Shown: positions 1 through 64,000 of the stretch, one piece after another
Numbering within the stretch: position 1 is the first letter of the stretch
Layout: each line of letters starts with the position of its first letter
Assembly (NCBI RefSeq): GCF_005222785.1
Contig: NZ_STGH01000003.1
Location: forward strand, 868,001 to 932,000
Length of the DNA: 64,000 bases
Direction of reading: 5' to 3'
Source of the DNA: Rhodobacter sp. SY28-1
GTDB taxonomy: Bacteria > Pseudomonadota > Alphaproteobacteria > Rhodobacterales > Rhodobacteraceae
Position numbers and translations under genes: made by a program
Notes under the pieces: model-generated
What the model saw: the letters and a program-made list of their open reading frames with translations, nothing else
What the model was told of the DNA's origin: nothing
The model's database searches: none

Positions 1-1400
1 ATCACCACGCCTATGGGAATGAGGGAGCCGGACAGCGCCTGGTCATCGGTCCCGTGCGAGGTCAGTGCGGCAATCAGCCGAAGGATTGCGCGGTGCAGAA
101 AGATCGCCAATCCGAGGAGGGCCAGCGTCATCAGCACCGGCACAAGGACCGCACGCGCCAGGTTCACAAAGCCCAGAACCGCCAGCCCCGCGGCCAGCAG
201 CGCCAGGACCTGCACCGCATAGGCGACGAAGCGCGTCAGGCCCGCATCGGTCGCATGGGCCTGGGTCGCCGCCTTCTCCTCCCGCAAGGCAAGCATGACC
301 TTCGCCATGTGCCACAAAAGCCAGGCGGACAGCCCCACGACCGGCAGGGAGAGGACGGCGGTCGTCGTCTCGCTCATCCAGGCTTGGCGCGACAGGCGTT
401 CTGCGATCAGCTCCAGCGCGATGGCAAGACCGAGAAGCCGGGTCAAGGTCGCCGCGCGGCGCGACATTCCGGGGCCAGAGACCGGGGTGGCGGCGAACAG
501 CGTGACGGACAGCCAGTTGGCAAGGATCAGGATGGCTGCGACCCAGATGAGGGTGGACAGAAGGCCCGTCGACTGCAGGGATGCCGGATAGAGCACAGGC
601 AGGATCAGGATCAGGGCAAAGACGCCCAGGGCGGGCAAGGCCAGAAGCACCAGATTCGCCCCGGCCAGAAGCAGCAAGCGCTGCCACGTCGACCGGGCCG
701 CGTTCGCCGCCGCAAGCATGCGCCGGGATAGCCAGGGCTGCGCGATGGCCAGAAGGAACAGGCCCACGACCAGCAGCACCGCCGCAATCGGCAGGGCAGA
801 GATCAGGTCAGCCCGCTCCTCCGGCTGGCCGAAGCTCCGGCGCAATCCGTCCTGCGCAGTGGCCGCCACACTCGAGATGTCGCCCGCTGCGATGGCAAGG
901 CTGGAGGGGGACAGCGGCATGGGATACTGCCGCAGCAACTCGCGCGTTCCCGTGGCGGTGATCCGGGCGTCGAGCTCCTGCAGAATGACCTCGGCCCGGG
1001 TCAGGGCTTCGCGGGCGGCAAGGGCCGGGGCATTGGTGATGGCGATGGCTTCCAGCAACTGGCGCCGCCGGTCCGCCGTGGCGGCAGCTTCGCTGACGCC
1101 CTCGGCCGGAGGGGGTCCGAGCGCGTCAAGCTGGGCCTGCAGCGCGCGCGCCTCCAGCGTGTCAGAGGCGTTGAAGTCACGCAGATCGTCGCGCAGGGCA
1201 GCCACGCTCGCCCGCTGCGCCTCCAGCGTGGTGGCGTCCGGGGAGGCATCGGCGTCAAGCAGGAACTCAGCCGCGCCCAGCACCGCATCAATCCGAGCAG
1301 AATCGAAACCCGGCGCAGTTTGCGCCCCTGCCACACCGGTAAACCAGACGACGACCAGGACCAGGGTCAGGCCACTGAAGAGCCGGAGAAGACGCGTCAT
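1..1400 (-). CDS. DUF3772-type mechanosensitive (MscS-like) channel, 3' end outside window
   Basis: The frame is open from an ATG at 1400 to the window edge (about 466 codons), so the C-terminal part is missing. The start gives a signal peptide ending in AGAQ, then a periplasmic alpha-helical region rich in Ala, Leu and Arg (to about residue 190). A series of hydrophobic segments follows, starting near ISALPIAAVLLVVGLFLLA. This layout is that of DUF3772-containing mechanosensitive channel proteins, in which an MscS pore domain comes last. That pore domain would lie beyond position 1, so the channel assignment is inferred from the visible half. Such proteins release solutes on hypo-osmotic shock in the inner membrane. 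The gene is divergent from the SH3 protein at 1607 and carries the shared GGATAG element upstream on its own strand. Confidence 0.72.
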   Translation of the reverse strand, partial: MTRLLRLFSGLTLVLVVVWFTGVAGAQTAPGFDSARIDAVLGAAEFLLDADASPDATTLEAQRASVAALRDDLRDFNASDTLEARALQAQLDALGPPPAEGVSEAAATADRRRQLLEAIAITNAPALAAREALTRAEVILQELDARITATGTRELLRQYPMPLSPSSLAIAAGDISSVAATAQDGLRRSFGQPEERADLISALPIAAVLLVVGLFLLAIAQPWLSRRMLAAANAARSTWQRLLLLAGANLVLLALPALGVFALILILPVLYPASLQSTGLLSTLIWVAAILILANWLSVTLFAATPVSGPGMSRRAATLTRLLGLAIALELIAERLSRQAWMSETTTAVLSLPVVGLSAWLLWHMAKVMLALREEKAATQAHATDAGLTRFVAYAVQVLALLAAGLAVLGFVNLARAVLVPVLMTLALLGLAIFLHRAILRLIAALTSHGTDDQALSGSLIPIGVV

Positions 1401-1461
1401 TCTGGTCCCGGAACCCCGTGCTTTCTGAACTGCGGCAAAGGTGCGGAAAGCTGGCCTTGCG

Positions 1462-1479
1462 CGCTATCCGAAAGGCGAA
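1462..1479 (-). promoter_or_regulatory. Shared upstream element TTCG-N6-GGATAGCG, copy A
   Basis: Read on the minus strand this is TTCGCCTTTCGGATAGCG, 61 nt before the ATG at 1400. It is the first of four copies in this window of TTCG-N6-GGATAG-Y-G, each in front of an envelope-protein gene. It is probably a promoter or activator site; the factor is unknown. Confidence 0.5.
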
Positions 1480-1512
1480 CTGGCAGCCATGCCCAGCCTG
1501 TTCAGAAGGCAT

Positions 1513-1530
1513 TTCGCAATGCGGATAGTG
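1513..1530 (+). promoter_or_regulatory. Shared upstream element TTCG-N6-GGATAGTG, copy B
   Basis: The sequence TTCGCAATGCGGATAGTG ends 76 nt before the ATG of the SH3-domain protein at 1607. It has the same TTCG-N6-GGATAG spacing as the other three copies. GATAGT could serve as a weak -10, with TTCAGA at 1501 as a poor -35 at 17 nt spacing, but that -35 is not conserved in the other copies. Confidence 0.5.
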
Positions 1531-1606
1531 CAGCGGGGAAAGTGGTGGACGATGCACCTGTGTCCAACGGCCCAAGGCCCCGGATCCTCTGAACGGAGAC
1601 TGCTCG

Positions 1607-2512
1607 ATGCCACCCTTCCGCTTTCCCCTCCTGACCGCAGCCTTCCTTGCCGCCGCCGTCTGCCTGACAGGGACCGGCCCCGCCGCAGCCCAGGACCGGA
1701 CCGAGCGGGTCAGTTTCGCGGCCGGAGCGACGGGCACGGTCCTGCGCGACCGGATCGTCGGCTCTCGGGGGGTGAACTACGTCCTCGGCGCCTCGGCCGG
1801 GCAGCGTATGACCGTGGCGATGACCACCGACAACGCCAGCGCCTATTTCAACATTCGCCGCAGCGGGTCGGACACGGCGATCTACAACGGGTCGATCAAC
1901 GGCAACATCACCACGGTTACCTTGCCCTCGGGCGGGGACTGGGTGGTGCAGGTCTACCTGATGCGCAATGCCGCGCGGCGGGGCGAGGCGGCAAACTACC
2001 GACTGTCGATCAGCATCGAGGGCCGGGGGGCAGCCACCCAGCCGCCCGCCGGAGGTGGGGACGCGGCGGCCAGCGGTCCCGACTGGTGGGCCGTGACCGG
2101 CGTCGGGGCGAATGATGCGCTGAATGTGCGGCAAGGTCCTTCCGTGAATGACCGGGTGATAGCGCGCGTCGCCAACGGAACTGTCCTGCGCAACGGCGGT
2201 TGCGTGGGCGAGGGACGGACGCGCTGGTGCAAAGTCTCGGCCGCGGATGGCAGCTTCACCGGCTGGGCCTCAGGTCGTTTTCTGCGCGAATCCGGCGCCC
2301 CCGCCGCTGGGGGCGGCGTCGTCCAGGCGCTTTTGTCCGAAACCTGCCGCGCCGCGGTGGCCGAGGACTTCGATCTGCCGATCCGGTCGCTGACCGCCTA
2401 TCCCGCCCAGCCCGCCGGACGCGGGTTCGAGGTCTTCGTGCAAAGCAACGTGACAACGCAGGAGTTCAATTGCCGGTTCAATGCGCGGGGGCGTCTTCTC
2501 GGCATCGATTGA
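1607..2512 (+). CDS. Exported SH3-domain protein with N-terminal beta-sandwich-like domain
   Basis: This is a 301-aa protein of unknown function. Residues 1-29 are a signal peptide (cleavage after PAAAQ). Residues 30-137 form a beta-rich domain resembling pre-peptidase C-terminal sandwiches and end in the strand VYLMRNAARR (116-125). A Gly/Ala/Pro linker follows, then a bacterial SH3 domain (about 158-227) with the typical ALNVRQGPS start, a Cys pair (199, 208) and GWASGRFL end. Residues 238-301 are a short Cys-containing tail domain. Bacterial SH3 domains often bind peptidoglycan, so a periplasmic or cell-wall role is likely. An ACGGAGAC Shine-Dalgarno supports the ATG at 1607. A paralogue at 8031 shares the first two domains but not the tail. 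Confidence 0.8.
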   Translation: MPPFRFPLLTAAFLAAAVCLTGTGPAAAQDRTERVSFAAGATGTVLRDRIVGSRGVNYVLGASAGQRMTVAMTTDNASAYFNIRRSGSDTAIYNGSINGNITTVTLPSGGDWVVQVYLMRNAARRGEAANYRLSISIEGRGAATQPPAGGGDAAASGPDWWAVTGVGANDALNVRQGPSVNDRVIARVANGTVLRNGGCVGEGRTRWCKVSAADGSFTGWASGRFLRESGAPAAGGGVVQALLSETCRAAVAEDFDLPIRSLTAYPAQPAGRGFEVFVQSNVTTQEFNCRFNARGRLLGID

Positions 2513-2517
2513 AGGCT

Positions 2518-2535
2518 TTCGTGTTGCGGATAGTG
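2518..2535 (+). promoter_or_regulatory. Shared upstream element TTCG-N6-GGATAGTG, copy C
   Basis: The sequence TTCGTGTTGCGGATAGTG starts 5 nt after the stop of the SH3 gene and ends 87 nt before the ATG at 2623. Together with copy B it also shares GAAGGC just upstream. This implies the 2623 gene has its own promoter and is not simply cotranscribed with 1607. Confidence 0.5.
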
Positions 2536-2570
2536 GGCACGCGCGGGCGCCAATACGGTTTCCGCAGTTT

Positions 2571-2592
2571 CCCGGGCGCGTCGGCGCCCGGG
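2571..2592 (+). terminator. GC-rich hairpin in leader of 2623 gene
   Basis: This is a perfect 9-bp stem (CCCGGGCGC with GCGCCCGGG) and a GTCG loop, between element C and the Shine-Dalgarno of the 2623 gene. There is no T-run after it. It may end transcripts from 1607 or form a stable 5' leader structure on the 2623 message. Confidence 0.4.
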
Positions 2593-2622
2593 ACCCGAAA
2601 CCCCAAACAGGAGGATTGTCCG

Positions 2623-3162
2623 ATGATCAGACTGTCGCTCACCATGCTCGGAACCGCGGCCCTGTGCCTCCAGCTTGGCATGGCTCCGGCCAAGGCCGAG
2701 ATGAGCCATGACGAGAAGGTAGCAGCGGCGGCGGCACTTCTGGGCATCGCGACCTTGCTGCACAACAAGCACCACTACAAAGACGGGTATTCCCCGGCGG
2801 CAGCTGAACACGCAGGCGATTTCGAGACCTGCTATCGCGACGGTTTGCATGGCTATGCCTACACCGAAAGCACCCGCGACTGTGCAGAAGGCTGGCAGGC
2901 CGGCAATGCGGAACGTGAAAAGGCCCGGGCGCACCGTCAGAACACCTCGGCCGAACAGAAGGCCCCGCCGATGGCGGTAAAGGGTTGCGCCAACCTGATG
3001 GCCACGAACTTCGCGGTCGGGACCCATGCGGTGCATATCATCAAGGCCCGCTCACCCCGCAAACATGAATGGGAGATCGAAGCCAGCGTCGGTCACGAGC
3101 ACCTGGTCTGTGTGATGCGCGATACCGGCGAAGTCATCTCGGCGCGCGGCGGCAGGCTGTAG
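2623..3162 (+). CDS. Small exported protein, function unknown
   Basis: The product has 179 aa. The ATG at 2623 follows a good CAGGAGGA Shine-Dalgarno and gives a signal peptide ending in PAKAE (residues 1-25). A hydrophobic Ala-rich helix and a His-rich stretch ([12 protein letters not shown], about 46-57) follow. Next comes a segment with two similar blocks, [14 protein letters not shown] and [10 protein letters not shown], that looks like the GYxDG repeats of some lysozyme-inhibitor-like envelope proteins. The C-terminal part (about 110-179) carries Cys126 and Cys167. I do not recognise a family with certainty. Membership in the GGATAG-element group suggests an envelope role. Confidence 0.7.
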
Positions 3163-3241
3163 GGCCTCACAGTCATCTTCACGAGCGGGGCCTGCGCTGC
3201 CTGCGGGACCACTGGGAGAATTTGGATCACAGGGAGTCATC

Positions 3242-3931
3242 ATGATCCGGCAACTTTCGGCTGAAGCCTTCGGCACTTTCTGGCTGGTCCTTGGGGGCTG
3301 CGGCAGCGCCGTCCTGGCTGCGGCCTTCCCCGAAGTCGGCATCGGCCTCATGGGCGTGTCGTTGGCTTTCGGCCTGACCGTCCTGACCATGGCCTATGCC
3401 GTGGGCGGCATCTCAGGCGGGCATTTCAACCCGGCGGTCAGCCTTGGCCTGGCGCTGGCCGGGCGGTTCGAGATGCGCAACCTCGTTCCATACTGGGTCG
3501 CGCAATTGGCAGGCGCCATTGCGGCGGCGGCCGTGCTTTATGTCATCGTCGCAGGCAAGGCGGACTTTGCAGGCGTGGGTGGCTTTGCCTCGAACGGCTA
3601 CGGAGCAGCCTCGCCGGGCGGGTTCGGGATTACCTCGGCCTTGGTGACCGAAGTGGTGATGACGGCCTTCTTCCTGATCGTGATCCTTGGCGCCACGTCC
3701 AAAGCGGCCCCAGCGGGGTTCGCCCCCATCGCCATCGGGCTTTGCCTGACGCTGATCCACCTCGTCTCGATCCCGGTCACCAACACCTCGGTCAATCCGG
3801 CACGGTCGACCGGAGTGGCGCTGTTCGCCGACGGCGCGGCCCTAGCGCAGCTCTGGCTGTTCTGGGTCGCCCCGCTGGCTGGTGCCGCGATCGGCGCGGT
3901 GATCTGGCGGGCGCTGCTGGCCGACGATTGA
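3242..3931 (+). CDS. aqpZ: Aquaporin Z
   Basis: This 229-aa inner-membrane water channel of the MIP family has six membrane segments and two NPA half-helices: HFNPAV (NPA 63-65) and SVNPARS (NPA 185-187). The selectivity-filter residues match those of water-selective AqpZ: Phe43, His173, Thr182 and Arg188. Length is normal for the family. ATG at 3242 follows ACAGGGAGTC. It lies only 23 nt before the phosphatase-like gene, so it may head the operon that continues to 7012. A functional link between water flux and the phospho-enzymes downstream is not evident from sequence. Confidence 0.94.
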
Positions 3932-3954
3932 ACTGCAAAGAAGGGAGAGACCCC

Positions 3955-4572
3955 ATGCGAACACCCCGATTTCGCGCTATTGCCGTGGCGCTGCTGCTGG
4001 TCGGCGCTTTCAGCCAGGCAGGGGCCGACACCTACACCGGGCGCAAGGGCGGCCCGGCGATGTCCGAGATGGTCGGGCGCGGGCACTCTCCGGCCGAGGG
4101 CATGGCCTTCTTCCGCCCGGTCCTGTCAGGGGTGCTTTATCGTGCCGGGTTCAAAGGCGGCGACAAGGCTCGCACGGGTCTGTCCTCAACGCAGCGGACA
4201 GAGCTGTGTGAAGCCGGGTTCTCCAGCGCCCGCTACATCGATTTCGGCAAGAATACCGATTACGGCACTACCTCCTGTGGCAAGGGCAAGCTGACCTATT
4301 CGCCGGGCAAGTCCACCCGCCCGGCCGACGTGATGCGCGAGATCCAAGACATCATCAAGAACCCGGGCCGTGGGCCGATGGTCGTGCATTGCATGTGGGG
4401 CGTGCATTCCTCGGGCGCGATTTCGGCCATGGCGCTGGTGCAGTTCTGCGGCTGGAGCGAAGAGCGCGCCAAGGCCTATTGGGACGAAGCCCGCAACGGC
4501 GCCGACTGCGCCGATGGCTGCGAGGCCTGGATCGACCACCACTTCGATACCTTCGACACGACCCCTCTCTAA
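3955..4572 (+). CDS. Exported dual-specificity/tyrosine-phosphatase-like protein with altered P-loop
   Basis: The protein has 205 aa with a signal peptide (residues 1-24, ending QAGAD). The body looks like a compact DSP/PTP fold: a beta strand VVHC leads into the P-loop HCMWGVHSSG (145-154), followed by a helix AISAMALVQFCGW. The PTP signature is HCX5R; here Cys146 and Gly149 are present, but the position of the invariant phosphate-binding Arg is Ser152, with His151 just before it. Six further Cys residues (85, 108, 165, 184, 188 and 146 itself) fit an oxidising, exported location. It could be a pseudophosphatase that only binds phospho-groups, or use His151 instead. Good Shine-Dalgarno (AAGGGAGAG). 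It lies directly before the FAM20-like kinase gene, suggesting a shared pathway. Confidence 0.62.
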   Translation: MRTPRFRAIAVALLLVGAFSQAGADTYTGRKGGPAMSEMVGRGHSPAEGMAFFRPVLSGVLYRAGFKGGDKARTGLSSTQRTELCEAGFSSARYIDFGKNTDYGTTSCGKGKLTYSPGKSTRPADVMREIQDIIKNPGRGPMVVHCMWGVHSSGAISAMALVQFCGWSEERAKAYWDEARNGADCADGCEAWIDHHFDTFDTTPL

Positions 4573-4623
4573 CGCTGACAGCCGCTCAACAGGCCGCGAT
4601 CTGCCCGAAATGAACGAGGTCCC

Positions 4624-6060
4624 ATGCATCGCCCCCTTCTTGCCGTTGCGATCGCGGCTTCTCTGATCGCCCCCGCTCAGGCCAATGACAGCGTGCAGGG
4701 ACAGGAGACCCTCTACACCAGCCCGAACGGCGTGACCGAGCGCTGCGTGCGCATCACGCCGATGCCGGGGGCCGTTTATTCGGACGAGGATCTTGCGGCC
4801 GAGGCCGAGTTCTGCGCCATCGACCTTTACGCCCCGACCGTCGCGCTTTGCCCCAAGACCTGGAGCACAAGCCCCGGCATGATCGTGCATGACATCTCCA
4901 CAGGCCCCTATGCGGGCGACCGCAAGGCGTTCGAGACGCGGGCCTGCCCCGAGGGCAAGGAAGCAAAGGGGCTGGGCGGTGGTGAAATGGCGAAGTTCAA
5001 GCCCACGATGAACGCGCGCGGCACCTCGGGCACCTTCTCGGCCTCGCCGCTGCTTTACTATCACCTCTCGCGCTTCTTCGGCGCTGATATCGGCGTGCCC
5101 CCCGCCGTCTGGCGCAGCATGGACCGCGAAATGCACTTGACCGAAGTGGCCCGCCCCGGCGTGGCGATCTCGGGCCATAGCCATTCCTCGGACATGAACC
5201 GGACCGGCTGGCAGGTGCTGGTCGAGGCGGACCAGAAGCCAGACAGCTACAGCCCCACGGACGACCTGTTCACCGCCGACCGCACGGCGCTTTACGGCGT
5301 GATGCTGCGCGCGAAGGGCAGCCGCTACAATTCCGAACTGAACGGCACGCGTGCCTCGGGCTGGGGCGAGGGGCAGAACTACGATTTCCAGGGCACCGCC
5401 CCCTTTCTGGCTCTGCGCTCGCAGAAGCCCCTGGCCGAAGCAGTCGCCGAGGGTGTGGCCGAGGCGTTGAAGGACCCGCAGATCCGGCGTGACATGGCTG
5501 AAAGCGTCGATCCGCGCCAGATCGTGTCGTGGATGACCGACCTGACCAACATCGCGCTTTTGGACTTCATCCTTTCGCAGCAGGACCGCGTCGGAAACAT
5601 CGACTACGTCGAGCATTGGTATTGGATCGAGAATGGCGCGCTGAAGTCGCGCAAGGCAGTGGCTCATGGGGACGAGACCGAGCCGCTTCCCGAAGGAGCG
5701 GTGAAGCTTAAGCGGACCCATCTGAACGACAACGACGCCGGTGCGCGGTTGGAGTATGCCAACTTCGCCAAGTCCACCGGCATGCTGGACGACCTGCACC
5801 ACTTCCCCGCTGCCACCTGGCGGCAACTGATGGCGCTTGAGGCCGACCTGAAGGCCGAGGGTCCTCTGCACGCTTATCTGAAATCCTCCTTCGGCCTGTC
5901 CGAGCGCCAGTTCGCGCAGCTGGTGAAGAACACGCTCCTTGCCGCCGCAACCCTGCGGATGCAATGTCAGGCCGGCGCGATCCAGTTCGACCTTGACCCG
6001 GAGACCTTCATCCTGACCGGCACCGCCACCCCCGAGACGGTCGATTGCGGGGCACCGTAA
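4624..6060 (+). CDS. Exported FAM20/HipA-like protein kinase
   Basis: The product has 478 aa with a signal peptide (residues 1-20, APAQA|N). Several blocks match the FAM20 secreted-kinase fold. EMAKFKP (121-127) resembles the FKP motif whose Lys (here Lys126) contacts ATP. YYHLSRFFGADIGVPPAVWR resembles the FAM20 AFHLDRILGFRRVPPVAGR block. LLDFILSQQDRVGN (312-325) resembles the catalytic loop DFLTGNMDRH, with Asp321 as catalytic base. HLNDNDAGAR (366-375) resembles the metal-binding LDNGRGFG loop (Asp369/Asp371). The Glu that pairs with the ATP Lys in FAM20C aligns with Pro here, as far as alignment by eye can tell. It would phosphorylate proteins or glycans outside the cytoplasm. It is 51 nt after the phosphatase-like gene and 1 nt before the phosphoesterase gene. 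It might instead be a lipid or sugar kinase of the same superfamily. Confidence 0.6.
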   Translation: MHRPLLAVAIAASLIAPAQANDSVQGQETLYTSPNGVTERCVRITPMPGAVYSDEDLAAEAEFCAIDLYAPTVALCPKTWSTSPGMIVHDISTGPYAGDRKAFETRACPEGKEAKGLGGGEMAKFKPTMNARGTSGTFSASPLLYYHLSRFFGADIGVPPAVWRSMDREMHLTEVARPGVAISGHSHSSDMNRTGWQVLVEADQKPDSYSPTDDLFTADRTALYGVMLRAKGSRYNSELNGTRASGWGEGQNYDFQGTAPFLALRSQKPLAEAVAEGVAEALKDPQIRRDMAESVDPRQIVSWMTDLTNIALLDFILSQQDRVGNIDYVEHWYWIENGALKSRKAVAHGDETEPLPEGAVKLKRTHLNDNDAGARLEYANFAKSTGMLDDLHHFPAATWRQLMALEADLKAEGPLHAYLKSSFGLSERQFAQLVKNTLLAAATLRMQCQAGAIQFDLDPETFILTGTATPETVDCGAP

Positions 6061-6061
6061 G

Positions 6062-7012
6062 GTGCGCCGCCTCACCGTTGCCCTGCTGGTTCTGGTTCTT
6101 GCGAAGCCCGTAACAGCGGAATCCCTGCGGATCGCCGTGATCTCGGACCTGAACGGCAGCTATGGCTCGACCGATTACGGGCCGGAGGTTTCCGCTGCCA
6201 TCGACCGCATCATCACGCTGCGGCCCGATCTCGTCATCAGCACCGGCGACATGGTGGCAGGCCAACGCCTGGAGCCGACGCTCACGCCGGCCGAGCTTGC
6301 AGGGATGTGGGCGTCCTTCCATGCCACGGTCAGCGACCCGCTGGCGCGGGCTGGCCTGCCGCTGCTGGCGACGCCCGGCAACCACGATGCCTCGGCCTAT
6401 CCCGGGTTCGAGGCCGAGCGGACAGCCTTTGCCGAAGCCTGGGTCGACCGGGTGCCCGACCTGTCGGCACTCGACAGCGACAATTGGCCTTTCCGCGGGG
6501 CCTGGTCGGTGAACGGCGTCCTTCTGGTCGGGATCGATGCAACCCGGTCCGGCCCTCTGCCTGACGAAGACATGGTCTGGCTGCGCAACCTCCTTGCGTT
6601 GCAGGCAGCGCAGCACCGGGCCGTGATCCTTTTCGGTCATCTGCCGCTGATGCCGATCTCGCAAGGGCGCGAGGGCGACGTGCTCGCTGATCCCGCCCTG
6701 TTCGATCTGGCGCAGGGCGCAGACGTGGACCTCTGGTTGTCCGGGCACCACCACGCTTTCTACAGCGGGCAGGCGGGCGGAATACTGTTCGTGGCGCAAG
6801 CCGCCCTTGGCAGCGGACCGCGCAAGCTGATTGGGGAGACTGCGGTCAGTGCCCAGAGCTTCACCTGGATCGAGGTCAGCGATGACGGCGCAATCGCCGT
6901 CGCAGCCTATCCATCCCCCGGTTTTGAAACGGCACTGGATGCCGACACCATGCCACCGACGCTCGGGTCCGGCAACTTCCGCCTGACCCGGGCGTTTGAT
7001 TTGCCGGACTGA
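6062..7012 (+). CDS. Exported calcineurin-like metallophosphoesterase
   Basis: The product has 316 aa. It starts with GTG at 6062, one base after the kinase stop, so translation is probably coupled. Signal peptide residues 1-19 (KPVTAE). All five metallophosphoesterase blocks are seen: SDLNG (Asp29), TGDM (Asp63), GNHD (Asn107, His108), FGHLP (His193) and SGHHHAF (His229-231). The first block is DxN rather than the usual DxH, so one metal ligand differs (Asn31). The family hydrolyses phosphomonoesters or diesters with two metal ions. Its export and its position after the kinase suggest it removes phosphate from periplasmic or surface substrates. It converges with the CPBP protease gene, with 3 nt between the two stop codons. 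Confidence 0.85.
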   Translation: MRRLTVALLVLVLAKPVTAESLRIAVISDLNGSYGSTDYGPEVSAAIDRIITLRPDLVISTGDMVAGQRLEPTLTPAELAGMWASFHATVSDPLARAGLPLLATPGNHDASAYPGFEAERTAFAEAWVDRVPDLSALDSDNWPFRGAWSVNGVLLVGIDATRSGPLPDEDMVWLRNLLALQAAQHRAVILFGHLPLMPISQGREGDVLADPALFDLAQGADVDLWLSGHHHAFYSGQAGGILFVAQAALGSGPRKLIGETAVSAQSFTWIEVSDDGAIAVAAYPSPGFETALDADTMPPTLGSGNFRLTRAFDLPD

Positions 7013-7015
7013 CGG

Positions 7016-7804
7016 TCAGGTCTCGGGGTTCGCATGTGTCCGGCTGATGTTCCGCATCAGCCAGAGCCCGTAGATCGCATTGGGCAGCACCAGAAGGATC
7101 GGCAGGAACTGCGTCAGGCCCGACCCCGGGGCGGGCGTCACCGCCTCGGCCGGCATGGTCCCGTGCGATGAGGCATGGCCGACCGCCGCGCCAAGGGTAA
7201 AGGTCGCGAAATCCCACAGGGCATGGACGATGACTGACGGCCAGAGCGAGCCTGTCCGCAGGCGCAGGGCGATGAAGACGATGCCGCTCAGGAAAGCCGC
7301 GCAGGATTGCAGCAGCGCCGCCCACAGGTTGCCCGTCACAAAGACGTTCAGGCTATGCATCGCACCGAAGGCGACCGAGGTCAGCAGGACCGCGGGCAAG
7401 ATCGACACAGTGTGACGGAACCCTTGTAGCAGCGCGCCGCGCAGCATCAGTTCCTCTGAAAACCCGACCAGCAGCGTGTTGAATAGGATGATCAGCAAGG
7501 TCATTGCCGGTGGCAGACTAAAGAAGATCGAGACACCCAAGGCGATGACGATATAGATCATCGGCAACCAGGTCAGTCGCCACGCCCTTGCTTCCGGCCA
7601 GCAATTCAGCGCGACGTCGTGCCAGCCCTGCCACAAGACCACGGCCAGGATGAACCCGCCGGCAGCGAGCCACGCCCAGCCGATGCCTCTCTGCACCCCT
7701 TCCCCAAGATCGGTTTCACCCCCGTTGGCGATGTTCCCGACGACGATCGTGATCGCCAGCCAGCAGACGAAGGCCAGCAAGGCGAGCGCGAGGCGTTTGT
7801 TCAT
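7016..7804 (-). CDS. CPBP family intramembrane glutamic endopeptidase
   Basis: This 262-aa multi-pass membrane protein carries the CPBP/Abi (Rce1-like) motifs: EELMLRG (Glu117-Glu118, Arg122), FGAMH (His150) and VHALWDF (His194, with Asp198 in place of the usual Asn). These residues form the active site of Rce1-type intramembrane proteases. About seven to eight hydrophobic segments are visible. I chose the ATG at 7804, which follows AGGGAAGA; a longer reading from 7897 lacks a ribosome site. Substrate unknown; family members act in prenylated-protein processing, bacteriocin immunity or stress. Confidence 0.85.
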   Translation of the reverse strand: MNKRLALALLAFVCWLAITIVVGNIANGGETDLGEGVQRGIGWAWLAAGGFILAVVLWQGWHDVALNCWPEARAWRLTWLPMIYIVIALGVSIFFSLPPAMTLLIILFNTLLVGFSEELMLRGALLQGFRHTVSILPAVLLTSVAFGAMHSLNVFVTGNLWAALLQSCAAFLSGIVFIALRLRTGSLWPSVIVHALWDFATFTLGAAVGHASSHGTMPAEAVTPAPGSGLTQFLPILLVLPNAIYGLWLMRNISRTHANPET

Positions 7805-7944
7805 GGCTGTCTTCCCTAGATCCCGAGTGCACACGCGGCGCATTCGTCCGCCACACGGTCCTAGCCTAGCGGCACTGGCGCGGTCCAATATCCGCAACGC
7901 GAAACCCGGCCGCTACTGACCAGCGCCTCGCCCCCTGCGTCCCC

Positions 7945-7962
7945 TTCGCCTTTCGGATAGTG
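7945..7962 (+). promoter_or_regulatory. Shared upstream element TTCG-N6-GGATAGTG, copy D
   Basis: The sequence TTCGCCTTTCGGATAGTG ends 68 nt before the ATG of the second SH3 protein at 8031. Its first 16 bases are identical to copy A on the opposite strand at 1462-1479. Confidence 0.5.
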
Positions 7963-8030
7963 CTACGGACCCTTCGGCGGAATACTCGCGGTCCACATCT
8001 GCCGGTTATCCCGGAAGGAGAGAGCTCGAA

Positions 8031-9017
8031 ATGTCTCACGCCCGCATCCTCTTGTCAGTCCTGGCTGGGTCTACCGTGGCCATCGGACTTGCCACGGCCA
8101 GTCTCGCCCAGAGCCCCCGGACCGAGACGGTTGCAGCCGCCGCCGCAGCCAGCGGAACGGTGTTCCGCGGGACCATTTGGGGCGACGAAACCATCGACTA
8201 TCTCGTCACGGCCGAGGCAGGACAGCGACTTTCGGTCGATGTCTCGACCACGAATGACAGCCTGTATTTCAACGTTCTTCCCCGGGGATCGGATGAGGCG
8301 ATCTTCATCGGCTCGACGTCCGGCAATGTCGCCGACATCCCGATCCCGGCGGCAGGCGTCTACATTGTTCGTGTTTACCTGATGCGCAACGCCGCGCGGC
8401 GCGACGAAGGCGCGGACTATGCGCTGGGGATCGGCCTTTCGGGCGGCGATTTCGCCGATGGATTGGCGGGGGGGCCCGATTGGTGGAAGGTGGCAGGCCT
8501 GAGCGCAGGGGCCTTGAATATCCGGTCCGGCCCCGACACGCGCTTTCCGGTCGTCGGCAAAGCGCAGAATGGCGAGGTCATGCAGAACCGCGGCTGCCGC
8601 CTGACCCGGGGCACGCGCTGGTGCAGTGTCCGGGTAGACGGCTCGGGTGTCTCGGGCTGGGTGGCCGGGAAGTTCCTGGTGGAGGCCGCGGCGCCCGCGA
8701 TGCCGACTGTGCCCCAGGGTGGCCCGGTCGGCAACGGCACGCCCTTCGACGCGACCGGCCTCGTCAACTGCGCCATCGCACCGGGAGAGGCGATGCGGAC
8801 CTGTCCCTTCGGCGTGGTGCGCGATGGCCCTGGCAATGCCGGCCTCTGGATCGCACTTGGAAACGGCCAGGAACGCCAGATCCTGTTCGAAGGCGGAGCA
8901 CCGGTCTCGACAAACGCCGACCTGCCGCTGAGCCACGAGAAATCTGGCGATGAGTTCACGATCCGCATCGGCGACGAACGCTACGTCTTTCCGGAAGCCC
9001 TGATCCAGGGGGGATGA
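8031..9017 (+). CDS. Exported SH3-domain protein, paralogue of 1607 gene
   Basis: The product has 328 aa. Signal peptide residues 1-26 (SLAQ|S). Beta-rich domain about 30-137 with the strand VYLMRNAARR (115-124) identical to the paralogue at 1607. SH3 domain about 151-217, beginning WWKVAGLSAGALNIRSGP, with the same paired Cys (189, 198). The C-terminal region (about 240-328) is unrelated to that of the paralogue and has its own Cys pair (247, 258) and a beta-rich look. The strong GGAAGGAGAG site supports the ATG. The function is not known; SH3 and signal peptide suggest cell-wall contact. It is the fourth gene with the shared GGATAG element. Confidence 0.8.
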   Translation: MSHARILLSVLAGSTVAIGLATASLAQSPRTETVAAAAAASGTVFRGTIWGDETIDYLVTAEAGQRLSVDVSTTNDSLYFNVLPRGSDEAIFIGSTSGNVADIPIPAAGVYIVRVYLMRNAARRDEGADYALGIGLSGGDFADGLAGGPDWWKVAGLSAGALNIRSGPDTRFPVVGKAQNGEVMQNRGCRLTRGTRWCSVRVDGSGVSGWVAGKFLVEAAAPAMPTVPQGGPVGNGTPFDATGLVNCAIAPGEAMRTCPFGVVRDGPGNAGLWIALGNGQERQILFEGGAPVSTNADLPLSHEKSGDEFTIRIGDERYVFPEALIQGG

Positions 9018-9437
9018 GCCGACTATCGCTTCATTTGTTACGGTCTGTGGTTACTTCCTGCACCCTCTTTTTGAGCCTCTCCATGGTTTGCGGGCGAGAG
9101 ACCCTGCACTTGAACTCACGCAGACTTCCCAGGTTACCAGAGACCTGTCGCGCATCGCGGGTGGAGAAAATTGGATTTCAGGCCCATCCCCTCCGCAATT
9201 TTTCACCAAGAAATCCAAGAAGTTTCTCGGTGCAATTCTCTGCGTTTTTTGGCCCCGGTATCGGGTCCTTCACAAAGTAGCACCTGGATGCAATCCGGCT
9301 TCAAACGAGGACCAAGGTCAACCGATTGCCAATTCATCTGGCCATCGGCCTGATGGTGCGGATAATTGTTCGGGCACAATGGCTCGGACACCCGAAGACG
9401 TCAGACGCATGTTCGGAGGTTCGCATCAGCGTAATTC
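9018..9437. other. 420-bp gene-free stretch of unusual base composition
   Basis: No convincing gene lies between the SH3 protein stop and the TetR stop. The open frames here lack Shine-Dalgarno sites and recognisable domains. The sequence is visibly richer in A and T runs (for example around 9170-9250) than its neighbours. It may be a decayed gene or a remnant of foreign DNA; I cannot identify a source and see no clear terminal repeats. Confidence 0.4.
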
Positions 9438-10072
9438 TACTGGCGCCCGGAATCAGTTGGCCCCGCGAAATGCCCCGGAAAGCACAGCGAAAGCGCGGTT
9501 TGGACGGTGCGTCGTCCCTCCTCGGACGAATAAGGGCTTTCGGACGTCATCATGTCCAGCCAGATTCCCTCGATGACCAGTCGCAAGATCCTGGCGCAAT
9601 GGATCGGGTCCAACGCGTAGTCGCCATCCTTTACCACGGCCGCGCAAAGCCCTTCCATTCGCGCAATCTGGGCTGCGTCCCGTGCGCCGCAGATCTCCTG
9701 GTATGCCGGTCGGCTTTGCGCCTCGCCCCAGAACGCACACCAGGCGGCGAGACGGGCCGGGGTTGTGACGGCAGGATGGAAGTCGGCCTCGATCATCGCC
9801 AACAGTTGGTCTGCGGCCTTGGGACCCGCTGCGAGGACTGCGCTTTCCCAGTTCCTCTGATACTCGTCCGCAAGATAGGCCAGCACGTCCGACAGAAGAT
9901 TTTCCTTGCTGTCGAAATGGAACAGGACCAGCCCGTGGCTGATCCCAGCCTCACGGGCGACGTCGGTAAGGGTCAGCCGCGCCAGCCCACGGGTCGCGAT
10001 GACCGTCAGGGTCGCCTCGATCACCTGCTGTCGCCGCTGGTCGCGCGCAAGCGTGCGCCGGGGCTTGTCCAT
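9437..10072 (-). CDS. TetR-family regulator, BetI-like
   Basis: The product has 211 aa. N-terminal TetR helix-turn-helix (about 10-60): RRQQVIEATLTVIATRGLARL, then LTDVAREAGISHGLVLFHF with the usual recognition helix. The C-terminal part with PARLAAWCAFWGEAQSRP resembles the BetI/TetR_C_6 ligand domain found in repressors of choline, betaine and related genes. I start it at the ATG at 10072 (GGAAGAG 5-6 nt upstream) rather than the in-frame TTG at 10084, which would place the Shine-Dalgarno inside the gene. It is divergent from the Rieske oxygenase operon, and a palindromic site overlaps that operon's -35, so it likely represses the operon until a small molecule binds. Confidence 0.88.
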   Translation of the reverse strand: MDKPRRTLARDQRRQQVIEATLTVIATRGLARLTLTDVAREAGISHGLVLFHFDSKENLLSDVLAYLADEYQRNWESAVLAAGPKAADQLLAMIEADFHPAVTTPARLAAWCAFWGEAQSRPAYQEICGARDAAQIARMEGLCAAVVKDGDYALDPIHCARILRLVIEGIWLDMMTSESPYSSEEGRRTVQTALSLCFPGHFAGPTDSGRQ

Positions 10073-10113
10073 CGTCTCTTCCAAAGCGGTCCACCTGCGT
10101 GAATGAAAACTGA

Positions 10114-10131
10114 TTGACAGTTCAGTCAGTC
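10114..10131. promoter_or_regulatory. Putative TetR operator, site 1
   Basis: On the minus strand this reads GACTGACTGAACTGTCAA. It overlaps a perfect -35 TTGACA at 10114-10119. A second copy (GACTGACTGAAAAGTCAA, 16 of 18 bases the same) lies at 16746-16763. It has TGAC...GTCA half-sites plus an extra direct GACT repeat. It is very likely the binding site of the adjacent TetR protein. Confidence 0.6.
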
Positions 10132-10144
10132 GTTAGCGTATAGT
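10114..10144 (+). promoter_or_regulatory. Putative promoter of the Rieske/ABC operon
   Basis: A -35 TTGACA (10114-10119) and a -10 TATAGT (10139-10144) with a long 19-nt spacer lie about 52 nt before the first start codon. The operator covers the -35, which fits repression by the divergent TetR. Confidence 0.45.
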
Positions 10145-10195
10145 TGTAGCCAGACCGGAGCGGCTTTCCAAGAGGCGACGATCCGGCGGGACCGT

Positions 10196-11419
10196 ATGGG
10201 GACTTCGGGCATGAGCATCCAGTTGCCTTTTCCGACGCAAGCCATTCCTAACACATGGGAGCGCAGTGGTCTTCCTGCTTGGACCTATCATTCCGATGCG
10301 GTCTTCGCGCTGGAGCGGTCAAGCGTTTTCCTGACCCATTGGCAGGTTGTCGGCCATATCGGGGACTTGCCGAACCCCGGCGACTGGCTGTCCTTCGATA
10401 TCCTGGGCGAACGCGCGGTCGTGATGCGCGGCCAGGACGGCGATGTGCGGGCCTTCCACAACCTCTGCCGCCACCGGGGCGCGCGGGTTGTTGACGGGGC
10501 GCAAGGCAGTTGCCGCGGGGCGATCGTCTGCCCTTTCCATGGCTGGGTCTACAATCTGGACGGTAGCCTGCGCGGCGCGGCGCGGCCGGAAAGCTTCGGC
10601 GAGCTTGACCGTGAGCGGTTCGGATTGAAGCCCATTGAGATGGAAATTTTCCACGGCTTCATCTTCCTGCGCTTCGAGCCCGGTCCGCAGCCGCCGGTTG
10701 CCGACCTTCTGGCCCCCTTCGCCGCGGATTTCGCGTCATACCGCAGCGCCGAGTTGGTCTCGGACGGCCCGTCGCGCTGGATCACGGAACTGCCGGTGAA
10801 CTGGAAGTCGGTGCGCGACGTGGACAACGAGGGCTACCACGTGCCGCTGGCCCATCCCGGCCTGCAGGACCTTTACGGCCGGGACTACCTAGATCACCAG
10901 TTGGCCGACGGCATCAACTTCTCGCGCGGTGCGTTCGGCGACAAGCCGGGGCGGACGTGGTCAGTCAGGAACTATGTCAGGTTCAGTGAGGACCCCCCAT
11001 GGCTTCTGCCGCATCTTCAAAAGGCCTGGACCTATTATGGCCTGTTCCCTGCGACAGTCTTCGCCTTCACTCCGGAAGGCGCGCAGTTCTATCACGAGAT
11101 CCCGCTGTCAGCCGGTCGCACCCGGCTGACCGGGCGGCTTTATCGCTATCCGGATGAGACACGGCAGCAGCGGCTGGCACGCTATCTGGCGCAGCGGATT
11201 GACCGGGAGACTTCGGCCGAGGATCAGCAGCTGACGATCTGGTCGAACGAGTCCATGGCCAGCCGTGCCTTCGACGGGTTCCATCTGTCGGACCTGGAAT
11301 ACGGGCTGCGCGCCCACCACGATCGCTTGCGCGACCTTATCCCGGTGATGCGACTTGCCGATGCACCGCCCGAAGCGGAAATCGCCCGCCTAAATGCCGA
11401 ACTGCTGGACCAAGGCTGA
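10196..11419 (+). CDS. Rieske non-heme iron oxygenase, alpha subunit
   Basis: The product has 407 aa. Rieske [2Fe-2S] domain with CRHRGARV (Cys91, His93) and CPFHGW (Cys112, His115). Catalytic domain with NWKSVRDVDNEGYHVPLAH, giving Fe ligands His215 and His220. This block is like that of quaternary-amine oxygenases (glycine betaine, stachydrine, carnitine or choline type) that demethylate or cleave C-N bonds in the cytoplasm. These enzymes need a separate reductase, which is not in this window. Start may be ATG 10196 or ATG 10211 (MSIQL); the latter has GGGGAC at a workable distance. It heads an operon with an amine-type ABC importer, suggesting the imported compound is its substrate. The substrate itself is not readable from sequence. 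Confidence 0.85.
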   Translation: MGTSGMSIQLPFPTQAIPNTWERSGLPAWTYHSDAVFALERSSVFLTHWQVVGHIGDLPNPGDWLSFDILGERAVVMRGQDGDVRAFHNLCRHRGARVVDGAQGSCRGAIVCPFHGWVYNLDGSLRGAARPESFGELDRERFGLKPIEMEIFHGFIFLRFEPGPQPPVADLLAPFAADFASYRSAELVSDGPSRWITELPVNWKSVRDVDNEGYHVPLAHPGLQDLYGRDYLDHQLADGINFSRGAFGDKPGRTWSVRNYVRFSEDPPWLLPHLQKAWTYYGLFPATVFAFTPEGAQFYHEIPLSAGRTRLTGRLYRYPDETRQQRLARYLAQRIDRETSAEDQQLTIWSNESMASRAFDGFHLSDLEYGLRAHHDRLRDLIPVMRLADAPPEAEIARLNAELLDQG

Positions 11420-11477
11420 TACCGGGTTCACTTTGACCTTGGCGCCCGGCTGTGGCGCGACGAATGGAGGAAGACAC

Positions 11478-12581
11478 ATGCGACTGACCCGCCGCTCTGC
11501 GCTTCTCGGCCTTGGTGCCGGCCTATCGGCCCCCTGGGTCCGCCCCTCCTGGGCACAGGGCGGCACCGTCTTCGTCTACAACTGGGCCGATTACATCGGC
11601 GAGACGACACTGGCTGACTTCACCGCCGAGACCGGGATCGAGGTGGTCTACGACATGTATGCCAGCAGCGAGGAGGCGCAGGCCAAGATGCTGGCGGGGG
11701 CGACGGGCTATGACGTGGTGCTGCAGTCCGGGCTGACATTGCCGATGATGGTCAAGGCGGGGGTCTACCAAAAGCTTGACCGGGCCAAGCTTCCGGGTTG
11801 GGCCAACCTCGACCCCGATATCCTGAAAATCGTCGAAGGCTTCGATCCCGGACACGAACATGGCGCGCCCTATACCTGGGGATCAGTCGGGATCACTTAC
11901 AACCGCGGCCTGGTAAATGAGCTTCTGCCCGATGCCGACCTGGAATCGCTGGACACGATCTTCAAGCCCGAGAACGCAGCGAAGCTGGCCGAATGCGGTC
12001 TCTCGATCCTCGATAGCCCCACGGATTTCGGCTACATGGCGCTGCGCTATCTGGGCATCGACAGCGACACCGCGACCGAGGCGGACTATCGCAAGATCGT
12101 CGACCTGGTCGCGCCAATCCGCGACTACATCACTACCTTTGACAACACCAACTACATGACCACGCTGCCGAATGGCGAGGTCTGCGCAGTGAACAGCTGG
12201 TCAGGCGACTATGGCGTGGCCAAGGCCCGTGCGGCTGAGGCCGGTATCGAGATCGACTTTGCATATTTCGTGCCAAAGACGGGGGCTCCGGCCTGGTTCG
12301 ACCTGTGGTCGATGCCGTCGGACGCGGCCAACGTCGACAACGGCTACAAGTTCATCGACTTCCTTTTGCGCCCGGACGTCATCGCCAAGTGCACGGACTT
12401 CATCGGCTACGCCAATGCCAACAAGGCCGCGACGCCGCTGGTCGATCCGGCGATCTCGGGCGATCCGGCCGTCTACCCGGATGCTGAGACCCTGTCGCGC
12501 CTCTACACGCCCAAGCCACAGACACCTGAACAGGAAGAGCAGCTGAACCGCATCTGGACCGAGATCAAGACCGGTGGCTGA
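11478..12581 (+). CDS. Periplasmic binding protein, PotD/PotF type
   Basis: The product has 367 aa. ATG at 11478 has a strong GGAGGAAG site. The leader MRLTRRSALLGLGAGL has a twin-arginine-like pair, then cleavage near SWAQ. The mature part begins VFVYNWADYIGE, the classic start of spermidine/putrescine-type binding proteins (SBP_bac_8). It captures a cationic amine or related compound and delivers it to the permeases encoded next. Its stop overlaps the start of the ATPase gene by 8 nt. Given the Rieske oxygenase upstream, the ligand could be a quaternary ammonium compound rather than a polyamine. Confidence 0.88.
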   Translation: MRLTRRSALLGLGAGLSAPWVRPSWAQGGTVFVYNWADYIGETTLADFTAETGIEVVYDMYASSEEAQAKMLAGATGYDVVLQSGLTLPMMVKAGVYQKLDRAKLPGWANLDPDILKIVEGFDPGHEHGAPYTWGSVGITYNRGLVNELLPDADLESLDTIFKPENAAKLAECGLSILDSPTDFGYMALRYLGIDSDTATEADYRKIVDLVAPIRDYITTFDNTNYMTTLPNGEVCAVNSWSGDYGVAKARAAEAGIEIDFAYFVPKTGAPAWFDLWSMPSDAANVDNGYKFIDFLLRPDVIAKCTDFIGYANANKAATPLVDPAISGDPAVYPDAETLSRLYTPKPQTPEQEEQLNRIWTEIKTGG

Positions 12582-13671
12582 CGACGCCTTTCTGCGGATC
12601 GAGGGCGTCTCAAAGACCTTTGGGTCGTTCCAGGCGGTCCGGGATGTGTCGCTGTCGGTCTCAAGGGGCGAGATCTTCGCGCTTCTGGGCGGGTCGGGCT
12701 GTGGGAAAACGACGCTTCTGCGGATGCTCGCGGGGTTTGAGAAACCCTCGACCGGGCGCATCTACCTGGACGGGAAGGACATGGCCGGCGTCCCGCCGTG
12801 GGAGCGCCCCGTCCACATGATGTTCCAGTCCTATGCCCTGTTCCCGCACATGACGGTCGAAGCCAACATCGCCTATGGCTTGAAGCACGAGGCGATATCC
12901 AAGACCGACCGCGCGGCAAGGGTGCGCGAGATGCTGGACCTGGTGCAACTGACCCCTTTCGCGGCGCGGAAGCCGCACCAGATTTCGGGCGGGCAACGGC
13001 AGCGAGTAGCGCTGGCCCGGGCGCTCGCGCGGCAGCCGAAGTTGCTGTTGCTGGACGAGCCGCTGGCGGCCTTGGACAAGAAGCTGCGCGAGCACACGCA
13101 GTTCGAACTGATGTCGATCCAGGAACGCACTGGCGTCACCTTCATCGTGGTCACGCATGACCAGGAAGAGGCAATGACGCTGGCCGACCGGATCGCGGTG
13201 ATGGACCGGGGCGAAGTTCGACAGGTAGGCAGCCCGACGGAAATCTACGAATTCCCGACGAACCGCTTCGTGGCGTCCTTCATCGGGTCGATCACCAGCT
13301 TCGAGGCCGAAGTAAGGGGCCGCACCGACGGCCTGCTGCGGCTGCACATTCCTGATTTCGGGACGGAAGTTCTGGCGCGGGATGTGCCTTCGGTGGGCGA
13401 AGGGCAGAAGGTGACGCTGGCGCTGCGGCCTGAGAAGATCGTGATCTCGAAGCTGCCCGCGCCGGGGACGAATGCGGTGGAAGGGGTGGTCAAGGACCTC
13501 GCGTATTTCGGCAAGGACAGCCTTTACCGGATCACCCTACCCTCGGGTGCCTTGGTGCAAGCGCATGCGGTGAACGCCCGCCGCGGGGACGAGGGCGCGC
13601 GGGTCGCCGATTGGGACGACCGGGTCTGGCTGTCGTTTGATCCGGCCTCGGCCATCGTGCTGGAGGCCTGA
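12574..13671 (+). CDS. ABC transporter ATPase, PotA type
   Basis: The product has 365 aa, starting with GTG at 12574 inside the end of the binding-protein gene. It shows Walker A GGSGCGKTT (about 39-47), signature ISGGQRQR, Walker B LLLLDEP and H-loop THDQEEA, followed by a C-terminal TOBE-type regulatory domain (about 270-365). It powers uptake of the substrate bound by the 11478 product. The FQSYALFPHMTV Q-loop is typical of the PotA/PotG group. Confidence 0.92.
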   Translation: MADDAFLRIEGVSKTFGSFQAVRDVSLSVSRGEIFALLGGSGCGKTTLLRMLAGFEKPSTGRIYLDGKDMAGVPPWERPVHMMFQSYALFPHMTVEANIAYGLKHEAISKTDRAARVREMLDLVQLTPFAARKPHQISGGQRQRVALARALARQPKLLLLDEPLAALDKKLREHTQFELMSIQERTGVTFIVVTHDQEEAMTLADRIAVMDRGEVRQVGSPTEIYEFPTNRFVASFIGSITSFEAEVRGRTDGLLRLHIPDFGTEVLARDVPSVGEGQKVTLALRPEKIVISKLPAPGTNAVEGVVKDLAYFGKDSLYRITLPSGALVQAHAVNARRGDEGARVADWDDRVWLSFDPASAIVLEA

Positions 13672-13672
13672 G

Positions 13673-14581
13673 GTGGCGGCCCTGAAAGCATGGTTCGACC
13701 GGCGCGGCTGGGCCGATCTGATCGTCGGCCTGCCCTACCTGTGGCTGGTCCTCTTCTTCCTGCTGCCTTTCCTGATCGTCGTCGCCATGTCGGTCGCGAC
13801 CAAGACACCGACCGCGCCCCCATTTTCGTTCGGCGGCGAGCATCCTTGGATCAACTTCGACGGATATGCGCGCATCTTCGGCGACGCGCTGTATGTGCGG
13901 GCGTTCCTGATCTCGCTGGGCAATGCGGCGCTGGCGACAGTGTTCTGCCTTCTCATCGGCTACCCGATGGCGCTTGCCCTGACCCGCGTGTCGCGCAGTT
14001 GGCGCAACATCCTGCTGATGCTGGTGATCCTGCCCTTCTGGACCTCATTCCTCTTGCGGGTCTATGCTTGGATGGGACTGATGGGCAAGTCGAGCTGGTT
14101 CAATACCGGTCTGACCGACCTGTGGAACTGGGTCGTCCCCATCGACTGGGCGGTGAAGTCGATCCCGATGATGCATTCGAACTTCGCCGTCATCCTGGTG
14201 ATGGTCTACACTTATCTGCCCTTCATGATCCTGCCCTTGTATGCGAGCCTCGAACGCCTCGACCCCACGCTGGACGAAGCCGCGCTCGACCTAGGATCGC
14301 GCCCGTGGCAGGTGTTCCTCGACGTGACCCTGCCGCAATCGATTCCCGGGATCATCGCGGGGGGCCTTCTGGTGTTCATCCCGGCGGCGGGAGAGCTGGT
14401 CATCCCTACCCTCGTCGGCGATGCCGCGTCGCCGATGATCGGGCGCGTCATCTCGGACCAGTTCAGTCAGGCGCGGGACTGGCCGATGGCATCCTCGGTC
14501 GCGGTGGCGCTTTTGGCGATCATGGTCATCCCGACCATGGCCTACAACCACTACCAGGCCCGGGCGGAGGGGTTGAAATGA
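13673..14581 (+). CDS. ABC permease, PotB/PotH type
   Basis: The product has 302 aa with about six membrane segments. The EAA loop is seen as EAALDLGSRPWQVFLDVTLPQS (about 215-235), which contacts the ATPase. I start it at GTG 13673, one base after the ATPase stop and just downstream of GGAGG; a longer frame from 13637 would overlap the ATPase. It pairs with the next permease to form the channel of the amine-type importer. Confidence 0.9.
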   Translation: MAALKAWFDRRGWADLIVGLPYLWLVLFFLLPFLIVVAMSVATKTPTAPPFSFGGEHPWINFDGYARIFGDALYVRAFLISLGNAALATVFCLLIGYPMALALTRVSRSWRNILLMLVILPFWTSFLLRVYAWMGLMGKSSWFNTGLTDLWNWVVPIDWAVKSIPMMHSNFAVILVMVYTYLPFMILPLYASLERLDPTLDEAALDLGSRPWQVFLDVTLPQSIPGIIAGGLLVFIPAAGELVIPTLVGDAASPMIGRVISDQFSQARDWPMASSVAVALLAIMVIPTMAYNHYQARAEGLK

Positions 14582-15417
14582 ACCGTCGCCCGGTCTTCCT
14601 TCTGACGGTCCTCGGTTTCGGGTTTGCCTTCTTCTATGTGCCCATCCTGTCGATGATCGTCTATTCCTTCAACGCCTCGCGGCTGGCCACCGTCTGGGGC
14701 GGGTTCTCGACAAAGTGGTATATGTCCCTGTGGTCCAACACCCAGGTGATCGACGCGCTGATCCTGTCGCTGAAGATCGCGCTGGTCTCGGCCTCCATCG
14801 CGACGATCCTGGGCACGATGGCGGCCATTGCCCTGGTCCGGATGGGAAAGTTCCGGGGCCGGACGCTGTTCAGCGGCCTGACGACGGCGCCCCTTATCAT
14901 GCCCGAGGTCATCACCGGCGTCTCGTCGCTGATCTTCTTCCTGCTTCTGGCGCAGTGGATCGGCTGGCCATCGCAGCGCGGCTTCACCACGATCACGCTG
15001 GCACACATCACTTTTTCCATGGTCTTCGTCACAACCATTGTCCAGGCCCGCCTCCTGCAGTTCGACCGCACGATCGAAGAGGCCGCAATGGACCTCGGCT
15101 CCAAGCCCTGGCAGGTGCTGTTCGACATCACTTTGCCGGTGATTTCTCCCGCTATCCTGTCAGGCTGGCTTCTGGCCTTCACCATTTCGCTGGACGATGT
15201 GGTGATCACCTCCTTCACCACTGGTCCCGGGTCCACCACCCTGCCCCTCCTGATCTGGTCCAAGGTCAAACTTGGCGTCACGCCCGACATCAACGCGCTG
15301 GCCACACTGATGGTCGTGACCGTGGGGCTCTGCGTCGTCATCGCCGGGATCGTGATGAACCGGGCCGAGGCGCGCAGGCTCGCCGACGAACGCCTGGCCT
15401 TCCGGGCGAACGGATGA
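14578..15417 (+). CDS. ABC permease, PotC/PotI type
   Basis: The product has 279 aa, with an ATGA overlap with the preceding permease stop. It has six membrane segments and an EAA loop EAAMDLGSKPWQVLFDITLP. The sequence MVFVTTIVQARL and SLDDVVITSF are typical of PotC-type subunits. It is the second membrane half of the importer. Confidence 0.9.
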   Translation: MNRRPVFLLTVLGFGFAFFYVPILSMIVYSFNASRLATVWGGFSTKWYMSLWSNTQVIDALILSLKIALVSASIATILGTMAAIALVRMGKFRGRTLFSGLTTAPLIMPEVITGVSSLIFFLLLAQWIGWPSQRGFTTITLAHITFSMVFVTTIVQARLLQFDRTIEEAAMDLGSKPWQVLFDITLPVISPAILSGWLLAFTISLDDVVITSFTTGPGSTTLPLLIWSKVKLGVTPDINALATLMVVTVGLCVVIAGIVMNRAEARRLADERLAFRANG

Positions 15418-15623
15418 CCGCGCTTCTGGGCATTCCGCTTGGCCCCAAGGGCTCGGGCCGCGACCGCTATGCCCGCGCTATGGCGCTTTTTGTGGAGGGC
15501 AGGCTGTCCTCTGCCCAGCTTGAGGCCTACCGCGTGGCAGCTGCACATGACCGCCTGCCGCCGGACCCTTTCCTCACCGACCGCAACCTTCCCCTGCCCG
15601 ACCATGACGGAGACCGCCCATGA
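15414..15623 (+). CDS. 69-aa protein in the importer operon, function unknown
   Basis: This short gene overlaps the permease stop (ATGA at 15414) and its own stop overlaps the cupin start (ATGA at 15620). Such tight nesting on both sides argues that it is real and translated. The product starts MTALLGIPLGPKGSGRDRYA, is charged (many Arg, Asp), and has no signal peptide or membrane segment. The middle part ALFVEGRLSSAQLEAYRVAA looks helical. I do not recognise a family. Confidence 0.65.
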   Translation: MTALLGIPLGPKGSGRDRYARAMALFVEGRLSSAQLEAYRVAAAHDRLPPDPFLTDRNLPLPDHDGDRP

Positions 15624-15979
15624 CCTTCTCAGACCAAGATCGCAAGATCGCCAACATCCACGACGCCGAATACCGCCCCTTCGTCTACCCCGATGGCCAG
15701 GCCTTCGGCGATGACATCCTGCAGCTCGACACCGACATGCCGCTAGGTGAGGGGTTCCACGTCTACCGCATGCCGCCCGGCATGACGACGCGCCGCCACA
15801 TCCACAACGGGCACGAACAGTTCCTGATCCTGGAGGGCGAGTTGATCGAAGACGATGGTCGCATCTTGAAGCCCGGCGACCTTGTGTTCTACCGCGATGG
15901 GACCGAACACCACTCCTACACGCCGAACGGCTGCCTGCTGGCCGTCCACATCGCCGGGCCGGAGGTTTCGACCCGCTGA
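15620..15979 (+). CDS. Small cupin-domain protein
   Basis: The product has 119 aa. Single cupin barrel with motif 1 RHIHNGHEQFLILEGEL (His76, His78, Glu82-type metal ligands) and motif 2 with GDLVFYRDGTEHH. It probably binds a metal and acts as an enzyme or sensor on a small molecule; the substrate is unknown. It is the last gene of the Rieske/ABC operon, so it may act on the oxygenase product. Confidence 0.85.
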   Translation: MTFSDQDRKIANIHDAEYRPFVYPDGQAFGDDILQLDTDMPLGEGFHVYRMPPGMTTRRHIHNGHEQFLILEGELIEDDGRILKPGDLVFYRDGTEHHSYTPNGCLLAVHIAGPEVSTR

Positions 15980-16028
15980 AGGAAGATGTCTGCCGTCAGC
16001 GGTCTGCACTGGCGGAAGATCAACCCCC

Positions 16029-16688
16029 TCAGGGCTCGAAGATCGTCGTATCGAAGGTTACGCTTAACCCGATGTAGCTGTCGACATACTCCGACCCATC
16101 ATAATAGCGCAGGTCGACCGCCGCTTCGTCGGTAAACGAGTAGGTGACACCGAAGTCCCACTCCTGTTCCGACGGGGCATCGGCGACCTCGTAGACGCCA
16201 TAGTTGGCTGACAGTCCAAACGTGTCGGTCGCCTGGTAGGCCACTCCGAGATAGGCATTGCCCAACGAGGCGTCGGGATCATAGGCTAGGTCCAGCGACG
16301 TGCTCAGCTTGTCGCCAATCGGAACGCCCAGACTCGCTGTCAACTCGCCACAGCAATCCCCGCCGGCGTTCGGATAGATGTATCGCGTGTAGCCGAAGTC
16401 ATAAGACAACCCGGACGCCAGCTCGTTCCGGTAGCCGAGGTAGATATCCACCTCGTTCAGCGTGTCGTCATCCGCGACCTGTCCCCAGAGGCCCGCATAG
16501 AAGCCGCGGCTTTCCAGTTCAATGTAGCCCGACAGATAGGTCCCTGTTCCCGTATCCGGCCCGAACTCATCGAAGGTGAACTCAAGCTCGGCCCCGCCGT
16601 AGACAGTGAAGTCCTGTGCCACCGCGCCACCCGCGCTACCCGCGCCCAAGGCAGCGATTGCCGCTGCCGCCGCTACAACCCTGATCAT
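16029..16688 (-). CDS. Outer-membrane beta-barrel protein, TIGR02001-like
   Basis: The product has 219 aa with signal peptide ending GGAVAQ|D. The rest is alternating amphipathic strands rich in Tyr, Gly, Asp (for example YLSGYIELESRGFYAGLWG), ending in a near-terminal Phe (TIFEP) in an outer-membrane context. This fits the small TIGR02001/gcw_chp family of predicted outer-membrane barrels. It is divergent from the CocE-like gene at 16894, with a TetR-like operator between them, so it may be a porin for the substrates of that cluster. Confidence 0.7.
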   Translation of the reverse strand: MIRVVAAAAAIAALGAGSAGGAVAQDFTVYGGAELEFTFDEFGPDTGTGTYLSGYIELESRGFYAGLWGQVADDDTLNEVDIYLGYRNELASGLSYDFGYTRYIYPNAGGDCCGELTASLGVPIGDKLSTSLDLAYDPDASLGNAYLGVAYQATDTFGLSANYGVYEVADAPSEQEWDFGVTYSFTDEAAVDLRYYDGSEYVDSYIGLSVTFDTTIFEP

Positions 16689-16745
16689 GCCACTCCCCTC
16701 AGCTTCACCCGGTATCAGGTCTCACGATTACGAGAGCACAAAACT

Positions 16746-16763
16746 GACTGACTGAAAAGTCAA
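16746..16763. promoter_or_regulatory. Putative TetR operator, site 2
   Basis: The sequence GACTGACTGAAAAGTCAA contains the perfect inverted repeat TGACT-GAAA-AGTCA (16749-16762). It differs from site 1 (10114-10131, other strand) at only two bases. It lies between the outer-membrane protein and the CocE-like hydrolase gene and could control both. Confidence 0.6.
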
Positions 16764-16893
16764 AGTTGTGAACACCCAGACGTCGAACCCGGCAAACGGG
16801 GATAGCCAGCTTGTTGAACATTTGTATAGTAACCGCGGGCGGACAGAAAAAACTGCCCGAATCGACCGGGATGGCCAAAAGGGAAGCAAGTAG

Positions 16894-18906
16894 ATGCCCC
16901 TGATCCGCAGCGATTTCCCGCATCCCGTCGAGGTTGTCGAAAACCTGTGGATTCCCCTGCCGGATGGCACGCGGCTGGCAGCAAAGCTGTGGCGTCCGGC
17001 CGAAGGGCGGCATCCCGCGATCCTGGAATACCTGCCCTACCGCAAGCATGATGGGACCCGGTCGCGCGACCAGGGAATGCACATGTACCTGGCGGGTCAC
17101 GGCTATGCCTGCCTGCGGGTCGACATCCGGGGCTGCGGCGAAAGCGAGGGGCTTATCCACGACGAATACTCTGAAATCGAACTGGCGGATGGCTGCGACG
17201 TCATCGCCTGGATCGCCGCGCAAGACTGGTGCGACGGGCAGGTGGCGACGATCGGGATCAGCTGGGGCGGCTTCAATGGCTTGCAGATCGCGGCCCGCCA
17301 GCCCCCGGCACTGAAGACGGTGATCGCCGTGGGCTTCACCGACGACCGCTATGCCACGGACGTCCACTACATCGGCGGTTGTCTGTCCAAGGACAACTTG
17401 GACTGGTCGGGGACGATGGTCGCGGGGATGGACCTGCCGCCCGACCCTGCCTTGCACGGCGCGGCCTGGCGCGACCTCTGGCTGCAACGCATCGAGGCGA
17501 ACCGGCCCTGGGGCCTGATCTGGATGCACCATCAGCGCCGCGACGGTTATTGGCGGCACGGGTCAGTCTGCGAGGATTTCGCAGCGATCAAGGTCCCGGT
17601 CTACGCCGTCTCGGGCTGGGCCGACAACTACTCCGAAGCCGTTCCGCGCCTGCTGGCGGGCCTTGGTCCCGAAGAATGCCGCGGCCTTATCGGGCCCTGG
17701 GCCCATTCCTTCCCGATGGATGTGACAGTCGGCCCGGCCATTGGCTGGCTGCAGGAGGTGATCCGCTGGTGTGACCACTGGATGAAAGGTCGCAATGTCG
17801 GGATCATGGACGAACCGGCCCTGCGGGTCTGGATGCAGGACTCTGTGCCACCCCGGACCTGCTACACCCACCGCCCCGGTCGCTGGGTTGGCGAGGACAC
17901 ATGGCCCAGCCCCCGCATCCGCGACTGGCGGCTCTTTCCCGGCCCGGGCGGGCTGTCCGAAACTCCGCAACCGGGCGCGGCGCGCATCTGCTCCCCCCTC
18001 TGGGTGGGTGCCGCTGCTGGCGAGATCGGGCGCTACGGCGATGAGGCCGACTGGCCCACCGACCAGCGCGAGGATGACGGCGGGTCGCTGGTCTGGACAA
18101 CCGAACCTTTGCCCGAACCCATCGAAATCCTTGGCGCGGCACGGCTGCACCTGCGCGTCGCTTCCGACAAACCACTGGCCCTGGTTGCCGTGCGGCTGAA
18201 CGACATCGCGCCGGATGGGTCCTCGACACGGGTCACGCTGGGCGTCCTGAACCTGACGCATCACCTTGGCCACGACCGGCCGCAGGCGCTGCTCCCGGGC
18301 CAGCCGGTCGATGTGGTCGTCGAACTTGACGACATCGCACACAGCTTCCCGGCTGGCCACCGGATCGGGCTGTCGCTCTCCTCGGTCTACTGGCCCATTG
18401 CCTGGCCCTCGCCCGCGCTGGCGACGCTGACCGTCGACCTTGCCGCAACCCACCTGACGCTGCCCGTCCGCCCTCCCCGCCCGGAGGACGACACTTTGCG
18501 CGCTTTCGACCCGCCCGAAATGGCCCCGGACAGCCCGGTCATCCACCACCCAGTCACCCCCGCCCATCCGCGCCGGGTGACGCGCGACCTGTTGTCGGGA
18601 CGGATCATCGTGGACTTCCCGCGATGGTGCTACGACCACGAGTTCCCGGACATCGGCATCCGCCAGGCCAGCGATGGCCACGCGCGGTACCTGATCACCG
18701 AAGGCGACCCGCTTAGCGCCACGATGGAAACCGCCTATCGCGTGGTGCAGACCCGCGCGGACGGGGTCTTCACCCACGAAAGCCGCAGCAGGATGACTTG
18801 CGATGAAATGCATTTTCACCTGTGGGCCGAAACCGTCATCCTCGAAAACGGGCACGAAATCGCCCGCAAGACATGGGCCGAGGAGATTCCGCGTGACCAT
18901 ATCTGA
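16894..18906 (+). CDS. CocE/NonD-family alpha/beta hydrolase (X-Pro peptidase-like acylase)
   Basis: The product has 670 aa. N-terminal alpha/beta hydrolase domain with nucleophile elbow GISWGGF (Ser123), preceded by RVDIRGCGESEG. The C-terminal half (about 400-560) is the beta-sandwich (PepX C-terminal type) with AARLHLRVASDKPLALVAVRL and LPGQPVDVVVEL. Family members include cocaine esterase, glutaryl-7-ACA acylase and X-Pro dipeptidyl peptidases, which cleave ester or amide bonds of acylated or proline-containing compounds. There is no signal peptide, so it is cytoplasmic. It starts the run of genes leading to the dipeptide importer and probably trims the imported compound. Confidence 0.88.
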   Translation: MPLIRSDFPHPVEVVENLWIPLPDGTRLAAKLWRPAEGRHPAILEYLPYRKHDGTRSRDQGMHMYLAGHGYACLRVDIRGCGESEGLIHDEYSEIELADGCDVIAWIAAQDWCDGQVATIGISWGGFNGLQIAARQPPALKTVIAVGFTDDRYATDVHYIGGCLSKDNLDWSGTMVAGMDLPPDPALHGAAWRDLWLQRIEANRPWGLIWMHHQRRDGYWRHGSVCEDFAAIKVPVYAVSGWADNYSEAVPRLLAGLGPEECRGLIGPWAHSFPMDVTVGPAIGWLQEVIRWCDHWMKGRNVGIMDEPALRVWMQDSVPPRTCYTHRPGRWVGEDTWPSPRIRDWRLFPGPGGLSETPQPGAARICSPLWVGAAAGEIGRYGDEADWPTDQREDDGGSLVWTTEPLPEPIEILGAARLHLRVASDKPLALVAVRLNDIAPDGSSTRVTLGVLNLTHHLGHDRPQALLPGQPVDVVVELDDIAHSFPAGHRIGLSLSSVYWPIAWPSPALATLTVDLAATHLTLPVRPPRPEDDTLRAFDPPEMAPDSPVIHHPVTPAHPRRVTRDLLSGRIIVDFPRWCYDHEFPDIGIRQASDGHARYLITEGDPLSATMETAYRVVQTRADGVFTHESRSRMTCDEMHFHLWAETVILENGHEIARKTWAEEIPRDHI

Positions 18907-18997
18907 CGCGCCCCCTCACCCGGCACGGGAGAGTTGACTTGAGCCACAAGGCCGCAGCAAGCTTTGGTGAATTGGCCCCGCCCGGCCAGAGGTGTGC

Positions 18998-20107
18998 ATG
19001 AGAGTCGAATCCGTGCCCTTGAGCGGGCCAAGTCCAGGCACAACGCGGACCCTGACCCGCTACCACTGGGGGCGCGAAGGGGCCAGGCCCAAAGTCTACC
19101 TTCAGGGCGGTCTTCATGCCGACGAGATGCCCGGTCCGCTGACACTGTTCCACCTGATGAACCTGCTGGATCAGGCCGAGGCGGAGGGACGCGTCGCCGG
19201 GCATGTCATCGTCGTCCCGCTTGCCAATCCCATCGGCTTGTCCGAATGGCTGCTGCACAAACCCGTCGGGCGGCGCGACCTTGAAGGCGCAAACAACTTC
19301 AACCGCGGCTATCCCGATCTGGCGGCGCTTGCAGGTGATGCGCTGGAAGGGAAGCTGGGACCCGACCCTGCGGCGAATGCTCGGATCATCCGGGCGGCCT
19401 TTGCGCAAGCCCTGGCCGAGGCCAAGATCGAGACCGAGGTGGATGAGCTTCGCATCCGGCTTATGGAGGTCTCGCATGACGCCGACATCGTGCTGGATCT
19501 CCACTGCGACCATCGGGCGGTGATGCACTTCTATGCCTCGACGGCACGCCCCGACATCACTGACCTTCTCGGCCGCTGCACCGGATCGACCCTTGCATTG
19601 ATCGAGGATGTCTCGGGCGGCAACGCCTTCGACGAGGCGCATACCGCCCCTTGGAGAGCGCTGCGCGACCGCTACGGCGATGCGGTGCCGCAACCTTGCT
19701 TCTCGACCACGCTGGAATATCGCGGGCAGCTGGACGTTGACGACACGACTGCCGCGCAGGATGCCGAAGGCCTGATGGCCTTCCTTGCAGCCGTCGGCGC
19801 GCTGACGGACGGCCCTGCTCCGGCGCATGGTCCGGCGGAAGAACTGCCGCTCGCCGGGGCCGTAGAATACATGGCCCCCATTGGCGGAATTGTCAGCTGG
19901 GTGACGCAACCCGGCGACCGCGTGACCGAAGGCCAGGTGCTGGGCCACGTCACCGACGCGGCGTCCCGGCAGCGGGTGGAGATCACCGCTCCAACGACGG
20001 GGCTTCTCTTTCGGCAAGAGCTTTGGACCAGCTGCTTGAAAGGGCAAGGCCTCTGCCATGTGGCGGGCAAGGAAATCCGGCGGCAGGGCAACCTGCTGTC
20101 CAACTGA
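18998..20107 (+). CDS. AstE/aspartoacylase-like M14 metal-dependent deacylase
   Basis: The product has 369 aa. Zinc site GGLHADEMPG (His40, Glu43) and DLHCD (His169) as in succinylglutamate desuccinylase/aspartoacylase enzymes, which remove acyl groups from N-acyl amino acids. The C-terminal part (about 285-369) contains a lipoyl/barrel-like piece (VSWVTQPGDRVTEGQVLGHV). I start at ATG 18998, 5 nt after AGAGG; GTG at 18992 is the alternative. It sits between the CocE-like hydrolase and the dipeptide-binding protein, so it likely acts on imported acyl-peptides or acyl-amino acids. Confidence 0.85.
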   Translation: MRVESVPLSGPSPGTTRTLTRYHWGREGARPKVYLQGGLHADEMPGPLTLFHLMNLLDQAEAEGRVAGHVIVVPLANPIGLSEWLLHKPVGRRDLEGANNFNRGYPDLAALAGDALEGKLGPDPAANARIIRAAFAQALAEAKIETEVDELRIRLMEVSHDADIVLDLHCDHRAVMHFYASTARPDITDLLGRCTGSTLALIEDVSGGNAFDEAHTAPWRALRDRYGDAVPQPCFSTTLEYRGQLDVDDTTAAQDAEGLMAFLAAVGALTDGPAPAHGPAEELPLAGAVEYMAPIGGIVSWVTQPGDRVTEGQVLGHVTDAASRQRVEITAPTTGLLFRQELWTSCLKGQGLCHVAGKEIRRQGNLLSN

Positions 20108-20134
20108 ACCAACCAGAACAGGGAGTGACGCGAG

Positions 20135-21739
20135 ATGATCGGTAAGGCAGGAAGGATGTCGCGCTGGCTGGCCGGTGCGACCATGGCGCTGGCTTTGGCT
20201 GTGACCCCGGCACTGGCAGACGGAGTGCTGGATCGGGGGATCGGCAGCGAATGGTCCTCGCTTGACCCGCAGGTGAATTTCGATGCCGCCGCGGGCTGGA
20301 TCATGATGGATGCCTACGAAGGCCTGGTGACCTACGGCCTGGGTGGCGGTGTGCAACCGGGCGCTGCCGAAAGCTGGACCGCCAGCGAGGACGGCAAGAC
20401 CTATACCTTCACGCTGCGCGAGGGGCTGAAGTGGTCGAACGGCGACCCGATCAAGGCACAGGAATTCGTCGACTCTGTCCTGCGCACGTTGAACCCGGAT
20501 ACGGTCAGCGAGAAGGGCTATTACTTCTACTCGGTGGTGAAGATCAAAGGCGCCGAAGCGATCGCGAATGGCGAGACCAAGGATGCCAGCGGGCTTGGCG
20601 TGACTGCCCCGGACGACCGGACGGTGGTGATCGAACTTGAGACGCCCGCACCCCATATCCTGAACATCATGGGCGCCTTCCAGATCCCGCCCCTGCACGG
20701 TCCATCCTACGCGGCAAACGGCGCGGCGGGCTTCGTGGACCCGGCCAAGGTGGTGTCAAACGGCGCCTACGTCTTTGCCGAAGTCGTCCCGCAAAGCCAT
20801 GTGCTCTTGAAAAAGAACCCGAACTACTGGGATGCGGCGAACGTGGCCATCGAGACGGTAAAGTATCACGTCACCGAGGACGTCTCGACCGAGTTCAAGC
20901 GGTTCCAGGCCGGCGAGATCGACATCACCTATGACATCCCGGTCAACCAGATCGAAGAGGTGAAGGCCTCGATGCCGGATCAGGTCTTCATCACGCCCTC
21001 GACCGAAACGACCTACTACAGCTTCAACCTGACCAAGCCGGAACTGCAGGACATCAACGTCCGCACCGCGCTGTCGATGGCGATCAACCGCGAGCTTCTG
21101 CAGGAAAAGATCGTGAAGGGTGGCGCGATCCCGGCCTATTCCTATGCGGGCGGCTTCGATCCGGCCTACGAGGGGCCGATGATGCCCGGGTTCGAGCTGA
21201 GCCAGGAAGAGCGCGAGACCAAGGCGAAAGAACTGATGGCCGCCGCCGGATACGGGCCGGACAACCCGTTGAAGCTGACCATCGTGACGACCGTCGCCGA
21301 AGACCGCGTGCGCCTGGCGCAGGGCGTGTCCCTGATGTGGAAGCAAGTGCTGGGTGTCGAGGCGACAGTCGAACCGATGGAGCGCAAGGCCTGGCTTGAT
21401 GCCTTCTACGCGGGCACCTGGGACGTCTTCGCCGACAACCTCGTGGGCGACTTCGCCGGGGCCGAGACCTTCCTTGCCTACATGCGCCCCAGTGCTGAAC
21501 CCGGCTACAACTGGGTGAAGCCAGAATATGACGCGCAGATGGATGTGGCGGCGACGATGCCGGATGCCGCCAGCCGGAATGCCGAACTCGCAAAGGCCGA
21601 GAAGATCCTGCTGGATGACGTGATCTTTGCGCCCATCGCCAAGGAGCCCTTGCGTCGTCTGGTCAGCCCGAAGGTCGGCGGCTACACGCCCTCGGTCACC
21701 GACTACATCAACAGCCAGTTCCTGACGCTCGCACCCTGA
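20135..21739 (+). CDS. Dipeptide/oligopeptide ABC transporter binding protein
   Basis: The product has 534 aa (SBP_bac_5 family, DppA/OppA type). A signal peptide ends PALADG. The domain starts with the typical LDRGIGSEWSSLDPQVNFD and has GGVQPGAAESWTASEDGKTYTFTLREGLKWSNGDPIKAQEFVDS. CAGGGAGTGA precedes the ATG. It is the periplasmic receptor for the importer encoded in the next four genes. The ligand is unknown; the neighbouring hydrolases suggest acylated or modified peptides. Confidence 0.92.
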   Translation: MIGKAGRMSRWLAGATMALALAVTPALADGVLDRGIGSEWSSLDPQVNFDAAAGWIMMDAYEGLVTYGLGGGVQPGAAESWTASEDGKTYTFTLREGLKWSNGDPIKAQEFVDSVLRTLNPDTVSEKGYYFYSVVKIKGAEAIANGETKDASGLGVTAPDDRTVVIELETPAPHILNIMGAFQIPPLHGPSYAANGAAGFVDPAKVVSNGAYVFAEVVPQSHVLLKKNPNYWDAANVAIETVKYHVTEDVSTEFKRFQAGEIDITYDIPVNQIEEVKASMPDQVFITPSTETTYYSFNLTKPELQDINVRTALSMAINRELLQEKIVKGGAIPAYSYAGGFDPAYEGPMMPGFELSQEERETKAKELMAAAGYGPDNPLKLTIVTTVAEDRVRLAQGVSLMWKQVLGVEATVEPMERKAWLDAFYAGTWDVFADNLVGDFAGAETFLAYMRPSAEPGYNWVKPEYDAQMDVAATMPDAASRNAELAKAEKILLDDVIFAPIAKEPLRRLVSPKVGGYTPSVTDYINSQFLTLAP

Positions 21740-21740
21740 C

Positions 21741-22664
21741 ATGCTGCGGTTCGTCGGGCGCAGGCTCTGGTACGGAGCATGGACACTGGCCGCATTGGTC
21801 ACGCTGACCTTCTTCGTCATGCGCCTTGCCCCCGGCGGGCCGTTTTCCCGCAACCGCAAGATCAGCCCCGAAGTGCAGGCCAACATCGAGGCGGCCTTCC
21901 ATCTGGATGAACCGCTCTGGCAGCAGTTCGCCCGCTTTGTCTGGGGCGTGTTGCGGCTGGACCTCGGGCCGTCCACCCGGCACCGCGACTACTCGGTGAA
22001 CGACCTCATCGCCAGCGGTCTGCCCTATTCGCTGACCATCGGCTTCTGGGCCATCGTCGTCGCCTCGCTGGTCGGCGTAGCCCTTGGCATAGCCGGGGCG
22101 CTGCGGCGAAACGGCATGACCGACTACGTGGCGGGCACGGTGGGGGTTGTGGGCATCGCCATCCCGATTTTCGTGATCGGCCCGGTGATGCAGGTGATTT
22201 TCGGTCTGAGGCTGGGATGGCTGCCCATCGGCGGCTGGGATGGAACCTGGCGGTCGCTGGTCCTGCCGGTGGTCGTCCTCGCCCTGCCCAACATCGCCTA
22301 CATCAGCCGCCTGACACGCGCGTCGATGATCGAGACGTTGCGCGAAAACTACGTCCGCACCGCGCGCGCCAAGGGCATCGGCTGGCGTCGCACCCTCTGG
22401 CGCCATACCTTGACCGGAGCACTTCTCCCGGTCATCGCCTACCTGGGCCCCGCCACCGCCGCGATCATCACCGGGTCGATCCTGATCGAGACGATCTTCG
22501 CCGTCCCCGGCATCGGCCGGCACTTCGTGGACGCTGCCCTGAACCGCGACTATCCCTTGGTGATGGGCATTACCCTCCTCTACGGCGGGATGCTCATCCT
22601 CTTCAACATCGCCACCGACGTCGTCCGCGCAATCCTTGACCCGAGGATCCGGAATGAGCGTTGA
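21741..22664 (+). CDS. Dipeptide ABC permease, DppB/OppB type
   Basis: The product has 307 aa with six membrane segments, starting 1 nt after the binding-protein stop. N-terminal block RRLWYGAWTLAALVTLTFFVMRLAPGGPF is the OppB signature. The EAA loop is TLRENYVRTARAKGIGWRRTLWRHTLTGALLPVI. It forms the translocation pore with the OppC-type subunit. Confidence 0.94.
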   Translation: MLRFVGRRLWYGAWTLAALVTLTFFVMRLAPGGPFSRNRKISPEVQANIEAAFHLDEPLWQQFARFVWGVLRLDLGPSTRHRDYSVNDLIASGLPYSLTIGFWAIVVASLVGVALGIAGALRRNGMTDYVAGTVGVVGIAIPIFVIGPVMQVIFGLRLGWLPIGGWDGTWRSLVLPVVVLALPNIAYISRLTRASMIETLRENYVRTARAKGIGWRRTLWRHTLTGALLPVIAYLGPATAAIITGSILIETIFAVPGIGRHFVDAALNRDYPLVMGITLLYGGMLILFNIATDVVRAILDPRIRNER

Positions 22665-23515
22665 TCTCGCCCCTGCCCGCAGTGCGTCCACGTTCCAGCT
22701 GCAACTGCGGCGCTTCCGGCAGAACCGGCTGGCGATGGTCTCGGTCGTGGTGCTGGCGCTGATCGTCGCGCTTTGCTTCCTTGGCCCCTACGCCTTCCCC
22801 TTCACGGGAGAGGACGCAGATTTCGACTTCATCTCGGCCCCGGCCGAGCTCACTTGGCCCCATCTTTTCGGCACCGACGACTTCGGGCGCGACCTTCTGG
22901 TCCGGGTGCTGGAAGGCGGGCAGGTCTCCCTCACCATCGGCTTTCTCGGTGCGCTGGTCGCGGGCGTGATCGGCGTCCTGTACGGGGCCATCGCGGGCTA
23001 TGTGGGCGGTCGCACCGACGGGGTTATGATGCGGCTGGTCGAGATCCTCTACGGCTTTCCTTACGTGATCCTCGTCATCCTCCTCAGCATCCTCTTGGGC
23101 GGCGGCACCCTGGCCCTGTTCGCCGCCATCGTCTTCACCCTCTGGCTGACCCCCGCCGTAATCGTCCGCGCGCAAGCCCAGTCGCTGGCCCAGCGCGAGT
23201 TCGTGCAGGCCGCCCGCGCCGGGGGCATGACCGGCCCGGCCATCGTCCTGCAGCATATCGTGCCGAACTGCATGTCCACCGTCCTCGTCTACGGCTCGCT
23301 CCTCGTGCCCGAGGTGATCCTGTCCGAGTCGTTTCTCTCCTTCCTCGGCATCGGCATCAAGGAACCGCAGGCAAGCTGGGGGAACCTGATCCAGGCCGGT
23401 ACGTCGGCAATGGATACCGACCTGCGGCTTCTCCTGCTGCCGGGTGGCCTTCTGGCCGTGGTCCTCCTCTGCCTCAACTTCATCGCCGATGGCTTGCGTG
23501 ACGCCTTTGATCCCA

Positions 23516-23526
<11 letters not shown>
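22654..23526 (+). CDS. Dipeptide ABC permease, DppC/OppC type
   Basis: The product has 290 aa. ATG at 22654 overlaps the previous gene by 11 nt and has GAGGATCCGGA upstream. The cytoplasmic N-terminus (QLRRFRQNRLAMVS) and HLFGTDDFGRDLLVR are typical of OppC subunits. The EAA loop is EFVQAARAGGMTGPAIVLQHIVPN. It is the second permease half. Confidence 0.94.
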
Positions 23527-24480
<954 letters not shown>

Positions 24481-24484
<4 letters not shown>

Positions 24485-25452
24485 CCCTGCTGGAGGTCCG
24501 CAATCTTGACGTTGGCTACAAAGTCCCGGGCGGCAGCCTCCTCTCCGGCCCGCGCGTGCTACCCATTGTCCATGACGTCTCCTTCACGCTGGAGCCAGGG
24601 CGCACCCTCGGCGTCGTCGGCGAATCCGGCTGCGGCAAGTCCACCCTCGGCCGCGCGCTTCTGCGGTTGATCGAACCCACGGCGGGACAGGTCCTTTGGC
24701 AGGGTCAGGACATGGCGACGATCCCGAACCTGCGGCAACGCCGGTCCGAGATGCAGATCATCTTCCAGGACCCGGTCGCCGCCCTTGATCCCTGCATGAC
24801 CCTCGCCCGCATCGTCAGCCGCCCGCTCGCGACCTTCGAGCCCGGCCTCTCTCGCCGCGAAGCCCGCGAAAGGGCGGTGGAGGCCCTGCGCCTTGTCGGC
24901 CTCTCCGCCGATTTCGCCGACCGCTACCCGCATGAGCTGTCCGGTGGCCAGGCGCAGCGCGTCGGCATCGCCCGCGCGCTGGTCGGCAAGCCAAAGCTCA
25001 TCATCTGCGACGAACCCGTTTCGGCCTTGGACGTGTCGATTCAGGCGCAGGTCATCAACCTTCTGATGGACCTGCAGGAAAAGATGGGCCTCGCCCTTGT
25101 CTTCATCTCGCACAACCTCGCCGTCGTGCGCCACATCAGCCACGACCTCATGGTGATGTGCCTTGGCCGCGTCGTCGAGCACGCCCCGCGCAGTCCCTTC
25201 TACGCCCGACCGCTGCACCCCTATTCGCAGGCCCTGATGCAGGCCGTCCCCGAACCCGATCCGCGCCGGGAAAAGGGCCGCATCGGCACGGCTCTACCCG
25301 GAGAGCTGCCCTCGGTCCTCAACCCGCCCCCCGGCTGCGTCTTCGCCAGCCGCTGCCCCAAGGCCGCGGACCTGTGCCGCTCTACCAGACCCGAGTTGCG
25401 GGAGGTCGCCCCCGGCCGCCTCGCCGCCTGCCATTTCACGGATGCCCCATGA
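24481..25452 (+). CDS. Dipeptide ABC ATPase, DppF/OppF type
   Basis: The product has 323 aa, starting in an ATGA overlap. Walker [10 protein letters not shown], signature LSGGQAQR, Walker [13 protein letters not shown]-loop ISHNLA, then an oligo_HPY tail with Cys residues ([14 protein letters not shown]). It is the partner ATPase of the 23516 product. Confidence 0.94.
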
Positions 25453-27263
25453 CCGACCTTGCCAGCCTCTGGGCCGCTGTCCCGCAGCTCTCCAACATCC
25501 ACGCCAGCGCCGACGGCAAATGGGCCTTCTGGTGCATGTCCGGCGTGTCCGAGACGGAAAACGTCTGGTGCGCACCGCTCGATGGCTCCGCCCCGCCCCG
25601 GATGCTGACCAACGGCCAGGACCACTACCTGATCCGCGACGTCGCCCCCGACGGTAGTCGCCTTGTCCTTGCCCAGTCGCTGAACGCGAACGAGCATGAC
25701 CACCTTCTGCTCCTCGACCGCGAAACCGGCGCGCTGACCCAGATCACGCCCACGCAAGACACCCACTACGTCTACGGCGGCGCCTTGTCGAAAGACGGCG
25801 CGGCAATTTTCTTTCTCGCCGACTACGACTATGGCCTGAACGAAGTGACCCAAGGCGCCTGGCTCTGGCGGCAGGACCTGGCAACCGGCAAGCGCACCTG
25901 CCTGGCCCAAGCCGACAGCCCCCCGCACTTCTACATCGGCCCCCAGCTTTCGCCAGACGGCACCCGCCTTCTCTGGCACCGCAGCGACCGTGCGCCGGGG
26001 GGGTATCAGCTGTGGCTGGTGCCCGTGACGGGGGGAGAGGCGATCAAGGTCCTGGACCTCGGGCCGACCAACAACGTTCTCGCCGCCTGGCTGGACGACG
26101 ACCGTATCGGATTTGCCTGTGACCACGACCAGCGCGACAAGCTGGGCATCCTGACTCTGTCCAGCGGCGCAATCGACTGGCGGGCGGGCGAACCAGACCT
26201 GTTCCCCCATTCCGTGCTGGCAGGCACTGGCGACGACTTCCTCTGCATCCACCACGTCGAAAGCCACACCCGCGCCGCCCTTGTCGGACCCAAGGGCATC
26301 CGCCGCCTCCCGAACTCATCAGGCCGCCGCAGCCTCCTGACCCATGCCGCGCTCCCCAATGGCGGCTGGCTGGCCGAGGCTTACGACGCCGACGCCCCGC
26401 ATGACCTCGTCACCATCGCCGCCGACGGCACCTGCCAGACGATCTTCCGCGCCGACCCGGAGCCCCGACGCCACCACGCCGCCCCACAGGACTTCCGCTG
26501 GACTGCCCCGGATGGCCGCCCGATGCAAGGCTGGCTTTACCGTCCCGATGGCCCGCCCAAAGGCCTGATCGGATACGTCCACGGCGGGCCGACTTGGCAT
26601 TCCGAGGATTGGGTGAACCCGAAGATCCAGTTCTGGGTCGCCTCTGGCTACGCCGTCCTCGACCCGAACTACCGGGGCTCGACCGGCTTTGGCTATGCCC
26701 ACCGCGAGGCCGTCAAGGAAGACGGCTGGGGCGGGCGCGAACAGGCCGACATCCGCAGCGGTCTGGAGGAGGCGCTGGCTGCAGGCATCCACGGCCCGGT
26801 TGCCGTCGCAGGCAATTCCTACGGCGGCTTCTCCAGCTGGTACGCGATCACCCGCCATGCAGACCTTGTCACCGCCGCGATCCCGATGTGCGGGATGTAT
26901 CGGCTGGACATCGACTACCACGCGACCGAGATGCCGCATGGGCGGGCCTACAGCGAAGAGATGATGGGCGGCACCCCCGAAGAGTTCCCCGAGAAATACG
27001 CCAACGCCTCGCCCGGCCGCTTCATCGACCAGATCCGGGGCCACGTCATGATCGTCCACGGGCTGGCCGACTCCAACGTCGGACGGGAGAACACCCATGC
27101 GGCGGTCCGGGACCTCACCGCAGCGAGAATCCCGCATGAAGTCCTGCTTTTCGAGAACGAGGGGCATGGCGTGTTCCGGCGCAAAAACGTATCGAGCTAC
27201 CTGCGAAAAAGTGTGGAGTTCCTGGAAGGGGCATTTCGGAACGGGCTGCGAAAGAGTGGCTGA
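25449..27263 (+). CDS. S9-family prolyl oligopeptidase/acylaminoacyl-peptidase-like
   Basis: The product has 604 aa, starting in an ATGA overlap with the OppF-type gene. N-terminal beta-propeller (about 1-330) and C-terminal peptidase domain with GNSYGGF (Ser457), GLADSNVG (Asp541) and ENEGHGV (His573) as triad. There is no signal peptide, so it is cytoplasmic. It probably cleaves short or N-acylated peptides delivered by the transporter. It is the last gene of this run. Confidence 0.92.
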   Translation: MTDLASLWAAVPQLSNIHASADGKWAFWCMSGVSETENVWCAPLDGSAPPRMLTNGQDHYLIRDVAPDGSRLVLAQSLNANEHDHLLLLDRETGALTQITPTQDTHYVYGGALSKDGAAIFFLADYDYGLNEVTQGAWLWRQDLATGKRTCLAQADSPPHFYIGPQLSPDGTRLLWHRSDRAPGGYQLWLVPVTGGEAIKVLDLGPTNNVLAAWLDDDRIGFACDHDQRDKLGILTLSSGAIDWRAGEPDLFPHSVLAGTGDDFLCIHHVESHTRAALVGPKGIRRLPNSSGRRSLLTHAALPNGGWLAEAYDADAPHDLVTIAADGTCQTIFRADPEPRRHHAAPQDFRWTAPDGRPMQGWLYRPDGPPKGLIGYVHGGPTWHSEDWVNPKIQFWVASGYAVLDPNYRGSTGFGYAHREAVKEDGWGGREQADIRSGLEEALAAGIHGPVAVAGNSYGGFSSWYAITRHADLVTAAIPMCGMYRLDIDYHATEMPHGRAYSEEMMGGTPEEFPEKYANASPGRFIDQIRGHVMIVHGLADSNVGRENTHAAVRDLTAARIPHEVLLFENEGHGVFRRKNVSSYLRKSVEFLEGAFRNGLRKSG

Positions 27264-27616
27264 GGGATTAGCATCGCAAGAAGCCGCTCTTTGGCTGTCA
27301 CCGACACGCATCCGTACCAACAACTTTCTTGCGAGACCTGTCGCCGGAGGCTCCCCCGATCGCGTGGTCCAGTACGTTACCACCATCCTTTGCCTTCGAA
27401 CCAAAGCGCGCGCTTGGACCAAAACGGTCGGAACGCGGACATGTGCCTCCTCCACGCACAACGGCATCTACCCTTGTCGGCCAGTGAACGGGTCCACCTT
27501 TCGGCTTCAGATTTCTTGATCCCCTTACGCATTCCTTACGCCGCACAACGAAATCCCGCATAGCGCCTTTACGCGATCCCGGTGGATTCTCTGGCTCGCA
27601 TTACCGGAGATTTCAC
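27264..27616. other. 353-bp intergenic region before the kdp operon
   Basis: No gene is seen. The left part follows the S9 peptidase stop and has no strong hairpin. The right part (about 27500-27616) is the control region of kdp and holds the repeats listed separately. Base composition is less GC-rich than in the coding regions. Confidence 0.5.
27523..27574 (+). promoter_or_regulatory. Repeated CCTTACGC blocks, candidate KdpE sites
   Basis: CCTTACGC occurs at 27523-27530 and again at 27534-27541, exactly 11 nt apart (one helical turn), with a related CCTTTACGC at 27566-27574. OmpR-family regulators bind such phased direct repeats. They lie about 45-95 nt before the first kdp start, so KdpE binding is plausible but unproven. 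Confidence 0.4.
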
Positions 27617-27700
27617 ATGCTCGATCTTCTCTATCTCGCCCTCGGCCTCGCCGGGTTCGCTGCCTTTGCCCTCGGTGTGCGCGCCGTCGAGCGGATGTGA
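27617..27700 (+). CDS. 27-aa membrane peptide upstream of kdpF
   Basis: The short frame starts MLDLLYLALGLAGFAAFALG and ends VRAVERM. It is a single hydrophobic helix with a positive C-terminal end, so it would sit in the inner membrane with the end in the cytoplasm. It is followed 8 nt later by kdpF, and the stop region GTGAGGGC supplies the Shine-Dalgarno of kdpF. Similar tiny proteins are found before kdpF in other bacteria, as I recall. It may be a second accessory peptide of the Kdp pump. Confidence 0.6.
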   Translation: MLDLLYLALGLAGFAAFALGVRAVERM

Positions 27701-27708
27701 GGGCCGCC

Positions 27709-27795
27709 ATGTTCGACCTGATCCTCGGCCTTGCCGTTGCGGCGGGCCTTTTCGTCTATCTTGGCGTGGCTCTGCTGCGCCCTGATCGGTTCTGA
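27709..27795 (+). CDS. kdpF: Potassium-transporting ATPase small subunit KdpF
   Basis: This 28-aa single-helix peptide ([19 protein letters not shown], then VALLRPDRF) matches the pattern of KdpF, including the LLRPxRF end. KdpF stabilises the KdpABC complex in the inner membrane. Its stop (TGA 27793-27795) is 13 nt before kdpA. Confidence 0.85.
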
Positions 27796-27808
27796 TGGGG
27801 CGTATGAC

Positions 27809-29482
27809 ATGACCTTGGCTGCATATGCACTCTACTTCGTGGTCCTCGTCGGCCTGGCCTGGGCCCTCGCCGACTGGATGGCACGCGTCTACAGTGGCAC
27901 GCTGCCGCTCCCCCTGCTGCGCGTAGAGGGTGCCCTGCTGCGCGCCTGCGGGGCTGCGCCCGACCGGGGCATGGGCTGGTCGGCCTACGCGCTTTCGGTG
28001 CTGGCCTTCAACCTGGTGGGCTTCCTTCTGCTTTTCACGATCCTGCGGTTGCAGGGATTGCTGCCCCTGAATCCCGACGGCATCGCTTCGGTGTCCCCTG
28101 ACCTTGCGTTCAATACCGCTGTCAGCTTCGTCACCAACACCAACTGGCAGGCCTATTCGGGCGAGGCGCAGCTGAGCTACCTGAGCCAGATGGCGGGCCT
28201 CACGGTGCAGAACTTCGTCAGTGCCGCGACGGGCATGGCGGTGGCAGTGGCGGTCATCCGGGGCTTCGCTGCGCCGAAAGGCTCGACCCTCGGCAATTTC
28301 TGGGTCGACATGACACGTTCGACCTTGTGGATCCTGTTGCCCCTGTCGATCCTGCTGGCCCTTTTCCTTGCCGCGCAGGGCGTGCCCCAGACGCTGCAGG
28401 GCGCGGTCACCGCGACGGGAGTGGAGGGGCAGGAACAGATCATCGCCCGTGGCCCGTCCGCCGCGCAGATCGCGATCAAGCAGCTTGGCACCAACGGCGG
28501 GGGCTTCTTCGGGGTAAACTCGGCGCATCCGTTCGAGAACCCGACCATCACGTCGAACCTCGCGCAGAGCCTGTCGATCCTGCTGATCCCGGTAGCCTTC
28601 TGCTTTCTCTTCGGCCGGATGGTCGGCGACCGGCGGCAGGGCTGGGCGATCTTTGCCGCGATGGCGGTGATGTTCGTCGCGGGCCTTGCGGTGATTCATG
28701 TCTACGAGGTGGCAGGAAACCCGTCGCTGGGCCTGGGGGCCAACATGGAAGGCAAGGAGCAGCGCTTTGGCGCGATGCTGTCCTCGATCTGGGCGGCCTC
28801 GACCACCGCGGCGTCGAACGGTTCGGTCAACGCGATGCACGACTCGTTCATGCCGCTGTCGGGGCTGGTGATGCTGGTCTTCATGCAGATCGGCGAAGTG
28901 ATCTTCGGCGGTGTCGGCGCAGGGCTCTACGGGATGCTCCTCTACGTCGTCCTTGCCGTGTTCCTGGCCGGGCTGATGGTGGGGCGCACGCCCGAATACC
29001 TCGGTCGCAAGATCGAGGGGCGCGAGGTGACGCTCGCTGTCCTCGCCTTCCTGTCGATGCCGCTGGGTATCCTGGTGGGCGGGGCCTTCGCCAGCACCGT
29101 TCCGGCCGCTCTGGCCTCGGTTCAGGATGCAGGTCCGCACGGGCTGTCCGAGATCCTTTACGCCTACTCCTCGGCCACCGGGAACAACGGCTCGGCCTTC
29201 GGCGGCTGGGGCGCGGCGAACATCTGGCAGACGACCGCGCTCGGCATCATCATGCTGCTGGGGCGCTACGCGATCATCGTGCCTTTGCTGGCCATCGCCG
29301 GGTCGATGGCGAAGAAGCCCCAGGCCCCGGCCACGAGCGGCACCTTCCCGACGCATGGTCCCCTGTTCGTCACGCTCCTAATCCTGACCGTGGTCATTCT
29401 TGGCGCGCTGACCTTCTTTCCCGTCCTTGCCCTTGGCCCCATCGCGGAAGAGACCGCGCGGCTGGCTGGGCAAAGCTTCTGA
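27809..29482 (+). CDS. kdpA: Potassium-transporting ATPase subunit A
   Basis: This 557-aa channel-like subunit has four potassium-filter repeats, recognisable as [23 protein letters not shown] and [10 protein letters not shown]. It selects and passes K+ across the inner membrane. ATG at 27809 chosen by the operon spacing and the usual N-terminus ([20 protein letters not shown]). Length is typical. Confidence 0.96.
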
Positions 29483-29489
29483 GGCAACC

Positions 29490-31523
29490 ATGTCCAAACA
29501 AGCGAAAACCGCTGACCTGAGCGGCCTTTACCCAGCCGCGATCCGCGAAAGCGTCTTCAAACTCGATCCCCGGGTCCTGTGGCGAAACCCCGTGATGTTC
29601 GTCACGGCGGTTGTGGCCGCGATGACCACGATCCTCGGGCTGCGCGACCTCTTGGCCGGGGCCGATGGGGCGGGGACAAGCCTGCACATCTCGGCCTGGC
29701 TGTGGCTGTGCGTCCTGTTCGCCAACTTCGCCGAGGCCTTGGCCGAAGGACGCGGCAAGGCGCGGGCCGATACGTTGCGGGCGACCAAATCCGAAACCCG
29801 CGTGCGGGTGCTGGATGCCCCGGACGATGATCCCGCGAACGGGGTCGACACGCCGTCCACCGCGCTCAGGCCCGGCCAGTTCGTCCATGTCGCCGCCGGA
29901 GAGATCATCCCGACCGACGGCGAGGCGGTGCGTGGCGTGGCATCCGTCAACGAAAGCGCGATCACTGGCGAAAGCGCGCCTGTGATCCGCGAGGCGGGTG
30001 GCGACCGGTCGGGCGTCACCGGCGGGACGACCATCGTCTCGGACTGGCTGGTGATCCGGGTGACCGCCGAGCCGGGGAAAAGCTTCCTTGACCGGATGAT
30101 TGCCCTTGTCGAAGGGGCCGAGCGGCAGAAGACCCCGAACGAGATCGCGCTGAACATCCTTCTCGTCGGGCTGACACTGATCTTCCTGTTCGTCGTGGTC
30201 ACCCTGCCGGCTTTTGCCAGCTACTCGGGCGCGGCGATCCCGGTGATCGTGCTGGGGGCGTTGTTCGTGACGCTGATCCCCACGACGATCGGCGGGCTCC
30301 TGTCCGCCATCGGGATCGCGGGCATGGACCGCCTGGTGAAGGCCAACGTCATCGCCAAGTCCGGCCGCGCGGTCGAGGCGGCGGGGGATGTGGACACGCT
30401 TCTCCTCGACAAGACCGGGACGATCACCTTCGGCAACCGGATGGCCGATGCGCTGATCCCGGCACCGGGGGTGGACCTGCGGCGGCTGGCCGAGGCGGCA
30501 GTTCTGGCCTCGCTGGCCGATGAGACGCCCGAAGGCAAATCCATCGTGGACAAGGCGCGCGAAATCCTTGGGGCGGTGCCCGCGATGCCGAAGGGGGCAG
30601 AACCCGTGGCCTTCACGGCGCAGACGCGTCTGTCGGGCCTTGATGTCGATGGCAGGTCTTACCGCAAGGGGGCCATCGACGCGGTGATCCGGCTGACGGG
30701 CCAAACCCCGCCTGGCGCGCTGGCCTCGCAGGTTGACGCCATTGCGCGGTCAGGGGGCACGCCTCTCCTCGTGGCCGAGGGGACGGAAATCCTGGGTGCC
30801 GTCCACCTCAAGGACATCGTCAAACCCGGCGTGCGAGACCGCTTTGCCGAGTTGCGGGCCATGGGCATCAGGACCGTGATGATTACCGGCGACAACCCCC
30901 TGACTGCCGCCGCCATCGCCGCCGAGGCCGGGGTGGACGATTTCCTGGCCGAGGCCACACCCGAGATGAAGCTGGACCTCATCCGCCGCGAACAGGCGGG
31001 TGGGCGGCTGGTCGCCATGTGCGGCGACGGATCGAACGACGCGCCTGCTTTGGCGCAGGCCGACGTGGGGGTGGCAATGAACGCGGGCACCCCGGCCGCA
31101 AAGGAAGCCGCGAACCTGATCGACCTAGACAGCGACCCGACCAAGCTGATCGAGGTGGTGCTGGTGGGCAAGCAGCTGCTCATCAGCCGTGGGGCACTGA
31201 CGACGTTCTCCATCGCCAACGACGTCGCGAAATACTTCGCCATCCTCCCCGCGATCTTCGTTGCCGCCTATCCGGGGCAGGGTGTCCTGAACATCATGGA
31301 CCTTGCCTCGCCCACCTCGGCGATCCTGTCCGCCGTGATCTTCAACGCTCTGATTCTGGTGGCGCTGGTGCCCTTGGCGCTGCGTGGGGTGCAGTACAGA
31401 CCCTCCACCGCGGCGGCACTTCTGCGTCGGAACCTGCTGATCTACGGCCTCGGCGGCCTGATCGTGCCCTTCATGGGCATCAAGGCCATCGACCTGGCCC
31501 TTGTCGCGCTGAACCTTGCCTGA
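29490..31523 (+). CDS. kdpB: Potassium-transporting P-type ATPase subunit B
   Basis: This 677-aa P-type ATPase has phosphorylated Asp307 in [10 protein letters not shown], the dephosphorylation TGES (about 159-162) and the hinge [16 protein letters not shown]. It hydrolyses ATP to drive K+ uptake through KdpA. The start is ATG at 29490, 7 nt after the kdpA stop, with GAGGCA upstream. Confidence 0.97.
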
Positions 31524-31534
31524 GGAGACCTGAC

Positions 31535-32110
31535 ATGCTGTCACAGCTTCGCCCCGCCATCTCTCTGACCGTGCTCTTCACGTTGCTGACGGGCCTGGCC
31601 TATCCCCTGGCCATGACCGGCCTTGCCCAGACCCTGTTCCCCGCCGCCGCGAACGGCAGCCTTATCGAACGGGAGGGCACCGTCATCGGCTCTTCCCTCA
31701 TCGCCCAGCCCTTCGCGGGACCGGGCCACCTGCACCCCCGCCCGTCGGCGAGCGGCTGGAACGCGGCGGGGACCGGCGCGTCGAACCTTGGGCCAACTTC
31801 TGCGGCCTTGATCGCGGCGGTTGCGGAACGCCGCGCCGCGTGGGAGGCGCTGAACGGCGCCCCTGCACCCATTGACGCCGTCACGGCTTCTGGCTCTGGC
31901 CTCGACCCCGACATCAGCCCCGAAACCGCCCTTGCGCAGGCCGACCGGATCGCCGCCGCACGCGGGGCCGACCCGACGGCGGTGCGGGCCCTGATCGAGG
32001 CGTCTGTCCAGGGCCGCACCTTCGGCCTTTACGGCGAACCGCGCGTCAACGTCCTTCTCACCAACATCGCCCTTGACGACGCCTTCCCGATGCCCCCCGC
32101 TGGCAACTGA
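31535..32110 (+). CDS. kdpC: Potassium-transporting ATPase subunit C
   Basis: The product has 191 aa with one N-terminal membrane anchor and a periplasmic domain with RPSASGWNAAGTGASNLGPTS, the conserved KdpC core. KdpC bridges KdpA and KdpB. TGAGGAGAC precedes the ATG. The stop overlaps kdpD by one base. Confidence 0.96.
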   Translation: MLSQLRPAISLTVLFTLLTGLAYPLAMTGLAQTLFPAAANGSLIEREGTVIGSSLIAQPFAGPGHLHPRPSASGWNAAGTGASNLGPTSAALIAAVAERRAAWEALNGAPAPIDAVTASGSGLDPDISPETALAQADRIAAARGADPTAVRALIEASVQGRTFGLYGEPRVNVLLTNIALDDAFPMPPAGN

Positions 32111-34785
32111 TGAGCGAAGAGACCGACATCCGCCCCTCGCCCGAGGCCCTTCTCGCCCATGCAGCGCGCGAAGGTCGGGGGCGGCTGAAGGTCTTCCTCG
32201 GCGCGGCCCCCGGCGTCGGCAAGACCTGGGCCATGCTCGACGACGCCCACCGCGAGGCCGCGAAGGGCCGCGACGTGGTGGCCGCGCTGATCGAGACGCA
32301 TGGCCGGGCCGAGACCCAGGCCAAGCTGTCAGGCCTGACGCAACTGCCGCGCAAGCCCGTGCTCTATCAGGGCCGGGTGCTGACCGAGATGGACCTCGAC
32401 GCGCTTCTGGCGCGCAAGCCGGACCTCGCGCTGATCGACGAACTGGCGCATACCAACGCCGAAGGCAGCCGCCACGACAAACGCTGGCAGGACGTCGAAG
32501 AGGTTCTGGCCGCCGGGATCGACGTCTACACCACACTGAACATCCAGCACATCGAGACGCTGAACGAAACCGTGGCCCGAATCACCGGCGTCCGGGTTCG
32601 CGAAACCGTTCCCGACGATGCGCTGCAACTGGCCGACGAGATCGAGTTGATCGACCTGCCGCCGGACGAGCTGGTCGACCGGCTGAAGCAAGGCAAGGTC
32701 TATCCCGCCGATCAGGCCTCACGCGCGCTGTCGTCGTTCTTCGTCAAGGGCAACCTTACCGCCCTGCGCGAACTTGCCATGCGCACCGCCGCCGACCGGG
32801 TCGATGCGCAGCTGCGCGAGCACATGGCGGCAAACGCGATCTCCGGCCCCTGGCCGACGCAAGAGCGGATCCTTGTCTGCCTGAACGAAAGTCCTGCGGC
32901 GCGCGAGGCGATCCGGGTTGCCAAGCGCAGCGCCGACCGGGCGCGGGCCGACTGGATTGCGCTGAACGTGGTGCAGGCCCGGGCAGAAACGCTGCCGGAA
33001 GCCGACAAGGACCGCCTGGCGGGCAGCCTGCGCCTGGCCGAACGCCTTGGCGCGGAACTCGCCACGCTTGAGGCCGAGCACGACGTGGCCGAAGCGATCC
33101 TCGACTACGCCAAGACCCGAAACGTGCGCCGCATCGTCATCGGCCGTCCCCGCCCACGACCCTTCTGGCTGCGCCTCGGCGGCGAGGACGTGGCGGCGGA
33201 CCTCCTGCGCCGTTCGGGCCCGTTCGAGGTCACGCTTGCCTCGGAACCTGAAGACCGGACGAAACCCCTGGGCCTGCGCCTGCCTCTCCTGGGGGCCGAG
33301 CCCAGGGGCTGGATCGAGGCGGTCCTCGCCGTCGCCGTCGCCTCGGCCTGTTCCTTCGCCGCCGACCAGCTTTTCCCGATTGCCAGTCTCAGCGTCATCT
33401 ACATGACGGCGGTCGTCTTCGTCGCCAGCCGCCGGGGCCTTGGCCCGGCCCTTGCCAGCGCCGTGCTGGGGTTTCTGGCTTACAACTTCCTGTTCACCGA
33501 GCCGCGCTTTACCTTCCAGGTCTCACGACAGGGCGAAATCCTGACGCTTGGTCTCTTCCTCGTGGCCTCGCTGATCACCGGCAACCTGGCCGCGCGGCTT
33601 CGCGCCCGGATTGAAGCGCAGGCCGCAATCTCGGACCGCACGAACAAGCTTTACGACTTCAGCCGCCGTGTCGCCGCCTCGGCCACCGCGGACGACGTGG
33701 TCTGGGCCTCGGTCAGCCATGTCGCGACAATCCTGCGCTGCGAGGTGGTGCTTCTGATGCCGCGCGGGGCAGAGCTGCAAGTTGTCGGGGGCTTCCCGCC
33801 CGAAGACCGGCTTGAGGTCCGCGACCAATCCGCGGCCCAGTTCACCTGGGAAAAGGGCGAACCCGCCGGTCGTGGGTCGGACACCCTGCCCACCGCGCGC
33901 TGGTTCTTCCTGCCGCTCATCGCCGGCGACCGGCGGCTCGGGGTCCTGGGCATCGCCTATGAGGACGACCGCCAGCTTGCCCGGACCGACCGGCGGCTTC
34001 TGGACGCGCTGATCGACCAGATCGCCCTGGCGCTCGAACGCCTGCGACTGACCGAGGACCTCGCCGCCACCCAGCTTGCCACGGAAACGGAACGCTTGCG
34101 CACGGCGCTTCTGAACAGTGTCAGCCACGACCTGCGCACGCCGCTCGTCACCATCATCGGCGCGGCCGGGCACCTGGCCGACAGCGACCTGCCCGCCAAG
34201 TCCCGCCGCGACCTTGCCGACAACATCCGCGAAGAAGGCGAGCGGCTGGACCGCTATGTCCAGAACCTTCTGGACATGACCCGCCTTGGCCACGGCGCCC
34301 TGAAGCCCCGCCTGACACCGCAGGACGTGGCCGAGATCGTCGGTGGCGCGCGCGCTCGGATGAAGGGTGTGTTGCGCGGGCACGACGTTCAGGTGGACCT
34401 TGCCCCGAACCTGCCGCTGATCCTGGCCGACGGCGTGCTTCTGGAGCAGGTTCTGGTGAACATGCTCGACAATGCCGCCAAATATTCTCCCGAAGGCTCG
34501 CCGATCCGCATCGGTGTCACCCAGACGGGTTCGCGGGTGGAGATCTGGGTAGCGGACCGCGGACCCGGCATCCCACCGGCGGACCGGTCGCGGATCTTCG
34601 ACATGTTCTACCGCGTGGCCATTGGCGACCGGCAGCGCGCGGGCACTGGCCTCGGTCTTGCGATCTGCAAGGGCCTGGTCGAAGCGATGGGTGGCACGAT
34701 CCGCGCCGAAGCGGGCAGCCCTGACGGCCTTGGCACGCGCATGGTCGTTGCCCTTCCCCTGAACAATCCCGAGGGTCCCGCATGA
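32110..34785 (+). CDS. kdpD: Sensor histidine kinase KdpD
   Basis: The product has 891 aa. N-terminal KdpD domain with Walker A GAAPGVGKT (31-39), then a universal-stress-like domain (about 250-380). Next come four membrane helices (DUF4118, about 395-500), a GAF domain (about 525-645), HisKA with phospho-acceptor His673 in NSVSHDLRTPL, and a HATPase domain (MLDNAAKYSPEG, DRGPGIP, GTGLGLAI). It senses low K+ or osmotic stress and phosphorylates KdpE. Full length for the family. Confidence 0.96.
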   Translation: MSEETDIRPSPEALLAHAAREGRGRLKVFLGAAPGVGKTWAMLDDAHREAAKGRDVVAALIETHGRAETQAKLSGLTQLPRKPVLYQGRVLTEMDLDALLARKPDLALIDELAHTNAEGSRHDKRWQDVEEVLAAGIDVYTTLNIQHIETLNETVARITGVRVRETVPDDALQLADEIELIDLPPDELVDRLKQGKVYPADQASRALSSFFVKGNLTALRELAMRTAADRVDAQLREHMAANAISGPWPTQERILVCLNESPAAREAIRVAKRSADRARADWIALNVVQARAETLPEADKDRLAGSLRLAERLGAELATLEAEHDVAEAILDYAKTRNVRRIVIGRPRPRPFWLRLGGEDVAADLLRRSGPFEVTLASEPEDRTKPLGLRLPLLGAEPRGWIEAVLAVAVASACSFAADQLFPIASLSVIYMTAVVFVASRRGLGPALASAVLGFLAYNFLFTEPRFTFQVSRQGEILTLGLFLVASLITGNLAARLRARIEAQAAISDRTNKLYDFSRRVAASATADDVVWASVSHVATILRCEVVLLMPRGAELQVVGGFPPEDRLEVRDQSAAQFTWEKGEPAGRGSDTLPTARWFFLPLIAGDRRLGVLGIAYEDDRQLARTDRRLLDALIDQIALALERLRLTEDLAATQLATETERLRTALLNSVSHDLRTPLVTIIGAAGHLADSDLPAKSRRDLADNIREEGERLDRYVQNLLDMTRLGHGALKPRLTPQDVAEIVGGARARMKGVLRGHDVQVDLAPNLPLILADGVLLEQVLVNMLDNAAKYSPEGSPIRIGVTQTGSRVEIWVADRGPGIPPADRSRIFDMFYRVAIGDRQRAGTGLGLAICKGLVEAMGGTIRAEAGSPDGLGTRMVVALPLNNPEGPA

Positions 34786-35468
34786 CCGACGCGCGCATTC
34801 TGGTCATAGACGACGAAGCCCCGATCCGGCGCTTTCTGCGGGTGGCGCTGGAAGCGGACGGTTACGGCGTGATCGAGGCGGCAACCGCGCGCGCAGGTCT
34901 GGCCTCCGCCGCCCGCGAAGCCCCGGCATTGGTCGTGCTCGACCTCGGCCTGCCCGATGCCGATGGCCTGTCCGTCCTGCGCGACCTGCGCGGCTGGAGC
35001 CAGATTCCCGTCCTGATCCTGTCGGTCCGGGTCGACGAAGCCGGCAAGGTCGAGGCGCTGGACGCAGGCGCGCAGGATTATGTGGTCAAGCCCTTTGGCG
35101 TGAAGGAATTTCTGGCCCGCGTGCGCAGTCTTCTGCGCGACCGCGTATCCGAAATCCAGCCCTCGGTCCTGACCATCGGTCCGCTCCGGATCGACGCTGC
35201 CGACCATTCCGCCACTCTGGACAGCCATCCCCTCCACCTCACGCGTCGGGAGTTCGACCTGCTCTGGATGCTCGCGAGCCATCGCGGGCGCCTTGTCACC
35301 CAGGAGATGATCCTGAAGGCGATCTGGGGAACGGCCCATGCGGGCGACAGCCAGTATCTGCGGGTCTACATTCGTCAACTGCGGCAGAAACTGCGCGACG
35401 ACGCCACGAACCCGCGCTTCATCATGACCGAACCGGGAATCGGATACAGGTTCCTCGAAGGCTCCTGA
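34782..35468 (+). CDS. kdpE: Response regulator KdpE
   Basis: This 228-aa OmpR-type regulator, starting in an ATGA overlap with kdpD, has a receiver domain with Asp10/Asp11 and phospho-acceptor Asp54 (VVLDLGLPDADG) and Lys in VVKPFG. A winged-helix DNA-binding domain follows (LTRREFDLLWMLASHRGRLVTQEMI). It is expected to activate the kdp promoter in front of 27617. Confidence 0.96.
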   Translation: MTDARILVIDDEAPIRRFLRVALEADGYGVIEAATARAGLASAAREAPALVVLDLGLPDADGLSVLRDLRGWSQIPVLILSVRVDEAGKVEALDAGAQDYVVKPFGVKEFLARVRSLLRDRVSEIQPSVLTIGPLRIDAADHSATLDSHPLHLTRREFDLLWMLASHRGRLVTQEMILKAIWGTAHAGDSQYLRVYIRQLRQKLRDDATNPRFIMTEPGIGYRFLEGS

Positions 35469-35661
35469 CCGTTGACGCGACCCTGGCCGCATGGCTCGTT
35501 TTGCACAATCTTGTGGCGTCAGACTGGGTGTCTTGACCTCGCACTCGTCCCACAGCATTGAACTTCCGCATCATCGTCCCCGATCCCCACACACTCCACG
35601 AAACCGGGCGGCAGCCAAGGACCCCCTTTCCCCCGCCATCAGCCCCGTGCAAATTGCCCCC

Positions 35662-36795
35662 ATGGCCGAGCCGAAAGACCAGTTGCCCGAACCCGACCGT
35701 CTGGAGGGTGCACCCCATCCGCGCGAGACGCGGGTGCTTTTCGGCCATGCCGCCGCCGAGGCCGAGCTTCTGCGCGCCCACCAGTCCGGCCGGATGCACC
35801 ATGCCTGGATGCTGACCGGGCCAAAGGGCGTGGGCAAGGCGACGCTCGCCTGGCGCATGGCCCGGTTCCTGCTTGCCACCCCACCCGATGACGGCGGGAT
35901 GTTCGCGGCCCCCCCGCCGGACAGTCTGGACATCCCCGACAGCCACCCGGTCGCCCGCCGCCTGCTGCAAGGCGCCGAGCCGAGGCATTTCCTTTTGCGC
36001 CGCGGCCCGAACGAGAAGGAAACCGCCCTGTCGCAGGTGATCTCGGTCGATGACGTTCGAAAGATGAAAAGCTTTTTCGCCTTGTCCGCCACCGACGGGG
36101 GTCATCGGACCGCGATCATCGACAGCCTTGACGAAATGGGACCGGCCGCCGCCAACGCGCTGTTGAAGCTCTTGGAGGAACCCCCTGCAAACGTGACGTT
36201 TTTCCTGATCGCGCATCAGCCCGCGCGCCTTCTGCCAACGATCCGCTCACGCTGCCGCGAGCTTCGCCTGCACCCGCTGGGGCCGCAGGACCTTGCCGAC
36301 GCACTCACCCAGGCCGGCGGCGACATCGCGCCCGAGGACCGCAGCGCGCTGGCCGAACTCTCGGGCGGGTCGGTGGGCGAGGCGTTCCGGATGACGAACC
36401 TGGACGGGCTGAAACTTTACGCCGCCCTGATCCGCCTGTTCGCCACCCTGCCCCGCCTGGACCGGCCGCAGGCCCTGGCCCTGTCCGACATGGCCGGGGC
36501 ACGGGGGGCTGCCGAAACCTTCGACCTCCTGGTGACGCTGATCGACCTCGTCCTTGCCCGGCTGGCCCGGCACGGGGTGACCGGCGTCACGCCCCCCGAG
36601 GCCGCGCCTGGCGAAGCGCAGCTTCTGCACCGCCTGTCGCCCGACCCGCTTGCCGCCCGGGGCTGGGCCGACCTTGCCCAGTCCGTGGCCGCCCGCGCCC
36701 GGCGCGGCAAGGCGGTCAATCTTGACCCTGCCGCGCTTCTGATGGATATGCTTCTGAAGCTCGACGAGACGGCGGGAAGCCTCGCCTTGAGGTAG
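35662..36795 (+). CDS. holB: DNA polymerase III delta-prime subunit
   Basis: The product has 377 aa. AAA+ clamp-loader fold with HHAWMLTGPKGVGKAT (P-loop), VDDVRKMKSFF, and sensor region EEPPANVTFFLIAHQPARLLPTIRSRC. It helps load the beta clamp during replication. I start at ATG 35662; a longer frame from 35491 has no domain in the added part. The gap from kdpE (193 bp) has no other gene. TatD and the MBL hydrolase follow, a common alphaproteobacterial order. Confidence 0.9.
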   Translation: MAEPKDQLPEPDRLEGAPHPRETRVLFGHAAAEAELLRAHQSGRMHHAWMLTGPKGVGKATLAWRMARFLLATPPDDGGMFAAPPPDSLDIPDSHPVARRLLQGAEPRHFLLRRGPNEKETALSQVISVDDVRKMKSFFALSATDGGHRTAIIDSLDEMGPAAANALLKLLEEPPANVTFFLIAHQPARLLPTIRSRCRELRLHPLGPQDLADALTQAGGDIAPEDRSALAELSGGSVGEAFRMTNLDGLKLYAALIRLFATLPRLDRPQALALSDMAGARGAAETFDLLVTLIDLVLARLARHGVTGVTPPEAAPGEAQLLHRLSPDPLAARGWADLAQSVAARARRGKAVNLDPAALLMDMLLKLDETAGSLALR

Positions 36796-36801
36796 CCGAA
36801 G

Positions 36802-37611
36802 ATGTCTCCCACCCTGCCTGATCTGGTCGACAGCCACTGTCACCTGGACTTCCCCGACCTGATTGGCGAAACCGCCGAAATCATCGCCCGCGCCCGTGCC
36901 GCCGGGGTGAACCGGATGGTGACGATCTGCACCCGGCTCAAGAACGAACCGAAAGTCCGCACCCTGGCCGAGGCGCATCCGGAAGTGTTCTACGCCGCCG
37001 GAACCCATCCGATGAGCGCGCATGAGGAACCCCTTGCCACGGTCGAAGAGCTTGTGGCGCTGGCCAGGCATCCGAAATTCGTCGGGATCGGCGAAACCGG
37101 GCTCGACTATCACTACACGGCCGACTCGAAATCCATCCAGCAGACCTCGCTCCGCCTTCATATCGAGGCCGCACAGGAAACCGGCCTGCCGCTCATCATC
37201 CATTCCCGCGACGCCGACGCGGACATGGAGGCGATCCTCGCCGAAGGCATCGCCCGCCGACCCTATTCCTGCGTCATGCACTGCTTCTCCTCCGGCCCCC
37301 GCCTGGCCGAGGCAGCACTCGAGATGGGCTTCACCCTCTCGATCTCCGGCATCGCCGCCTTCCCGAAGTCGCAGGACCTGCGCGACATCTTCGCCAAGGC
37401 CCCGCTCGACCGGCTGATCCTGGAAACCGACAGCCCCTACCTTGCCCCCCCGCCCTATCGCGGCAAGCGCAACGAACCGGCTTACGTCGCCTACACCGCC
37501 CGGGCACTGGCCCCGGTCTTCGGCCTGACACTCGAAGCCTTCGCCGCGCAGACCACCGCCAACTTCGACCGCCTCTTCCCCCGCGCCGCGCGCGCCGCAA
37601 AGGCCGCATGA
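36802..37611 (+). CDS. TatD-family metal-dependent hydrolase
   Basis: The product has 269 aa. Metal-binding DSHCHLDF at the N-terminus (His12, His14), GETGLDYH, HSRDAD and ETDSPYLAP: the TatD family set. These act as deoxyribonucleases or 3'-5' exonucleases in DNA repair. It starts 6 nt after holB and overlaps the next gene by 4 nt. Confidence 0.93.
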   Translation: MSPTLPDLVDSHCHLDFPDLIGETAEIIARARAAGVNRMVTICTRLKNEPKVRTLAEAHPEVFYAAGTHPMSAHEEPLATVEELVALARHPKFVGIGETGLDYHYTADSKSIQQTSLRLHIEAAQETGLPLIIHSRDADADMEAILAEGIARRPYSCVMHCFSSGPRLAEAALEMGFTLSISGIAAFPKSQDLRDIFAKAPLDRLILETDSPYLAPPPYRGKRNEPAYVAYTARALAPVFGLTLEAFAAQTTANFDRLFPRAARAAKAA

Positions 37612-38414
37612 TGGCGCGGCTCACCTTCACCATACTCGGCTGCGGCTCCTCTGGCGGGGTCCCTCGTCTCGGCGGCATCTGGGGTGACTGCGACCCCACA
37701 AACCCGAAAAACCGCCGCCGCCGCTGTTCGATGCTCATCACCCGTGAGACGGCCGAGGGCGTGACCCGCGTCCTGATCGACACCTCGCCCGACATGCGCG
37801 ACCAGCTTCTCGATGCAGGCGTCGGCGCGCTGGATGGCGTCGTCTACACCCACAGCCACGCCGACCACATGCACGGCATCGACGACCTGCGGCAGGTGGT
37901 CTTCAACCAGCGCCAGCGCCTTCCGGTCTGGGCCGACGGCCCGACGCAAGAGGCGCTGTTGTCCCGCTTCGGCTATGCCTTCGTCCAGCCCGAAGGCTCA
38001 CCCTATCCGCCGATCCTTGACCTCCACACCATCGACGGCCCGGTTTCCGTCGCGGGGGCCGGAGGCTCGGTCACCCTGACCCCATTCCGCGCCGATCACG
38101 GCAGCATGGACGCGCTTGGCTTCCGGATCGGCCCCCTGGCTTACCTGCCCGATGCCGTCGACATCCCGGCGGAAAGCTGGCCGGTGCTTGAAGGCCTGGA
38201 CTGCTGGATCGTCGACGCGCTGCGCCGCAAGCCGCACCCGACCCATGCGCACCTTGATATGACCCTCGGCTGGATCGCCCGCGCCAAGCCCGCCCGCGCG
38301 GTGATCACCAACATGCATGTCGATCTCGACTACGCGACCCTCTGCGAGGAACTTCCGCCCCACATCAGACCCGCCTTCGACGGCATGACGGTCGCCTACG
38401 ACAACCAGCCGTGA
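37608..38414 (+). CDS. MBL-fold metallo-hydrolase, PhnP-like
   Basis: The product has 268 aa. GCGSSGGVPR start, then THSHADHMHGIDDLR metal motif, DHG and a late His. This is the PhnP/RNase Z-related group that cleaves cyclic phosphodiesters. Start may be ATG 37608 (overlap) or the next ATG at 37611. It ends in an overlap with the transporter gene. Confidence 0.9.
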   Translation: MMARLTFTILGCGSSGGVPRLGGIWGDCDPTNPKNRRRRCSMLITRETAEGVTRVLIDTSPDMRDQLLDAGVGALDGVVYTHSHADHMHGIDDLRQVVFNQRQRLPVWADGPTQEALLSRFGYAFVQPEGSPYPPILDLHTIDGPVSVAGAGGSVTLTPFRADHGSMDALGFRIGPLAYLPDAVDIPAESWPVLEGLDCWIVDALRRKPHPTHAHLDMTLGWIARAKPARAVITNMHVDLDYATLCEELPPHIRPAFDGMTVAYDNQP

Positions 38415-39349
38415 GCGCCCTTCTCGACGTCATCCTTCCGGTCTTCCTTGTCATCGGCTTTGGCTATGCGATGGTCCGCGCCAACCTGATGGCCGAAACC
38501 GCCGTCGACGCCCTGATGCGGTTCGCCCAGAACTTCGCGGTGCCCTGCCTCCTGTTCCGCTCGATCGCGTTTCTCGACCTCTCGGCGGCCTACGATCCCG
38601 GCCTGATGACCAGCTTCTACGCCGGGGCCTTCGCGGGCTTTTTCGCCTGTTTCTTCGGAGCGATGTACCTGTTCCACCGTGCGATGCCCGATGCCGTCTC
38701 GATCGGCTTTGCGGGACTTTTCTCGAACTCCCTCCTTCTCGGCCTGGCGATCACCGAGCGCGCCTACGGCACTGCCGCCCTGCAGGGCAACTATGCCATT
38801 ATCTCCCTGCACGCGCCGATGCTGTACGGCTTTGGCATCGCCCTGATGGAATGGGCGAGGACCCGGGGGCATGGCCTGTCGGGCGCAGCCCTCCTTCGCC
38901 AGATCGCCAAGGCGATCCTGTCGCAGTCGCTGGTGATCGGCATCCTCCTGGGCTTTGCGGTAAACCTGTCCGGAAATCCGCTGCCCGGGTTCTTCTGGTC
39001 GGCCATCGACATGATCACCCGCGCCGCGATTCCGGTCGCGCTGTTCGGCCTAGGCGGCGTCCTGGTCCGCTACCGGATCGAGGGTGACATCGGGCCGGTC
39101 CTGATGGTTACCGCGGCCTCGCTGATCCTGCATCCGGCGGTCACCTGGGTCTTGGGCACCCAGGTCTTTTCGCTCGGGACCGATGCCCTGCGCTCGGCCG
39201 TCGTCACCGCCGCGATGGCGCCCGGGGTGAACGCCTACATGTTCGCGCACATGTACGGGGTCGGGAAACGGGTGAATGCTTCCAGCGTCCTCGTCGCCAC
39301 CGCCCTGTCGATCCTGACGACCTGGGGCTGGCTGCACATCCTGCCCTGA
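38411..39349 (+). CDS. AEC-family transporter (auxin efflux carrier-like)
   Basis: The product has 312 aa. It starts with GTG at 38411 (GTGA overlap with the previous stop). About ten membrane segments, with the family features VIGFGYAMVRANLM and GLFSNSLLLGLAITERAYG. It likely exports or takes up a carboxylate such as malate or malonate; the substrate is not clear. It is the last gene of the holB-tatD-MBL run. Confidence 0.88.
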   Translation: MSALLDVILPVFLVIGFGYAMVRANLMAETAVDALMRFAQNFAVPCLLFRSIAFLDLSAAYDPGLMTSFYAGAFAGFFACFFGAMYLFHRAMPDAVSIGFAGLFSNSLLLGLAITERAYGTAALQGNYAIISLHAPMLYGFGIALMEWARTRGHGLSGAALLRQIAKAILSQSLVIGILLGFAVNLSGNPLPGFFWSAIDMITRAAIPVALFGLGGVLVRYRIEGDIGPVLMVTAASLILHPAVTWVLGTQVFSLGTDALRSAVVTAAMAPGVNAYMFAHMYGVGKRVNASSVLVATALSILTTWGWLHILP

Positions 39350-39421
39350 CCGCTCCTCGGCGGCTTCGCCCGTCCGCGCCGATCGCCCACGACGAGAAGC
39401 CGAAGGCGAACGATGAGCCCC

Positions 39422-40393
39422 TCAGCGTCCGGTCACGCCCCGCAGCCGATCCGACCGCCGCCGCAACAGCTCGACCGTGACCAGCAACAGAACCGAGATC
39501 AGCACCAGGATCGTCGCCACGGCCAGAATGGCAGGCGAGATTGCCTCGCGGATGCCGTTGAACATCTGGCGCGGGATCGTCTGCTGGTCGGGACCCGCGA
39601 TGAACAGGACCGCCACCACCTCGTCGAACGAGGTGACAAAGGCAAACAGCGCGCCCGAGATCACGCCGGGCAGGATCAAGGGCATGATGACCTTGAAGAA
39701 GGTCGTCCGCGGATTGGCCCCAAGGCTGTGCGCGGCCCGGATCAGCGACTGGTCAAAGCCCGTCAGCGTTGCAGTGACGGTGATGATGACGAAGGGGATG
39801 CCCAGCACGGCATGGGCCACGATGACCCCAAGGTGCGAGTTCGCAAGGCAGCCCTTTTCCGACAGGAAGACTCCGAAGACCGCACCCATCGCGCTGTCCG
39901 GCGCAATGCAGGCCTGGGCGAAGAAAAAGCTCATCCCCACCGCGATGATGATGATCGGCACGATCATCGGACTGATAAGCAGCGCCATGATAAGCCGCCG
40001 ATAGGGCATTTCCGGTCGCGACAGGCCAAGTGCCGCAATCGTGCCCAGCACGGTCGCCAGGATCGTCGCCCAAAGCCCGACCCAGAACGAATTCTTCGCC
40101 GCCTGCACCCAGGTCGCCCGCTCCCACACTGCCGACCACCAGGTGCTGTCACGCACCGTTTCCGGTGCCGGGTGGCCCAGCGTCAAAAGCGTGTCGTACC
40201 AGCGCAGGGAATATCCCGTCGGGTCGAAGGACAGCATCTTCTCGGTGAAGGTGAAATAGGGCTCGGCGTTGAACGACAGCGGAACCACGATCAGGATCGG
40301 CGCGATCAGGAAAAGGAATACCAGCCCGCAGATCACCAGGTAGGTGTAGTACCAGATCCGTTCCAGCGGCGAGGCATAGGTGGGTAGTGCCAT
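39422..40393 (-). CDS. ABC permease, PotC type (second amine importer)
   Basis: The product has 323 aa with six membrane segments; EAA loop RAAHSLGANPRTTFFKVIMPLILPG. A periplasmic insert between segments 1 and 2 (TFTEKMLSFDPTGYSLRWYDTL) is typical of polyamine-type PotC subunits. It is the last gene of the four-gene minus-strand operon that begins at 43948. Confidence 0.9.
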   Translation of the reverse strand: MALPTYASPLERIWYYTYLVICGLVFLFLIAPILIVVPLSFNAEPYFTFTEKMLSFDPTGYSLRWYDTLLTLGHPAPETVRDSTWWSAVWERATWVQAAKNSFWVGLWATILATVLGTIAALGLSRPEMPYRRLIMALLISPMIVPIIIIAVGMSFFFAQACIAPDSAMGAVFGVFLSEKGCLANSHLGVIVAHAVLGIPFVIITVTATLTGFDQSLIRAAHSLGANPRTTFFKVIMPLILPGVISGALFAFVTSFDEVVAVLFIAGPDQQTIPRQMFNGIREAISPAILAVATILVLISVLLLVTVELLRRRSDRLRGVTGR

Positions 40394-40403
40394 GATGTCC
40401 TCC

Positions 40404-41657
40404 TCAGCCGAACTTCAGCCGGTCGATGCCGATCAGCCGGTCGTAAAGCCAGTAAAGCAGCAGGATCGACGCCAGCAGCATCCCGGCGATGGCGGCGGCC
40501 AGCGACCAGTTCGACTTCGACATGTGGAAGGCGATCAGGTTCGAGATCAGCTGCCCGTCCGCGCCCCCGACCAGCGCGGGCGTGATGTAGTAGCCCACCG
40601 CCAGGATGAAGACGAGAAGCGACCCGGCGGCGATCCCCGGCAGGGTCTGCGGCAGGTAGACCCGGCGGAAGGTGGTCCAGCTGGTGGCCCCCAGCGACCG
40701 GGCGGCGCGGGCATAGCTGGGCGGGATCACCCGCATGACGGAATAGAGGGGCAGGATCATGAACGGCAAGAGCACATGCGTCATCGCCACAATGGTGCCG
40801 GTCATGTTGTACATCATCGACAACCGCCCATCGTCGCCAATGAGCCCGATGCCGACCAGCAGGTCGTTGACGATCCCCTGTTCCTGCAACAGCGCGATCC
40901 ACGACGTCGTCCGCACCAGAAGCGAGGTCCAGAACGGCAACAGCACGAAGATCATCAAGAGCGAGGACTTCGCCATCGGCAGCGTCGCCAGAAGATGCGC
41001 CACCGGGAAGGCCAGCAAGAGGCACAGGAAGGTGATGATCGCCGAGATCAGGAAGGTCTTGAAGAAGAGGTAGAGGTAGATGCGCTCATTGTCCTCACCC
41101 CGCGCCCAGCCGTCGTCGTTCAGTTTGAAGTCCGAGGCGACCTTGTAGAACTCGGCCGTGTAGACGTTTGAGGCCGAGGCCATGCCCCGCCACAGCGCCG
41201 GTTTCGCCCAGTCGGCATCGACCGCGACCAGGCTTTCCTTGAAGGGCGGGGTCAGGTCCCCCGCCTCGCGCGCGCCTTTCTTGAACAGGCTGATCGTACC
41301 GGGGACGGAATAATTGATCCGCGTGCCCGCAATGCCGGTCGTCTTGTCCGTCTGCATCCGGGCCAAGTCCTGGACCAGCGCGGCATAGGCCTCTTCCGGC
41401 GGGTCGGCCGGGTTGAAATCGGGATTGGCCTCGAACCACGCCACCAGCGCCGGGGCGGACGACGCGAAGCCGTCATGTTCGAAGGACCGCTTCAGCATAA
41501 GGCCGATGGGGATCAGGAAGGTCAGCAGGACGAACAGCAGCAGCGGCAGCACCAGCAGGAAGGCGCGGCGCTTGGCGCGGGCCTGTGCGGCCTGCAGCGC
41601 GGCCTTCAGCGGGCGGCCATCCGCAGTGGTCAGAAGTTCGTTGGTCGCTTCGGCCAT
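40404..41657 (-). CDS. ABC permease, PotB type (second amine importer)
   Basis: The product has 417 aa, longer than usual (about 280-300). The first membrane helix (about 35-55) is followed by a long periplasmic loop of about 150 residues before helix 2. EAA loop ARAARSLGATSWTTFRRVYLP. Large first loops occur in some alphaproteobacterial PotB-like permeases. It lies 54 nt after the binding-protein gene, with a strong hairpin between them. Confidence 0.9.
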   Translation of the reverse strand: MAEATNELLTTADGRPLKAALQAAQARAKRRAFLLVLPLLLFVLLTFLIPIGLMLKRSFEHDGFASSAPALVAWFEANPDFNPADPPEEAYAALVQDLARMQTDKTTGIAGTRINYSVPGTISLFKKGAREAGDLTPPFKESLVAVDADWAKPALWRGMASASNVYTAEFYKVASDFKLNDDGWARGEDNERIYLYLFFKTFLISAIITFLCLLLAFPVAHLLATLPMAKSSLLMIFVLLPFWTSLLVRTTSWIALLQEQGIVNDLLVGIGLIGDDGRLSMMYNMTGTIVAMTHVLLPFMILPLYSVMRVIPPSYARAARSLGATSWTTFRRVYLPQTLPGIAAGSLLVFILAVGYYITPALVGGADGQLISNLIAFHMSKSNWSLAAAIAGMLLASILLLYWLYDRLIGIDRLKFG

Positions 41658-41674
41658 GCCGTCCTCGCAAATGT

Positions 41675-41702
41675 GGCCGGGCGCAAGGGATTGCGCCCGG
41701 CC
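41675..41702 (-). terminator. Strong intergenic hairpin between binding protein and permease
   Basis: Perfect 12-bp stem (GGCCGGGCGCAA with TTGCGCCCGGCC) and a GGGA loop, just after the binding-protein stop. A T-poor tail suggests partial termination or mRNA protection. It fits the usual higher level of binding protein over permease. Confidence 0.55.
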
Positions 41703-41711
41703 GGGTCTTTG

Positions 41712-42773
41712 TTACTGCGCCAACCAGGCGTTGAACCGCTCGTTCAGTTCCGCGTCATGGTCTACCCAGAACTCGAAGTCGGACGACAGTGCGTTGTCGA
41801 GGTTAGAGGTCGGCGAGTGCGGTGCCATCGAGAACTCGCTTCCCTTGAACAGGATATCTTCCTTCAACGCAGACTTCCGCGGCGGACCGTAGGAGATCAG
41901 TTCGGCCTGAGCACGCAGCGCCTCGGTCGTGGTGGCGAACTTGATGAAGTCCATCGCCAGATCCTTGTTCGGCGCGCCCTTAGGCACGACGTACATTTCG
42001 TTCTCGTAGATCTGGCCATCCCAGACGATCTGGAAGGGCTTGCCTTCGGCCGTGATGGCGGCAAACAGTCGTCCATTGTAGGCAGTGGTCATTGCCACTT
42101 CGCCATCCGCCAGCAGTTGCGGCGGCTGGGCGCCCGCTTCCCACCAGACGACTTCCGACTTGATGGTATCAAGCTTGGCAAACGCACGGTCTACCCCTTC
42201 CGGAGTGCCGAGCGTCGCATAGACCTCTGCCGCCGGAACGCCATCAGCCATAAGCGCGAACTCAAGCACTGCCTTTGCGCCACGCTTCAGGCCACGCTTG
42301 CCCGGAAATTTCTCCAGGTCGAAGAAATCGGCTGCCGTCGTCGGGCCCTCGGGAAACTTCGTGGTGTCGTAGGCATAGACGTTCGCCCACACGTCGGTCG
42401 AAACGCCACATTCAACGACAGAGCCGGGAAGGAAGTCCTCAAGCGCCGGCGTTCCGTCCGCGCCTGGTGCAAGGATCGACGCATCGATCGGCTCGAGAAT
42501 GCCTTCGTCACACAGACGGATGACATCGGCATACTCAAGAGACGCGACGTCGACGGTTACGTTGCCAGCTTCCACCATAGCCTTGACCGGTGCTGCCGGG
42601 TTGTCGCTGTCAACCATGACGGCGGTATTGCCTGTCGCGGTTGCCCAAGGCTGAACGTGGACTTCGTTCTGGGCCGCACCATAGGCACCGCCCCAGGACA
42701 TGACCGTCACGTCGGCATTGGCGGCAAAGCCAAAGCTGACCAAGGCGGTCGTCAGGATGAGGGTCTTCTTCAT
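41712..42773 (-). CDS. Periplasmic binding protein, PotD type (second amine importer)
   Basis: The product has 353 aa. ATG at 42773 has AGGGAGC upstream and gives the signal peptide ending AANAD; a start at 42806 would extend it without reason. Mature start VTVMSWGGAYGAAQ is typical of spermidine/putrescine-like SBP_bac_8 proteins. Its ligand is unknown. Not closely related to the 11478 product by eye. Confidence 0.9.
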   Translation of the reverse strand: MKKTLILTTALVSFGFAANADVTVMSWGGAYGAAQNEVHVQPWATATGNTAVMVDSDNPAAPVKAMVEAGNVTVDVASLEYADVIRLCDEGILEPIDASILAPGADGTPALEDFLPGSVVECGVSTDVWANVYAYDTTKFPEGPTTAADFFDLEKFPGKRGLKRGAKAVLEFALMADGVPAAEVYATLGTPEGVDRAFAKLDTIKSEVVWWEAGAQPPQLLADGEVAMTTAYNGRLFAAITAEGKPFQIVWDGQIYENEMYVVPKGAPNKDLAMDFIKFATTTEALRAQAELISYGPPRKSALKEDILFKGSEFSMAPHSPTSNLDNALSSDFEFWVDHDAELNERFNAWLAQ

Positions 42774-42820
42774 TCGCAAGCTCCCTAGGTTGAACTGAAG
42801 TTTCATTGCTCTTTTCCGAC

Positions 42821-42840
42821 CGGGGGACGCCTGCCCCCCG
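42821..42840 (-). terminator. Short hairpin between ATPase and binding-protein genes
   Basis: A 6-bp CGGGGG/CCCCCG stem with an 8-nt loop lies just after the ATPase stop (42848). Possible processing or weak termination site inside the operon. Confidence 0.35.
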
Positions 42841-42847
42841 CACGGTA

Positions 42848-43948
42848 TCAGGGGTCGAGCGCGCGGGCATCCTGGGGATGCCAGCCCACCTTGATCTTCT
42901 GGCCGGGCGACAGCTTGGTCTGCCCCAGCGTATTGCGCATCTTCATCACGAAGTCATCCGACCCGGCGACCTTCAGGACCGCGCGCAGGATGTCACCCAT
43001 GTAGATGATCTCGACTACCTCGGCCTCGATCGTGTGGGCACCGGGCGGCATCATCTCGGGCTTGAACTCCACTCGTTCGGGCCGGATCGAGACCAGGGTC
43101 CTGTGGCCCTTCTCCTTGGCGTTGACCGCGGTCGCGTCGATCAACTCGCCCGTGGTCAGCCGGACCAGCGCCTTGTCGCCCGTCAGCTCCTCGATGGTGC
43201 CCATCAGCTTGTTGTTTTCGCCGATGAACTGCGCGACGAAGCTGTTCTCGGGGCGTTCGTACAGGTCGGCCGGCGGCGCAAGCTGCTGGATACGGCCATC
43301 GTTGAACACCGCGACGCGGTCCGACATCGTCAGCGCCTCACCCTGGTCGTGGGTGACATATACCACTGTAATCCCAAGCGATTCATGCAAATGCTTGATC
43401 TCGAACTGCATGTGCTCGCGCAATTGCTTGTCCAGCGCGCCCAGAGGTTCGTCCATCAGCACAAGCTTGGGGTCGAACACCAGCGCTCGCGCCAGCGCGA
43501 TCCGCTGCTGCTGGCCGCCCGAAAGCTGCGCGGGGCGACGGTTGGCATAGGCCCCCATCTGCACCATGTCCAAGGCGCGCTTGATCTTCGCTTCGCGTTC
43601 GTCCTTGCCCATGCCGCGGACTTCCAGCGGGAAGGCCAGGTTCTCGCCCACCGTCATGTGCGGGAACAGCGCATAGTTCTGGAATACCATCCCGATCCCG
43701 CGCTTGTGCGGCGGGACCTGGTTGATGTTCACGCCGTCCAGCTTGATCTCGCCATGCGTCGCCGTCTCGAACCCGGCCAGCATCATCAGACAGGTCGTCT
43801 TGCCCGAACCTGACGGCCCCAGCATCGTCAGGAACTCGCCCTTGCCGATCGACAGGTTCAGGTCCTTCACAACAAGCGTGACACCGTCATAGCTTTTCTG
43901 GACGTGCTCAAACGCGACGAAGGCGTCGTTGCGGGGCTCTTGCGTCAC
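42848..43948 (-). CDS. ABC transporter ATPase, PotA type (second amine importer)
   Basis: The product has 366 aa. Walker A GPSGSGKTT, signature LSGGQQQR, Walker B LVLMDEPLGALD, H-loop VTHDQGEA, then a TOBE domain. I start at GTG 43948, 5-6 nt after CAGGGAGA; the longer reading to 44026 lacks a site. First gene of the minus-strand operon ATPase, binding protein, PotB, PotC. Confidence 0.92.
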   Translation of the reverse strand: MTQEPRNDAFVAFEHVQKSYDGVTLVVKDLNLSIGKGEFLTMLGPSGSGKTTCLMMLAGFETATHGEIKLDGVNINQVPPHKRGIGMVFQNYALFPHMTVGENLAFPLEVRGMGKDEREAKIKRALDMVQMGAYANRRPAQLSGGQQQRIALARALVFDPKLVLMDEPLGALDKQLREHMQFEIKHLHESLGITVVYVTHDQGEALTMSDRVAVFNDGRIQQLAPPADLYERPENSFVAQFIGENNKLMGTIEELTGDKALVRLTTGELIDATAVNAKEKGHRTLVSIRPERVEFKPEMMPPGAHTIEAEVVEIIYMGDILRAVLKVAGSDDFVMKMRNTLGQTKLSPGQKIKVGWHPQDARALDP

Positions 43949-44186
43949 CCGTGTCTCCCTGATGGTTCCGGGGCTTCTCGCCCTCTGGCTTGATTCGACT
44001 AAACCGAAACGCGCCCCCCAATGCAACGCAGTTTTTCGACGCCAAACGGCACTTTCGCGACCTGTTTGGGCAGCTTTGCGCCGCTACGGGAAGAACGCAC
44101 AGTATTCGACAGCCCGGCAGTCGATCTGCCTGCAATCATCGCAAGAAAAGGATGCAATCCTGCCGAAGAAAGTGGCTGCAAAGGCG

Positions 44187-44214
44187 AAGGGCGCGGGGTT
44201 TCCCCCGCGCCCTT
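44187..44214 (-). terminator. Terminator of tRNA-Leu
   Basis: 12-bp stem (AAGGGCGCGGGG with CCCCGCGCCCTT) and a 4-nt loop, 19 nt after the tRNA 3' end on the minus strand. Confidence 0.65.
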
Positions 44215-44233
44215 GGCGTTGTCCAGCGAACCC

Positions 44234-44320
44234 TGGTGCGGATGAAAAGACTCGAACTTTCACTCCGGTTAAGGAACAGCGACCTCAACGCTGCGCGTCT
44301 ACCAATTCCGCCACATCCGC
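44234..44320 (-). tRNA. tRNA-Leu (anticodon GAG)
   Basis: The minus strand folds as a class II tRNA: acceptor GCGGATG pairs with CATCCGC, then A and an encoded CCA. D-arm GCGGAATTGGTAGACGC, anticodon stem CAGCG/CGCTG with loop TTGAGGT, so anticodon GAG reading CUC/CUU. Long variable arm and T-arm AGTTCGAGTCTT are present. The genomic CCA is usual. Confidence 0.95.
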
Positions 44321-44405
44321 ATGTGGGCCCGGTTTGGACGCCCGCTATCTAGCGACTGGCGCGCAGGATGAAAAGGGGCATTTTGCACGCCCCCTTCCGA
44401 CCATG

Positions 44406-45953
44406 TCAGTTGCTTTGGAAGATGAGCAGCGGCAGCCGCGCCGCGGTGATCGCGGCCTGCATGCCCGACTGCATCATCTCGCCGTTCGCACCCGGCTCTG
44501 CCGCAGGGGCCAGCGCGACAGCCTCGGGCGCAGCTTCGACCACAGGATCGACAACCGGCTCGGCCTCGGCGACCTCGGTCTCCGGCACCTCGACGTCGAA
44601 GACCGGCAGCGCCGCCTCCTGCACCTCGACCTCGGGTTCCAGTTCCGATGCCCGGCCGTTGATCCGGTAGGACGCCTTCTTGATCACCGCATCCCGGCCC
44701 TGGACGCCCGGCGCCACGACCATCTGGCCCTGTTCCATCGCGTCCAGCGACATCTGGTACCAGTCCATCGCCAGATCAGGCCGCTCCGCCGCGCCGAAGC
44801 CCTGGCTCAGGTGGTGGCCGAGGTATTCCGAATACCCCCGCTCGCCAAGCGACGCCAAAAGCAGGGCCGAGCCGATGGCGACGTTCATGTCATCCTGGGC
44901 ATAGCCGACCCCAAGGCAGACCTTGGCCGTCCCGGACAGCTGCGCCGGCGACATGCCAGACGACAGGATGAAGCCTTCGACCCCGCCCAGCACATCGGCG
45001 GCCGGTTTCAGCGACAGCGCCGCCACATGGTCTTTCAGCACCGGCCCGAAGGCCGCGCACTGCTCGGCGATCTGGTCCGGCGTAAAGCCCGCGATCTGCG
45101 CAGTCAGCTCGTCTCCGCGCGAAATCGCATAGCTGCGCGCCAGGCAGAACTGCTCGCCCAGGGCGAAATTCGCGTCCTGCATGGCATCTGCCGTGGTCAG
45201 ACCGCCATTTGCCGTGGTCGTCAGGCCGATCTGGTTGCAAGCCGATGCGAGCGAGCCCTTGGACCCTGCCGGGCTCATGAAGGACGGAAGTGCGGGGTCC
45301 TCGGGCAGGGCCGCCACGGTCTCGGGGGCTGGCACCTCAACCTCGGGTTCGTCCGCGACCAGCGTCGGCAGCGCCGCAGCCGCAGCCGCTGCAACCGAGC
45401 CCGGCGCCGGCACGCCAGCCGCGGCCATCGTGCCGCCCGGCGCAATCCCAGCCATCTCGTCGCGCTGCGCGATCAGTATCGCCTTCATCCCATAGGGGCT
45501 GCTCGCCACGGTCGAGGCGATGACCGGCCCGCCCGCCACCGCGCGATGGTAGGACGTGACCAGGATCGTCCGCTCATGCTCGCTCAGCTGGCCCGTCGCC
45601 GGATAGCCGAGGAACGCCTGATACTGGCTGATCGCCGCCCGCGACCGCGGCCCGATCGACCCGTCTGCCGTGCCAACGCTGTAGCCGAAATAGTTCAGCG
45701 CCGTCTGCACCTCGCGGTTCGCCTCGCGCTGTTCGGCGCTGATCGAGGACTTGGTCGACTTCTTGGTCGACCGCGTCGTCGTTGTTCTCTTCTTGTTGTT
45801 CTCGTTGGCAACCGCACCGCCGATGATGCCACCGATGATCGCACCGGCGATAAAGTCCTTGCCATCGGCGCGCGCGGGCGCGGAAATCGGTGAAAGAGGG
45901 GATAAGGCGACCGAGGCCATCAGCGCCGCCGTTGCAATCTTCTTGATCTTCAT
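44406..45953 (-). CDS. Exported peptidoglycan-binding-domain protein
   Basis: The product has 515 aa. Signal peptide ends PARADG. A glycine-zipper-like stretch (IAGAIIGGIIGGAVA) follows, then a basic Thr/Ser/Lys linker. A peptidoglycan_binding_1 domain (about 75-125) has VQTALNYFGYSVGTADGSIGPRSRAAISQYQ. The rest is Ala-rich and helical, ending in a Glu/Val/Pro-rich low-complexity tail (about 425-490). It likely sits at the cell wall; the function is unknown. Divergent from lipB. Confidence 0.75.
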   Translation of the reverse strand: MKIKKIATAALMASVALSPLSPISAPARADGKDFIAGAIIGGIIGGAVANENNKKRTTTTRSTKKSTKSSISAEQREANREVQTALNYFGYSVGTADGSIGPRSRAAISQYQAFLGYPATGQLSEHERTILVTSYHRAVAGGPVIASTVASSPYGMKAILIAQRDEMAGIAPGGTMAAAGVPAPGSVAAAAAAALPTLVADEPEVEVPAPETVAALPEDPALPSFMSPAGSKGSLASACNQIGLTTTANGGLTTADAMQDANFALGEQFCLARSYAISRGDELTAQIAGFTPDQIAEQCAAFGPVLKDHVAALSLKPAADVLGGVEGFILSSGMSPAQLSGTAKVCLGVGYAQDDMNVAIGSALLLASLGERGYSEYLGHHLSQGFGAAERPDLAMDWYQMSLDAMEQGQMVVAPGVQGRDAVIKKASYRINGRASELEPEVEVQEAALPVFDVEVPETEVAEAEPVVDPVVEAAPEAVALAPAAEPGANGEMMQSGMQAAITAARLPLLIFQSN

Positions 45954-46063
45954 GACATCACTCCGTGAAAAGAACCCCGGTACAGCCTAACACGGGATTG
46001 CCCTTGGGGAAGGCAGGATTTCCATCAAGTCCCTCACACCGCCCCGAAGATTGGAGCGTCAGA

Positions 46064-46735
46064 TTGGTAGAATGGCGTCACATACCCGGACTAGCGCCCT
46101 ATCCGGAAACAGTTGCCGCGATGGAAGCGCATGTCGCCGCCATGACCGAGGGCCGCGCCGGTGAGGCGATCTGGCTTCTGGAGCATCCCCCGCTCTATAC
46201 CGCAGGCACTTCGGCCAAGCCGGCCGACCTTGTCCAGCCCGACCGATTCCCGGTCTATCCGGTCGGTCGCGGCGGGCAGTATACCTATCACGGCCCCGGC
46301 CAGCGGGTGATCTACACGATGCTCGACGTCAAGGCGCGGGGCGGCGACGTGCGCTGCTTTGTCCGCGACCTGGAACGCTGGGTCATCGACACTCTGGCCG
46401 AGTTCAACGTGACAGGCGAAATCCGCGATGGCCGCGTCGGCGTCTGGGTCCAGCGGCCCGACCGCCCCGGTCCCGACGGCAAACCCGGCGAAGACAAGAT
46501 CGCCGCCATCGGCATCAAGCTCCGCCGCTGGGTCAGCTTCCACGGCATCTCGATCAACGTCGAGCCGGACCTGTCCCACTTCGACGGAATCATCCCCTGC
46601 GGCATCCGCGACCACGGGGTGACCAGCCTGGTCGATCTGGGCCTGCCCGTCACGATGGCCGATCTCGACGCGGCGCTGATGTCCACCTTCGAACGGGCCT
46701 TCCAGCGCAGTTGCGCCGCGCAAGATGTCGCATAG
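46064..46735 (+). CDS. lipB: Octanoyltransferase LipB
   Basis: The product has 223 aa. It moves octanoyl groups from acyl carrier protein to lipoyl domains. [34 protein letters not shown] (catalytic Lys) and [13 protein letters not shown] (catalytic Cys) are the LipB motifs. The start is uncertain: a TTG at 46064 with GGAGCG 5 nt upstream gives normal length (VEWRHIPGL start). A GTG at 45965 would add 33 residues with no counterpart in LipB. Confidence 0.88.
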
Positions 46736-46825
46736 CACCAACATGCTATTGCATATCAACGCCCCCCACCCCCATGTTCCGCTCGTGGAGGCGCAGCGTT
46801 GCCCCCAGTTGAACACGAGGACATC

Positions 46826-47236
46826 ATGAAGACGTTCATCCTTCTTGCCGTTGCCGCCACTGCCATGGCCGCTCCCGCTTTCGCGGGCGACCCTGCCGCG
46901 GGCGAGGATACGTTCAAGAAGTGCAAGGCCTGCCATTCGGTGATCGCGCCGGACGGAACCGAGATCCAGAAGGGCGGCCGCACCGGCCCGAACCTTTACG
47001 GCGTCATCGGCCGTGGCGTGGCCTCGGACCCCGACTTCAAATATGGCGAGTCGATTGCCGCTCTGGGCGCAACCGGCGCGGTCTGGGACGAAGCCAGCCT
47101 TGCCGCATATACCGCCGACCCGGCCGGCTATCTGAAGCAGGCGCTCGGCGATGATGCGGCCAAGTCGAAGATGTCCTTCAAGCTTTCCGCCGGTGGCGAG
47201 GACGTGGCCGCGTACCTGGCCTCGGTCGCCCAGTAA
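46826..47236 (+). CDS. cycA: Cytochrome c2
   Basis: The product has 136 aa with signal peptide (cleaved after PAFA, residue 20). Heme site CKACH (Cys33, Cys36, His37) and axial Met116 in [19 protein letters not shown] and [12 protein letters not shown] closely follow Rhodobacter capsulatus cytochrome c2. It carries electrons in the periplasm from the bc1 complex to oxidases or reaction centres. It lies directly before ctaD, whose product could be its acceptor. I start at ATG 46826; the ATG at 46799 adds nine residues before the signal peptide. Confidence 0.9.
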
Positions 47237-47259
47237 GCCCGTCCGACAGCACGGTTTTG

Positions 47260-47288
47260 GGGCGCGGTTCCGCATCGGAACCGCGCCC
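47260..47288 (+). terminator. Terminator after cytochrome c2
   Basis: 13-bp stem (GGGCGCGGTTCCG with CGGAACCGCGCCC), CAT loop, 24 nt after the cycA stop. It suggests that ctaD has its own promoter between 47289 and 47442. Confidence 0.7.
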
Positions 47289-47442
47289 TTCGTCATTCCG
47301 CCCGAAAATCTCTGTCCTGCGGCAAAGTCGTGCATTGCGACCTGCCTTCGGCATCGCTAAAGACGGGATCACAAGGGAAACCGGGCAACCCGATCAACGG
47401 GCGGCGAACGGCATCACGGAACGACCAAAGCGGAGGACGCCA

Positions 47443-49122
47443 ATGGCGGACGCAGCCATCCACGGCCACGAACACCACAAACCCGGGTTCTTCACCCGCT
47501 GGTTCATGTCGACCAACCACAAGGACATCGGGATTCTCTACCTGTTCACCGGCGGTCTCGTCGGCCTGATCTCGGTCCTGTTCACCGTCTACATGCGGCT
47601 TGAACTGATGGAGCCGGGCGTCCAGTACATGTGCCAGGAAGGCGCGCGCTTCGTGGCCGACGCGGCCGCGACCTGCACCCCGAACGGGCACCTCTGGAAC
47701 GTGATGATTACCTATCACGGCGTCCTGATGATGTTCTTCGTCGTCATTCCCGCCCTCTTCGGTGGCTTCGGCAACTACTTCATGCCGCTGCAGATCGGCG
47801 CGCCGGACATGGCCTTCCCGCGGATGAACAACCTGTCCTACTGGCTCTACGTCGCCGGGACCTCGCTGGGCGTGGCCTCGATGCTGGCACCGGGCGGCGG
47901 TGGCGACCTTGGCACCGGCGCGGGCGTGGGCTGGGTTCTCTATCCGCCCCTGACCACCACGGCCGAAGGCGGCTATGCGATGGACCTCGCGATCTTCGCC
48001 GTCCACCTGTCGGGCGCCTCCTCGATCCTGGGCGCGATCAACATGATCACGACCTTCCTGAACATGCGCGCGCCGGGGATGACCCTGCACAAGGTGCCGC
48101 TCTTCGGCTGGTCGATCTTCGTCACCGCCTGGCTGATCCTTCTTGCCCTGCCCGTTCTGGCCGGCGCGATCACCATGCTGCTGACGGACCGCAACTTCGG
48201 CACCACCTTCTTCACCCCCTCGGGTGGCGGTGACCCGATCCTTTACCAGCACATCCTGTGGTTCTTCGGCCACCCCGAGGTCTACATCATCATCATCCCG
48301 GCCTTCGGGATCATCTCTCAGGTCATCTCGACCTTCTCGCGCAAGCCGATCTTCGGCTACCTGCCGATGGTCTACGCGATGGTCGCCATCGGGGTCCTGG
48401 GCTTCGTCGTCTGGGCGCACCACATGTACACCGTGGGCATGTCCCTGACCCAGCAGTCCTACTTCATGCTGGCGACGATGGTCATCGCGGTGCCGACGGG
48501 CGTGAAGATCTTCTCGTGGATCGCGACGATCTGGGGCGGGTCGGTCGAATTCAAGACCCCGATGCTCTGGGCCTTCGGCTTCCTCTTCCTCTTCACCGTC
48601 GGCGGCGTGACCGGGATCGTCCTCAGCCAGGCCCCCGTGGACCGGGCCTACCATGACACCTACTACGTCGTGGCGCACTTCCACTATGTGATGTCGCTGG
48701 GTGCCGTGTTCGGGATCTTCGCCGGGATCTACTTCTGGCTGGGCAAGATGTCGGGCCGTCAGTATCCGGAATGGGCGGGCAAGCTGCACTTCTGGATGAT
48801 GTTCGTCGGCTCGAACCTGACCTTCTTCCCGCAGCACTTCCTGGGCCGCCAGGGCATGCCGCGCCGCTACATCGACTACCCCGAGGCATTCGCCTACTGG
48901 AACTGGTTCTCCTCGGTCGGTGCCTTCATCTCGTTCGCGTCCTTCGTGTTCTTCATCGGCATCGTGTTCTACACGCTCCTGTGGGGCCGTCGGATCACCG
49001 AGAACAACTACTGGAACGAATACGCCGACACCCTGGAATGGACCCTGCCCTCGCCGCCGCCGGAACACACGTTCGAGCAGCTGCCCAAGCAGTCCGACTG
49101 GGACAAGGGCCACGCGCACTAA
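47443..49122 (+). CDS. ctaD: Cytochrome c oxidase subunit I (aa3-type)
   Basis: This 559-aa terminal oxidase subunit has twelve membrane helices. GTNHKD-type start ([13 protein letters not shown]), WFFGHPEVY (CuB His and cross-linked His-Tyr), HHMYTVG (two CuB His) and [13 protein letters not shown] (heme a3 and a His). It reduces O2 and pumps protons in the inner membrane. ATG at 47443 follows CGGAGGA. No subunit II or III gene is next to it, as in Rhodobacter where ctaD is apart. Confidence 0.96.
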
Positions 49123-49140
49123 GCGCCTGATCTGATCCAA

Positions 49141-49178
49141 GGGCCCCGGGCTGCACCAGCACCCGGGGCCCTTTCCTT
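49141..49178 (+). terminator. Terminator after ctaD
   Basis: 10-bp stem (GGGCCCCGGG with CCCGGGGCCC), 11-nt loop, followed by TTTCCTTT. A textbook intrinsic terminator, 18 nt after the ctaD stop. Confidence 0.85.
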
Positions 49179-49196
49179 TCGCCTTCGAGGTATGCC

Positions 49197-50144
49197 ATGC
49201 GAATCGTCTTCTTCCTCCTTTCCCTCGTGGCGCTGGCTTTCGTGGGATATGTCGGCATCGCAGGCTATTTCCTGGCCCATGGAACGGCGGGCCTCTTGAA
49301 GACCGGCCCGATCGCCGCAGCCCTCGCCACGGCCGAGCCGCCGAGCGACCCGCTCGCACTCGGCTTTCGCGGCGACCCGATGCAGGCACTGTCCCTGCCC
49401 TTCCAGACCGTAACCCTGGACACGCCCCTCGGTGCGGCCGAGGCCTGGCTAGTCCCCGCCGCCGGTCCCGAGGCGGGCCGTGCCATCTACGTCCACGGCA
49501 TCGCCGGCGCGCGTGAGGACGGCTATCGCGCGCTGTCGATCCTGCACGAGGCCGGCTGGACCGTCCTTCTGGTGACCTACCGCAACGACGAGGGCGCCCC
49601 CGCTTCGCCCGACGGAAGCTATGGCTTCGGCCTGACCGAATGGCCCGATCTTGAACCCGCCGTGACCCGCATGGCCCCGGCCGAGACCGACCGCGTGCTC
49701 GTCGTCGCGGAATCGATGGGCGGCGCGATCCTTGGCCAATTCCTGAAGCAAAGCCCGCTCGCCCCCCGCGTCAGCGCCATCGCGCTCGACAGCCCCGCGA
49801 TCAGCTTTGCCGCCGTGATGGATCACCTCGCCGCCGCGGGCGGGAAACCCCTGCCACAGGTCATCGCCTGGACTGCGAAACAGGTGCTGCCGTTCAAGAC
49901 CAGCCTGACTCTGGACCAGGCCGAAACCGCCGCTGCCTACCAGGTCTTCCCGGGACCTCTGTTCCTCGCCCATGGCAGCGCCGACCGGATCGTTCCCATC
50001 GGCCCCTCGCAATCCCTCGCCGCAGCGCGCACGGCGCCCACCGTCACGCTCTGGACCGGGGCCGACCACCTTGGCTCTCATGCCGAGGACCCCGCCGCCT
50101 ATCGCAAGGCCTTCCATGACTTCTTGGCGCAGGTGAAGGGCTAA
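49197..50144 (+). CDS. Membrane-anchored or exported alpha/beta hydrolase
   Basis: The product has 315 aa. N-terminal hydrophobic helix (IVFFLLSLVALAFVGYVGIAGYFL) as signal anchor. Fold motifs YVHGIAGAREDG, VVAESMGGA (nucleophile Ser), HGSADRIVP (Asp) and GADHLGSH (His). Related to the BEM46-like/serine aminopeptidase S33 group. The substrate is unknown. Its stop touches that of the convergent ChaC-like gene. Confidence 0.85.
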   Translation: MRIVFFLLSLVALAFVGYVGIAGYFLAHGTAGLLKTGPIAAALATAEPPSDPLALGFRGDPMQALSLPFQTVTLDTPLGAAEAWLVPAAGPEAGRAIYVHGIAGAREDGYRALSILHEAGWTVLLVTYRNDEGAPASPDGSYGFGLTEWPDLEPAVTRMAPAETDRVLVVAESMGGAILGQFLKQSPLAPRVSAIALDSPAISFAAVMDHLAAAGGKPLPQVIAWTAKQVLPFKTSLTLDQAETAAAYQVFPGPLFLAHGSADRIVPIGPSQSLAAARTAPTVTLWTGADHLGSHAEDPAAYRKAFHDFLAQVKG

Positions 50145-50830
50145 AGCCGGTCGATCTCGGCCGCGACGCGGGCCTGCAGGTCCCACAGATACCGGTCGCG
50201 GATCCCCAGCGCCTCCAGATGGCTGACGGTGTTGTAAAGGTATTCTGCGCAGCTGCCGACATGGCCGACCGCCTGCGCCAGCCGCCGGGCCTGCTCGTCC
50301 GGTGTCAGCCGCTCGACGGCCGGACCATCCTTTGGCGCACAGTAGAAGACCAGGGCCCGGACTGCACCTTCCGGCGTCCGAACCGTCACCCACCGTACCC
50401 CGTGAAGGCCCTCGTGAGAGGCGACCTCGCGCTTCAGTAGCCGCAACATGCGGCCATGCGGATCATCCTCGGGCATCCGGTAGGCGATGCCAGAGCAGGC
50501 CCCGCCTCGCTGCAACGCGAGCATCAACCCCGGCTGGTCTGGCGTCGCGCGCCAGTTCCGGATCGGCAGGCAGAAGGACCGGCGCCAGCCATGTACCAAC
50601 CCACGCCGCGCCTCGACATATTCGAAGTCCGGTTTCCAGATCAGCGAGCCATAGGCGAACAGCCAGAACGGCCCGCCGTCCACCTGCCTTGCCATACGCT
50701 CGGCGATGACAACCATTTCGTCGTCCGTGATCCTTGTCAGGTTCGAGGCATACTCGATCCGTGGCACCTCGCGCGCCACCTTCGCCAGATGCGCCGGCCC
50801 CAGCGCCATCACCCGACCCGAACCTGCCAT
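50141..50830 (-). CDS. ChaC-like gamma-glutamylcyclotransferase
   Basis: The product has 229 aa. WLFAYGSLIWKPDFEY (substrate-binding YGSL) and the catalytic-Glu region MPEDDPHGRMLRLLKRE are the ChaC family marks. ChaC enzymes break down glutathione to 5-oxoproline and Cys-Gly. I start at ATG 50830 after CGGGGGGC; TTG at 50884 is less likely. The last 4 nt overlap the hydrolase stop in a tail-to-tail arrangement. Confidence 0.88.
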   Translation of the reverse strand: MAGSGRVMALGPAHLAKVAREVPRIEYASNLTRITDDEMVVIAERMARQVDGGPFWLFAYGSLIWKPDFEYVEARRGLVHGWRRSFCLPIRNWRATPDQPGLMLALQRGGACSGIAYRMPEDDPHGRMLRLLKREVASHEGLHGVRWVTVRTPEGAVRALVFYCAPKDGPAVERLTPDEQARRLAQAVGHVGSCAEYLYNTVSHLEALGIRDRYLWDLQARVAAEIDRL

Positions 50831-50933
50831 TGCAGCCCCCCGGTCACCCCGAAGCAGGATCGCAAAGGTCCGCCCTGCTGACAAGCTGCCGCAGGGGTCT
50901 TCCCTTTCGGGGGCGAGAAATTAGAAAGGAGCC

Positions 50934-51425
50934 ATGCCCTATGAATGGCTTCCCCCCGAAGGCGGCGAGGACCGCCTGCATCTCTGGCCGCACCGGTCGC
51001 TCACGCAAGCCGGGTTCGTCTGGTTCGTCGGCCTGACCGCCGCACTGATCGCCGTGCCGCTGATGGGCATCATCGGCAGCCCGGTCGTCTGGGCGCTCCT
51101 CCCGTTTCTCCTCGGCGCAATCTGGGCCATCTGGTTCGCGCTAAGAAAGAACGGCCGCGACCGCGACATTGTCGAGGACCTGCGGCTCTCCCCTGACCGC
51201 GTCACCCTCGTCCGCCACGGCCCCAAGGGCCGCCGCCAGGACTGGGAGGCGAACCCCTACTGGCTGCGCGTCACCCTGCACGAAACCGGCGGCCCGGTGC
51301 CGAACTACCTGACGCTCAAGGGCGACGGGCGCGAGGTCGAGCTCGGTGCCTTCCTGTCCGAAGACGAACGCATCGCGCTGGAGAAAGATCTCGGACGCCG
51401 CATTGCGGGCCTACGCCGGCCATGA
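50934..51425 (+). CDS. DUF2244 membrane protein
   Basis: The product has 163 aa with two close membrane helices (about 27-70: FVWFVGLTAALIAVPL, WALLPFLLGAIWAIWFAL) and a cytoplasmic C-terminal domain with EDLRLSPDRVTLVRHG and GAFLSEDERIALEKDL. These match DUF2244, a family often found near cytochrome oxidase genes in alphaproteobacteria. GAAAGGAGCC precedes the ATG. Confidence 0.85.
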   Translation: MPYEWLPPEGGEDRLHLWPHRSLTQAGFVWFVGLTAALIAVPLMGIIGSPVVWALLPFLLGAIWAIWFALRKNGRDRDIVEDLRLSPDRVTLVRHGPKGRRQDWEANPYWLRVTLHETGGPVPNYLTLKGDGREVELGAFLSEDERIALEKDLGRRIAGLRRP

Positions 51426-51466
51426 TTGTTGCGGACAAGACCGGGATAGAACCCGGGAGATCCACC

Positions 51467-51859
51467 ATGACCAAAGCTCTTGCCGTCGCTGTCGCCCTGA
51501 CCCTGTCCGCCCTGCCCGCCCAGGCCTTCGAGATCGGCTTCGAATGGGGGGCGCTGAAGTCCTGCACCAACGGCAGTCCGAACACGGTCGACAACCCGCG
51601 CTTCGAACTGACGGACGTGCCGGAAGGGACCAAGTTCATCCGCTTCAAGATGGTCGACCTGAATTACCCCAGCTTCGACCACGGCGGCGGCACCATCGCC
51701 TATACCGGCCAGACCGTGATCGAGCCTGGCAGCTTCAAGTACAAAAGCCCGTGCCCTCCCAGCGGGCAGCACAAGTACCAGTGGACGGCCACGGCGCAGT
51801 CCAAGAAGTCGGGCGGAAAGATCGACGCGGCAAAGGCGGTTCGCAAGTATCCGGAATAG
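51467..51859 (+). CDS. Exported PEBP-like (YbhB/YbcL) protein
   Basis: The product has 130 aa. ATG at 51467 follows GGGAGATCCACC and gives a signal peptide ending AQAFE. FELTDVPEGTKFIRFKMVD and PCPPSGQHKYQWTATA recall the phosphatidylethanolamine-binding-protein fold, where a D-H-P and a PCPP-x-G-x-H loop bind phosphate-like ligands. The protein is shorter than most PEBPs (about 150-180 aa). Periplasmic; ligand unknown. Confidence 0.7.
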   Translation: MTKALAVAVALTLSALPAQAFEIGFEWGALKSCTNGSPNTVDNPRFELTDVPEGTKFIRFKMVDLNYPSFDHGGGTIAYTGQTVIEPGSFKYKSPCPPSGQHKYQWTATAQSKKSGGKIDAAKAVRKYPE

Positions 51860-51965
51860 GCCGGTCCGGCGGGGTCTCCCGCCGCGGCGGGCTTGACCAG
51901 GGTCAAGGCGGCATCCGGCGCGCGGTTGCAGGATGCCTGCATCCTTCCCTTGGGACGATCAGGCC

Positions 51966-52355
51966 ATGCCCGCACTCTCACCCCGCTGGACACGCCCCGC
52001 CGCCATTGCCGCCGGGGCGTTCGGCGCCCTGACCATTCTCAGCGGCAGCCTCGTGCTGTTTGGCCCCGAGGCCGCCCAGCGGGCGGCGGGGGACGCCCTG
52101 CCCTTCGTCGTGATCTTCAACACCGTCGCGGGGGTCGTCTATCTGATCGGTGCCCTTGCCCTTTGGCAAAACCACCCCGCTGCCCGCGGGATTGCGCTGG
52201 CCATCGGGCTTGCAACGCTGGCAGTCTTCGCACTCTTCGCGGGTCTCGCGCTGGCCGGGACCAGGGTCGAGCTGCGAACCGCGCTCGCCCTGCCGTTCCG
52301 GTCCGTCTTCTGGCTCGTCATCGCGTGGGCTGCGGGGCGTCCGGCCCGACCATAG
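51966..52355 (+). CDS. Small four-helix membrane protein, function unknown
   Basis: The product has 129 aa with four hydrophobic segments (AAIAAGAFGALTILSGSLVLF; ALPFVVIFNTVAGVVYLIGAL; IALAIGLATLAVFALFAGLAL; FRSVFWLVIAWAAG). No motif recognised. The 3' end overlaps the end of the tail-sheath gene on the other strand by 38 nt. ATG at 51966 by ORF and hydrophobicity; there is no strong Shine-Dalgarno. Confidence 0.65.
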   Translation: MPALSPRWTRPAAIAAGAFGALTILSGSLVLFGPEAAQRAAGDALPFVVIFNTVAGVVYLIGALALWQNHPAARGIALAIGLATLAVFALFAGLALAGTRVELRTALALPFRSVFWLVIAWAAGRPARP

Positions 52356-53754
52356 TCACAACCACACGCACGAGTGACAACTCTGCCGGTCGCAGGGTCG
52401 CAATCCCGGCCTCGACCACCATCCGTCCCTCCTCGATGTCGGCTTCGGTCATGGTGCGGCCAAGACCGACCGCCACAAAGAAAGCCTGCTCCGGCGTCGT
52501 GCCCTGCAACGCCCCCTCGCGCCAGAGGCCGAGCAGAAAGTCCTGGACCATCCCGCGCACCCTGGTCCAGGTGACGGGTGTGTTTGGCTCGAACACGAAA
52601 GGCTCCAGCCCTTGGGACAGGCAGGCCTTGACCCACATCACCAGCCGAAGCTGGGGGATGTAAGTGGCGGTGGGGTCCTGGCCTGCAAGGGTGCGCGCAC
52701 CCCATTTCCGCACGCCCCGGCCCGGAAGGCTGCGGAGCGGATTGATTGCCATCCCCCCGACCGGATCGCGCAGCAGGTCCTCGTCTGCGGCGCGCACCGG
52801 CAGCGCGGGCTGTGCATTCTCCGCCAAAGCCCGGTTGACCGGGGCTTTCCAGACCCCCTGCTCGCGATCATTCTGCCCCAGCAGGCCCGAGACGACCCCC
52901 GATGGCGGCAGCACTACGCGCGCCGAACGCGCAAGCTCAAGCGCCGCGCTCCGGATCGACAGCGCTCCGGGATCTCCCGCGATCGCCGACACCGCCCGCC
53001 CGACCAGACCATGGGTCTCCCGCACCGTGACCGTCCCATCTGCCGCGACAGTCTCATCCCGGGCCTCCGCGACCCGGATCGCCGACAGATCGACCTCATG
53101 CGCCCGTCCCATCTGCAGGAACGGCGCATAGGCCGCCCCATAGCGCAACTCAGCTGCCGTCACGCCGGACAGGGACGCGCGAAACCCTGTGCAGGTCTCG
53201 GCCCAGCTCACGAACAGCTCTTGCCGCGCGGACGGGACATCCAGGATCAGCATCCGCCGCCCATTCGCCGCACAAGACGCAAATGCCGCTGCCATCACCC
53301 TGCTCCAGCCCGGGACCGCAAGGTGTACGGCATCCGGCACCGCCAGCAGCGTCACGTCGTTCAGGCCTACGGTCGCCTGCACGCCCGCGACAAGCTCCTC
53401 TGCGCTGCCCCCGGTTGTCGGCACGATCCAGGCCGCCCCGCCGCCATTGTCGAAATGCGCAGCAACGGCCGGATGCAGCACGACTGCGGGCACCTGCGGC
53501 GCAGGGCCATGCCAGTCCACCGCGACGGCCAGCACCCGGCCCTGGGCATCCAGCCGCCGCGTGACCCGCACCGCCATCGGCTCGGGCGGCGGCGCGCCGA
53601 CCTTGTCCAGGAAATCGGGATACGAGATCACCCGGATCGGCCCCTTTTCCGCCAATCCCGGAACCGGGCCGACAAAGGCCGTCACGGCAGTCGGCAGCCG
53701 GGCCAATTGCCCAGCAACCTTCTCTTCGACATGCACACCCGGCGTCAGGGCCAT
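52318..53754 (-). CDS. Phage tail sheath-like protein, orphan
   Basis: The product has 478 aa. N-terminus TPGVHVEEKVAGQLARLPTA matches sheath proteins of contractile tails, as do GVWKAPVNRALAEN, GGMAINPLRSLPGRGVRKWG, ARTLAGQDPTATYIPQLRL, FEPNTPVTWTRVRGMVQDFL and RPAELSLVRVVV near the C-terminus. Sheaths contract to drive a tube through membranes in myophages, R-tailocins and related injection systems. No tube, baseplate, spike or ATPase genes are nearby; the neighbours are housekeeping genes. It could be a remnant, part of a scattered injection system, or reused. Length is close to typical. Confidence 0.8.
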   Translation of the reverse strand: MALTPGVHVEEKVAGQLARLPTAVTAFVGPVPGLAEKGPIRVISYPDFLDKVGAPPPEPMAVRVTRRLDAQGRVLAVAVDWHGPAPQVPAVVLHPAVAAHFDNGGGAAWIVPTTGGSAEELVAGVQATVGLNDVTLLAVPDAVHLAVPGWSRVMAAAFASCAANGRRMLILDVPSARQELFVSWAETCTGFRASLSGVTAAELRYGAAYAPFLQMGRAHEVDLSAIRVAEARDETVAADGTVTVRETHGLVGRAVSAIAGDPGALSIRSAALELARSARVVLPPSGVVSGLLGQNDREQGVWKAPVNRALAENAQPALPVRAADEDLLRDPVGGMAINPLRSLPGRGVRKWGARTLAGQDPTATYIPQLRLVMWVKACLSQGLEPFVFEPNTPVTWTRVRGMVQDFLLGLWREGALQGTTPEQAFFVAVGLGRTMTEADIEEGRMVVEAGIATLRPAELSLVRVVVTMVGPDAPQPTR

Positions 53755-53806
53755 GCGCCCGCGTCCTTCTCCCGCTGACGCGGAACCGCCGGTCAGAGGG
53801 CAGGCC

Positions 53807-54265
53807 CTACCCCAGCCGCCCCTTCACCAGCGCGCCCACCGCGCCGAAATCCATCTGGCCGGTGTACCTGGCCTTCAGCGCAGCCATCACCTTGCCCACG
53901 TCGCGGATGCTGGCCGCCCCCGTTTCGGCCACCGCCGCATCGACCGCCGCCGCGATCTCGGCCGCGTCCATCTGGCGCGGCAGGAATTCCTGGATCACGC
54001 CGATTTCGGCCAGTTCCTTCTCGGCCAGTTCCAGTCGCCCGCCCTCTTCATAGGCCCGCGCCGATTCCTGCCTCTGCTTCACCATCTTGCCCATGATCTG
54101 CAGGATCTCGGCCTCGCCTACCTCGACCCCGTCCCCTTCGCCCCTGACCGCAATCTCGCGGTCCTTGATGGCGGCGTTGATCAGGCGCAGCGTGGACAGC
54201 CGGTCGGCCTCCTTGGCCTTCATGGCCTCCTTGAGGGCCGTCTGCAGACGGTCGCGCAAAAGCAT
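53807..54265 (-). CDS. GatB/YqeY domain protein
   Basis: The product has 152 aa. ATG at 54265. MLLRDRLQTALKEAMKAKEADRLSTLRLINAAIKDREI and FLPRQM are the YqeY marks; the family resembles the tail domain of GatB amidotransferase, which contacts tRNA. Function unclear. Divergent from carA, as in many proteobacteria. Confidence 0.92.
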   Translation of the reverse strand: MLLRDRLQTALKEAMKAKEADRLSTLRLINAAIKDREIAVRGEGDGVEVGEAEILQIMGKMVKQRQESARAYEEGGRLELAEKELAEIGVIQEFLPRQMDAAEIAAAVDAAVAETGAASIRDVGKVMAALKARYTGQMDFGAVGALVKGRLG

Positions 54266-54446
54266 GGCAGGTCTTTCCGATAGTTTCCCCAAGTTTCCGA
54301 CAATACCCTGAACCCGTCCGGACCGCAACTGTGGCCCCATTTCCCAACCCATTGATTCTGATACACAATCCTTTTCCCAGCCGGGCTTGACCCTGCCCCT
54401 GGCTTTCCTTAGGTTCCGCGCAATTTGCCCAAAGGGAGAGTCGCCC

Positions 54447-55601
54447 ATGCCTGCGCCGCAGAAGCCTACCGCCTGCCTCGCACTTGCCGACGGCACCCTG
54501 TTCTACGGCCATGGCCTTGGCGCTGTGGGCGAGACGGTGGCAGAGCTTGTCTTCAACACAGCGATGACCGGCTACCAGGAAATCATGACCGACCCCTCCT
54601 ATGCGGGCCAGGTCGTGACCTTCACCTTCCCCCATATCGGCAATACCGGCGTCACGCCCGAGGATGACGAAACCACCACCCCTTCTGCCGCAGGCATGGT
54701 GGTGAAGTGGGACCCGACCGAGCCGTCGAACTGGCGCGCAACTGGTGAGCTGACGGATTGGCTCACGAAGATCGGCCGCATCGGCATCGGCGGGATCGAC
54801 ACGCGGCGGCTGACCCGCGCGATCCGCCAGCAGGGCGCGCCGCATGTCACCCTTGCCCACAACCCCGATGGCAAGTTCGACATCGAGAAACTGGTAGCGA
54901 AAGCCCGCGCCTGGAAGGGACTGGTTGGCCTCGACCTCGCCAAGGATGTCACCTGCGCGCAAAGCTATCGCTGGGATGAAAAGCGGTGGGCCTGGCCCGA
55001 GGGTTACACCCGCCGCGAGGGCCCGGGCTTCAAGGTGGTCGCGATCGACTACGGCGCCAAGCGCAACATCCTGCGCTGCCTGGCCTCCGTTGGCTGCGAA
55101 GTCACCGTCCTGCCCGCCACCGCCACCGCCGAGGATGTCCTGGCCCTGAACCCCGAGGGCGTGTTCCTGTCGAACGGCCCCGGCGACCCGGCCGCGACCG
55201 GCGCCTATGCCGTGCCGATGATCCAGGGCGTTTTGTCCAAGGACCTGCCGCTCTTCGGCATCTGCCTTGGCCACCAGATGCTGGCGCTGGCCCTGGGCGC
55301 GAAGACCCGCAAGATGAACCACGGCCACCACGGTGCGAACCACCCCGTGAAGGACCTGACCACCGGCAAGGTCGAGATCACCTCGATGAACCACGGCTTC
55401 ACCGTCGACGCCGACACCCTGCCGAAGGGCGTCATGGAGACGCATATCTCGCTCTTCGACGGCACCAACTGCGGCATCGCGGTGGACGGCAAGCCGATCT
55501 ACTCGGTCCAGTACCACCCCGAAGCCTCGCCCGGCCCCCAGGACAGCTTCTACCTGTTCGAACGCTTCGCCGCCGCGATGAAATCCCGCCGCGCCGCCTG
55601 A
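54447..55601 (+). CDS. carA: Carbamoyl-phosphate synthase small subunit
   Basis: The product has 384 aa. N-terminal CPSase small-chain domain (ALADGTLFYGHGLG, FNTAMTGYQEIMTDPSYAGQ) and C-terminal class I glutaminase with GICLGHQ (Cys273) and QYHPEASPGP (His/Glu). It supplies ammonia for carbamoyl phosphate in arginine and pyrimidine synthesis. AAAGGGAGAG precedes ATG 54447. carB is not in this window. Confidence 0.96.
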   Translation: MPAPQKPTACLALADGTLFYGHGLGAVGETVAELVFNTAMTGYQEIMTDPSYAGQVVTFTFPHIGNTGVTPEDDETTTPSAAGMVVKWDPTEPSNWRATGELTDWLTKIGRIGIGGIDTRRLTRAIRQQGAPHVTLAHNPDGKFDIEKLVAKARAWKGLVGLDLAKDVTCAQSYRWDEKRWAWPEGYTRREGPGFKVVAIDYGAKRNILRCLASVGCEVTVLPATATAEDVLALNPEGVFLSNGPGDPAATGAYAVPMIQGVLSKDLPLFGICLGHQMLALALGAKTRKMNHGHHGANHPVKDLTTGKVEITSMNHGFTVDADTLPKGVMETHISLFDGTNCGIAVDGKPIYSVQYHPEASPGPQDSFYLFERFAAAMKSRRAA

Positions 55602-55674
55602 AACGGGCGGAACGCAGTTAACCGCCTGTTAACCCTGAGCCCCCAATCTGCATCCTGCGGAGGTGGGGGTTGCT

Positions 55675-57543
55675 ATGGGTGCCGCCGAACAGATCGTTGA
55701 CCAGATTGCCGTTCCCTTGCCCAAAGGGCTTCGCCGCTTTGCCGTCGGCGCCTCGCTCCTGCGCGCGGGCGTCGTCGCGCCCGAAGAGATGCTCACCGCC
55801 CTCTCGCATCAGGGGCGTGAGGCTGGCCGCCTGCCGGACGTCCTGCGCACCCGCGGCCTTGTCGTCGAACGCGACCTTCTCGGCGTCGATGCCCGCAACC
55901 ACGGCATCCGCGTCCTCGATCTCGACAGCGCGCACCCCGACCCCCGCCTGATCGACGCGGTCGGCACTCAGGACTGCCTGCGCCACGGGCTGGTCCCCTG
56001 GCAGAAGGTCGGCGCCGTCACCGTCGTCGCCACCTCCCGGCCAGAGGAGTTTCACCGCCTCCGCCCGATGCTGGAAAGCCGCCTCGGCCCCGTCGCCGCG
56101 GGCATCGCCTCGCCCCGCGCGATCCTGGCCGCGATCCACGCCCGGCGTGGCGACCGCCTGGCCCATGCCGCCGAAACCCGCGTCGCACCCGCCGAAAGTT
56201 GCCGCAACTGGCCGCGCCTGCACCAGTCGCCGCGCGCCCTGGCCGTCCTCGGCCTGATCCTCTTCGCCCTCGCCCTCGCGCCCCTTGCCTCCGGCCTCGC
56301 CGCCCTTGCCTTCGCCGTCTTCTCCCTAACCTGCCTGACAATCCTGAAGATCGCAGCCGCCGTCGCCGCCCTCCGCGCCCCCCGTCCCGGCCCGGACCCC
56401 GCCAGCGATGCGATCCAGCCCATCGTCTCGATCATCGTGGCGCTCTATCGTGAGGCCGACATCGCCCCCCGCCTCGTCCGCCGCCTCGCCCGTCTCGACT
56501 ATCCGGCCGACCTCCTCGACGTCATCCTCGCCGTGGAAGCGGAGGATCACATCACCCTCGACGCGCTCGCCAACTCAGAACTCCCGCCCTGGATGCGGGT
56601 CGTCGTGGTGCCGGATGGTCAGGTCAAGACCAAGCCCCGCGCGTTGAACCACGCCTTCGACTATGCCCGCGGCGCCATCATCGGGGTCTACGATGCCGAG
56701 GATGCACCTGACCCGGACCAGCTTCGCCGCGTCGTCGAACGCTTCCAGCGCTCGGGGCCCGAGGTCGCCTGCCTGCAAGGTGTCCTCGACTACTACAACC
56801 CCCGCACCAACTGGCTAAGCCGCTGTTTCACCATCGAATATGCCGGCTGGTTCCGCCTGGTCCTGCCCGGCCTCGCCCGGCTTGGGCTGGTCGTACCCCT
56901 CGGCGGCACCACGCTCTTTTTCCGGCGCGAGGTGCTGGACCGCCTCGGCGCCTGGGACGCGCACAACGTGACCGAAGACGCCGATCTCGGCATCCGCCTT
57001 GCGCGCCACGGCTACCGCACTGAACTCATCGACACCGTCACGCATGAAGAGGCGAACTGCCGCCCGCTCCCGTGGATCAAGCAGCGCTCGCGCTGGATCA
57101 AGGGCTACATGATGACCTGGGCCGTCCACATTCGGCAGCCGGTGCAGCTCTGGCGCCAGCTTGGCCCGCGCGGATTCCTCGGGTTCCAGGTCCTGTTCCT
57201 CGGCACCATCGCGCAATTCCTGCTCGCGCCCCTGCTCTGGTCCTTCCTCCTTCTGCCCTTCGGCTTCGACCACCCGCTTTACGCAGCCCTCCCCCCGGCC
57301 GCCGTCTGGTGCATCGCCGGGGTCTTCTTCCTGTCCGAGGTCGCGAACATCCTGATCGGCGCGCTTGGCCTTGGTCGCACCGCGCATGGCCTCAGCCGGA
57401 TCTGGGTCCTGACGCTCAAGCTCTACTACCCGCTCGCCTCGCTCGCCGCCTACAAGGGGCTGATCGAACTGGCGACCCGGCCATTCTACTGGGACAAGAC
57501 CACCCACGGCCTCTTCGACCCGGCAGAGGAGCCTGCAGACTGA
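55675..57543 (+). CDS. Family 2 glycosyltransferase with N-terminal MshEN-like domain
   Basis: The product has 622 aa. Residues about 20-150 resemble the MshEN (GspE N-terminal) domain: AVGASLLRAGVVAPEEMLTA and RLPDVLRTRGLVVERDLLGV fit its two L-G-x(n)-G-x(6)-L blocks that bind cyclic di-GMP in MshE. Two membrane helices (about 185-225) lead into a GT2 catalytic domain with DAEDAPD (Asp340), TEDADLG (Asp435) and QRSRW (470-474). Three to four C-terminal helices follow. It resembles NfrB and polysaccharide synthases. Start at ATG 55675 after GGAGGTGGGG; GTG 55663 is also in frame. It probably makes a surface polysaccharide under c-di-GMP control (inference). Confidence 0.82.
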   Translation: MGAAEQIVDQIAVPLPKGLRRFAVGASLLRAGVVAPEEMLTALSHQGREAGRLPDVLRTRGLVVERDLLGVDARNHGIRVLDLDSAHPDPRLIDAVGTQDCLRHGLVPWQKVGAVTVVATSRPEEFHRLRPMLESRLGPVAAGIASPRAILAAIHARRGDRLAHAAETRVAPAESCRNWPRLHQSPRALAVLGLILFALALAPLASGLAALAFAVFSLTCLTILKIAAAVAALRAPRPGPDPASDAIQPIVSIIVALYREADIAPRLVRRLARLDYPADLLDVILAVEAEDHITLDALANSELPPWMRVVVVPDGQVKTKPRALNHAFDYARGAIIGVYDAEDAPDPDQLRRVVERFQRSGPEVACLQGVLDYYNPRTNWLSRCFTIEYAGWFRLVLPGLARLGLVVPLGGTTLFFRREVLDRLGAWDAHNVTEDADLGIRLARHGYRTELIDTVTHEEANCRPLPWIKQRSRWIKGYMMTWAVHIRQPVQLWRQLGPRGFLGFQVLFLGTIAQFLLAPLLWSFLLLPFGFDHPLYAALPPAAVWCIAGVFFLSEVANILIGALGLGRTAHGLSRIWVLTLKLYYPLASLAAYKGLIELATRPFYWDKTTHGLFDPAEEPAD

Positions 57544-57555
57544 CGCCGAAAGGCG

Positions 57556-58191
57556 CTAGCGCATCCGCAATTCGCCCGCATCGACCCGCAGGCGCGTCTC
57601 GAAGGCCTTGCTGATATGCGACTTCAGCGCCTGATAGGCCGCATCTCCATCTCCCGCCTCGATCGCCGCGACGATCTGGGCATGTTCCTCCAGAGCCACC
57701 TCGTCCCGGCCTTCGGCCGCAAACGACGTATTCGCCATCAGCGCCATGCTGCGATGCACCAGGTCCAGCTGCTGCACCAGAAACCGGTTGTGGCTGGCCA
57801 GATGGATCTGCTTGTGAAACCGCTTGTTGGCCCGGGACAGCGCCCGCGGATCGCCACCCAACAAGGCACGATCCTCGGCCACCATGCTTTTCAGGACCCG
57901 CACTTCCTCGGGCGTCGCATGTCGCGCGGCCAGCCGGGCCGCCAGCCCCTCCAGCTCGGTCCGCACAGTGTAAAGTTCGGCCAACTGGTTGTGATCCAGC
58001 GAGGCGACAATCAGGCTCCGCCCGTCGCGCGTCAGCATCGCCTGCGTTTCCAGCCGCTGCAGCGCCTCGCGCACCGGGGTCCGGCTGACCCCCAGCCGCT
58101 CGGCCAGCTCGCTTTCCACCAGCCGGTCGCCCGGCTTGTAGACCCCGGCCTCGATCGCCTCCATCAACAGCGTATATGCGTCTTTCTGCAC
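57556..58191 (-). CDS. GntR/FadR-family transcriptional regulator
   Basis: The product has 211 aa. It starts with GTG at 58191. N-terminal winged helix (LVESELAERLGVSRTPVREALQRLE), then an FCD ligand domain with all-helical pattern and metal-binding-type His/Asp (SRANKRFHKQIHLASHN, EEHAQIVAAI). Such regulators respond to organic acids. Its targets are not apparent here; the nearest genes are a glycosyltransferase and a nucleotidase. Confidence 0.9.
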   Translation of the reverse strand: MQKDAYTLLMEAIEAGVYKPGDRLVESELAERLGVSRTPVREALQRLETQAMLTRDGRSLIVASLDHNQLAELYTVRTELEGLAARLAARHATPEEVRVLKSMVAEDRALLGGDPRALSRANKRFHKQIHLASHNRFLVQQLDLVHRSMALMANTSFAAEGRDEVALEEHAQIVAAIEAGDGDAAYQALKSHISKAFETRLRVDAGELRMR

Positions 58192-58286
58192 CCGTTCCGT
58201 CCCCCCTGCGCGGCCCGGACCCTAACGCGGCCCCCGCCCCGCGATCAAGCCTTCCCAATGCCGCGCCCCCGCACTACATCCGTCCC

Positions 58287-58934
58287 ATGCCGAAACAGGA
58301 TTTCAGTCACGTCACCACTTGGGTCTTCGACCTCGACAACACGCTTTACCCGCCCCACATGCGGCTCTTCGACCAGATCGAGGTCAAGATGACCGACTGG
58401 GTCATGCAGGCGCTCAAGGTCGACAGGGCGCGGGCAGATCACCTGCGCGCCCACTACTGGGCGACCTACGGCACCACGCTGGCGGGCCTGATGACTGAAC
58501 ACGGCGTCGACCCCGGACCCTACCTGAATGAAGTCCACGACATCGACTTCTCGGTCCTCGCGCCCGACCCCGGGCTGGCCGACAGCATCGCCCGTCTGCC
58601 TGGCCGCAAAATCGTCTACACCAACGCCTGCGCGCCCTATGCCGAAAAAGTCCTTGTCGCCCGCGGACTTGCCGGCCTTTTCGACGGCATCTACGGGGTC
58701 GAGCACGCCGAGTTCCACCCCAAACCCGCCGCCCAGGCCTTTGCAACCGTCTTCGGAAAGGACGGCCTTGATCCCGCAAAGGGTGCGATGTTCGAAGACG
58801 ACGCCCGCAACCTCGCCGTGCCCCACGCACTGGGGATGCGGACGGTCCACGTCGCCCCCGCGCCCGAACCCGCCGACCACATCCACCACCACACCGACGA
58901 CCTCGCCGCCTTTCTAGCCCGCCTCATGGGGTGA
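58287..58934 (+). CDS. HAD-family pyrimidine 5'-nucleotidase-like
   Basis: The product has 215 aa. HAD motifs FDLDNTLYP (nucleophile Asp), YTNA, HPKPAA (Lys) and MFEDDARNL (metal Asp). Family members (Sdt1/YjjG-like) dephosphorylate pyrimidine nucleotides. Divergent from the GntR gene. ATG 58287 chosen by motif position. Confidence 0.9.
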   Translation: MPKQDFSHVTTWVFDLDNTLYPPHMRLFDQIEVKMTDWVMQALKVDRARADHLRAHYWATYGTTLAGLMTEHGVDPGPYLNEVHDIDFSVLAPDPGLADSIARLPGRKIVYTNACAPYAEKVLVARGLAGLFDGIYGVEHAEFHPKPAAQAFATVFGKDGLDPAKGAMFEDDARNLAVPHALGMRTVHVAPAPEPADHIHHHTDDLAAFLARLMG

Positions 58935-58998
58935 CACTCCGCCGCATGGCCGTTGCACGGTATCGCGCTAAGTCCACTTCGTAACCGTGAGGATGCCC

Positions 58999-59241
58999 AT
59001 GATCGCGACAGCCGTCACCGCCCCCAGCCCCCTCGGCCGCTTTGCCCGCAAGGTCCCCGTTGTCGGACGCGTGATCCGCGACGTCGAACGCGACACCGAC
59101 ACGATCTATTACCTGCTGACAATCTTCGTGACCGCCGTGGTCCTTGCCGTGCAAACCTGGGGCCTGCCCGCGTTGGTGCTGACCGCAGTGGCCATGGTCC
59201 CGGTGATGTTCGTCATCCTCATCATCCTCGCCCGACCCTGA
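58999..59241 (+). CDS. Small two-helix membrane protein, function unknown
   Basis: The product has 80 aa. GAGG before ATG 58999. A basic N-terminal part (GRFARKVPVVGRVIRDVERD) precedes two hydrophobic helices (YYLLTIFVTAVVLAVQTWG and LVLTAVAMVPVMFVILIIL). No family recognised. Confidence 0.65.
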   Translation: MIATAVTAPSPLGRFARKVPVVGRVIRDVERDTDTIYYLLTIFVTAVVLAVQTWGLPALVLTAVAMVPVMFVILIILARP

Positions 59242-59302
59242 GGCACCCTGTCCTCTGGCCCCCCGCCCCGGGCCGCCCTATGCTGGCGGAAGGAGGCCCG
59301 AC

Positions 59303-60526
59303 ATGCGCGAAACCACCGACATCCTGATCTCTGGCGGCGGTGTCGCCGGACTTACAGCGGCCTGCGCCCTAGGCACTGCCGGCTTCCGCGTGATCTGCGT
59401 CGATCCCACCCCTCCGGTGACCGCAGCCGAGGACGACGGAGCTGACGTGCGCACCACCGCCTTCCTTCAGCCCTCGATCCCGGTCCTGCAGGCCGCAGGC
59501 CTCTGGTCGCGGCTCGAACCCCACGCCGCCGCCCTGCAGGTCATGCGCATCATTGACGCCGGGGGCGAAGCGCCCGAGGCCCGGCTGACCAAGGATTTCG
59601 ACGCCGCCGACATCTCGGACGCCCCGTTCGGCTGGAACCTGCCGAACTGGCTCCTCCGCCGCGAAATGGTCGCCCGCCTGTCCGAACTGCCCAACGTCAG
59701 CTTCCGCCCCGGCACCGGCTTTGCGCAGATGCTGGTCCGCGACGCCGAGGCACTGGTGACGCTGACCGACGGAGCGCAGGTCGCCGCGAAACTGGTCGTG
59801 GCCGCCGATGGCCGCACCTCCCCCGTCCGCGAGGCCGCAGGCATCGGCGTCAAGACCACCCGGTACGGCCAGAAGGCGCTTGCCTTCGCCGTCACCCACG
59901 ATATCCCGCACCAGAACGTCTCGACCGAGGTGCACCGCAAGGGCGGCCCATTCACCCTCGTCCCCCTGCCCGACCGCAACGGCCGCCCGGCCTCTGCCGT
60001 CGTCTGGATGGAGACCGGCCCGGAAGTCGCCCGCCTCGCCGCGCTGCCAACGGCCGATTTCGAAACCGAGATGACTGCCCGCTCCTCCGGCATCCTCGGC
60101 CCCCTGACTCTGGTCAGTCGCCGCTCGGTCTGGCCGATCATCAGCCAGATCGCCGACCGCCTCTCCGGCCCCCGCACCGTCCTGATGGCCGAGGCCGCGC
60201 ATGTCGTACCCCCGATTGGCGCGCAAGGTTTGAACATGTCGCTGGCCGATCTTGCCAGCCTTCTCGACCTGGCGCTGTCCCACCGGGACGACCCCGGAGT
60301 GCCCGCCGTGACCGACAGCTTCCACCGCGCCCGGCATTTCGAGGTGCAGGCCCGCGTGACCGGGATCGACCTTCTGAACCGTGCCTCGATGGCCGAAGCC
60401 CCGATCCTGCGCGACCTGCGCGCAAAGGCCCTCGACGCCCTTTACTCCGCCCGCCCCGTCCGCCAGGTCCTGATGCGCACCGGCCTTGGGCTCAGCAAGA
60501 ATTCTGCTACGCCAGACCGGGCCTAA
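59303..60526 (+). CDS. UbiH/Coq6-family FAD-dependent hydroxylase
   Basis: The product has 407 aa. FAD motif ISGGGVAGLTAACALG at the N-terminus, DG-type VVAADGRTSPVREAAG and GD-like block LMAEAAHVVPPIGAQGLNMSLADLASL. These match the UbiH/UbiF/VisC group that hydroxylates the ubiquinone ring. Usually the GD motif reads GDAAH; here it is EAAH. Which ring carbon it acts on cannot be told. Confidence 0.85.
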   Translation: MRETTDILISGGGVAGLTAACALGTAGFRVICVDPTPPVTAAEDDGADVRTTAFLQPSIPVLQAAGLWSRLEPHAAALQVMRIIDAGGEAPEARLTKDFDAADISDAPFGWNLPNWLLRREMVARLSELPNVSFRPGTGFAQMLVRDAEALVTLTDGAQVAAKLVVAADGRTSPVREAAGIGVKTTRYGQKALAFAVTHDIPHQNVSTEVHRKGGPFTLVPLPDRNGRPASAVVWMETGPEVARLAALPTADFETEMTARSSGILGPLTLVSRRSVWPIISQIADRLSGPRTVLMAEAAHVVPPIGAQGLNMSLADLASLLDLALSHRDDPGVPAVTDSFHRARHFEVQARVTGIDLLNRASMAEAPILRDLRAKALDALYSARPVRQVLMRTGLGLSKNSATPDRA

Positions 60527-60784
60527 AGTTTCGTGCAAAATTGCACAGAGCAGACGCAACCTGACGCGTGCGCGTGATTTCCGTGAAACATGTGATTGAT
60601 GCGGCGACCGCCTTCACCTGTTTCCACTGGATTTCGTCGCCCTCTCGCCGCAAGTCCCACACGCCATCACATCGCAGAGAGGCCAGGTGAGTCAGCCGTG
60701 ATTTCCCTTTTCCGGGTTTCGATCCCATGTTCCTTTCACCGCCAACAGACGACGGCGGATGAAACAAAACAGAAGGATTACAAC

Positions 60785-61036
60785 ATGAAACGCATCGCTC
60801 TTGTCACGGCTCTGGTCGCTGCCACCGCTTCGGGCGCCTTCGCCCAGCAGGCTCCGGTTGCGCTCTCTTCGGCCATCCAGTCCGAAATCCTCTCGGTCCT
60901 GCCGAACGCTGATCTGTCCTCGCTGACCAACGTGCAGTACGCCCAAATCGTCAGCTTCTTCTCGAACTCCGAGAACACCCGCACCCCGTCCGACGTGGCT
61001 GGTGGCGTGCAGGCGATCCTTTCGAACGCCCAGTGA
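60785..61036 (+). CDS. 83-aa exported protein, function unknown
   Basis: Good AGAAGGA site 6-7 nt before ATG 60785. Signal peptide ends GAFAQ (residues 1-20). The mature part of about 62 residues has no Cys and starts QAPVALSSAIQSEILSVLPN; it looks like two or three helices. No family recognised. The 258-bp upstream region has no other gene and may hold a long 5' leader; a clear terminator follows. Codons resemble those of highly expressed neighbours (few rare codons). Confidence 0.75.
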   Translation: MKRIALVTALVAATASGAFAQQAPVALSSAIQSEILSVLPNADLSSLTNVQYAQIVSFFSNSENTRTPSDVAGGVQAILSNAQ

Positions 61037-61060
61037 CCTCGTCACTCTGCTCAAACGCAC

Positions 61061-61086
61061 AGGCCGGAGGCGCTCCCCTCCGGCCT
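61061..61086 (+). terminator. Terminator between 83-aa gene and aminotransferase gene
   Basis: 10-bp perfect stem (AGGCCGGAGG with CCTCCGGCCT), 6-nt loop. It lies between convergent genes and may serve both strands. Confidence 0.65.
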
Positions 61087-61091
61087 GTCGT

Positions 61092-62216
61092 CTAGAGGAC
61101 CACGTCCACCGCCCGTTTCAGCCGCGCGACCGTCCCATCGACATCCTTGAGCTTGTCCAGCCCGAACAGCCCCAGACGGAAGGTCTTGAACTCCGGTCCT
61201 TCGCCCACCTGCAAGGGCACCCCCGCCGCGATCTGCAAGCCCTCTCCCCGGAACTTCGCACCGTTCTGCACATCGGGGTCGCTGGTATAGCTGACCACCA
61301 CCCCCGGCGCCTGGAACCCCTCGGCCGCCACAGACGGCACGCCCTTTTCCGCCATCAGAGCACGCACCGCCCGCCCCAGCGCCCATTGCGCGGCCTTCGC
61401 GGCCTCGAACCCCATCGCCTTCGTCTCGACCATCGCATCGCGGAAGCCCACAATCGCATCCGTGGGCATCGTCGCATGATAGGCATGCCCGCCCTTCTCG
61501 TAGGCCTCCATGATCGCGCACCACTTCTTCAGGTCGAGCGCAAAGGAGTTTGACGTGGTCTCCGCCAGCCGCGCCTCGCCCATCGGCGACAGCATCACCA
61601 CCCCCGCGCTTGGGGATGCCGACCACCCCTTCTGCGGGGCAGAAATCAGTACATCGACCCCGGTCGCGGCCATGTCCACCCAGATGCAGCCCGAAGCGAT
61701 GCAGTCCAGCACCATCAAAGCGCCGACTTCATGCGCCGCCGCCGCCATCTGAGCGATGTAATCGTCGGGCAGGATGATCCCGGCGCTCGTCTCCACATGC
61801 GGCGCGAACACCGCCTCGGGCTTCACCTCGCGGATCTTCGCCACCACCTCGTCAATCGGCGGCGGGGCGTAGGGCGCGCGGGCATCGTTGCCGGTCTGCC
61901 GCGCCATCACCACGGTCGTCTCGGACGCGAACCCGCCCGCCTCGAAAATCTGCGTCCAGCGATAGCTGAACCAGCCGTTGCGCACGATCAGGACCCGCCC
62001 CTTGCCGAACTGCCGCGCGACGGCCTCCATCGCATAGGACCCGCCGCCGGGGACCAGCGCCACGGCAGACCCCTTGTAGACCTCCTTCAACATGCCCGAC
62101 ACGTCGCGCATCACCCCTTGAAACCGCGCCGACATGTGGTTCAGCGAGCGGTCGGTGAAGACGACCGAGAATTCCTCAAGCCCCTCGGGGTCGATATGGG
62201 CGTGCAGTCCGGGCAT
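61092..62216 (-). CDS. Class V PLP-dependent aminotransferase
   Basis: The product has 374 aa. PLP Lys in SAPQKGWSASPS, Asp in LDCIASGC, VPGGGSYAMEAVARQ for phosphate and SLNHMSARFQ near the start, like alanine/serine-glyoxylate aminotransferases. It moves an amino group between an amino acid and a keto acid; substrate unclear. The start (ATG 62216) is 2 nt from the enolase-like stop with GAGAGGACC upstream, so the two are cotranscribed. Confidence 0.88.
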   Translation of the reverse strand: MPGLHAHIDPEGLEEFSVVFTDRSLNHMSARFQGVMRDVSGMLKEVYKGSAVALVPGGGSYAMEAVARQFGKGRVLIVRNGWFSYRWTQIFEAGGFASETTVVMARQTGNDARAPYAPPPIDEVVAKIREVKPEAVFAPHVETSAGIILPDDYIAQMAAAAHEVGALMVLDCIASGCIWVDMAATGVDVLISAPQKGWSASPSAGVVMLSPMGEARLAETTSNSFALDLKKWCAIMEAYEKGGHAYHATMPTDAIVGFRDAMVETKAMGFEAAKAAQWALGRAVRALMAEKGVPSVAAEGFQAPGVVVSYTSDPDVQNGAKFRGEGLQIAAGVPLQVGEGPEFKTFRLGLFGLDKLKDVDGTVARLKRAVDVVL

Positions 62217-62218
62217 CT

Positions 62219-63322
62219 TCAGGTCCTCTCAGAAACACGGTGGCGGGCGCGGGCCAGCCAGTCAGGGTTGATCTCGACGCCCCAGCCGGGGGCTTCCGTC
62301 ACTGTGGCACGGCCCTCCTCGATCCGATAGGGGTCGTTCAGGAAGAGGCCATCCTGCCAAGGGTAGTAATCTAGACCCTCGATCGAGAATTCCAGATACT
62401 TCCCGGCATTCGGGATCGCCCGCAGAAGGTGCATCGTGCACATTGTCACGAGGCCAAGGTTCGCCGCATGCGGCGTAATCGGAAGGCCCGCTCGTTCGCC
62501 CATCCGGCAAACCTCCAGCGTCCGGCAGATGCCGCCCATGTACATGATGTCCGGCTGCAGGATGTCGACCGCCTTGTGCTCGATGGCCAGTTGCCAGGCC
62601 GTCAGCTCGCAATCCTGCTCGCCCCCCGCCACGTCGATGTTCAGGGCAGCCCGGACCTCGGCGGTCTGGTCGACCTCCCAGTACGGGCACGGTTCCTCGA
62701 AATGACCGATGCCGTTGTCTTCCAGCATCCGCCCAACCTCGATGGCCTTCGCGGGGGAATAGCAGGAATTCCCATCAACCAGCTTCTCAACATCGTCGCC
62801 GAGCGCCTTGGAAACAATGGGAATAACTGCTTCCGTCCGCCCCGGCCATTCGTCCTGGTCGCGCCCCACCTCGGCCCCCACGCGCCATTTGAAGGCGTCG
62901 AAACCCAAGTCGTCCCGAAGCTTGACGAACCGCGCCGCTTCATCCTCGGGCGTGATATCGCGCTTCATCGAACTGGCATAGGCGCGCACGCGGCCCGGCG
63001 ACCCACCCAGCAGCGAGGCCACGGGCTTGCCCGCCACCTTCCCCCGCAAGTCCCACACGGCGGTATCCAGACCAGCCTGCGCCCGGCGCAGATAGCTGCC
63101 GGGAAACTTGTGCTCCCGCTCGAAGGTGCGGCGCAGGGTGTCCTCCAGATCCTCGACCTGCGTCCCCAGCGCGTAAGGCGCAACCTGCCGGTGGAAAATC
63201 TCTGCCGTGATGTCCGCCTGATAGGTCGAGGTTTGTCCCCAGCCGACATCGCCGGTATCTGCCGTGGCTTTCACGAAGCAGACATAGGGCGTGTCGAAGG
63301 TTTCCAGCTTGGCAATCTTCAT
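62219..63322 (-). CDS. Enolase-superfamily dehydratase/racemase (mandelate racemase-like)
   Basis: The product has 367 aa. GGGGAGAGG supports ATG 63322. N-terminal capping domain, then barrel with FKWRVGAEV (catalytic Lys), VDGNSCY (Asp), FEEPC (Glu), GGEQD (Glu) and PHAAN (His). The set fits the mandelate racemase subgroup that removes a proton next to a carboxylate. Substrate unknown; partner of the aminotransferase. Confidence 0.88.
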   Translation of the reverse strand: MKIAKLETFDTPYVCFVKATADTGDVGWGQTSTYQADITAEIFHRQVAPYALGTQVEDLEDTLRRTFEREHKFPGSYLRRAQAGLDTAVWDLRGKVAGKPVASLLGGSPGRVRAYASSMKRDITPEDEAARFVKLRDDLGFDAFKWRVGAEVGRDQDEWPGRTEAVIPIVSKALGDDVEKLVDGNSCYSPAKAIEVGRMLEDNGIGHFEEPCPYWEVDQTAEVRAALNIDVAGGEQDCELTAWQLAIEHKAVDILQPDIMYMGGICRTLEVCRMGERAGLPITPHAANLGLVTMCTMHLLRAIPNAGKYLEFSIEGLDYYPWQDGLFLNDPYRIEEGRATVTEAPGWGVEINPDWLARARHRVSERT

Positions 63323-63421
63323 GGCCTCTCCCCGGCACGGCTCTTCGTTCGACTTCGTCTCCTCATCGCGACGAGCGCATGAAATGCGACGAGGAGCGAC
63401 CCCGACCCTAGCCGCCAAAGA

Positions 63422-63904
63422 TCACGCTTTCCCGACCGTTTCCGCCACACCCAATGGCCCCGGGCGACGTTCTTCGGTCAAAAGCACGTTCGCCTCGACG
63501 TTCCCGACCCCCGGCAGGGTCATGATCCGCCGCCGCAACACCCGCTCGAAATCAGCGATGTCCCGCGCCACGACCCGCAGGCGGTAGTCGAACAGCCCCA
63601 GCACATGCTGCACCACCTGCACCTCGGGGATCGCCTGCACTGCGCGTTCAAAGTCCTCCAGCGAAACCCGCCCCTTCGTCGCAAGCTTCACCCCCAGAAA
63701 CACCGTGACCCCGAACCCCAGCTTCTCGCGGTCGACCTCCACCGCCAGGCCCTTCAGCACCCCCGCCTCCTCCAGCCGCCTGACACGCCGCCAGGCCGCG
63801 GGCTGCGACAGGCCCAACCGCCGCCCCAACTCCCCCGCCGACAGTGTCCCGTCCGCCACCAGCTCGCGCAGGATCGCCCGGTCGGTGTCATCAAGATCGA
63901 TCAC
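63422..63904 (-). CDS. Lrp/AsnC-family transcriptional regulator
   Basis: The product has 160 aa. N-terminal helix-turn-helix (LVADGTLSAGELGRRLGLSQPAAWRRVRRLEEAGV) and C-terminal RAM domain (VQHVLGLFDYRLRVVARDIADFE). It starts with GTG at 63904, overlapping the stop of another Lrp gene. It likely controls the downstream enolase/aminotransferase genes in response to an amino acid. Confidence 0.92.
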   Translation of the reverse strand: MIDLDDTDRAILRELVADGTLSAGELGRRLGLSQPAAWRRVRRLEEAGVLKGLAVEVDREKLGFGVTVFLGVKLATKGRVSLEDFERAVQAIPEVQVVQHVLGLFDYRLRVVARDIADFERVLRRRIMTLPGVGNVEANVLLTEERRPGPLGVAETVGKA

Positions 63905-64000
63905 AGCGGCAGCCCCCCGGTCTCCTTGATCGTGGACACCAGCATCAGTGCCTCCACCTCGGCGATATGCGGCAGGGTCAAGATCCGGTCACGGTAGATG
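63901..64000 (-). CDS. Lrp/AsnC-family regulator, 3' fragment
   Basis: Only the last 32 codons are inside the window. They read YRDRILTLPHIAEVEALMLV, then STIKETGGLPL and stop, which is the C-terminal end of an Lrp/AsnC RAM domain. The GTGA overlap with the next gene shows the two regulators are cotranscribed. Confidence 0.7.
   Translation of the reverse strand, partial: IYRDRILTLPHIAEVEALMLVSTIKETGGLPL

Follow-up and report, generated by a model that had tools for sequence, protein, structure and literature searches.

The contractile sheath is the motor of injection machines. What, then, is a sheath gene doing by itself among housekeeping genes in Rhodobacter sp. SY28-1? A preliminary description of the 64-kb stretch of DNA that was analysed (hereafter, the window) had offered two answers: that the gene belongs to a scattered contractile injection system (CIS), or that the sheath is reused by the cell. 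We examined the gene and its locus, searched for the other parts of an injector, and compared the gene with other sheath genes that stand without CIS genes around them (solo sheaths).

A contractile sheath by sequence and predicted fold

The gene and the features around it are as follows.

52318..53754, minus strand: sheath gene, solo eCIS/tCIS-type contractile sheath protein of 478 aa, by sequence and predicted fold
52318..52355, minus strand: last part of the sheath ORF (roughly residues 468-478 plus the stop), antisense to the membrane-protein gene at its conserved end; native C-terminus absent
53755..53806, minus strand: yqeY-sheath gap of 52 bp, in which a Shine-Dalgarno-like AGAAGGA, recognized by eye, precedes the ATG by 9 nt
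53807..54262, minus strand: yqeY, upstream of and co-directional with the sheath gene (Pfam match made on the longer frame 53807-54496)
51933..52355, plus strand: 140-aa membrane protein, convergent with the sheath gene and variable in the genus (DUF7937 match below cut-off)
51422..51859, plus strand: gene for a PEBP-like protein, also inside the variable DUF2244-yqeY interval, by match and genus comparison
54387..55601, plus strand: carA, a conserved flank, by synteny

The ORF starts with ATG and has zero internal stops. In a phmmer search of the PDB, the top solved relative of the protein was All3325 of Anabaena (7b5h; E 2.3e-59, query residues 4-463), and the AlgoCIS, PVC, AFP and Streptomyces CIS sheaths were further matches. 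The PHROG tail sheath matched residues 279-470 (E 2.1e-42). The Pfam family Phage_sheath_1C scored 26.7 bits by hmmscan, slightly below the 26.9 cut-off, and 30.6 bits in a six-frame scan, in which it was the one match in the whole genome; NCBIfam gave zero matches to the protein. Structure prediction, which the preliminary description had recommended, gave a sheath fold: the AlphaFold2 model, made from a 57-row alignment, had a mean pLDDT of 91.9 and a pTM of 0.89, Foldseek retrieved the AlgoCIS and tCIS sheaths with it (E 5.8e-38), and VIA-align gave Z 36.1 to a Streptomyces CIS sheath and, against those of AlgoCIS and tCIS, Z 33.1-34.2. Judged by descent and by predicted fold, the window gene is a contractile sheath.

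The core of the protein is nearer to the sheath consensus than its terminal arms are. The N-terminal motif is retained as TPGVHVEE, with a short deletion, and the position of F464 is occupied by V. Only two of the eight positions of W-R-Y..V-R-R..E-S are left, the next lowest of 60 rows retaining five; in a set of 131 rows, one clustered row retains three and every other at least five.

The sheath frame ends in host DNA

The position of the gene is as had been described, between a small membrane-protein gene and yqeY/carA. At its 3' end, the sheath frame shares 38 bp with the convergent membrane-protein gene. In six relatives, homologues of the membrane protein align up to residue 136-140 of 140, so that the shared stretch is host sequence, read in antisense for the last ~11 sheath residues; the native sheath C-terminus is thus gone. 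Hence, of the earlier statement that this is a full-length sheath-like gene, the sheath identity stands and the full length does not, as about 11 antisense codons replace the native end. Consensus scanning of the 52-bp gap between yqeY and the sheath gene found no terminator-like or sigma70-like site, and the sheath is probably translated from the yqeY transcript.

Across the genus, the interval between DUF2244 and yqeY (window 51426-53806) serves as an accessory slot of variable content, from 0 to 1.3 kb long, with small genes that differ between species. Several of these small genes are co-directional behind yqeY.

Search for the other parts of an injector

The statement that no other tail genes lie within the window was borne out. 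When the 23 proteins of two eCIS operons were compared with the window by tblastn, only two sheath queries matched, and only at this gene; tube and gp25 profiles together with spike, baseplate and LysM queries yielded no further tail gene in the window. The tube and gp25, the sheath initiator, were sought genome-wide, and the spike and baseplate in the 64-kb window only. The Pfam family Phage_T4_gp19 had no match in the genome and was equally silent in the controls, and therefore a tube profile of our own (31 rows) and a gp25 profile (21 rows) were built. Neither matched this genome, although the tube profile matched in 18 and the gp25 profile in 16 of the 27 genomes searched. A genome search for tube, baseplate and spike genes, as proposed earlier, thus came out negative for the tube gene genome-wide and for the spike and baseplate genes in the window.

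With no tube or gp25 match in a genome searched with profiles that work in the controls, a scattered injector is unlikely, and we rejected it. As far as tube and gp25 show, the sheath gene appears to be no part of an injector in this genome. The broader proposal, that the protein serves as the sheath of a functional CIS whose other genes are scattered or sit on a replicon absent from the assembly, draws on the state of the assembly (4.28 Mb in 11 contigs, 98.9% complete) and on the finding that five of the eight fully flanked isolated sheath genes among the best 80 loci described below lie in genomes with a tube elsewhere. We consider it very unlikely, given the tube and gp25 results, the altered C-terminal arm and the loss of the WRY..VRR stretch.

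All3325 (Cis2), the sheath protein of the Anabaena thylakoid-anchored CIS, has the same fold as the window protein (Z 33.8 over 417 aligned residues) and belongs to a 17-protein gene cluster according to PMC8894136. Unlike All3325, the window gene has no tube or gp25 match in its genome, has lost the native C-terminal end and has lost most of WRY..VRR. The AlgoCIS sheath Alg2 (7adz and 7ae0) also shares the fold (Z 34.2 and 34.1), with a conserved C-terminal wall domain; in PMC8894135, it is described as forming 23 layers round the tube via handshake arms and an attachment helix, whereas no partner was found for the window protein. Clustered alphaproteobacterial eCIS sheaths (L277 in G206, L278 in G238, L070 in G066, and L021 on plasmid pPspA13b) are 31-38% identical to the window protein and, unlike the window gene, each sit with tube, LysM, spike, gp25 and baseplate genes.

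The site is empty in genus relatives

Conservation of the locus in relatives, a check suggested at the outset, was examined in 16 of the 29 other genomes with a yqeY match, and the sheath was found at the yqeY locus in none of these 16. The membrane-protein gene and yqeY nearly touch in several relatives, with a clean empty site at L055, L063 and L069, so that ~1.45 kb is inserted in this strain. No convincing repeats were found at the ends of the insertion.

When 84,980 species genomes, a set from which near genomes may be missing, were scanned with the protein's own peptides, 56 stretches fit a pattern and no close relative was confirmed. Identity to the window protein peaked at 38-39% across the greater part of the sequence and at 45% when only the C-terminal domain was considered, and no source cluster was found. 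Among the best 80 viral contigs listed, the sheath-bearing ones reached a top identity of 36%; two were placed in the tree.

The preliminary description had linked a strain-only locus with decay signs to a recent prophage remnant. The locus is indeed strain-specific in the genus sample, but frame decay is absent. Contractile phages have sheaths, and partial matches to the query occur in 41 phage records; however, none of the 41 covers 80% of it, the nearest relatives are eCIS/tCIS sheaths, and no other tail gene lies nearby. On these grounds a prophage remnant was rejected as scarcely credible.

A more serious alternative is that the gene is an inert passenger: a fragment of an eCIS cluster, about the size of one gene, that entered by illegitimate recombination and has not yet decayed, maybe translated and without a selected role. 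Such a passenger would fit the absence of the gene at all 16 compared loci, the run of the sheath C-terminus into host antisense DNA, and a slot that takes different genes. The failure to find a source cluster, with identities no higher than those given above, counts against it, as does the state of the gene itself, to which we now turn.

Divergence and constraint of the window copy

The end branch of the window protein measured 2.62 changes per site in a tree of 131 sheaths, from which 10 of 141 sheath rows (fragments and near-copies) had been left out, and 2.66 in a tree of 45 rows. Median end branches were 0.35 for clustered sheaths and 0.91 for the 17 rows labelled solo (Mann-Whitney p 2.4e-5, uncorrected for relatedness). 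In these trees, three sheaths without a detected tube (L106, L109, L147) were labelled clustered because of a short contig or a Pvc16-like neighbour recognized by eye, and four (L077, L086, L090, L111) were labelled solo despite one flank shorter than 10 kb.

In clustered sheaths, 80 residues show a conservation of 90% or more, and the window protein retains 62 of these. In a simulation of neutral point mutation, the frame stayed free of stops in 1 of 60 runs at 0.26 amino-acid changes per site, in 0 of 60 at 0.5, in 0 of 60 at 1.0 and in 0 of 25 at 2.62. The codon log-odds of the gene was 0.153, compared with -0.22 for the same protein written with base-composition codons and 0.18-0.48 for ten reference host genes; its codon use is host-like, although each of the other 12 genes scored higher. 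The evidence on selection for the window copy consists of frame retention, codon use and kept residues, since dN/dS is not measurable where no close orthologue was found. Together they argue for selection over most of the long branch, not necessarily since arrival. The changes on this branch may predate the arrival of the gene, possibly having built up in an injector cluster that the sampling missed, and where so long a branch belongs in the tree is uncertain. The intact frame of 478 codons, the host-like codons and the 62 core residues kept speak against an inert passenger.

A conserved solo sheath in another genus

Orthologous solo sheaths were found in five of the seven genomes of another alphaproteobacterial genus, g98 (G128, G605, G701, G822 and G821). 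Their loci (L071, L302, L303, L315 and L316) lie among housekeeping genes with no adjoining CIS genes, and the locus is kept, with the gene upstream of the same SDR gene. The other four proteins are 49-64% identical to that of G128. No tube match was found in three of the five genomes (G128, G605 and G701); G821 and G822 have an additional sheath with tubes and gp25 elsewhere in the genome.

In the three closest species, dN/dS of the sheath gene (Nei-Gojobori) was 0.17, 0.16 and 0.19, and more distant pairs gave 0.27-0.58. The neighbour genes in the same species had values of 0.15-0.20 (thioesterase), 0.15-0.18 (ABC-type protein), and 0.08-0.09 and 0.05-0.07 (two SDRs). The g98 sheath is thus constrained, but no more than its neighbours. 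Judged by these substitution rates, the g98 orthogroup is under purifying selection outside a CIS, which shows that a solo sheath can be maintained and weighs against a passenger in the window as well.

The g98 proteins resemble the window protein as sheaths without neighbouring CIS genes and in their predicted sheath fold (AlphaFold2 model of L303: pLDDT 89.8, N-terminal helix of low confidence). They differ in length (373-388 aa), in being vertically conserved, in having lost the handshake motif in four of five, and in occupying a separate place in the tree. The TPGVYVEE motif is absent from all of them save that of G128. Four of the five (L302, L303, L315, L071) begin MALKQVVRWMRSMTR, a near-identical basic N-terminal segment that replaces the plain sheath N-terminus and is possibly a membrane-binding helix.

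Solo sheaths and solo tubes in the family and class

In a sample of 394 genomes of the family, a sheath matched in 45 and a tube in 41; in a sample of 385 genomes of the class, the counts were 24 and 10, and all ten tube genomes also had a sheath. The sheath and tube searches were taken as covering the same 394 and the same 385 genomes. Among seven sheath-only genomes of the family, four carried the sheath solo among housekeeping genes (this genome, G178, G204 and G437), two with gp25 near a weak sheath match (G432, G469) were set aside as tail clusters, and G443 showed no sheath on re-inspection of a stretch that ends at a contig end. The class sample held 14 sheath-only genomes. Besides this genome, G128, G605, G701, G602 and G771 were solo; the sheath of G669 adjoins a contig end and was classed neither solo nor clustered, and seven genomes with weak matches (G124, G513, G642, G697, G779, G798 and G806; E 1.4e-5 to 8.3e-4) were left out of this inspection. 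Because solo was counted per genome, as a sheath and no tube match, solo sheaths beside a tube elsewhere go uncounted in both samples.

Tube-only genomes, with single tube genes among housekeeping genes, numbered three in the family sample and 0 of 385 in the class sample. Capture specific to sheaths was not supported, because solo tubes occur too (three tube-only versus four solo-sheath genomes of 394). At so similar a frequency, capture of a single component need not imply a function of the sheath, and chance capture of single genes, as the passenger explanation would have it, becomes a serious rival.

The solo CIS tube genes of the three sheath-less genomes lie at L298:9765-10199 (plus strand), L299:9747-10214 (minus strand) and L297:9456-10190 (plus strand).

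A possible role for the window sheath

The explanation that we place first, with confidence just short of even, is that a solo sheath was captured, remains under constraint and has probably been exapted to dock to itself or to other sheath subunits. A single eCIS/tCIS-type sheath gene would have been captured without its machine into the accessory slot behind yqeY. Its product would retain the wall domains of a sheath subunit, with the C-terminal arm altered and most of W-R-Y..V-R-R..E-S lost; given these changes, the window protein most likely drives no injector. It would probably dock to itself or to other sheath subunits, forming short rings or tubules or capping foreign sheaths. Expression, the mode of docking and selection in this strain are what we infer. 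Frame retention and the g98 case tip the balance toward a role of its own and away from an undecayed fragment, to which we still give a considerable chance, although below even. Against exaptation, the C-terminus runs into host DNA, as would that of an accidental fragment. The idea of a sheath reused by the cell is consistent with these data; the solo sheath under purifying selection belongs to another genus, and the role in this strain is conjectural.

One form of docking can be considered separately. As a dominant-negative or capping protein, the window sheath would co-assemble with contractile phage or injector sheaths in the cytoplasm and poison or terminate them. The AlgoCIS cap adaptor Alg16B ends sheath assembly by handshake mimicry, as described in PMC8894135, and the window protein is closer to consensus in its core than in its terminal arms, a tendency that is weak in solo sheaths generally. 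No target was identified, however; the nearest relatives are injector sheaths, phage sheaths match only part of the query, and arm erosion is weak after lineage matching (see below), so that we regard this role as improbable. On self-assembly, PMC9230969 reports a tendency of recombinant T4 gp18 to polymerise into polysheaths, and simpler prophage sheaths are there said not to do so.

A selected sheath in genomes without a detectable tube would, if true, be a new use of this fold, possibly as a self-made sheath inhibitor or a cytoplasmic scaffold. A sheath gene by itself is poor evidence of an injector. The g98 orthogroup offers a conserved case open to laboratory testing. Full-text searching of open PMC papers, with subscription papers and preprints outside its scope, listed none whose title or opening of the abstract deals with solo, orphan or lone sheath genes.

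Isolated sheaths in other bacteria

Scanning genome contigs with the sheath alignment, we considered the best 80 loci. A tube lay in the flanks at 65 of them, and of the 15 without, eight had full 10-kb flanks in which no CIS gene was found: Hymenobacter norwichensis, Salegentibacter holothuriorum, a Saprospiraceae MAG, two Aequorivita, Methylovorus menthalis, Variovorax sp. EL159 and Algoriphagus chordae. The genomes of five of these eight loci have a tube elsewhere; none was detected for Hymenobacter, Methylovorus and Variovorax, and Hymenobacter (1.7e-10) and Variovorax (3.1e-6) each gave one weak gp25 match. The Hymenobacter and Saprospiraceae loci may be cluster remnants, given an AAA-ATPase-like neighbour recognized by eye.

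Solo sheaths are scattered on the 45-row tree, where at least seven label changes are forced. A single clade of solo sheaths was not supported by the trees, although these leave the position of the long window branch uncertain. By this phylogenetic evidence, solo sheaths of apparently independent origin occur in other Alphaproteobacteria and elsewhere. No neighbour gene family was common to them beyond orthologous loci, an AAA-ATPase at three loci and incidental matches.

Without correction, both arms of solo sheaths are eroded beyond what core divergence would lead one to expect (C-terminal arm p 3.5e-6, N-terminal arm p 0.0013). When 16 lineages were matched to their nearest clustered relatives, the C arm gave p 0.019 by the Wilcoxon test and p 0.105 by the sign test, and the N arm p 0.065 and p 0.227. 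Arm erosion is thus only suggestive, a lead. That solo sheaths had convergently lost WRY..VRR and the C-terminal F looked striking without correction (p 1.8e-4 and 1.4e-8) but was not significant when independent pairs were compared, and we rejected it as a common mark. Recurrent exaptation, in which single sheath genes are repeatedly captured and keep the wall domains while the arms erode, for stand-alone or capping use also in cells without an injector, is a tentative generalization that we think rather more apt to fail than to hold.

Two of the settings deserve description. In Hymenobacter norwichensis, the isolated sheath (L074:11509-13046) is followed by a 298-aa ORF and, by eye, an AAA-ATPase-like ORF, possibly a decayed eCIS cluster. 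In the two Aequorivita (L122:9980-11545 and L142:9980-11539), the isolated sheath has a conserved GNAT gene upstream and genes for 169- and 104-aa proteins downstream, and both genomes have tube genes elsewhere.
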